Source of the DNA: Desulfurivibrionaceae bacterium
GTDB lineage: Bacteria > Desulfobacterota > Desulfobulbia > Desulfobulbales > UBA5123
Assembly (NCBI GenBank): GCA_030145325.1
Contig: JAQYVW010000036.1
Span: 1-32,410 of the forward strand
Direction: 5' to 3'
DNA length: 32,410 bases
Below the pieces are notes generated by a model, which saw only the letters and a list, made by a program, of their open reading frames with translations, was not told the DNA's origin and did not search any database. Shown in pieces: positions 1-32,410 of this stretch (position 1 is its first letter; the number at the start of each line of letters is the position of its first letter). The translations under genes and the position numbers were made by a program.

Positions 1-1
1 C

Positions 2-85
2 AGAGAGATGGGCAAAGGCTGTGAGGTAGATGTTGTTGTTCGTCATAGCTACTCCGATAAGATTGGAGACGTAGGGTACAAATAA
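2..85 (+). other. possible 3' end of a gene cut by the window edge
   Basis: A frame open from the window edge to a TAA at 83-85 encodes about 27 residues ending HSYSDKIGDVGYK. It could be the C-terminus of a gene starting outside the window or a chance open frame. No family is recognised. The bases from 86 to 326 are AT-rich, with T-runs near 244 and 301, and show no gene, RNA or repeat that I can support. Confidence 0.2.
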
Positions 86-326
86 CGACAGGAAGGTAAT
101 GTAATGATAATCTTGCCCCTGTTTTTGCCGTTCGAGGACGAGCCGCAAGGGTGTATGATAAACTATGCCAGCATGGAGAAAGATAATATTTATCACGACA
201 TCTGTTTCAAATCATATATTACTATGCTCTTATGATTCAAACTTTTTTTGTAATAGGCAGACTAGGTTGCAACTTTGATTTGATGATGAGTTGTGCAGCT
301 TTTTTTGCGATTGCAATTATTATTGA

Positions 327-650
327 GCCCTTCGTTGCCCTTTGCGGTACCAAACCTGTGAGGATGTTGTGGAAGATACAGATTCAATCACCAAACTGTT
401 GAAGTTACATGGTTCTGAACTCTCGGCGGTCAAGGCGAACAAGACCTTGGTCGCCATGGGTTTGCTTGTTGAGAAGGAGCGGCCAAGTTCAAAGTATGTC
501 GGCAAAATGAAGAAGTACAAGGCCTTGAGCGAAGAGGGGTTGCACTACGGGGTGAACGTGGAAAACCATAACAGTCCCGGCCAGACCACTCCCCATTACT
601 TTGTTGATACCTTTGCCCAGTTGCTGTCGCTTATCCAACAGAAAATTTAA
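327..650 (+). pseudogene. truncated antirepressor-like C-terminal domain protein
   Basis: The frame is open from a TGA at 324-326 to the TAA at 648-650. The only usable start is a weak TTG at 342, giving 102 residues with no Shine-Dalgarno sequence. The central part (ANKTLVAMGLLVEKERPSS, then KKYKALSEEGLHYGVN and a PHYF segment) resembles the C-terminal domain of phage antirepressor-like and related hypothetical proteins, where it normally follows an N-terminal DNA-binding or effector domain. That N-terminal part is missing and is not seen upstream in another frame. I therefore read it as a decayed prophage or accessory gene remnant. A short intact protein from the TTG is the alternative. The family match is from memory of the motif pattern and is moderate at best. 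Confidence 0.45.
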
Positions 651-677
651 GCTGTGCATTTGCCCGCCAACCTATCC

Positions 678-706
678 TTGCCCATCGTCCGTGGTTCCTT
701 TATTGT
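678..706 (+). promoter_or_regulatory. candidate sigma70 promoter for truA
   Basis: TTGCCC at 678-683 and TATTGT at 701-706 are separated by 17 bases, about 40 bases before the truA ATG. Spacing is ideal and both boxes are imperfect. Confidence 0.35.
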
Positions 707-744
707 GGCTGCCGTCTTAAACCTCGTTCGGAGAAACTAAGCCC

Positions 745-1557
745 ATGCCGAACCAACCCATTGCTGCCAGTCGCCACCGCTATCGCTTGACCTTAGAGTA
801 TGATGGCACCGGCTTTAGCGGTTGGCAGAAGCAGAATGATGCTCGAACCTTGCAGGGCTCATTATTGGACTGAGCTGCCGAGATCTTTGCTGGTCAGCGG
901 GTGGAGGTTCAGGGCCATGGTCGTACCGACGCCGGGGTTCATGCCATGGCTTATACTGCCCATTTGGAAACCCGCTGCGCTCAGCTCCCGCTGGCTACGG
1001 TTATTGAACGGTTCAACGAGCTTCTTCCGGCCAGTATCGCCGTGCTGGCCATGGTTCCCTGCCATACCCGTTTTCATGCCCGGCATAGTTGTATTGGCCG
1101 GTGTTACATCTACCAGATCGCTAAGCGCAAATCCGTTTTTCACAAAAAATATGTTTGGTGGGTCAAGGAGGAGTTGAATGCCAAGGCTATGGCTGAGGCG
1201 GCTCGACTTTTTACCGGGATGCATGATTTTGCTTCCTTTGCCGAGAAGCAGGAGTTGAAAAAATCAACCAAGGTTAACTTGAACGGTATCTATATCTACG
1301 AGGATGAGGAAATGCTGCGACTGCGGGTGGTGGGTTCACATTTCCTTTGGCGAATGGTGCGGCGGTTGGCCGGGGTATTAGTTGCGGTGGGGAAGGGAGA
1401 ATTGACGAAAGACGAGGTGGCCGCCTGTTTGGCTGGTTTTTCTGAAGTGCCGCGCCGTTTAACGGCCCCGGCGTCCGGCCTCTTTTTTGAACAGGCCTTC
1501 TACGACGATGCTGAATTTGCCGAATTTTTGGCCCAGGCCTTCGTGGATGCATTATGA
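745..1557 (+). pseudogene. truA: tRNA pseudouridine(38-40) synthase TruA, interrupted by in-frame TGA
   Basis: TruA isomerises uridines 38-40 of the tRNA anticodon arm in the cytoplasm. Reading from ATG 745 (GGAG at 731, rather far) gives the expected start, with YRLTLEYDGTGFSGWQKQ at residues 13-30 and TLQGSLLD at 35-42. The next codon is TGA at 871-873. Without a shift of frame the protein then continues to its normal end: AAEIFAGQRVEVQG, the catalytic GRTDAGVHA motif, DFASF, and the C-terminal APASGLFFE segment. Total length, about 270 codons, is normal for the family. The only break is therefore one nonsense codon in a poorly conserved helix. A GTG at 901 could restart translation, but it has no ribosome site and would drop the first structural elements. 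Options are a recent nonsense mutation, a base-call error, or readthrough or recoding. TGA is an ordinary stop elsewhere here, including at the end of this gene. Confidence 0.85.
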
Positions 1558-1646
1558 TTAATGATACCCTTTCGGCCATGTTGCATAAACATTGCTTTTA
1601 CCCCATGGAGAGATGGGGCAATTGTAATTGGAGCGGTAGGTCAAAA

Positions 1647-1754
1647 GTAACTGCTCACAGGGTACCGAATCTGCCGCGTTATCGCCCTGCTCACATACCA
1701 ATGTATGTTTCGCAGAACGATGCCTTTCATCTCCGGCACCCTGCAAACAGTTAA
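1647..1754. repeat. copy 1 of a dispersed imperfect-palindrome family
   Basis: The left arm begins GTAACTGCTCACAGGGTACC, and the right arm (1737-1754) is a degraded inverse copy, CACCCTGCAAACAGTTAA. Bases 1665-1695 match the complement of copy 2 (GCGTTAtCGCCCTGC core). It lies in the gap after truA. It has no coding content and fits a REP- or MITE-like non-autonomous element. Confidence 0.7.
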
Positions 1755-1929
1755 AATTAAGCTCATATTGGGAGAATTAGCCACGCCCCCGTTGAGTAGT
1801 TACGGTCAAAAAAAAATCTGTTTTTGGGTTGCTTTTAGACACTGCTTCTTTGTAAGGAAGGCAGTGGCTAGGAGGTGTGGTTAAATGGCAAGGAAGATTT
1901 AGAAGTGGTTGCCTTCCTAAGGAATTCAT
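1755..1929 (+). other. gene-free leader with a 9-bp hairpin
   Basis: Together with the repeat before it, this is a stretch of about 370 bases with no gene. It contains an A-run at 1808-1816 and a stem formed by CACTGCTTC (1840-1848) and GAAGGCAGTG (1857-1866, one bulged G). No U-run follows, so it is not an obvious terminator. It may be a leader structure of the membrane protein gene at 1930. Confidence 0.35.
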
Positions 1930-2376
1930 ATGCAGACTCAGAATATAAAACTATTTTGGCGGCTTGTCTATGTTGCATGTTCCCTGATCTATATGGCCTG
2001 GGTGGTGCAACTAAGTTTTAACAATTTTGAGATGGTGCACAGTCATTATCAGCGTGCCGGTGAGCGATTGCAACCGCAACGGATTCAGACCATAGCTCGC
2101 AACGAATTGGTGAGGCAATGTCGTGAGGAGACAATGGGTGCGGACCTTCTCCGTGGTGGGGAAGATCCTTGTCTTTCCTTGCCGAGGGCGGTTCTTGAGG
2201 AGCGGCAAAAAGAGGTTAAAGAACGGTTGGTTAGTCAATGGGGACTGGCCTGGCGTAAACTGGTACTGTTCTATCTTTCCTTTGGGATCATTTTTCTAAT
2301 CCTGCCCCCGCTTATTCTCTATCTGTTCTTATCTCTCTTCATCTGGTTCTTGAAAAACCTGAAATTTATTAAATAG
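1930..2376 (+). CDS. hypothetical two-helix membrane protein
   Basis: This 148-residue protein has no family I recognise. An N-terminal hydrophobic helix lies at about residues 10-30 (LVYVACSLIYMAWVVQL). A charged, probably periplasmic loop of about 85 residues follows and carries two Cys (RQCREE and DPCLSL). A second long hydrophobic helix runs from about 115 to 142, and the protein ends in a short Lys-rich tail. The loop is rich in Arg, Gln and Glu and may form helices. The start is supported by AAGGAA five bases before the ATG. The gene stands alone and is convergent with the PAS gene; a hairpin at 2434 separates them. No function can be assigned. Confidence 0.75.
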   Translation: MQTQNIKLFWRLVYVACSLIYMAWVVQLSFNNFEMVHSHYQRAGERLQPQRIQTIARNELVRQCREETMGADLLRGGEDPCLSLPRAVLEERQKEVKERLVSQWGLAWRKLVLFYLSFGIIFLILPPLILYLFLSLFIWFLKNLKFIK

Positions 2377-2433
2377 ATGAGGATATTCAGGGCCGAAAGG
2401 TTTTTGGGTGACAAGAATGTTGAAATCTGGAAA

Positions 2434-2453
2434 ATCCCCTTCCTGAAGGGGAT
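2434..2453 (-). terminator. terminator between convergent genes
   Basis: A perfect 8-bp stem (ATCCCCTT / AAGGGGAT) with a CCTG loop is followed on the minus strand by TTTT. It therefore suits termination of the PAS gene. It may also stop transcription from the membrane protein gene on the plus strand, where the T-run is lacking. Confidence 0.65.
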
Positions 2454-2478
2454 ATGTTAAGGCGGCTGGGCAATTGTT

Positions 2479-3060
2479 TTAAGCGACGGACGTAGCTGAG
2501 GATGACGAAGTTTCAGCCTCAGCTTGCACCTCGTCGATGCGTAGAAGCACTACGTCCACTACTTTTTCGGTGGAGATCAGATAGTGGACGGATCGTTCCT
2601 GAGTGATGTTGCCGAGATCCATGTAAGCCGGTACCCGAATGCACGACTCACCGGTTTGGAAGGTTTGGGTAACCGTCTTGCGGATGGTGCAGGTTTTGCA
2701 GTGGATGGTTTGGCCGCAACCGCCAGGTTCCTTGGCGTGGCGGCATTCAAAGGCTTCACCGCCCAGAAGTAAGTGGGTATCTGCTGCTGATTTGCCGATA
2801 AGTCGTAAACCCTCATGGTTGCTGCCAAGGATACGGGTATTATCGTCTATTACAAAGATTGGTGCAGGCAGCGAATCGAGAAATTCTGCAAACTGACATC
2901 CATGTCCGGCCATGAATTTGGGAACGCAACTGGGGCAGAGGCCGTGGCTGATTTCATCATCAGTGCCTGAATGTTTTCCGGTGGTGCCGATCTCTTGGTT
3001 ACAAAGGAGGCAAAGATGTTTAAGCATGGGGTTAACCATTCCTCTTTGGTAACTACTCAT
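2479..3060 (-). CDS. Cys-rich PAS-domain protein
   Basis: This 193-residue soluble protein begins with a four-Cys zinc-ribbon-like module (Cys17, 20, 42, 45; CLLC and CPSC). It continues into a PAS fold (about residues 55-160), where FAEFLDSLPAPIFVIDDN marks the first strand. Inside the PAS part is a second Cys set (Cys106, 115, 121, 124; GCG then CKTC) followed by IRKTV. That arrangement is known from PAS proteins thought to bind metal or redox cofactors; the cofactor here is inference. There is no output domain, so it may act as a stand-alone sensor or partner protein. The tail is Ser- and Ala-rich. The first ATG (3060) lies inside the palindromic repeat at 3049-3155. Internal ATGs at 3039 and 3027 are plausible original starts, with AGAGGA close by. 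Confidence 0.75.
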   Translation of the reverse strand: MSSYQRGMVNPMLKHLCLLCNQEIGTTGKHSGTDDEISHGLCPSCVPKFMAGHGCQFAEFLDSLPAPIFVIDDNTRILGSNHEGLRLIGKSAADTHLLLGGEAFECRHAKEPGGCGQTIHCKTCTIRKTVTQTFQTGESCIRVPAYMDLGNITQERSVHYLISTEKVVDVVLLRIDEVQAEAETSSSSATSVA

Positions 3061-3155
3061 AGAGTAGCGACCTTATTTCATCGATAACCTATAGCTGTCT
3101 CTGTTCTGTTTGCAGGGCGCTAACGCAGCAAATTTGCTACCCTGTGAGCATTTAA
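3049..3155. repeat. copy 2 of the dispersed imperfect-palindrome family
   Basis: One end reads GTAACTACTCATAGAGTAGC followed by GACCTTATTTCATCGATA. This matches copy 3 (25047-25100) with few substitutions. The other end reads GCTACCCTGTGAGCAT, the inverse of the core, next to GCGCTAACGCAGCAAATTTG, whose complement matches copy 1. It therefore links the short form (copy 3) with the long form (copy 1). It overlaps the first codons of the PAS gene and ends just before the downstream edge of nqrM. Confidence 0.75.
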
Positions 3156-3189
3156 TCTCTTACTTGTACTGATAACTATAATTCCCATC

Positions 3190-3450
3190 CTATTCATAAC
3201 CTTTGGTAATGTCAAATTTTTGATTCTCTCTCCGTGGTCTGTTGTCGCCTCCATTTTCTCCTGTTCTTTTAGCAATTCTGTTTGTTGCAAGGTCTGCACA
3301 TGAACCACAGACTTCACCTCCCGAGCGATGGCACATACCGCTAAGGCCATGGGGTGTCTTGACCATCCTGCGCCGACAGAAGTTAATCAACATCCCAACC
3401 AGGACAATGGTGATGGTGGTGATGAAAAAGTTTAGGATAAAGAATTTCAT
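3190..3450 (-). CDS. nqrM: Na+-NQR maturation protein NqrM (DUF539)
   Basis: This small protein (86 residues) has one N-terminal membrane helix (about residues 4-24) and a cytoplasmic Cys motif (Cys40, Cys48, Cys51). This is the NqrM plan: a membrane anchor followed by clustered Cys residues that help deliver iron to the NqrD/NqrE site of the sodium-pumping NADH:quinone oxidoreductase. The start ATG overlaps the nqrF stop in an ATGA arrangement, so translation is probably coupled, and its place at the end of the nqr operon is the usual one. It is longer than typical NqrM because of a charged tail of about 30 residues rich in Arg, Asn and Gly. The assignment rests on context and Cys pattern more than on overall similarity. 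Confidence 0.75.
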   Translation of the reverse strand: MKFFILNFFITTITIVLVGMLINFCRRRMVKTPHGLSGMCHRSGGEVCGSCADLATNRIAKRTGENGGDNRPRRENQKFDITKGYE

Positions 3451-4673
3451 CAGCTGCCGAAATCGTCCCGAAAGATGTTTTCTTCTTCCACCCCAAGTTC
3501 GCTCAACATCTCGATCAGGGAGTTGGTCATGTTGGGTGGACCACAGCAGTAATAGTGGATATCCTCCGGGGCCGGATGATTATTGAGATAGTTTGCGAGC
3601 AAGACGTTATGAACATGGCCCACATGACCTTGCCAATGATCCTCTTCCCGGGGGCGGGAGAGGCAGAGGTGGAAAGAAAAGTTGCTGAACTCCTCGGCCA
3701 GAGCCGCGAAATCCTCGGTATAACACGCCTCATCCAGGGTTCTAGCCCCGTACCAGAAAGAGACCTGGCGTTCAGTTCTTCTCCCTTTGAAGAGTTCGAA
3801 GATCTGGCTGCGCAAAGGTGCCATGCCGGCCCCGGCCCCGGCGTAGATCATCTCCTGCTCGGCCTCCTGGATAAAGAAATCGCCAAAGGGGCCGGAGATG
3901 GTCACTTGGTCACCGGGTTTGAGGTTAAAAATATAGGATGAGGCCTTGCCCGGCGGTACCTTGATATCGCAACCCCCTGGTGGGCAAGCGATCTTGACGT
4001 TGAGTTTAAGCACCCCTTTTTCGCCGGGATAGTTAGCCATGGAATAGGCTCTGGTCACCGGGATGTGAACATTTGATTTGTATTGGAAGAGCCTGAACTT
4101 GGTCCAGTCAGCCATGAACCGTTTACTGATGTTAAAGGTTGAGTAGGAGAGGGCATGGGGTGGAATCTCAATCTGGATATAACCGCCGGGTTTGAAATTC
4201 ACCTCTTCGCTTGGCGGCAGGCGCAGCACCAGTTCCTTGATAAAGGTGGCGATATTTTGGTTTGACTCCACGGTGCATTGCCATTTGCGGGTTTCCAGCA
4301 TCTCTGGTGGGATGGTAATCTCCATGTCGCGCTTTACCTGTACCTGACAGGCAAGGCGCAAGCCGCTTCTTGCTTCCCGGTTATTGATATGTGATCGTTC
4401 GGTGGGGAGGATGGAGCCGCCGCCGCTCACGACCCCCACCCGACATTGCCCGCAACTGCCGCCACCACCACAGGCTGAGGAGATAAAGATACCCTGGTCG
4501 GTGAGGGTGGTGAGGAGTTTGCCGCTGGGCTCGGTGGTCAGCTCTTTTTCATCGTTGATCAGAATGGTGATATCGCCGCTGGGCAACAGAGTTTTCTTGG
4601 CCATGACGATGAGGGTAACCAAGATCAACTGGATACCGAGAAAGCAGAGGATGGCGGTAAATATTTCGTTCAT
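3450..4673 (-). CDS. nqrF: Na+-translocating NADH:quinone reductase subunit F
   Basis: This is the NADH-oxidising entry subunit of Na+-NQR: it takes a hydride from NADH to FAD and passes electrons to a 2Fe-2S centre. The 407 residues show an N-terminal anchor helix (about 5-25) and a ferredoxin domain with ligands Cys68, Cys74, Cys77 and Cys109 (SACGGGGSCGQC, then LACQV). An FAD-binding RAYSMAN motif follows near residue 210, an NADH-binding GAGAGMAPLRS near 277, and the C-terminal CGPP and FRDDFGS motifs. Length and order match the family. It starts seven bases after nqrE with AAGGAT before the ATG. Confidence 0.96.
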   Translation of the reverse strand: MNEIFTAILCFLGIQLILVTLIVMAKKTLLPSGDITILINDEKELTTEPSGKLLTTLTDQGIFISSACGGGGSCGQCRVGVVSGGGSILPTERSHINNREARSGLRLACQVQVKRDMEITIPPEMLETRKWQCTVESNQNIATFIKELVLRLPPSEEVNFKPGGYIQIEIPPHALSYSTFNISKRFMADWTKFRLFQYKSNVHIPVTRAYSMANYPGEKGVLKLNVKIACPPGGCDIKVPPGKASSYIFNLKPGDQVTISGPFGDFFIQEAEQEMIYAGAGAGMAPLRSQIFELFKGRRTERQVSFWYGARTLDEACYTEDFAALAEEFSNFSFHLCLSRPREEDHWQGHVGHVHNVLLANYLNNHPAPEDIHYYCCGPPNMTNSLIEMLSELGVEEENIFRDDFGS

Positions 4674-4680
4674 ATTATCC

Positions 4681-5289
4681 TTAGAAGCTGATGCCGGCCA
4701 TGCCCATGAATGCCAGGGCGATGAGGCCAGCGGTGATAAAGGTCAGCCCTAGGCCCCGTAGGCCTTTCGGCGGATCAGCGTATTCAAGTTTTTCCCTTAT
4801 CCCGGCCAGGACGGTGACCGCCAATAAAAAACCACCGCCCGCGCCCAGTCCATAGGCCATGCTCTCGCCGAAGCTGTAATCTCGTTCAACCATGAACAGA
4901 GTGCCACCCAGGATGGCACAGTTAACGGTGAGCAGGGGCAGATAGATGCCCAGAGTGGTGTAGAGGGCAGGCAGGTAGCGATCCAGAACCATCTCCAATA
5001 TCTGTACCACTGCTGCAATTACCCCGATATAAATCAAGAGACCGAGAAAGGTGAGGTCGAGGTGTGGTTGTCCGGCCCAGGCCAGGGCGCCGGGCTTCAA
5101 GAGATGGTTGAAGATCAGATTGTTTATCGGCACCGTTATGGCTTGGATCACAACCACCGCCATCCCTAAACCCATGGCGGTTTGCACCTGTTTTGAGATC
5201 GCCAGAAAGGTACACATGCCGAGAAAAAAGGAGAGGACCAGATTCTCAACGAAGAGAGCGGTGAAGAAGATGTTCAAGTAATGGGTCAT
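4681..5289 (-). CDS. nqrE: Na+-translocating NADH:quinone reductase subunit E
   Basis: This integral membrane subunit has 202 residues and six predicted helices. It pairs with NqrD, and the two subunits together hold an intramembrane iron centre. The conserved Cys residues are present at position 26 ([10 protein letters not shown]) and near 120 (TVNCAILGG). The conserved family segments [14 protein letters not shown] and YGLGAGGGF are clear. Its ATG shares one base with the nqrD stop (TAATG), a sign of translational coupling. Confidence 0.96.
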
Positions 5290-5912
5290 TAATCTTTCTC
5301 CTGCTGGGCTGGATAGACAGTGCGCAGTGTCCAGATAATCAAGGCAATGAGGAAAAAGGCGCTCACCGGCAGCAGCATCAGGCCGTTGCTTTCATACCAG
5401 CCGCCCCGGGAGGTTAGGGGCAAGACCTCGAAGCCGAAGAGGGTGCCATTGCCCAGAAGCTCTCGAAAGAATGCGACAGTGAGGAGAACCGCCCCATAAC
5501 CAAGGCCGTTGCCAATCCCGTCGGCAAAGGATTTTAAGGGTGGATTGCTCATGGCAAAGCCCTCGGCTCGCCCCATGACGATACAGTTGGTGATGATCAG
5601 ACCGACATAGATGGAGAGTTGTTTGGCCAGATCGTAGAAAAAGGCCTTAAGGATTTGATCCACCAGGATAACCAGAGTGGCAATCACCGTGATTTGGATT
5701 CCAATCCTGACGGTGGTGGGGATCTTTTTACGCAACAGGCTGATGATCATGCTGGAACAAGCGGTGACCATGGTTAGACTCAGCGCCATCACCAGGGCGG
5801 TGGACATACTGCCGGTGACCGCCAGGGCTGAACAGATACCCAGCACCAGTAAGGCGATGGGGTTGCGCAAAAGGATCGCCCTTACGATGAGTTCCGTGGT
5901 GGTTTCAGCCAT
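5289..5912 (-). CDS. nqrD: Na+-translocating NADH:quinone reductase subunit D
   Basis: This 207-residue integral membrane subunit is the homologous partner of NqrE. The iron-ligand Cys residues are at 27 ([10 protein letters not shown]) and in the [14 protein letters not shown] segment. The start is placed at the ATG giving [10 protein letters not shown], because AAGGAGG lies six bases upstream. A longer frame from 5933 would begin inside that ribosome site. The 5' end overlaps the end of nqrC by eight bases. Confidence 0.95.
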
Positions 5913-6690
5913 CAATGCCTCCTTGGCTCTCAAAGCGGTTCAGGAACGGTTGGAAGCCGTTTTCTCCAAACCAGAAGTGGATCAGGTTGGTGACCCCCTT
6001 CATGGTCAGGGTTGCCCCGGAGATACCGTCAACCTGATATTGTTTCAACGGGGATGCAGCCGATACCCGGCCTTTGACAATCTGAAAGGAGGGCTTTCCG
6101 ACCGGGGTATAGATCTTCTTGCCGCGCCATGAGTCTTGCCAATCTTTATTCTCGATCTCGCCGCCTAAGCCAGGGGTTTCGCCATGCTGGTAGAAGGTGA
6201 CGCCGTTAATGGTGGAAAGATCACGGTTTAGGGCCACATAGCCGTACATGGTTGACCACAGCCCTTTGCCGCGAATGGGCAGGATAACTTGCTCCACCTT
6301 AGCTTGGTTACGAACCAGATAGACCAGTGAAAATTTTTCTAACCGGGAAAGCCCGGCCGGATCGTTATCCTTGCGCAGCGAATTACTGGTCTCAGGATCT
6401 AATGCCGCTTTTATAGGTGAAAAATAAGCCGGGTTGATCTTTTCCGGTGGGACAAAAGAACCGTCACTGAGGCGGATGACCCGGGTCTCAATGGCGGTAA
6501 AGAGTTCATCCACGTTGCCCCCCTTTTTGTAGAGACCGGCGGCCCGGAGGATGTTTTTTTTCTGATCTAGTTTATGATTGGCCTCTTGGCGAGGCCGCAA
6601 ACCCACGGCAGCGCCAGCCACCAGAGCTGAGCAGACAAAGGCCAGGACTAGAACGGTATAAAAGGGGCGGGCGGTGGATTCCTTAGCCAT
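5905..6690 (-). CDS. nqrC: Na+-translocating NADH:quinone reductase subunit C
   Basis: This subunit carries a covalent FMN on a threonine exposed to the periplasm. The 261-residue product has one N-terminal helix (about residues 9-30) and the flavinylation motif SGAT followed by LTMKG, with the acceptor Thr at about residue 227, as expected. The start [10 protein letters not shown] is preferred over a longer frame because AGAAGG lies eight to ten bases upstream. It overlaps the nqrB stop by eight bases. The modifying enzyme is encoded at the head of the same operon (apbE). Confidence 0.95.
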
Positions 6691-7891
6691 GGCGATATAT
6701 CCTTCTGCTGATATTGGCCTGGATAACGAAGTAATCAATAAGTGGCGCAAAAACGTTGCCCAACAGGATCGCCAGCATGGTTCCTTCGGCAAAGGCTGGG
6801 TTCTCCACGCGGATAAGGATTGTCAAAGCACCGATAAACAGGCCGTAAAGCCACTTGGCGATCAAGGTATGGGGGGCGGTGACAGGGTCGGTGGCCATGA
6901 AGACCAGACCAAAGGCAAAACCACCCAAAACCAGATGCCAGTAAGGAGGAAGATTGGCCATTGGGTTGGTGGCTGAGCCCACCAGCCAGAGGGCGCAAGC
7001 CATGCCGAGGCCCCCCAACAGCATCCCGCTCATCACCCGCCAGGAAGCAAGACCGGTGGCAAGGAGAATGATCGCACCCAGTAAACAGGCCAGGGTGGAG
7101 GTCTCGCCCATGGAACCGGGGATGGTGCCAAGAAAGGCATCAGTAAAGCTTACCTGCAGTCCCATGAGAGGGTTGGCAACCGGGGCCGCGGCCAGATTGG
7201 CGAGAGGGGTGGCCCGCGAAAAGCCGTCCACCCCAACCCAGACCTGATCGCCGCTCATCCGGATCGGGTAGGCAAAAAAGATGAAGGCACGAGCCGCCAG
7301 GGCCGGATTCATAAAATTTTTACCCACCCCACCAAAAACCTCCTTGGCAAAGATGACCCCAAAACTGATGCCCATGGCCACCTGCCAGAGCGGGATGGTG
7401 GCGGGTAGGGTGAGGGGAAAGAGAAGGCTGGTGACCAAAAAGGCTTCCGACATCTCATGGCCGCGCCCGACATTAAAGATAACCTCCCAGATGGAGCCGA
7501 CTCCGACGCTGACCAGATAGATGGGTATAAAATAAAGAGCGCCGTGGGCGAGATTGGCCAGTTGATTGTCTGGGGTGCAGGCAATCCCTTGCAGGATCGC
7601 ACCCCGCCAGCCCGGCGGGCAGCTTACTCCCAGCGTTTGCAGAGCCAGATTGGCCTGATAACCGGTATTCCAGATCGCCATCAGTACGCAAGGGATCAAG
7701 GAAAACACGACAATGATCATGATCCGTTTCAGATCGATACCGTCGCGGATATGGGGGGCGTTGGTGGTGGTTCTGCGACTACCCATGACAAAGGAATCCA
7801 TGGCCTCGAAGAGAGGATACCACCGGGCCAAACGGCCATCGGGGCTGAAATGAGGCGCAGCTTTTTTTAGCGAGTTATTGATCCATTTCAT
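6683..7891 (-). CDS. nqrB: Na+-translocating NADH:quinone reductase subunit B
   Basis: This large membrane subunit (402 residues, about ten helices) carries the second covalent FMN plus riboflavin and forms much of the sodium and quinone path. The N-terminus (HFSPDGRLARWYPLFEA, then HIRDGIDLKRIMI) is typical. The FMN-acceptor Thr lies in GFSRATPLA near residue 230, where the common form is SGAT-like. Start choice: a TTG at 7924 would extend into nqrA, whereas the ATG at 7891 follows the nqrA stop by 16 bases, has AAAGGA upstream and matches family length. Confidence 0.95.
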   Translation of the reverse strand: MKWINNSLKKAAPHFSPDGRLARWYPLFEAMDSFVMGSRRTTTNAPHIRDGIDLKRIMIIVVFSLIPCVLMAIWNTGYQANLALQTLGVSCPPGWRGAILQGIACTPDNQLANLAHGALYFIPIYLVSVGVGSIWEVIFNVGRGHEMSEAFLVTSLLFPLTLPATIPLWQVAMGISFGVIFAKEVFGGVGKNFMNPALAARAFIFFAYPIRMSGDQVWVGVDGFSRATPLANLAAAPVANPLMGLQVSFTDAFLGTIPGSMGETSTLACLLGAIILLATGLASWRVMSGMLLGGLGMACALWLVGSATNPMANLPPYWHLVLGGFAFGLVFMATDPVTAPHTLIAKWLYGLFIGALTILIRVENPAFAEGTMLAILLGNVFAPLIDYFVIQANISRRIYRHG

Positions 7892-7907
7892 GCTGACGTC
7901 GGTTCCT

Positions 7908-9242
7908 TTATCCCTCTTCTTCAATTCTGGTCAGAACTTGCCGTAACATGGGGCCAAAATTGTTTTTACCGGGGCAAACAAAGCTACAGAGTGCCAGATC
8001 CTCTTCCACCAGTTCCAGGCAGCCCAGTTCTGCGGCTTTTCCGCTGTTGCCGGTGGCCAGGCTTTTGAGCAACGAGGTGGCGATGATGTCCAGGGGCATT
8101 ACTTTTTCGTAGGTGCCCAAGGGGAAGATGGCCCTTCTGCCGCCCCAGGCGGCGGTGGTCATGGTTGATTTTGGGGCACCACAAAGAAATATCGGTAAGC
8201 TTGAAAATCGGTTCCGACCAGGACTCAGCCAGGAAAATAAGCCGCTGCCGTCTCGGTCAGGAAGGGCGACGATTTGTTGATGATAGCGACCCAAGTAAGC
8301 TTCAACACCGTGGGCTTGATGGCCGCTTAACACCGAACCGGAGATAAGACGGCAGTTCTCCGCCCTGGTTTCGCCGGCACATAACTCATCAATGGCAGCA
8401 CCAGGATAGGTACGGGTCAGGCGCGGATTTGCTATGGACGGCCCGGCCAGGGCCACCACCTTATCAGAGGGGAGATAACCGGTGCGGAAAAGATGGCCGA
8501 TGGCCAGGACATCCTGGTAGTCGATATGCCAAATCTCCTTGTCGGGGCCAACTGGGTCAAGAAAATGGATATGGGTTGAAGGTAAACCAGCCGGATGGGG
8601 GCCGTGAAACCTGCGGGTGATGATGCCAGGTAAATGCTGGCCGGGAATATCAGCCGTAGGCGAGGTGCAGAGGTAGGTCTTGGGGGCCAGGGCTTGAATT
8701 TTTTGCAGGCCGAGAATAAACAGCCCAGGGGTTAAACCAAGAATGATCTCTGGGTCGGCGGCCAATGGCAGGCTATCCATGGCGGTGACAAAGAGAGCCG
8801 CCGGGCGAGCGTTGAGGGTTGGGATCTTGCCAAAGGGTCTGGTGCGCAGAGAAGTCCAGAGGCCGGAGGCCACCAGCATTTTTCGGACTATTTCATCATC
8901 CGGCAGGGAAAGAGATGCTGATTCGGGGCTGGCAAAAGATATCCGTTCATTGCCCTCAATGGCGATGACCAGAGATTCAAAGCGTCGTTTGGCGCCTCTA
9001 TTGATGGCCGTTACCTTGCCGCCCACCGGGGCCGTGAAACAGACGCCGGGATTCTTTTTGTCGGTAAAAAGGGTCTGCCCGGCCGCCACCTCATCACCCA
9101 CCTGAACGGCCATTGATGGTTTAAGACCAACATAATCCCTTCCCAGCAGGGCCACATGATCGACAACCGTGGCTGGTTTAATGACTTGCCGGGGAGCGCC
9201 GCTGATGGGGATATCAAGTCCTTTCTTAATGGTTATCTGCAT
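7908..9242 (-). CDS. nqrA: Na+-translocating NADH:quinone reductase subunit A
   Basis: This is the cytoplasm-facing subunit associated with ubiquinone or menaquinone binding. The 444 residues match the family throughout. The start is IKKGLDIPISGAP, followed by DYVGLKPSMAVQVGDEVAAG and FTAPVGGKVTAINRGAKR. The middle has HFLDPVGPDKEIWH, and the C-terminal RnfC-like part has GCLELVEEDLALCSFVCPGK. The ATG lies three bases after the apbE stop, so it is in the same transcript. No frame damage is seen. Confidence 0.96.
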   Translation of the reverse strand: MQITIKKGLDIPISGAPRQVIKPATVVDHVALLGRDYVGLKPSMAVQVGDEVAAGQTLFTDKKNPGVCFTAPVGGKVTAINRGAKRRFESLVIAIEGNERISFASPESASLSLPDDEIVRKMLVASGLWTSLRTRPFGKIPTLNARPAALFVTAMDSLPLAADPEIILGLTPGLFILGLQKIQALAPKTYLCTSPTADIPGQHLPGIITRRFHGPHPAGLPSTHIHFLDPVGPDKEIWHIDYQDVLAIGHLFRTGYLPSDKVVALAGPSIANPRLTRTYPGAAIDELCAGETRAENCRLISGSVLSGHQAHGVEAYLGRYHQQIVALPDRDGSGLFSWLSPGRNRFSSLPIFLCGAPKSTMTTAAWGGRRAIFPLGTYEKVMPLDIIATSLLKSLATGNSGKAAELGCLELVEEDLALCSFVCPGKNNFGPMLRQVLTRIEEEG

Positions 9243-9245
9243 AAG

Positions 9246-10268
9246 TCAGCCTATAAACCCAAGGGTTTTTCGAACCTTAAGATCCTTGGCGATGAAATAT
9301 CCTTCACAACCAGGGAACTGGGCTAAAAGGTCAATGGCATCATTGGCGCCCAGGACCATACAGGCGGTGGCCAAGCCATCGGCCAAGGCGGTGTTGGGGG
9401 CGGTGACGGTGCAGCTTGCCAGTTCGGGCGAGGAGATACCGGTGCGGGGATTGAGGATATGGTTAAGGCGAAAGTCCGGGCTGAATGGTTGGTAATAATC
9501 CCCCGAAGTCGCCACCGCCATGTTTTCGGCTTCGATCACCTCCAGTTTCCGAGCCATTTGTGGGCGCGGGTTCTGAATCCCAATCCGCCAAGGCTCACCG
9601 TTCGTCTTGCCGCCCTTAACAAATAGATCGCCTCCCGCTTCCACATAGACCTGCTTAAAACCATACTGGCCCAAGGTTTCCGTCCCCTGGTCAACGATAT
9701 ACCCCTTGCCGATGCCATCCAGGGTGATCTCCATTCCTGCCTTGAGTAGGCTTATTTGTTTGCCTTGAAGTTGGAGGTTCTCGTGGCCCACAAGGTTAAC
9801 TTTGCTTGCCAGCAAGGCCTGCAATTCTTTGGCGGAGTGATTCTCATTCTGATAGAGGGCCAGCAGGGGTAGCACGGTGATATCAAAAGCGCCATTGCTC
9901 TTTTGGTTGATCAGGTGGGCGAGATTGATTACTGCCTGTAAATCATCACTGGCCTCAGTCAAGAAGCCAGTCCGATTCAACCTTCCCACCTCGCTATTTT
10001 CTCGAAAGCGAGTGAGCTTGCTTTCAATGGCCAGCATCCGCTTGGTGGTTGCCGCCATCGCCGCCTCAGCCTGATCGCGATCCTTACTGCAGACGATGAA
10101 GTTTAGCACCGTTCCCATCATCGGCTGACTTTTGCGAACCATATGTAATTTGGAGTCAGCCAGATCCCATGGGGCAAAACGTAGGGCGCCAGCCGCTCCA
10201 GCAACGGCGACGATCTGGATAAAGGTACGACGATTGAAATGACTCAATAGTGGTGGAGTAGTGCCCAT
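9246..10268 (-). CDS. apbE: FAD:protein FMN transferase ApbE, Tat-type signal
   Basis: ApbE uses FAD and Mg2+ to attach FMN through a phosphoester bond to Thr in SGAT-type motifs, the modification needed by NqrB and NqrC. The 340-residue product begins with a twin-arginine-like signal (FNRRTFIQIVAVAGAAGAL, Arg13-Arg14), so export to the periplasm is likely. It then shows the catalytic family motifs: QPMMGTVLNFIV, DGIGKGYIVD near residue 190, the GGDLFVKG segment, and NHILNPRTG, the metal site. It is the first gene of the nqr operon, with GGAGGAA eight bases before the ATG and a promoter about 110 bases upstream. Placing it first would make the modifying enzyme together with its targets. Confidence 0.95.
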   Translation of the reverse strand: MGTTPPLLSHFNRRTFIQIVAVAGAAGALRFAPWDLADSKLHMVRKSQPMMGTVLNFIVCSKDRDQAEAAMAATTKRMLAIESKLTRFRENSEVGRLNRTGFLTEASDDLQAVINLAHLINQKSNGAFDITVLPLLALYQNENHSAKELQALLASKVNLVGHENLQLQGKQISLLKAGMEITLDGIGKGYIVDQGTETLGQYGFKQVYVEAGGDLFVKGGKTNGEPWRIGIQNPRPQMARKLEVIEAENMAVATSGDYYQPFSPDFRLNHILNPRTGISSPELASCTVTAPNTALADGLATACMVLGANDAIDLLAQFPGCEGYFIAKDLKVRKTLGFIG

Positions 10269-10378
10269 TGCTGTAGTTCCTCCGAGAGGAGAGAGCGCCA
10301 GGGGAAGCGCTGTTTACTTGATGGTGATTATGAACTGTGTTGATGTTGGTAAGTGGTAAATTATTGTCAGGTGTTATG

Positions 10379-10407
10379 ATTGTGCCTATCTTTTTCGGCA
10401 AAGTCAA
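10379..10407 (-). promoter_or_regulatory. candidate promoter of the apbE-nqr operon
   Basis: On the minus strand TTGACT (10407-10402) is followed after 17 bases by CACAAT (10384-10379). It leaves an untranslated leader of about 100 bases before apbE. The -35 box is good and the -10 box weak. Confidence 0.5.
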
Positions 10408-10477
10408 ACGGCAGTAAAAAAGCATAATTCAGCTGCATTTTTTCTGGTGATTAGCAAGGAGCTTCAGCCTTTTTCCT

Positions 10478-10500
10478 GGTGGGACACTATTTGTCCCACC
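10478..10500. repeat. perfect 9-bp inverted repeat
   Basis: GGTGGGACA and TGTCCCACC flank a 5-base loop. No U-run follows on either strand. It sits 46 bases before the IS1595-like start codon, so it may be part of the old insertion end or a leader structure. Confidence 0.5.
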
Positions 10501-10545
10501 TGCTATGCCTAATACTCCTAAACCAACATAAACAGGAGGTTGGCG

Positions 10546-10641
10546 ATGGCTAAGAATAAGGTACAGTTTGAAAAGGCTTTAAGGGTGACTAGGGGGGTAT
10601 TGCGAGATTTAATCATGCAAAAGCATTTCCAATGCCATTGA
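10546..10641 (+). pseudogene. 5' remnant of an IS1595-like transposase
   Basis: A strong ribosome site (AGGAGGT at 10534) and an ATG start MAKNKVQFEKAL, the characteristic N-terminus of IS1595-family transposases. After about 12 codons the reading departs from the family and ends at a TGA after 31 residues. The zinc-ribbon and DDE catalytic parts are absent, so this is a fragment with an intact translation start. Whether the 31-residue peptide is made is unknown. The match is short and from recall of the family N-terminus. Confidence 0.5.
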
Positions 10642-10860
10642 TGTCGCAAAAAGATATCACCGCTACATAAGTATTTGAGAACTTGCCCAATCTCTTGAGG
10701 TCAGAAACCCTGGCCTTTGTAGTCCAGTCGTTGGGGGAAATACCATTGTTGCCTTTATCCTTTTGCACCCAGAAGTGATGGCGCAATTTTTCTGGATAAG
10801 TGAGCGGTTGCCAATAGCGCATTGAGCCGTTAAGCCGCTCCTGGGTTAATGTTTTCCCCC
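10613..10860 (-). other. unassigned short open frame beside the transposase remnant
   Basis: On the minus strand, after the DUF445 stop, a frame stays open from about 10860 to a TGA at 10613. It includes an ATG at 10822 and the segments RYWQPLTYPEKLRHHFWVQK and NDWTTKARVSDLKRLG. There is no good ribosome site and I do not recognise a family. It overlaps the 3' end of the IS1595-like fragment. It may be a decayed foreign gene. Together with the preceding two entries it fills the 600-base gap between apbE and the DUF445 gene. Confidence 0.25.
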
Positions 10861-10872
10861 TGCTTTCTCTGC

Positions 10873-12459
10873 TCAGATTGTGCTTAAAAAGATTAGATTG
10901 AGAAGGCCGATAAGGAAACCCAGCAGGGCGCCGAAGAGGTTGATGTACTTGAATTGCTCTTCCATGATCGACAGCAGCAGTCCTTCCAGGCGCAAGAGGT
11001 CAAGGGTATTGACCTTGCGGGCGACGATGCGGCGGATATTGAGGGTGTCCACCAAACCCGGTACCTCGCGAACGAGAATATTCCCTAACTGTTGCAGCAG
11101 GTAATCACTGATCCCACGTTGAACTTCTTGGGGCAGGAAGTCGGATAGTTTGCCGATGGGGGCCTGGAGAAGGCGGTCTTCGACCAGATCGATAACCACC
11201 TTGTCCAGCAGCCGTTTTACGGTGGTGGAGCGAAGTAGTTTAATTACCTCGTTGGCGGTCCAGTTCAGGGTCTGTTCGGTGCTGTGTTCACCGAACAGGT
11301 CGGCGATGATCTCCTGGATGGGGCGTTGCCGTTGAGTTGCTAACGTTTCCCCACTTAGGGCGGCCACTGTTTTGGCGGTGGCAGGATCGCGTAAGAGGGT
11401 TATGACTTGGTCGGTGATACCGTCACGGAGGATCGGCAGGGTTTCCGGGGTAAGTTTGTTGAATAAATTTGAGGCTGGAGCGGAGAGGAAGTTGTCAGCC
11501 CGGTCGCGGAGTATGGCTGCCACCTTCTCTTGTACGGTATCATCGTAGAGCCACTGGGAGATTTCATCGCCCTTGTTTTGCAGATATTCGCGGACTTTTT
11601 CGCTGATGGTTTCAGGGTTTAGGAAGCCGCCGAGCAGGGCGCCCATTGGTCCGAGATTGGCGGTAAAGGCGGAGACGGCATTGGTAATGCCAAGGGCGAT
11701 TTGTTCTTGCACCAGCGGCTCTTCTAACAGCTTGGCAAGCTTGCTGATCAACTGCGGGGTTTCCGCTTCCAGTCGGTCAAGGAGGAGGGTCTTTAATTCT
11801 GCCGGGAGAATGTCGTTGAGGGTGCGGTCGGCGGCGATAAAGGTGTCGATCTTGCTACCCACCGTTTCGCGCACCCACTGTTCAACGCCATGGCTGCTGA
11901 GGAAGTTCGCCACCCCGGTTTCGATGTTTTTTTGCAACTCATCCTGATTCTGCGCCGAGAGGATATCGTTTAGCGGTTGGTTGAGGAAGGTTTGCAGGTG
12001 GCTGGTAATGGCCGGAGTAACCTGGGCCGCAAAGGCGTCGCTACGGATATGGCTGTGCAGGTGTTTTAAGCTTCGCCAGCGAAGGATTTTGATCCCTACC
12101 TTAAAGTAGGAACGGAATCGCTCAGGGATGATTGATGCCACCGGTCCCAGCGGTAGCGCAAGGGTTTCGGTGATCCGATTATCGATCAACTCCCGTAGTT
12201 CGAGTTTGAATCCCTCTTCGTTTAGAGCCTGGCTGACATCGGTGCTGGTGAGGAGGTGGCCACCCACCATTTCGCCGATGTTTTCTGCCAGTTGTTTTCT
12301 CTTTGAGGGGATCACGCCTGGAGTCATGGGCACTCGTAAGCCGAAGATGTACCATGGCTTGAGGGGCTTGAACAGCATGCGGATAGCTACATAGTTGGTC
12401 ATGTAGCCAATGAATGCCCCCAGCAGTGGCGGAGCTAGATAGGTTGAGATGGGACCCAT
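10873..12459 (-). CDS. DUF445 family membrane protein
   Basis: This is a 528-residue protein of the DUF445 (YheB-like) family, whose role is not established. The N-terminus is a membrane segment with the typical text LLGAFIGYMTNYVAIRMLF, followed by PMTPGVIPSKRKQLAENIG. The long middle (about residues 60-490) is mostly amphipathic helix with repeated segments like the IRELIDNRI pattern. The protein ends in a second membrane helix (LFGALLGFLIGLLNLIFL). Two end anchors with a long helical body suggest a protein spanning or lining the inner membrane. It is read after the aromatic amino acid fusion gene with a 42-base gap holding a 14-bp palindrome (12482-12495) and AAGGAA six bases before the ATG. 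Co-transcription is likely. Confidence 0.9.
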   Translation of the reverse strand: MGPISTYLAPPLLGAFIGYMTNYVAIRMLFKPLKPWYIFGLRVPMTPGVIPSKRKQLAENIGEMVGGHLLTSTDVSQALNEEGFKLELRELIDNRITETLALPLGPVASIIPERFRSYFKVGIKILRWRSLKHLHSHIRSDAFAAQVTPAITSHLQTFLNQPLNDILSAQNQDELQKNIETGVANFLSSHGVEQWVRETVGSKIDTFIAADRTLNDILPAELKTLLLDRLEAETPQLISKLAKLLEEPLVQEQIALGITNAVSAFTANLGPMGALLGGFLNPETISEKVREYLQNKGDEISQWLYDDTVQEKVAAILRDRADNFLSAPASNLFNKLTPETLPILRDGITDQVITLLRDPATAKTVAALSGETLATQRQRPIQEIIADLFGEHSTEQTLNWTANEVIKLLRSTTVKRLLDKVVIDLVEDRLLQAPIGKLSDFLPQEVQRGISDYLLQQLGNILVREVPGLVDTLNIRRIVARKVNTLDLLRLEGLLLSIMEEQFKYINLFGALLGFLIGLLNLIFLSTI

Positions 12460-12501
12460 GGAAGATTTCCTTGATGTTGGTTGAAAATATTTTCAGGAGG
12501 C

Positions 12502-14181
12502 TCAGTACTTGATTAATTTGCTCAGCACTTTGTCCACCGCCAGAGATTGGCGCATGCTGTTGGCAATGAAATCTTCTTTGAGGTGGCGGCGGTTGCTGGT
12601 GATGATATCGCAAATCTTTTCAATCTGTTCTGTTTCGGCAAGCTCGATGATCTGGAGAAGGTTGTCGGCAAAGTTTTTGATGATCTTTCTGCCGTCGCCC
12701 CTGGCGGCCATTATTTCGGCATAGGTGCGCGGGTTTTGGGCGTGGGCGCGGCACATGGCCAAAACCCCGTACAGCGAGGTGAGGGTGGAATGACTGCTGA
12801 TGTCATCAGCGCTGATCCCATTATCTTTGAGCGCCATCCCCATGGCGATGGAGATGGCGGTGGGCAATTTCTGGCCCACTCCCATCAACAGATCATGGCT
12901 GTTGGCGCTGTCATGACAGATATCGGCGCCGTGTTTGTATAAAAAGGCTTCAAATTCGCTGCACAGGGGGCCGCTTCGTTCGCAACGCACCACCGAAACA
13001 TTTTTGTCCTTCATGGTGGCGGTTTGGGGCCCCCAGAGGTTGTGAACCAGCATCACTTCTACTTCTGAGGCGGTGTGGGCCAGGGCGGCGTTGAGGTTGT
13101 TTTCTGCCTCGCCGGCCAGCAGCACCAGGGCCTGGTTACCTTTGAGGAGCGGTCCGTATTGGGCAATGGCCGCAGCGGTGGCGCTGATGGGTACACAGAT
13201 CGCCACCAACTCCACCTTGGCGATCATTTCCTCTGGCGTGAGTTGGGTGGCGCGACCGGTGAGCAGGCAGTTGTAACCTTCGCTTTCCAGACGTTTGCTG
13301 AACCACTGGCTCATCTCACCGGTACCGATAAAGCCAATCTTTTTGATCCGTTTGGCGCGCATGTCCAGACGAGGAAAGGAGCCTAAAACCTTGATCGCCC
13401 CTGGTTCCTGAATGATGTGTGCTTCGATGCGGCTGAGGGCATCTTGCAGGGCGGGATCATTGATATGGCCTTCCGCCTCCACGTAGAATTGTAGCTCCTG
13501 GCTCTTGGGGTCAGTTTCTGAACGCAGGTCAAGGAGGTTGATGCCCCGTTTGCTGAATTCACCCAAGGTGTCGAAGAGTAGTCCCACCCGATCCTTTAGG
13601 GGAACGGTGATCATCGCTGTGGCGTCATAGCCGGTGGGGGTGGGAAGATGTTGGCCCAAGAGGGCGAAACGGGTGCGGCTGTGCGGGGCCACATCGCGCT
13701 GGCGGATGGGGATCCCGTGTTGGCTGAGGATCTCTTCCGGGGCAATAACCATTTGGGTGGTGGCGGCGGTCGCTTTGAGGTCGCTGATCGCCTTTTCTAT
13801 TTCCGGCACCGCCATTCTTGGGGTGTCTGGGAAATGGCAGGTCAGGTATTCCTCGCACTGGCGTAATTCCTGGCTAGTGCCGATAATCATTTCCGGTTGC
13901 TGATCGTTATTGTAAGAGCCTAGGGCCAGGTGGATAGGTAGGACCAGATTATCGATCCAGTGTCCGTGGTTAAGGCTCTCCATTTGATGGAAGTATTCCC
14001 TGATCTCTCCTTCTCGGGTATTGTAGACCGGAATCAGTGCAAAGTCGGCCTTGCCGTTTTTGAAAGCGTTCAGGATGTCGCGAACCTGTGGGAAGAGTTT
14101 AAGCGCGGCGTCTGGATTGTGCAGGCGCGCGGCCTGAAAGGCGTGGGAGCCTTCTGGGCCCAGGGTGGCGATGGTTGTCAT
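12502..14181 (-). CDS. prephenate dehydratase-ACT-prephenate dehydrogenase fusion
   Basis: Both branches from prephenate (to phenylpyruvate and to 4-hydroxyphenylpyruvate) appear joined in one 559-residue cytoplasmic protein. Residues 1-180 are the dehydratase: LGPEGSHAFQAA at the start, the binding loop PVYNTREGE (families usually have N-S here) and the catalytic Thr-Arg-Phe at 170-172 (HSRTRFALLG). Residues 188-270 form an ACT domain (KDRVGLLFDTLGEFSKRGINLLDLRS), the Phe-sensing part. From 279 a Rossmann fold begins (IKKIGFIGTGEMSQWF). Catalytic His380 lies in VHNLWGPQTA, where common TyrA has HPMFGP. The dehydrogenase part is divergent, so its substrate (prephenate or arogenate) and cofactor are open. 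No chorismate mutase domain is present. The start ATG has GAGGA upstream. Confidence 0.85.
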   Translation of the reverse strand: MTTIATLGPEGSHAFQAARLHNPDAALKLFPQVRDILNAFKNGKADFALIPVYNTREGEIREYFHQMESLNHGHWIDNLVLPIHLALGSYNNDQQPEMIIGTSQELRQCEEYLTCHFPDTPRMAVPEIEKAISDLKATAATTQMVIAPEEILSQHGIPIRQRDVAPHSRTRFALLGQHLPTPTGYDATAMITVPLKDRVGLLFDTLGEFSKRGINLLDLRSETDPKSQELQFYVEAEGHINDPALQDALSRIEAHIIQEPGAIKVLGSFPRLDMRAKRIKKIGFIGTGEMSQWFSKRLESEGYNCLLTGRATQLTPEEMIAKVELVAICVPISATAAAIAQYGPLLKGNQALVLLAGEAENNLNAALAHTASEVEVMLVHNLWGPQTATMKDKNVSVVRCERSGPLCSEFEAFLYKHGADICHDSANSHDLLMGVGQKLPTAISIAMGMALKDNGISADDISSHSTLTSLYGVLAMCRAHAQNPRTYAEIMAARGDGRKIIKNFADNLLQIIELAETEQIEKICDIITSNRRHLKEDFIANSMRQSLAVDKVLSKLIKY

Positions 14182-14348
14182 GGCGTGCCGATCCTCAAAG
14201 GTCAGGGGTTCGTGACTGCGTGACTGGCTATGATGCCAGCCTGGTGAATATAGATCAATCTTTATAGAATACTTTTTTAGTTGGTTCCGCCACTGCGGTC
14301 AACCCGTTTTCTGTAAAAATATTAGTTGATTATCTGGATGTAAAAGGG

Positions 14349-17294
14349 GTGCGGGTGGTTCGGAGAGCGCGGCAGGCTGCAAAGAAGGGCAAGGTTGGCA
14401 CCATCGAAGAGTATTTGGCTTCTTTGCAAGGTTCCGCCAATTTTGGCCCGCAGGTGGCCCATGATGAAGAACTGGCTGGTTGTGCGGCTGACTTTGCCGA
14501 GCCCGCGCATCCTTGGCCGCAAGCGTTGCGCGCGGCTCTTGCTTCATTAGGGATCGGCCCCCTTTTCAGTCATCAGGCGCAAGCGGTGGATTATATCCGC
14601 GCCAATGTTCATACCGTGGTTGCCACCCCCACTGCCAGTGGTAAAAGCCTCATCTATAATCTGCCTGTCTTTGAGCGCATCCTGCAAGAACCTGCCACCC
14701 GCGCCCTCTATCTCTTCCCACTTAAAGCCTTGGCCCAAGATCAGTTGCGGGCGATTAATGATCTCGCCCAAGGATTACCGGAAGAAATGCGCCCCACTGC
14801 CGCCATCTGTGACGGCGATACCTCAAGTTATCATCGTAAGAAACTGCGAGAGCGTCCGCCCCACATCCTTATTTCCAATCCCGATATGCTGCATCTCTCC
14901 ATGCTTGGTTATCATGAGCGCTGGGCCGGGTTGTGGAGCGGTCTCACCCATGTGGTTATCGATGAGGTGCATACTTATCGCGGTGTTTTTGGCTCACACA
15001 TGGCTTGGTTGTTGCGTCGTTTGCGCCGTATCTGCAAGTTGTATGGCAGCGAGCCGGTGTTTGTGCTCTCATCGGCTACGGTGGGGAATCCTGCTGCCCT
15101 TGGCCGTGATCTGACCGGGCTTGAGGTGCAGGAAATCACCACCAGCGGTGCCCCCAGGGGCGGGCGGCATTTTCTTTTTTTCGATCCCCACGATAGCGCC
15201 GGTTTTGCTGCCAGTCAGATGTTGGAGGCGGCGGTGAAGCGGGGTTTGCGCACCATCGTTTACACCCAGTCGCGCAAGATGACCGAGTTGGTGGCGGTTT
15301 GGACCAAGAATCGTCTGGGTGGGCAAGCAAACAAACTCACCGCTTATCGCTCCGGTTTTTTGCCCGAAGAGCGGCGAGAGATCGAGGCGAAGATGGCCAG
15401 TGGGGAGTTGCTGGGGATCGTCTCCACCAGCGCTTTGGAACTGGGCATTGATATCGGTAATCTTGATCTCTGTATTCTGGTGGGTTACCCCGGCACCATC
15501 ATGGCCACCTGGCAGCGGGCCGGGCGGGTGGGGCGGCGCTCCCGTGATTCATTGATCATTATGGTGGCTCAGCAGGATGCCCTGGATCAGCATTTCATTC
15601 GTAATCCCCGTGATTTTTTTGATCGTGGGGTTGAAGCGGCGGTTTTGAATCCGGATAATTCGGTGATCATCAAACTTCATCTGCTCTGTGCTTGCGCTGA
15701 AGCGCCTCTTCAGGTTGGCGATCCGTTTCTTGCTGCCGAGTCTGTTCAAGAAGCTCTTGCCGAGATGGCGGCCACGGGTCAGTTGCAGTTGAGCGGCGAC
15801 GGTCGTTACTGGTTTACCATTCGTAAGTATCCGCACCGTGAGGTGAATTTGCGTGGTGCCGGCCAATCGCTGGCCATTCGCGTCGATGACCGGGAGCAGA
15901 CCCTCTTGGGCGAGATTGATGCGGGCCGCTGTTGCAGTGAATGTCACCCCGGCGCGGTCTATCTCCATCGCGGTCGCGACTGGTTGGTCACCGAACTTGA
16001 TCTGGATGGGGGTGGGGTGACGGTGACGGATAAAAAAATTCACTACTTCACCAGGCCGCTGGCCAGTAAGGAAATCAAGATCCTTGCTACCCACCGCCGC
16101 GTTGATTATGGCACCTTCCGGGCCTCCTTCGGCAGGGTGCGGGTAACCGATCAGGTGACCGGTTTTCAGAAGCGGTTGCTGAAGGGGCATAAGCTTATCG
16201 ATACGGTACAGCTTGATCTGCCGCCACAGATCTTTGCAACGGAAGGGCTGTGGATCGAGATTCCACCAAAACTCCAGCAACGTTTTGAGGCTGAACATCG
16301 TCACTTCATGGGTGGTATCCATGCCGTGGAACACGCAGCCATCGGTGTTCTGCCGTTGCAGGTGCTTTGTGACCGCAATGATATCGGCGGCCTTGCCTAT
16401 CCTTTTTATCCGCAGCTCAATGGGGCGGCAGTGTTTATCTATGACGGCTATCCCGGCGGGGTGGGGCTCTGTCGCCAGGCCTTTGCGGAGCTTGGCGATT
16501 TGCTGACCACCGCTCTTCGGAGTATTGAGTCCTGCCCTTGTGAAACGGGTTGTCCTTCCTGTGTTCATTCCCCCAAATGCGGTTCCGGTAATCGACCCAT
16601 CGATAAGGAGGCGGCGCGGCAGTTGTTGCACGGCCTGGTGGATGGAATGGGGGCGGGCGTGACTTTGACCGTGCCGGAAGTTGACGAGGTTGGCCCAGAT
16701 ACTGAGAAGGTTGTAGCGGGGGAGGGGGGTGGTCTTGTCGACTTGCCGGTCGGCTACGGCGTTTTTGATCTTGAGACCAAGCGTTCCGCCGCCGAGGTGG
16801 GGGGCTGGCACCGGGCTGAACGGATGGGGATCAGCGTCGGAGTTGTTTATGATAGTGTCACCGATGTGTTTCATGTCTACCGGGAGGATGAGATTGAGCA
16901 ACTGGTCGCGCATCTGCAGCGGCTTACGTTGGTGGTGGGTTTTAACAACAGCCGTTTTGATAATAAGGTCTTGTCCGCTTACACCGATATCGATCTGCAC
17001 CGTTTACCAACCCTGGATATCCTGGTGCAGGTGAAGAATAGTCTGGGCTACCGGCTCAGTCTTGATCACCTGGCCCAGCATACCTTGGGGGCAACAAAAT
17101 CGGCCGACGGTCTCATGGCGTTGCAGTGGTACAAGGAAGGGCGCATCGACAAGATCATCGCCTACTGTAAAAAGGATGTGGAGATCACACGGGATATTTT
17201 ACTCTACGGGATGGAGAACGGTTATCTACTTTTTCGCAATAAGGCAGGGGAGTTGGTGCGTTGTCCGGTGGATTTTGGGGTGAAACAGACATAG
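14349..17294 (+). CDS. MrfA-type DEAD/DEAH helicase fused to MrfB-type DEDD exonuclease
   Basis: This 981-residue protein is a predicted DNA repair motor and nuclease in one chain. Residues 70-400 hold the superfamily 2 helicase core: Q-like GPLFSHQAQAVDYI, Walker A ATPTASGKS (92-100), DEVH (205-208), SSAT, and QRAGRVGRR (motif VI). The middle is of the YprA/Hrq1/MrfA type, with DUF1998 and a Cys cluster CPCETGCPSCVHSPKCG near 730-748. From about 800 an RNase H-like exonuclease follows: FDLET (first two acidic ligands), NNSRFDNKVL, LPTLDIL and YCKKDVE. In Bacillus subtilis the helicase MrfA and exonuclease MrfB are separate proteins repairing mitomycin C damage; the role here is inferred from them. 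The GTG start lacks a good ribosome site, and the frame is open upstream to 14268. Confidence 0.9.
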   Translation: MRVVRRARQAAKKGKVGTIEEYLASLQGSANFGPQVAHDEELAGCAADFAEPAHPWPQALRAALASLGIGPLFSHQAQAVDYIRANVHTVVATPTASGKSLIYNLPVFERILQEPATRALYLFPLKALAQDQLRAINDLAQGLPEEMRPTAAICDGDTSSYHRKKLRERPPHILISNPDMLHLSMLGYHERWAGLWSGLTHVVIDEVHTYRGVFGSHMAWLLRRLRRICKLYGSEPVFVLSSATVGNPAALGRDLTGLEVQEITTSGAPRGGRHFLFFDPHDSAGFAASQMLEAAVKRGLRTIVYTQSRKMTELVAVWTKNRLGGQANKLTAYRSGFLPEERREIEAKMASGELLGIVSTSALELGIDIGNLDLCILVGYPGTIMATWQRAGRVGRRSRDSLIIMVAQQDALDQHFIRNPRDFFDRGVEAAVLNPDNSVIIKLHLLCACAEAPLQVGDPFLAAESVQEALAEMAATGQLQLSGDGRYWFTIRKYPHREVNLRGAGQSLAIRVDDREQTLLGEIDAGRCCSECHPGAVYLHRGRDWLVTELDLDGGGVTVTDKKIHYFTRPLASKEIKILATHRRVDYGTFRASFGRVRVTDQVTGFQKRLLKGHKLIDTVQLDLPPQIFATEGLWIEIPPKLQQRFEAEHRHFMGGIHAVEHAAIGVLPLQVLCDRNDIGGLAYPFYPQLNGAAVFIYDGYPGGVGLCRQAFAELGDLLTTALRSIESCPCETGCPSCVHSPKCGSGNRPIDKEAARQLLHGLVDGMGAGVTLTVPEVDEVGPDTEKVVAGEGGGLVDLPVGYGVFDLETKRSAAEVGGWHRAERMGISVGVVYDSVTDVFHVYREDEIEQLVAHLQRLTLVVGFNNSRFDNKVLSAYTDIDLHRLPTLDILVQVKNSLGYRLSLDHLAQHTLGATKSADGLMALQWYKEGRIDKIIAYCKKDVEITRDILLYGMENGYLLFRNKAGELVRCPVDFGVKQT

Positions 17295-17412
17295 GGGTGC
17301 ATGTGGTTGATATCGGAGGCTCAACTTCGTTTCCTTTACCTCGACTTCCGAGGATAAAAAATTGCGCATAACGCAGAGATTGGGTGCAAAGGCAATTTTT
17401 AAAGATTCCCAT

Positions 17413-17455
17413 AAAAAAATCCTCCGGGCCAGATATAGGCCAGGAGGATTTTTTT
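17413..17455. terminator. bidirectional terminator
   Basis: A long symmetrical hairpin: A7TCCTCC (17413-17425), a G:A bulge pair, GGCC, a 7-base loop, GGCC, then GGAGGAT7 (17443-17455). It has U-runs on both strands and lies between the convergent helicase and SH3 genes. Confidence 0.9.
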
Positions 17456-17475
17456 CGGCAGATAAATTAAGTCGC

Positions 17476-17946
17476 TCAGTCGTTGGGCCAGATCAGTTTT
17501 TGGTGCAGCCAGCCGATGGTGCCATCCTTGTGCTCTACCTTGACCCACTCCCCCTCTTTTTCAAGGAGTTTAAAGACAACCCCGTACTTGACGGTGGCGA
17601 TGATTTCGTAATTGGTGCCAGCGCCGATACGCAGGTTGGCGGCATCAACCTTGACGATGACCATCTTTCCCTTCGATAGCAAAGGCTTATACACCCACCC
17701 CTTGTCACCTTCGAAGTCAATGGTTTGCACCCAATCGCCTTGTCGTTTGATAACCTGCAAGGGGAAGTTTTTGAAGACTTCCCAAAGAATTTCATTCTTT
17801 GTACTGGGCCCGGAGCGGATATTGACCCCATCTTTGTTGACAACAGCATACTCCGAGGCTGTTGCGGAAAGCGCGATACCGAGGGTAAGAATAAGAATGA
17901 CCGCTTGCAGGCCGTAGCGAAGATGTTTGGATCTAATATTTTTCAT
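17476..17946 (-). CDS. periplasmic protein with two bacterial SH3 repeats
   Basis: A signal peptide (about residues 1-31 from the chosen start, ending SATASE) is followed by two tandem SH3b domains of about 60 residues each. The first has VNIRSGPSTKNEILWEV, and the second has ANLRIGAGTNYEIIATV and GTIGWLHQKLIW. SH3b domains usually bind peptidoglycan peptides or mediate envelope contacts, so an exported cell-wall-associated role is inferred. No catalytic domain is present. The start MKNIRSKH is preferred because it gives a clean signal peptide. An upstream ATG at 17970 would add eight residues, and neither start has a strong ribosome site. Confidence 0.85.
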   Translation of the reverse strand: MKNIRSKHLRYGLQAVILILTLGIALSATASEYAVVNKDGVNIRSGPSTKNEILWEVFKNFPLQVIKRQGDWVQTIDFEGDKGWVYKPLLSKGKMVIVKVDAANLRIGAGTNYEIIATVKYGVVFKLLEKEGEWVKVEHKDGTIGWLHQKLIWPND

Positions 17947-18072
17947 GAGAAATTGCTCTTTGGAGGTCATGGCTGAGGTCGAATGCTTCAGGATTATCTG
18001 GAGACGCTATTTTATGAAGGAAAAATGTATCTATCTTGCCTCTCTGCTTTATGAAAATAAAGGGGTAATTAG

Positions 18073-18150
18073 TAGTGCCCGTCCATAAATGCTCTTTTTG
18101 CCGTATCTCTACGTCATGCGAAAAAAATCCTCATTTATGAGCAGACACTA
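18073..18150. repeat. MITE-like 78-bp palindromic element
   Basis: Terminal inverted repeats TAGTGCCCGTCCATAAATG (18073-18091) and CATTTATGAGCAGACACTA (18132-18150) agree at 15 of 19 positions. The inner part can also pair (CTTTTTGCC against GCGAAAAAAAT). AGTAG occurs at both edges (18071-18075 and 18151-18155) and could be a target duplication, although it overlaps the left repeat. There is no coding capacity. It sits in the gene-free gap 17971-18285, which otherwise holds only AT-rich sequence and probably the promoter of the SH3 gene. Confidence 0.65.
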
Positions 18151-18285
18151 AGTAGCTATTTAATTACTTTTTGTAAATGTATCATAAAACACGTTATTAT
18201 CAAGTCCGCAAAACAATTTTCAGCCTTCGTGGTACCTTGTTGTTGGTTGGCTGGGGTGTTCCTGTCCCGGAAGCGGAAGATGTTT

Positions 18286-18945
18286 TTACTCTGGGGAGCT
18301 GATGCTGATCGGGCCGTACCAAGCCGAGGCCTCCTCGCCGGTGTTGTCAGTGTCGGTCATAATGGCGATGGCTCCTGCCATGGGCGGTTCTTCGCCAAAG
18401 GCTTGTTTGAAGTCTTCGTAGATGTTGCGGTGCTCATTGAGCCACTGACCTGTTTTGGTCGAACCGCTTCTGACGGCGATCATCATCGCATTGGCGGTGA
18501 AAGCATTGGCGATCATGCTTTCTTGAGGAAGTTTGTTGGCCCAGACATAGTTAAGGGCTTTGCTCTTCCAGAAGAGCCAGGAGGGGAAAACCACATATAT
18601 CCGGGCGGCGTAATCGTCTCCATTCTTGGTGTGGGCGTCACCTTTGGTCAGGATATGATCAACCTTCCAACTCCAGGAGAGGATCGGGTATTGACGCGGA
18701 TTGTAGTCGATTTTGTAAAAGAGTCCAGAGGCAGTGCCTTTGCTGGTGGCATGGATAGCTGGTTGATTGTCGTTTTGTTCTACCCTATAATGAGTTTTCC
18801 CGGAGAATGATTTTTCTTGCCATTTGTCAGCAAGGCCTTCCCGGTAATTGTCGATAATTATAGGATCACTATCCGCTTTGGCTTGGGGGCTGAAGGCGAA
18901 CAGGGTGAGACAGATCAAGGTTGTGGTAAGGTGTTTTTTTAGCAT
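18286..18945 (-). CDS. DUF3047 family exported protein
   Basis: This 219-residue protein begins with a typical Sec signal peptide (LKKHLTTTLICLTLFAFSPQAKA, cleavage near residue 25). The mature part matches DUF3047: a jelly-roll-like fold with LSWSWKVDHILTKGDAHTKNGDDYAARIYVVFP in the middle, and GAIAIMTDTDNTGEEASAWYGPISI at the end. The Asp-rich conserved positions suggest metal or carbohydrate contact, but no function is established for the family. It stands alone, divergent from the HD-GYP gene. No strong ribosome site is seen before the ATG. Confidence 0.85.
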   Translation of the reverse strand: MLKKHLTTTLICLTLFAFSPQAKADSDPIIIDNYREGLADKWQEKSFSGKTHYRVEQNDNQPAIHATSKGTASGLFYKIDYNPRQYPILSWSWKVDHILTKGDAHTKNGDDYAARIYVVFPSWLFWKSKALNYVWANKLPQESMIANAFTANAMMIAVRSGSTKTGQWLNEHRNIYEDFKQAFGEEPPMAGAIAIMTDTDNTGEEASAWYGPISISSPE

Positions 18946-19183
18946 TTAGTTAGGATCTGGGGGGGGGAGGTTGATGTTGGTGCTGGCTGTGTTTTTACTT
19001 AGATAAACAATACTCCCTTGACGTTTTTTTATCCAAACAGTTTTTTGCCGATAGGGTTGTTTTACCGGTTAACTTTATTCGTTATCCTTGAGGATTGTTA
19101 AGGCGGCGGGGCAGTTGCTTTGGTGGGTTCCGTTTGCTTTTGCGGTCTCTGGTCAAGATCCATTGTTAGAGGGGGAGGGAGCA

Positions 19184-20998
19184 ATGACAAGTCTCAGCGA
19201 TCATATTGCGATCAAAGAGTTGCTGGAATCTATTGAAGCCGACATTCGCTCATCTGTTGAGCATCTTGCTCCGGATGATGCAAACCGCCTTGCTGAGAAC
19301 TTGCATGGAACAGTGTTGCGGGAGGTGCGTGTTTTTGCTGAGGAGCAGGTATCCCGCCTTGATGATTTGGCGCGAATCGGTTTGGCCCTGTCGGCGGAAA
19401 AGGAGGTGGGGAATCTTTTTGAGATGATCGTTGATGAGGCGCGGCGCAATTGTAATGCCGATGGTGGTACCCTTTATATCCGCAATGAAACAAGTGATGT
19501 GCTTGATTTCGTTATCGCCCAGAATGATACTTTGCAAATTCGCATGGGTGGCACTGGTGATGAGATTTCATGGCCTTCGGTGCCGTTAACAAAGCGGGAT
19601 GGGACGGAGAATCATCGTAATGTTTCCGCACATTGTGTTTTGGAAGACAAGGCCGTCAACATAAAAGATGTTTATGTTGCCGAAGGATTTGATTTTGATG
19701 GCACCAAGCAGTTTGATGCCTCAACTGGTTATCGCTCAAAGTCGATGCTGCTCGTTCCCATGCGTAATCATGAGGATGAGGTGGTTGGGGTTCTGCAATT
19801 GCTTAATGCCAAGGATCGGCGGAGTGGTGAGGTGATCCCGTTTCCGGTTGATGACGAAGAACGGGTCATGGGTCTTGCTTCCCAAGCGGCCATCGCTTTG
19901 ACTAAGATACGGTTAGTGCGAGATCTCGAAAATCTGTTGTTTGCCTTTCTACAGGCAATTGGTCATGCCATTGATGAGAAGTCTCCTTATACCAATGGGC
20001 ATATTATTCGAGTGGCCGAGCTTTCCGAGCGGTTGGCGGAGAACGTAAATATCGTTAACGATGGTCCTTTTGGGGCGGTTACCTTTAGTCCCGAGCAGTT
20101 GACCGAGATTCGTTTGGCTGCCTGGATGCATGATATCGGTAAGATTACCACCCCGGAGCATATAATAGATAAGGGAACCAAGCTTGAAAGCCTTTCTGAC
20201 CGGATTGAGGTTATCCGCCATCGCATTGAAATCCTGAAACGGGATGCCGAGATTCGTCGCCTTCGCCAGGCATTGCGTGATGCCGGGGTTGAAGAACCAG
20301 ACGGGGATATCGCGGAAGTTGATGCTCTGGATGATGATCTGGCCTTTGTTGCCTCGGTTAATAATGGTTGTGAATTTCTAGCCGATGAGGCGTTGGCACG
20401 TATTCAGGATTTACGAAAGGTAACTTTGACGGTGGACGGAGGTGAGATCTCTTTGTTGGGTGATGACGAGGTTGAGAACCTTTCGGTTCGGCGGGGGACC
20501 CTTACCGACCATGAGATGGGAGTGATTCGGAACCATGTCACGGTTACCAACTCCATGTTAGCTAAGTTGCCGTTCCCCAAGAAGTTCTCTCGGGTGCCGA
20601 CCTATGCGGCAATGCATCATGAAAAACTGGACGGTTCGGGGTATCCACAGGGGTTGCATGGAGAAGATATTCCCTTGCCGGCCCGGATGTTGGCGGTGGC
20701 TGACATCTTCGAAGCGCTCACCGCCGCTGATCGTCCATATAAAATAGGGAAAAAAATGTCCGAGGCGATGCGGATCATGGGTTTCATGGTCAAGGATAAT
20801 CACCTGGACGGGGTTATTTGTGATTTATTGGTTGAAAGTGGTTTGGCTGAGAATTATGCCAAGAAGTTTCTCACTGCAGGGCAGTTGGATGATTTTCACT
20901 GGAAGGGGAAGACGTATTTGCTGGGGGGGGAGTCATGCGGTGAGGGGGGGGAAGGCTCCGAGGGTGATAATGTTCCTACCTGGAAACCATGTGAATGA
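19184..20998 (+). CDS. GAF and HD-GYP domain protein (probable cyclic-di-GMP phosphodiesterase)
   Basis: This cytoplasmic signalling protein has 604 residues from the ATG preceded by GGGAGGGAG; a longer frame from 19088 lacks such a site. Residues of about 60-250 form a GAF sensor domain ([22 protein letters not shown] to [12 protein letters not shown]). The HD-GYP domain follows with its metal and substrate motifs: [55 protein letters not shown] and [15 protein letters not shown]. All the expected His and Asp ligands are present, so hydrolysis of cyclic-di-GMP is likely. An insert of about 130 residues, acidic and partly coiled, separates HDIGK from the next His, as in other proteins of this subgroup. 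The signal sensed by the GAF part is unknown. Its 3' end overlaps tlyA on the other strand by 23 bases. Confidence 0.9.
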
Positions 20999-21710
20999 GA
21001 AACTCCTTGTTGCCCTTGGGGCCGAAGATTGGTGAGTCGGTGACTCCTTGGCTGCTAAGACCTATGGACTCAATAAAGGCGAGGATGTCGGCGATGACCT
21101 CTTGGTGAAGATCCGGGTTGCGAACCACCCCGCCCTTGCCGATTTTGTCGCGGCCCACCTCAAACTGCGGTTTGATCAGGGCCAGGATGGAAGCTTGCCC
21201 GCGAAAGAGGGGCAGCAGCGGTGGCAGGAGAATTTTTAAAGAAATGAAGGCGGCATCAATTACCGCCAGATCGATGGGCTCGCCCATATCGTCAGGGGTC
21301 AGGTAGCGGGCGTTGGTGCGTTCCATCACCACCACGCGCGGATCTTGCCGGAGCTGCCAATCCAGTTGCCCGTAGCCCACGTCAACGGCAAAGATCTTGG
21401 CCGCGCCGTTTTGCAGCAAGCAGTCGGTGAAACCGCCGGTGGAAGCGCCGATGTCGGCGCAAACCAAGCCGGTGGGGTCAAGCTTGAAATATGGCAAGCC
21501 TTTGGCAAGTTTCAACCCGCCTCGGCTGACAAAGGGGCATTCCTTGCCCTTTATTTCTATTTGGCAGTCATCTTTTACTTGGCTGCCCGCTTTGTCGCAG
21601 CGTTGGCCGTTGACCCAGACCTTGCCGGCGACAATCAATCCTTGCGCTTTCTGGCGGCTGTCCACCAGCTTTCTTAGTAATATAAGTTTGTCCAGCCGCA
21701 GTTTTGTCAC
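20976..21710 (-). CDS. tlyA: TlyA family rRNA 2'-O-methyltransferase
   Basis: TlyA-type enzymes use S-adenosylmethionine to methylate the ribose 2'-O of rRNA cytidines; older annotations call them hemolysins. The 244-residue product has an N-terminal S4 RNA-binding domain ([20 protein letters not shown], residues 4-60). An FtsJ-like domain follows with the cofactor motif [19 protein letters not shown] near residue 85-103, the [18 protein letters not shown] segment, and [13 protein letters not shown] at the end. It starts with GTG, six bases after GAGG, and lies 37 bases behind glmM on the same strand, so it is probably the last gene of the cdaA-cdaR-glmM-tlyA unit. Confidence 0.93.
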
Positions 21711-21747
21711 AGCCAGCCTCGGTGGTTGGATCCGATAATCAAACGGC

Positions 21748-23103
21748 TCATTCTCCGGCGTCCTCTTTCCTGATCAGTTCGCATAGTTCATCGGCCATGC
21801 TGTTGATCTCATCTTCGTCTTCGCCTTCTATCATCACCCTTATAACTGGTTCGGTGCCGGAAGGGCGCACCAGAATGCGCCCGCGCTCGCCCAGCTTTTG
21901 TTCCATGCTGGTCACCTTCTCGGGAAAGCCAGCCAGTCGTTGAGTATCGATACGCTGTCCGGTGCGGACATTTTTGAGTACCTGCGGGAAGGATTCCATG
22001 ATTTTTGACAACTCGGAGATTGGTTTGTTGCGTTTAATCATCACCGCCAGGAGTTGTAGGGCGGCCAGGATGCCGTCTCCGGTGGTGTTGTGATCAAGGA
22101 AGATCAGGTGTCCTGATTGTTCACCGCCGAAGTTGTATCCTTTAGCGCGCATGGCCTCGACCACGTAACGGTCGCCCACCGCGGTGCGGATCATCTTGCC
22201 GCCCATCTTCTCCATGGCGACTTCAAGACCCATATTGCTCATCACCGTGGTGGCCAGGGTTTTTTTGCGGAGCTTGCGTTGGCGCATCAGGTCGGCAGCG
22301 CAGATGGCCATGGTGTGGTCGCCGTCCACGATATTTCCTTTTTCATCGGCAACGATTAACCGATCACCGTCACCGTCCAGAGCGACGCCAAGATCGGCGC
22401 CAAGCTCCTTGACCATCTCTGCCATTCGTTGCGGGTGGAGGGCTCCGCATTGGTGATTGATATTGGTGCCATCCGGATTAACGCCGATGGCGGTCACCTT
22501 GGCGCCCAGTTCTTCGAAAACATGCGGAGCCACGCTATAGGTCGCGCCGTGGGCGCAGTCCAGAACAATATGGAGCCCATCCAGGGTGTGCTGGCGGGGA
22601 AAGGTGTTTTTCAGGGAAACTATATAGCGGCCCTTGGCGTCATCGATGCGGGTGGCTTTGCCGATCTCTTCCGCTGTGGGTCTTAATGCCTCCATCTTTT
22701 GGGAAAAGATCAGATCCTCTATCTCCAGCTCTTTGCCGTCGGGGAGTTTGAAGCCGTTCCGGGAGAATATCTTGATGCCGTTGTCTTGAAAAGGGTTATG
22801 TGATGCCGAAATTACCACCCCGGCGTCGGCGCGCATGCTGGAGGTGATGAAAGCGATGCCGGGGGTGGGCAGTGGTCCCACCAAGAGGACATCGACGCCC
22901 ATGGAGCAGATGCCGGCGGCCAGGGCATTCTCAATCATGTAGCCGGAGAGGCGGGTGTCCTTACCGATTACGATGCGGTGGTCATGTTTCATGTCTTTGA
23001 CCAAAAAAGCGATGCTGCGCCCTATTTGCAGGGCGGTTTCGGCGGTCATGGGATGGATGTTGGCGACGCCGCGAACGCCGTCGGTGCCAAAGAGTTTTCT
23101 CAT
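21748..23103 (-). CDS. glmM: phosphoglucosamine mutase
   Basis: GlmM converts glucosamine-6-phosphate to glucosamine-1-phosphate for UDP-GlcNAc, the precursor of peptidoglycan and lipopolysaccharide. The 451 residues show the start [14 protein letters not shown], the phosphoserine loop [14 protein letters not shown] (catalytic Ser101), the Mg2+ loop [11 protein letters not shown], the sugar-binding [10 protein letters not shown] and the phosphate-binding [12 protein letters not shown]. It follows cdaR by 21 bases. The cdaA-cdaR-glmM order matches that of Firmicutes, where GlmM binds CdaA and restrains c-di-AMP synthesis. Confidence 0.97.
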
Positions 23104-23124
23104 GGTGATGTCGATCCGTATTGT

Positions 23125-24108
23125 TTATTTTTTCTTGAACGGAGCCTTGATGATTAAGGTCACGGTGGCTGGAGAAATTTCAAATATTTTGGCCTGGGCT
23201 TCCGTCTCAATCTGGATGGGGATGGTGTATTTTCCCGGAGGGAGATTGTTTGCGGAAACAGTAGCGGTGAAGAGCGGTTGCAGATTCTTGACTTTAGAGT
23301 TCAAGCTGAGGGGGATATCTGCCCTGATAAGGATTGTCTTGGGGATGGTGACGGCAGTATTTGGTGACGTTAGGTGTTGGATACTTATGGGAATATTGGA
23401 TATTTTTCTGGTAATGGTTTTTTCCACTACCGTGAGGTGGGCAGTAACCGTTGTTTCACCGATCAGTTCGGAGATGCTTGGTTTTAGGTCAAGGGAGACC
23501 TCCCTGGTGACGGAGCCAGTCAGGTTGTGGATATCGATGGGGATGGTGGTTAGTTGAACTTGATCGCCAAGAACAGCCTGGGGGCCGGTGAGGGAGAGGA
23601 TCGGTGGTTCAAAGCTCACCGATTCAACCTTGTAGCCTCTGCCTGCTTTGCCGTTGAATACCGCCTTGATTGGTAGTTCGCGCCGGATCAAGCGGTCAAG
23701 GAGGAGGGTGATGTAGGGCGGTTGAATGCGGAGAACTCTGATTCCGCGTGGAAAAGAAATTGCATCTTCGTCATTTCTAACCAGCATGGAGCCGGGGGTT
23801 GCCTTGGAAAGATCCACAGCTCGTGACACATGTTGGTTGGCAATGCCGCGGATCAGGCCCCGGGGGCCGGTAACGGTCACTTCCAGTTGTTTTTTGAACT
23901 GGTTTGAGATGACTAAGTCTCGGGGTAAATTGACTATTTCCACCGGGATGTGGACGGTCATATCCACCTTATCTTCGCCAACCACGAAGTACCAGAGAAA
24001 AAGAGCGAAAAAAAGCGACAAGAGCTTGATTGCCCAGTTTTTTGTCCAGGGCAGAGAGTCTCTGCGTTGGGGGCGAAAGCCGATTACTTGTTTAACCAGT
24101 TTTTCCAT
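23125..24108 (-). CDS. cdaR: YbbR-domain protein CdaR
   Basis: CdaR is a membrane-anchored partner that modulates the diadenylate cyclase CdaA. The 327-residue protein has one N-terminal membrane helix (about residues 26-44, IKLLSLFFALFLWYFVVG). An extracytoplasmic part made of YbbR repeats follows; three to four can be traced from segments like VDMTVHIPVEIVNLP, RRELPIKAVFNGKAGRGY and REVSLDLKPSISELIG. The start overlaps the cdaA 3' end by 25 bases, indicating coupled translation. The nearest ribosome site, AAGGAG, is rather distant. Confidence 0.9.
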   Translation of the reverse strand: MEKLVKQVIGFRPQRRDSLPWTKNWAIKLLSLFFALFLWYFVVGEDKVDMTVHIPVEIVNLPRDLVISNQFKKQLEVTVTGPRGLIRGIANQHVSRAVDLSKATPGSMLVRNDEDAISFPRGIRVLRIQPPYITLLLDRLIRRELPIKAVFNGKAGRGYKVESVSFEPPILSLTGPQAVLGDQVQLTTIPIDIHNLTGSVTREVSLDLKPSISELIGETTVTAHLTVVEKTITRKISNIPISIQHLTSPNTAVTIPKTILIRADIPLSLNSKVKNLQPLFTATVSANNLPPGKYTIPIQIETEAQAKIFEISPATVTLIIKAPFKKK

Positions 24109-24878
24109 AGTGTCTGGGTTTGATACTCCTTGGGAACGAAAATAGCATCAAGGCGGCTACGCAGCGAAGATGCGTCGAGGTCGGTGGTGATGGCTCCGTG
24201 TTGTACCAGAGAGATTTGTCGGGTTTCTTCGGAAACAACGATGATGATGGCGTCGGTCTCCTCGGAAAGGCCGATGGCAGCCCGGTGTCTGGTGCCCAGG
24301 CGTTTACTGATGTAAGGGTTCTTGGTCAGGGGCAAAACACAACCAGCGGTGAGGATGCGGCCTCGGCGGATAACGACGCCACCGTCATGAAGGGGAGATT
24401 CGGTATGAAAGATGCTGAGCAGCAGCTCCTTGCTGGTATGGGCATCAATGGTCTGTGATGATTCGATATAGTCTTTGAGTCCGGTTTCACGCTCGATGAC
24501 GATGAGGGCGCCGATCTTGCGAGCTGAAAGTCTTTTCGCAGCCATGACTATTTCATCAAGGGCGTGAACGGTGTCTTCGTGGCTTTTGACGAAAGGTGTT
24601 TGTTGGCCAACTTGGGTAAGGGCGCGGCGGATGTCGCGCTGGAAAATAATAATGATGATCAGGAAGATGGAGCTTAAGAAGGTGCCAAGGAGCCAGTAGA
24701 GAGTAAGGAACTCAAGCTCTCGGGCGCCGAAATAAACGACAATGAGAACAGCAATGCCCACAAGCATCTGCACGGCGCGAGTGCCGCGGATGAGGAGAAT
24801 GATTCGATAGATAAGATATGAAACGATAAGGATGTCGCATACATCTTGCCATCGTAAGGCGCTGATAATGTCCTGCAT
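24084..24878 (-). CDS. cdaA: diadenylate cyclase CdaA
   Basis: CdaA makes cyclic di-AMP from two ATP at the inner membrane. The 264-residue product has three N-terminal membrane helices (about 13-30, 36-52, 58-80) and a DAC domain. Motifs are SPLHDGGVVIRRGRI (residues 162 on) and LGTRHRAAIGLSEE (195 on). RHR is canonical. The other signature reads DGG where the best-studied enzymes have DGA; activity is expected, as the change is small, but that is inference. It is the first gene of its operon. A weak promoter is proposed at 24982-24954. No clear ribosome site precedes the ATG. Confidence 0.93.
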   Translation of the reverse strand: MQDIISALRWQDVCDILIVSYLIYRIILLIRGTRAVQMLVGIAVLIVVYFGARELEFLTLYWLLGTFLSSIFLIIIIIFQRDIRRALTQVGQQTPFVKSHEDTVHALDEIVMAAKRLSARKIGALIVIERETGLKDYIESSQTIDAHTSKELLLSIFHTESPLHDGGVVIRRGRILTAGCVLPLTKNPYISKRLGTRHRAAIGLSEETDAIIIVVSEETRQISLVQHGAITTDLDASSLRSRLDAIFVPKEYQTQTLWKNWLNK

Positions 24879-24953
24879 AGGTCGTTAACTGTGTGCGGGG
24901 GTGGTCGCCGCTGCGGAATTAGTGTGAAATCGGTTTCATAAACGATATCCTTA

Positions 24954-24982
24954 AATAAAACAGGTATAGGACTCTTGGGCAA
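24954..24982 (-). promoter_or_regulatory. candidate promoter for cdaA-cdaR-glmM-tlyA
   Basis: On the minus strand TTGCCC (24982-24977) and TTTATT (24959-24954) are 17 bases apart, about 75 bases before cdaA. The boxes are imperfect. The rest of the gap 24879-25284 holds palindrome copy 3 and the rpsT promoter. Confidence 0.35.
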
Positions 24983-25046
24983 GGGAAACTGCGTAGGAAG
25001 CTTAAAAAAAAGTTAAAAGGGGTGGGGTCTCAATTATTGAATAAAT

Positions 25047-25100
25047 GTAACTGCTCACAGGGTAGCGACTTTATTTCCTCGATACCCCGTGAGCAGTTAC
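25047..25100. repeat. copy 3 of the dispersed palindrome family (best preserved)
   Basis: A 54-base hairpin: GTAACTGCTCACAGGGTA on the left and TACCCCGTGAGCAGTTAC on the right pair over 18 bases with one mismatch, around an 18-base loop GCGACTTTATTTCCTCGA. It lies between the divergent cdaA and rpsT promoters. It lacks a U-run, so it is not a terminator. Confidence 0.85.
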
Positions 25101-25130
25101 GATTAAATAAGAATTCGTTGGGCTTGAAGC

Positions 25131-25159
25131 TTGACATCATTGTTCTTTTGGTGTAATTT
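25131..25159 (+). promoter_or_regulatory. promoter of rpsT
   Basis: TTGACA (25131-25136), a 17-base spacer and TAATTT (25154-25159) make a near-consensus sigma70 promoter. It leaves a leader of about 118 bases before rpsT that contains a small CCGAC/GTCGG hairpin. Confidence 0.75.
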
Positions 25160-25284
25160 CTTCTAGTTTTCCAACGGCAAGATGTTCCTTGGCGTGAGTT
25201 AATTTATGGCCCTAATAATTTTGTCCGACGTGGTGTCGGGGCGAAATATAATGAATTCAGTATTTTAAGTTTAGGAGAGTAGTC

Positions 25285-25560
25285 TTGGCAAATCATAAGT
25301 CAGCAATGAAACGGAATCGGCAGAACCATATCCGTCGTGAGCGCAATCGTGCCAATAAGACCCGGATTCGCACCGTGGTTAGAGCGGTTGATGAAGCAAT
25401 TGGCGAAAATGCCGTTGATAAGGCTCAGGCCGCTTTACTTGCTGCTATTCCGGTGATCAGCCGGGCAGCTATGAAGGGCGCGATCCACAAAAAGAATGCT
25501 TCTCGTAAGGTTTCCAGACTGACTCGGCGGGTTAATGCCTTTGTTCAGGCCAACGCATAG
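25285..25560 (+). CDS. rpsT: 30S ribosomal protein S20
   Basis: S20 binds 16S rRNA during early assembly of the small subunit. The 91-residue, strongly basic protein is entirely typical: ANHKSAMKRNRQNHIRRERN at the start, KAQAALLAAIPVISRAAMKGAIHKKNASRKVSRLTRRVN towards the end. It starts with TTG seven bases after AGGAG. Escherichia coli rpsT also uses UUG, where the weak start is tied to autoregulation; the same may hold here. It lies directly upstream of the trp leader. Confidence 0.97.
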   Translation: MANHKSAMKRNRQNHIRRERNRANKTRIRTVVRAVDEAIGENAVDKAQAALLAAIPVISRAAMKGAIHKKNASRKVSRLTRRVNAFVQANA

Positions 25561-25569
25561 TTCTAAATT
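25541..25569 (+). promoter_or_regulatory. candidate trp operon promoter inside the rpsT 3' end
   Basis: TTGTTC (25541-25546), 17 bases and TAAATT (25564-25569) lie just before the trp leader. Transcripts would begin near 25576, within a 9-bp hairpin (GGTGGTGCG 25572-25580, CGCGTCACC 25591-25599). That hairpin has no U-run, so readthrough from rpsT is also possible. Confidence 0.4.
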
Positions 25570-25620
25570 ATGGTGGTGCGTTGATTATTCCGCGTCACCG
25601 TCAGTAGCCTAGGTGGGAGT

Positions 25621-25692
25621 ATGAACCGTCTTTACAGCATGATGACCACCTGTGTTGGTTGGTGGCTTCGTCAACAGTGTATCCCATGGTAA
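25621..25692 (+). CDS. trpL: trp operon leader peptide
   Basis: This 23-residue open frame begins MNRLYSMMTTCVGWW and ends QCIPW before TAA. Its translation is preceded by AGGTGGGAG. Trp codons are in tandem at 25660-25665 and again as the last codon (25687-25689). Three Trp in 23 residues, next to a rho-independent terminator and before trpE, is the signature of a ribosome-mediated attenuation peptide. The internal ATG pair at codons 7-8 could also be used. The peptide itself is not expected to have another function. Confidence 0.88.
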   Translation: MNRLYSMMTTCVGWWLRQQCIPW

Positions 25693-25793
25693 TGGGCGCA
25701 TTTGTATGCTGAAGCGGCGGGATGATACCACTTACGTATGAACGCACTTTAAGAAAAGCCATGGGAGCCGAAAGGTTCCGTGGCTTTTTTTTT
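25682..25793 (+). promoter_or_regulatory. trp attenuator: antiterminator and rho-independent terminator
   Basis: Terminator: AAAGCCATGGGAGCC (25755-25769), loop GAAA, GGTTCCGTGGCTTT (25774-25787), with nine T at 25785-25793. Antiterminator: TCCCATGG (25682-25689), the last codons of trpL, is exactly complementary to CCATGGGA (25759-25766) in the left arm of the terminator. A ribosome stalled at the Trp pair (25660-25665) leaves 25682-25689 free, which favours readthrough. A ribosome that reaches the stop codon at 25690 covers it, so the terminator forms. A local hairpin CCCAT-GGTA-ATGGG (25683-25696) also competes. Confidence 0.85.
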
Positions 25794-25854
25794 GTCCGGC
25801 GGCGGTGAGAGCTTATCTGCCCGGATGAATTTGTTTCTTGTCGAGGAATTACTT

Positions 25855-27333
25855 ATGCACCATCCTGATATTGACCAGTTCAGGGAGTTTGCCTCATCTG
25901 CGGGCCTGATTCCGGTGTGTCGAGAGATCATTGCCGACCTGGATACGCCGCTCACTGTTTTTGCCAAGGTGGCCGGTGATGAATCCCACGCTTTCCTGTT
26001 TGAAAGTCTGGAAGGTGGGGAGAAATGGGGGCAGTACTCTTTTATCGGTCTTAATCCCATTACCATCTTCGAAAGTCGTGGCCAGAGCATTACCCTGCGC
26101 CGGGGGGAAGAGGTTACGGAGCAAGAAGGCAATCCCATTGAGGCGTTGCAGGATTTGCTGGCCTCTTTTGCGCCTTGTGCAGTGGCTGACTCACTGCCTC
26201 GCTTCTTCGGCGGCGCGGTGGGCTATATGGGTTATGATATGGTTCGGTTCATGGAACGGTTGCCGGAGAAAAATCCGCCCTTGGCGGAGTTCCCGGATAG
26301 CCAGTTTATGATTCCGCGCACAGTTCTCATCTATGATAGCCTTAAGCAGACCTTGACCATTGTTGAATGCGTGGTGGTCGGTGAGCAAAATGATCCTGAT
26401 GAACTGTACCGAGAGGCGCAGGCGCGCATTGATCAGGTGGTTGCCCGTTTACGGCAACCTTTGCCAGCAGCCATTGCTGCGCACCATGCCAAACCGCCCC
26501 ATACCTTTACATCCAATATGGAGCGGGATGAATTTCACGGAATGGTCAACCGGGCCAAGGAGTACATCCTGGCCGGGGATATTATTCAGGTGGTGTTGTC
26601 GCAACGGTTTCATACCACCACCGAGATGGAGCCCTTTACCCTTTATCGAGCCTTGCGGCATATCAATCCCAGTCCGTACCTCTTTTACTTGAAGCTTGGT
26701 GAGGTGGTGCAGATCGGCTCTTCGCCGGAGATTTTGGTGCGGCTGGAGGATGAGGATATAGAATTGCGCCCCATTGCCGGAACTCGCCGTCGGGGCGAAA
26801 CCGTGGCCGATGATCAGGCTCTGGCTGAGGAATTGCTGGCCGATCCCAAGGAGCGGGCCGAGCATTTGATGCTGGTGGATTTGGGCCGGAACGATGCCGG
26901 ACGGGTGGCTGAATACGGGTCTGTGGAGGTTCGGGATCTCTTGGTGGTGGAGCGTTACAGTCATGTGATGCATATCGTTTCCGGGGTGCATGGCAAGCTT
27001 GCTGCCGGTAAGAATCAGTTCGATGTCCTTAACGCCTGTTTTCCCGCTGGGACGGTGAGTGGAGCCCCCAAGATTCGCGCCATGGAGATCATCGAGGAGT
27101 TGGAGCCGGAGCGACGTGGTCCTTATGCCGGGGCGGTGGGTTATTTTAGTTTTTCCGGCAATATGGATATCTGTATCACCATTCGGACCTTTGTCATGCA
27201 TGGTAAGAATTTATGGATTCAGGCTGGGGCAGGGATTGTTGCTGACTCGGATCCGGAAATGGAGTTTCAGGAAACCATCAACAAGGCGCAGGGGTTACGG
27301 CGTGCTGTTGAATTGGTGGAAGAAGGATTTTGA
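25855..27333 (+). CDS. trpE: anthranilate synthase component I
   Basis: TrpE converts chorismate to anthranilate using ammonia supplied by TrpG, the first step of tryptophan synthesis. The 492 residues show the feedback segment FLFESLEGGEKWGQYSFIG, then GAVGYMGYDMVRFMERLP, VDLGRNDAGRV, PAGTVSGAPKIRAMEIIEEL, YAGAVGYFSFSGNMDICITIRT and AGAGIVADSDPEMEFQETINKA. The start is placed at ATG 25855, because GAGGAATTACTT stands before it. The longer frame from 25780 would be translated out of the attenuator stem and is rejected. The usual LLES inhibitor motif reads LFES. Confidence 0.96.
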   Translation: MHHPDIDQFREFASSAGLIPVCREIIADLDTPLTVFAKVAGDESHAFLFESLEGGEKWGQYSFIGLNPITIFESRGQSITLRRGEEVTEQEGNPIEALQDLLASFAPCAVADSLPRFFGGAVGYMGYDMVRFMERLPEKNPPLAEFPDSQFMIPRTVLIYDSLKQTLTIVECVVVGEQNDPDELYREAQARIDQVVARLRQPLPAAIAAHHAKPPHTFTSNMERDEFHGMVNRAKEYILAGDIIQVVLSQRFHTTTEMEPFTLYRALRHINPSPYLFYLKLGEVVQIGSSPEILVRLEDEDIELRPIAGTRRRGETVADDQALAEELLADPKERAEHLMLVDLGRNDAGRVAEYGSVEVRDLLVVERYSHVMHIVSGVHGKLAAGKNQFDVLNACFPAGTVSGAPKIRAMEIIEELEPERRGPYAGAVGYFSFSGNMDICITIRTFVMHGKNLWIQAGAGIVADSDPEMEFQETINKAQGLRRAVELVEEGF

Positions 27334-27337
27334 AGAC

Positions 27338-27486
27338 AGTTTTAACTGAAAACCGTTTTAAGTTGTTAAGTTTTAAGTGAAAAAATATCGGTGGTTGATG
27401 GTGGTTTTTTGCGGGTAGGACTGCTGCAAGGATTACTGAAGCTATAAGTTGTCGAGCTAAAAACTTAAAACATAAAACTTAAAACT
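27338..27486. repeat. AT-rich inverted repeat between trpE and trpG
   Basis: Left arm bases such as TTTTAAGTTGTTAAGTTTTA (27357-27376) and right arm bases such as ACTTAAAACATAAAACTTAA (27463-27482) are near-complementary. The outer ends CAGTTTTAA (27338) and TTAAAACTG (27478) pair exactly. The arms are built of repeated ACTTAAA units. The 181-base gap it fills is the only large one between trpE and trpD. Confidence 0.6.
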
Positions 27487-27514
27487 GAATCCGTTGTACT
27501 TGTGGATATTCCCC

Positions 27515-28102
27515 ATGCTTGTTGTTATCGATAACTACGATTCGTTTACTTATAATATTGTGCAAACCCTGGGCGGTCTCGGTGCCGAGATGAAGGTGTT
27601 CCGTAACGATGAGGTGACGGTGGATTTTATTGCCTCCCTCAATCCCGACCGGTTGTTGGTTTCGCCTGGCCCCTGTACGCCTGCCAAGGCGGGGATTTCC
27701 ATTGAGGCCATTCGTTACTTTGCGGGCAAGATTCCCATCCTTGGCGTCTGTCTCGGACATCAATCGTTGGGAGAGGCGTTTGGTGGTAAAACCGTCCGCG
27801 CTGGTCGTTTGATGCATGGTAAGACCAGTCCGGTTAATCATGATGGGAGGGGGGTGTTCAGCGGTCTGCCCAGCCCCTTTGCTGCCATGCGCTATCATTC
27901 GCTGGTGGTCAGCGAGGAGGAGTTGCCCGAGTGTTTGGAGGTAAGCGCGCGAACTGACCAGGATGAGTTGATGGGGCTTCGCCACCGCACCTTGCCGGTG
28001 GAGGGGGTGCAGTTTCATCCTGAGTCAATCATGACCCCGGACGGGGTGGCCCTGCTCAAAAACTTTATCGATCCCAATTATCCCAACATGTTGCGGAAAT
28101 AG
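27515..28102 (+). CDS. trpG: anthranilate synthase component II (glutamine amidotransferase)
   Basis: TrpG hydrolyses glutamine and channels ammonia to TrpE. Some organisms use the same subunit for p-aminobenzoate (PabA). The 195 residues contain [17 protein letters not shown] at the start, the oxyanion strand VSPGPCTP, the nucleophile Cys79 in [22 protein letters not shown], and the catalytic FHPESI near the end. The start ATG is chosen to match the family; no strong ribosome site is seen, only GGA at 27503. Its position between trpE and trpD supports the tryptophan role. Confidence 0.93.
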
Positions 28103-28121
28103 TACCAGGAGGCTGTGGACA

Positions 28122-29135
28122 ATGATCAAGGAGGCAATCGGGAAGGTGGTGGCTGGCACTGATCTCAGCGAGGCGGAGATGGTTGCGGTCATGGATGAGA
28201 TCATGAGCGGCGAGGCCACCCCGGCGCAGATTGGCGCTTTTATTACCGCCCTGCGGCTGAAAGGTGAAACCATCGCGGAGATTGCTGGTGCGGCCACGGT
28301 GATGCGGGAAAAGGCGACTCGGGTGGAGGTTAAAACCGCCCATGGCATTTTGGTTGATACCTGCGGCACTGGCGGTGATGCTTCCGGCACCTTTAATGTT
28401 TCTACCACCGCCGCCTTTGTGGTGGCCGGGGCAGGAGTACCGGTGGCCAAACATGGCAATCGTTCTATTACCAGTAACTGTGGCAGCGCTGATGTATTGG
28501 AGGCGTTGGGTGTTGATCTGTCTCTGTCGCCGGAGCGGATCGGCAAGTGTGTAGAAGAGATCGGGATCGGTTTCATGTTTGCCCCGGCCCTGCATGGGGC
28601 CATGAAGTATGCCATCGGCCCCCGCCGTGAAATTGGCATCCGGACCGTTTTTAATATCCTTGGCCCCCTGACCAATCCGGCTGGTGCCAATGTGCAGGTG
28701 ATGGGGGTCTTTGATCCTTCTCTCACCGATACGTTGGCGGCGGTCTTGGGTAAACTTGGCTCCAAACGGGCCTTGGTTGTTTGCGGCGCTGGTGGCATGG
28801 ATGAAATGACGGTGACTGGTGAAACGCAGGTTGCTGACTGGGACGGTAGCAAGTTAACAACCTATACGGTTAAGCCTGAGGATGTAGGTCTTAAGGGAGC
28901 AACCCTTGACGAATTGCGCGGTGGCGCCACTGCTGAGGAAGCGGCGAGCCAGGTGCGGGCGATTTTGTCTGGCGAGGCTGGCCCCAAACTCGATATGGTG
29001 TTGTTGAATGCCGGGGCGGCTTTGATGGCAGCCGGTAAGGCCGATGACCTTATCGGTGGAGTTGCTTTGGCCCGTGAGGTGGTTGCCTCCGGGGCGGCGT
29101 TGGCGAAACTTGAGGCGTTAGTCGCCTTTTGCTAA
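28122..29135 (+). CDS. trpD: anthranilate phosphoribosyltransferase
   Basis: TrpD joins anthranilate and phosphoribosyl pyrophosphate. The 337 residues contain [20 protein letters not shown] (PRPP loop), [36 protein letters not shown], and [14 protein letters not shown], all canonical. AGGAGG lies nine bases before the ATG and the gene follows trpG by 19 bases. No fusion with trpG, as found in enterobacteria, is present. Confidence 0.97.
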
Positions 29136-29199
29136 GTTGCTTAATGATGCGGACTGAATGGATGCCCGCGTTGTACATACGATAATGGATAAATGACCG

Positions 29200-29961
29200 A
29201 TGATTCTTGATAAGATTGTTGAGCGGAAGCGTGAAGAGGTTGAACTATTGTTGAGCCGGGGGATTGAATCTCCCTCTGGCCCCATTGATCCGCCCCGTGG
29301 TTTTATCGCTGCCTTGACCGCTGTGGACCAGGTGGCGGTCATTGCCGAGGCTAAGAAGGCATCGCCATCTAAAGGGGTGATTTGCGCTGATTTTGATCCG
29401 GTGCAGATCGCGGTGGAGTATGAGCAGGCTGGTGCCCAGGCGATGTCGGTACTCACCGATGAGGATTTTTTTCAAGGCTCCCTGGCCTATATTCACCAAG
29501 TACGGCAGGCGGTGCAGCTGCCGGTGCTACGCAAGGACTTTATCATCCACGAAAAACAGATTGAGCAGGCCCGGGCCTTTGGCGCCGACGCAATCCTGTT
29601 GATCGCAGCGATTCTTGATCTGGCCCAGATCCGCGATTATCTTGACGTGGCCCATGGGTTGGGGATGGATGTGTTGGTTGAGATTCACGACGAAGCTGAG
29701 GCTGAGATGGCGGTGGCGGCGGGGAGTCGGCTGATCGGGGTTAATAACCGAAATCTTCGCGATTTCAGTGTTGATCTTGATACCACCTTTAGGTTGCAGA
29801 AATTGCTGCCGCCGGAGATTCCGTTGGTCAGTGAGTCTGGTATTCGTGACCATCATGATATGCGCCGTCTGGCCGAGAATGGCGTGCGCGCCGCTCTGAT
29901 TGGTGAAACCCTGATGCGGGCTGGTGATCGAGTGGCGGGATTGCAGGCTTTACGTCGTTGA
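29200..29961 (+). CDS. trpC: indole-3-glycerol phosphate synthase
   Basis: TrpC closes the indole ring of carboxyphenylamino-deoxyribulose phosphate with loss of CO2 and water. The 253-residue TIM barrel shows VIAEAKKASPSKGVI (catalytic Lys), SVLTDEDFFQGS, PVLRKDFIIHEKQIEQA, ILLIAAIL, VEIHDEAE, LIGVNNRNLRDFSVD and VSESGI. It stands alone rather than fused to trpF. A 64-base gap separates it from trpD and contains nothing notable. Confidence 0.97.
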   Translation: MILDKIVERKREEVELLLSRGIESPSGPIDPPRGFIAALTAVDQVAVIAEAKKASPSKGVICADFDPVQIAVEYEQAGAQAMSVLTDEDFFQGSLAYIHQVRQAVQLPVLRKDFIIHEKQIEQARAFGADAILLIAAILDLAQIRDYLDVAHGLGMDVLVEIHDEAEAEMAVAAGSRLIGVNNRNLRDFSVDLDTTFRLQKLLPPEIPLVSESGIRDHHDMRRLAENGVRAALIGETLMRAGDRVAGLQALRR

Positions 29962-30029
29962 TATCTCATTAAATCATATAGTTGTGTGCAATCTTTGATC
30001 GTTAATTGTAATTCGCAAGGAGAATCAAG

Positions 30030-30686
30030 ATGACCGCAAGAACGCGGATCAAGGTCTGCGGGATGACCGATATGGCTGAGGCCAATGGTTTGGTTGCCGC
30101 CGGTGTGGATGCTTTGGGGTTTATCTTTGTTGAGGCTAGCCCCAGGAATATAAATCCGGAAAAGGCCCGCAAGCTTGTTGCTGCCTTGCCACCCTTTGTT
30201 GACGCGGTGGGTGTTTTTGTTGATCAGGATCTTGAGGTGGTCAACGAAATTGCCGAGTATTGCGGCTTGACCATGGTTCAGTTGCATGGTGCTGAGTCTC
30301 CGCAATACTGTGAAGCGGTTGATGTCAGGGTTGTAAAAACATTTAGTATTCGTTCGGATGCCGAGGTTTGTGAAACCAACCCCTATTTTGATCCTTATCT
30401 GGAGGTGGTATCCGGGATTCTATTAGATACCTTTCATGAAAAGTTGGCGGGTGGCTCTGGTCAGACCTTTGATTGGGAGTTGACCAAGAAATGTCACCCG
30501 ACGGTGCCACTGATTTTGGCCGGAGGACTCAACCCTGAAAATATTGCTGATGCGATTCGGCAGGTGCGGCCCTTTGCCGTGGATGTAAATTCTGGGGTGG
30601 AAACCTCTCCCGGGGTGAAGGATATCGGGGCTGTTGAGCGGTTAGTGGAAAGCATGCGGGCCACGGATAGAGAGATTTACGGTTAA
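30030..30686 (+). CDS. trpF: phosphoribosylanthranilate isomerase
   Basis: TrpF converts phosphoribosylanthranilate to the deoxyribulose phosphate used by TrpC. The 218-residue barrel has the catalytic Cys in IKVCGMTD, DALGFIFVEASPRNI, VGVFVDQ, VQLHG, ILLDTFHEKLAGGSGQTFDW (catalytic Asp), LILAGGLNPENI and VDVNSGVETSPGVKD. AAGGAG stands seven bases before the ATG. A 12-bp palindrome ACGGTTAACCGT (30679-30690) covers its stop. It is the last trp gene in the window. Confidence 0.97.
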   Translation: MTARTRIKVCGMTDMAEANGLVAAGVDALGFIFVEASPRNINPEKARKLVAALPPFVDAVGVFVDQDLEVVNEIAEYCGLTMVQLHGAESPQYCEAVDVRVVKTFSIRSDAEVCETNPYFDPYLEVVSGILLDTFHEKLAGGSGQTFDWELTKKCHPTVPLILAGGLNPENIADAIRQVRPFAVDVNSGVETSPGVKDIGAVERLVESMRATDREIYG

Positions 30687-31302
30687 CCGTATCTTGGTTA
30701 GCCCGTTGTTATCGGTCGTTATTTTGGAAGAGCAGGTAGCGGTGGTGGAGACCTCTCCTTGTATCCCCGTCCGGAAGCCTGGGATGGCATGGTGCCGTTG
30801 CCTTGATACCGGGGTGTGAAGATCATCCGACAAGGTACCGACTTGGGAGAAAACCATGGGGCCGACTCCTTTCTAATCACCTCAATCCATCTTCTTTCAC
30901 CCTTGGCTAGGGGGGGGATCACTACAAGTAGTAGTGACGATTTTATACCTGCTGCAATCAGATGTGGCTCATAATCATGGGTCGCAACAGTATTGATTTT
31001 GTCTATATCCTTTTTGCCAAGTTCCCTTTTTCCATGTGATCAGGATGGCAAAAAACTTCCTCTCTCGTAATCTTGAGTCTTGATATTACTTTTAATCCGG
31101 ATGACTTCCGGGATTCCATACTAAACTAATCATCCCTTTTGGCCTGCAACTACCGTCGGAATTGATTTCTTACGTTTTGCATAGCAGAATGTTCATGAGG
31201 TGAAAAGTTGTGGGTTATGCTGCAACCGATTACAGTAACAATTCCCATGAAATTATGCTTACCCTCTTGATTCTAGAACATAAACTGCAAAGGATTGCCC
31301 AC
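30687..31302. other. gene-free stretch where trpB/trpA might be expected
   Basis: No frame here shows a recognised protein, an RNA gene, or a fragment of trpB or trpA. A hairpin TCACTAC-AAGTA-GTAGTGA lies near 30920-30940, without a U-run. Bases 30740-30900 are GC-richer than the rest and open on both strands over short spans (for example KPWGRLLSNHLNPSSF on the plus strand), which could be degraded coding sequence. The remainder is AT-rich and probably includes the promoter of the lipoprotein gene. Confidence 0.4.
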
Positions 31303-32410
31303 ATGCAACGTAATGCTTTAAGTTTACTTATAATTTCCATGTTCTTGCTGCTCGCCTGCGCAAATAATAGCGAGAACCGGCAAAGAACAATCATCATTGA
31401 TGATGCCCACCTGCTCACTGGTAATGCAGACTTGCTGCAATCTTATAAGGAATATAATCAGCAACTGCTCAAGGATTATCAGATCGATTTTCGGGTTGTG
31501 ACCACTGCCAGTGATACGGATATTAACACCTTTGCCCAGCGTGCTTTTTCGGCCTTTACCGCTGAGAGCGGGACCAAGGCAGGGCGGGCCATCCTCCTGG
31601 TGATAAACAGCAAGCAGGATTTGGCGCGGCTAGAAGTTTCAATGGCCCTTGAGCCCATTTATACTGATATCTTTACTTCCTTTATTGAAGAGCAACACAT
31701 GGTGCATTTTTTTCGTGATGGTCGTCTGGCCGAGGGGGTCTTTGCCACCACCGAGACCATCTATAGTCGCGCTGGGGATGCTGCCAAGGGTAAAGAATTT
31801 TTGGGTGAGATGCCCAATCGTTCACTGGGCGGCGGCGCAAAAACCAACGCAGATATTGGCAAGAAAGAGCTGAATGTTAAATCGGTCCAGCCCGTTTTGG
31901 CTTCGGTTACCGATAGTCCAGCCCAAGTCTTGGCTAAATATATTGAATCGCGGCGAGCTCATAACGATAATCCGAACCTGGATATCTTTACGGATGCTTC
32001 CAAGGTTTTTTTCCGCAACTGGACCGTTACCCCGGTGCAGATGGACAATGAGGTTCGGTTCTTTGGTAAGTGTACCGCAGCGGAAACAATCGTTGCTGAT
32101 GATCAGGATTTTGCGGTGGTTATGTTTCCCCTTAAGCAGCGAAAATGTTCCCCCTATTTCTTCCGGCAAGAGCAGGGCAGCTGGAAACTTGATTTCGCCA
32201 CCATGACTAAGTTGATCCGTTTTAATCAGGAAATGAAATGGCATCTTATTCTTGAGTGGCAAGAGAACCTGAAAAAACAGAATTATGCCAGGCTCACCCA
32301 AGAGGGCTTGTTGCCGCCCAAGGTCAGCGCCTTGCTTGCTCCTTATCTGTTTGCCTTTGTTGATTTTCGATACGATAAAAACGGCTTCCCTTATGACGAT
32401 TGGGGCAAGG
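31303..32410 (+). CDS. TPM-domain lipoprotein, 3' end outside the window
   Basis: The reading frame starts at ATG 31303 (AAAGGA nine bases upstream) and runs off the window after about 369 codons. A lipoprotein signal ends in LLLAC, with the lipidated Cys at residue 19. Residues of about 28-160 resemble a TPM domain, the fold once called TPM phosphatase and common in envelope proteins: IIIDDAHLLTGNADLLQSY, FRVVTTASDTDINTFAQRAF, KAGRAILLVINSKQDLARLEVS and FRDGRLAEGVFATTETIYSR. A poly-basic Ala/Ser linker follows. The second half (WTVTPVQMDNEVRFFGKC onward) looks like a separate ligand-binding domain I do not recognise. Function is unknown; envelope quality control has been proposed for some relatives. 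Confidence 0.8.
   Translation, partial: MQRNALSLLIISMFLLLACANNSENRQRTIIIDDAHLLTGNADLLQSYKEYNQQLLKDYQIDFRVVTTASDTDINTFAQRAFSAFTAESGTKAGRAILLVINSKQDLARLEVSMALEPIYTDIFTSFIEEQHMVHFFRDGRLAEGVFATTETIYSRAGDAAKGKEFLGEMPNRSLGGGAKTNADIGKKELNVKSVQPVLASVTDSPAQVLAKYIESRRAHNDNPNLDIFTDASKVFFRNWTVTPVQMDNEVRFFGKCTAAETIVADDQDFAVVMFPLKQRKCSPYFFRQEQGSWKLDFATMTKLIRFNQEMKWHLILEWQENLKKQNYARLTQEGLLPPKVSALLAPYLFAFVDFRYDKNGFPYDDWGK

Follow-up and report, generated by a model that had tools for sequence, protein, structure and literature searches.

Described trp Attenuators and the Present Locus

In the trp leader of Escherichia coli (trpL) a short peptide carries tandem Trp codons, antiterminator and terminator exclude each other, and the antiterminator cannot form while a ribosome occupies the stop codon; region 2 immediately follows that codon there, with the upstream region 1 as its pairing partner. 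Ribosome-dependent attenuation of trpE(G) is also described for Sinorhizobium meliloti (trpL or rnTrpL), which according to that description has no repression of initiation, uses consecutive Trp codons, forms the antiterminator upon Trp shortage and begins its transcript at the leader ATG (PMC7298713). The attenuators of Corynebacterium and Streptomyces are portrayed as having double or triple UGG codons in all cases, a terminator with a U-tract and strands common to terminator and antiterminator (PMC1262725). The mechanism is a textbook one, trp attenuation being known from enterics, Sinorhizobium, and Actinobacteria, and since this is so the interest of the case presented here is mainly evolutionary: it is a candidate attenuator assembled, it would seem, in one genus on a much older terminator that belongs to an unrelated gene upstream, and relatives across the order keep that terminator and show no such leader. 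An earlier report of this attenuator is possible, for instance in work by Vitreschak (2004) or Lopatovskaya (2010).

The candidate lies in a stretch of 32,410 nucleotides (hereafter the window, always meaning the whole stretch analyzed) from the 3.36 Mb genome of an uncultured member of the Desulfobulbales. Our preferred reading, to which we give a probability of roughly 0.7, is a ribosome-mediated transcription attenuator for trpEGDCF seen in one genus of this order. It resembles E. coli trpL in its Trp-Trp leader, its exclusive hairpins and the predicted blocking of the antiterminator by a ribosome at the stop codon. It departs from the E. coli arrangement in that region 2 belongs to the final codons of the leader and the AUGGG predicted to shield it lies further downstream, suggesting an antiterminator strand that doubles as coding sequence, and also in a terminator apparently common to rpsT and in sister species that have one putative control Trp codon. 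As far as the S. meliloti description goes, the transcript there starts at the ATG, whereas the ATG here follows a Shine-Dalgarno-like site and the promoter scan gave the leader none of its own. The attenuators of another phylum, those of Corynebacterium and Streptomyces, have, compared by description, double or triple UGG codons throughout, unlike the sisters here.

Sequence features, conservation in three species and fold calculations, which are reported below, lead us to infer that the leader is translated and responds to Trp, where transcripts start and end, and that the terminator was co-opted. With little charged tRNA-Trp, a ribosome would stall at the Trp codon or codons around 25660–25665 and leave region 2 (25682–25689) free to pair with region 3 (25759–25766), blocking the terminator. 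With ample Trp, it would move on to the stop codon, which immediately follows region 2, and cover that strand, and the terminator would form. Untranslated RNA would combine outer helix, leader hairpin, and region 2 hairpin in a three-way fold that tends to hold region 2, again leading to the terminator. The latter is probably the ancestral terminator of rpsT, in which case read-on from rpsT into the trp genes would depend on the switch.

Gene Neighborhood and Other Regulators

The gene order is rpsT, leader, trpE, trpG, trpD, trpC, and trpF. The rpsT gene for ribosomal protein S20 spans 25285–25560 on the plus strand (Pfam PF01649 on 25300–25557, 82 bits against a cut-off of 29.5), its TTG start at 25285 being our choice from the open frame, and trpE, the first gene of trpEGDCF, occupies 25855–27333 on the same strand (TIGR00564, 570.8 bits against a cut-off of 517.7). 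No trpB or trpA frame was recognized 3' of trpF (30687–32410), where the next large frame, containing a TPM domain, starts at 31210 and runs off the end. Genes on the minus strand include those for the diadenylate cyclase CdaA (24084–24878) and glmM (21748–23103). A sigma-70 consensus scan of the plus strand from 25200 to 25900 gave no sigma-70-like site, and hence none before the leader and none between the terminator and trpE.

Among other kinds of regulators, Rfam gave no match at gathering in the whole window. Around the leader, four matches appeared up to an E-value of 10, all far below gathering and none of them a Trp leader (RF00513), the best (E 0.027) covering the terminator alone and Thr_leader standing at E 3.6. 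A T-box was discarded (no match in the window or in its own genome), and the TrpR family was without a match in the three genomes of the genus, one of which is 78% complete.

The nearest trpE genes outside the window come from a Desulfobulbaceae UBA5123 MAG (L032, 88% identical) and from the MAG 4_1_May_SF_Bin57 (L033, 87%), referred to here as the sisters; two genomes of the same genus (G002 and G001) have the last 250 upstream bases in common with the L032/L033 records.

Leader, Pairing Strands and Terminator

A short leader ORF with a putative start signal stands upstream of the trp operon. It encodes MNRLYSMMTTCVGWWLRQQCIPW (25621–25692, plus strand), 23 amino acids from the ATG at 25621 to the TAA at 25690–25692, and is preceded by the Shine-Dalgarno-like AGGTGG (25611–25616; AGGTGA in the sisters). 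Trp codons begin at 25660, 25663, and 25687 (the last being 25687–25689), three of 23 against four of 1495 across the five trp proteins. The first two form the tandem (25660–25665, plus strand), and every coordinate in the original prediction proved right when checked against sequence and ORF. The sister peptides are MIRVNSVIAATAQACRWRRQQCIPW and MIRVNSVIVATAQACRWRRLQCIPW. In all three species AGGTG, ATG, stop codon, and both pairing strands are kept, and so is the frame, across a gap of 6 nt. The tandem is not conserved, both sisters reading Arg-Trp with the second codon (25663) alone retained. Relatives with the hairpins and without the Trp codons had been named beforehand as the observation that would speak against attenuation; this is partly the case, the two sisters having kept the hairpins with Arg-Trp in place of Trp-Trp and one Trp retained.

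Region 2, the 5' strand of the antiterminator (TCCCATGG, 25682–25689, plus strand), covers the end of Ile21, Pro22, and Trp23. Region 3, its 3' strand (CCATGGGA, 25759–25766, plus strand), is also part of the 5' arm of the terminator. The two are 100% complementary over 8 bp, which bears out both the exact pairing and the placement of its 5' strand within the last leader codons, third Trp codon included, that had been predicted. The intrinsic terminator (25751–25793, plus strand) has a stem with CATGG and the nine U that had been noticed (nine T at 25785–25793), and it folds as a single hairpin at −23.8 kcal/mol. By sequence and fold, antiterminator and terminator are mutually exclusive, with one strand common to both.

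The 173-nt region 25621–25793 folds better than 200 of 200 shuffles (z −3.42). With 200 mononucleotide shuffles per genus member, an exact complement of at least 8 bases to the terminator arm turns up in 2–3.5% of them in all three species, so that taken by itself the match is no more than modestly unusual. A generic terminator scan finds one site where shuffles give 0.9. The eight antiterminator pairs are invariant in the three species, and the proposed search for compensatory changes thus yields no covariation signal in either direction.

In ribosome-free RNA an outer helix is predicted between 25626–25640 and 25706–25720 (feature 25626–25720, plus strand), closing a three-way junction, together with a local protecting hairpin (25674–25705, plus strand; core CCCAU-GGUA-AUGGG) that would sequester region 2. 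A GCAU/AUGC hairpin (25698–25709) is also predicted within the antiterminator loop. The layout, first described as compact, is thereby not minimal, given that local hairpin and outer helix are predicted to hold region 2 closed. Protecting fold and terminator comprise 49 predicted pairs, 11 of which vary (eight remain paired in all three species and three are broken in one); 167 of 500 shuffles equal the pair counts of the protecting fold.

Ribosome Position and Predicted Folding

In a stall scan we folded only the RNA downstream of the ribosome, whose front edge was assumed to lie 12 nt past the A-site codon, with the RNA ending at 25766, 25770, or 25775. For the window species the antiterminator probability was 0.97–0.99 at A-site codons 11–16 and 0.75 at codon 17, a permissive stretch (11–17) that includes both tandem Trp codons; it dropped to at most 0.08 at codon 18, and from 19 onward, stop included, it was 0.00. 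A ribosome at the stop codon does mask region 2 in this downstream-only fold, as had been supposed. Codons 1–2 were also permissive (0.97–0.99), with 0.00–0.57 at codons 3–10. In the sisters, codons 14–18 were permissive (0.81–0.98), with 0.75 at codon 19, and the retained Trp is codon 17; their first codons were permissive too (0.60–0.98 at codons 1–4). That stretch holds one Trp among six codons, next to three Arg codons, and a single Trp within six is weak evidence of Trp control. Stalling at the last Trp codon gave 0.00 in the three species and, because it hides the antiterminator strand, this codon would not be a control codon.

The terminator arm was paired upstream with a probability of 0.99 when the ribosome stood at the second Trp codon; moving it to the stop lowered this to 0.24, and removing it gave 0.36. 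The contrast between stall and stop was reached by none of 1000 dinucleotide shuffles of 25621–25755, 40 of which had the arm paired at 0.9 or above when stalled.

The outcome depends on what the RNA behind the ribosome does. If it is allowed to fold, a lone ribosome gives an antiterminator of 0.01 (Trp14) or 0.29 (Trp15), and a second ribosome on the start codon raises this to 0.94–0.99 as far as 25772 and to 0.58 and 0.93 at 25778. The corresponding values are 0.00 for a lone ribosome and 0.72 falling to 0.02 with a second one in L032, and 0.95–0.98 in L033. A Trp stall hence frees the antiterminator strand in all three species in the downstream-only calculation, and in L033 only with a lone ribosome and upstream folding; the outer helix could even counteract antitermination by a lone ribosome. 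Without a ribosome, the antiterminator was at 0.03–0.11 for RNA starting at 25600, 0.09–0.12 at 25590, 0.19 at 25591, and 0.00 at 25606; RNA starting at the ATG gave 0.74 here, 0.90 in L032, and 0.44 or 0.48 in L033 in two separate calculations, and the ribosome-free values of the sisters span 0.06–0.90 depending on the RNA start. Once the RNA extends to 25793, the antiterminator is at 0.00 in every scenario run and the terminator at 0.88–0.90 in three of them, so the switch would need to be kinetic. A switch of this kind is plausible, although it depends on the folding model. Under the simple model the Trp-codon logic appears a good fit for the window species and a weak one for the sisters.

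Distribution in the Order and Origin of the Terminator

A DNA query containing the leader block, run against 257 Desulfobulbales genomes with three candidates scored in each, matched across that block, among the matches listed, in no genome besides the three of the genus. The remaining top DNA matches lie on the terminator, and weak ones (E above 0.003) align to other parts of the query. We also gathered 91 distinct sequences upstream of trpE from 111 loci. A recognized S20 end is present in 82 of them and a terminator by our criteria in 84, with CATGG near the stem in 74 of those 84, a strong conservation of that stem. The seven sequences without a terminator include one cut by a contig end (L063) and one that has a terminator by eye (L010). 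Three of the 91, all from this genus, have an exact complement of 8 bases ahead of the terminator; elsewhere the longest is 6.

A covariance model of block plus terminator, built from the three genus sequences, scored these at 128–145 bits and all else at 38.9 or less in the window and 89 loci (out of 131, near-duplicates and L063, which has no upstream sequence, having been left out). The same ceiling of 38.9 bits held outside the genus, among the matches listed, in a search of the 257 genomes with stricter filters. Matches at E 0.01 or better occurred in 88 genomes; the 85 outside the genus are taken as terminator look-alikes, judged by score alone.

This distribution is most simply read as an ancestral rpsT terminator to which leader and region 2 were added in this genus, loss elsewhere being the alternative. 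The terminator is probably older than the leader, and its having come first would explain why the leader ends in CCATGG and hence in a non-regulatory Trp codon. A genome of the same family (G003) gave no trpE hit at E 1e-100 and no leader match and is therefore uninformative on ancestry. A pattern scan of viral contigs and a search of plasmids were both without a match.

Frames of 6–45 amino acids with Trp-Trp within the 700 bases 5' of trpE occur in four of the 91 sequences (two in the window and others in L011/L041, L081, and L099). Those of the last three were rejected as leaders, lying inside the rpsT stretch or crossing the terminator. The second one in the window, MPLFRPTHSSKLWWCVDYSASPSVA (25535–25612), stops 5' of the leader and overlaps the end of rpsT; it was rejected because it begins inside that gene, and it is probably due to chance, the sisters having no such frame there. 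With these additional frames, Trp-Trp alone is too common to decide. For frames ending in Ala-Ser-Trp-Ile/Lys (L005/L007) or Thr-Thr-Trp-Ile (sisters) just before the terminator we found no coherent mechanism. A short frame also stands at 25706–25741 before the terminator, reading MLKRRDDTTYV here and MLRRRDKTTWI in both sisters.

The terminator might simply end rpsT transcripts, with trpE served by a downstream promoter and both the leader frame and the 8-base match incidental. The wide occurrence of the terminator against a complement limited to three sequences, the Arg-Trp of the sisters and the ease with which another Trp-Trp frame arises by chance in the same window all lend themselves to this explanation. 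We nevertheless consider it unlikely, as the consensus scan gave no sigma-70-like site between terminator and trpE, no shuffle switches as well as the actual leader, and a 48-base block (25675–25722, plus strand) that includes region 2 and the stop codon is 47/48 identical to each sister amid diverged flanks, with pairing strands and stop invariant. Identity to L032 and L033 is 60 and 55% in the 5' part of the leader (25621–25674), 98 and 98% in the block, 67 and 70% from there to 25755, and 88 and 91% in the terminator. In the first ten leader codons, nine base changes relative to L032 fall on first, second and third positions 5, 1, and 3 times (by eye), without a third-position bias, a point against the preferred reading. 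The original prediction is supported in part: a ribosome-mediated trp attenuator remains the best reading, antiterminator strand in the last codons included, but Trp-Trp is not conserved, and calling the arrangement compact leaves out the predicted protecting helices.

The End of the Leader and the Invariant Block

The last five leader codons and the stop are identical in the three species, without a synonymous change, and in every leader another Trp stands eight residues before the last one. The nascent peptide ending in QCIPW before the stop could on these grounds be the sensor, Trp inducing an arrest near the stop that keeps region 2 covered by the ribosome and imposes termination, and the antiterminator value of 0.00 with a ribosome at the leader end would agree with it. 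TnaC senses tryptophan as well, with the opposite outcome. Were this true, Trp itself, besides uncharged tRNA, would shut the operon through the terminator borrowed from rpsT. However, the same bases are needed for pairing, and in three species without a synonymous change the constraints on peptide and RNA are inseparable; we regard an arrest peptide as improbable next to attenuation by stalling at upstream Trp codons.

Direct binding of a ligand or protein to the invariant block, riboswitch-like and with an incidental leader frame, is very improbable, for although the nearly invariant sequence does not end with the antiterminator strand or the stop codon but continues to 25722, and no Rfam family accounts for the block, the alternative pairings (outer helix, local hairpin, and the GCAU/AUGC hairpin) can explain much of that invariance, and leader start, frame, and stop are kept.

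Within the block, the leader stop overlaps (TAATG, 25690–25694) the start of MGAFVC, a frame of six residues that extends to 25712 and whose bases are identical in the three species.
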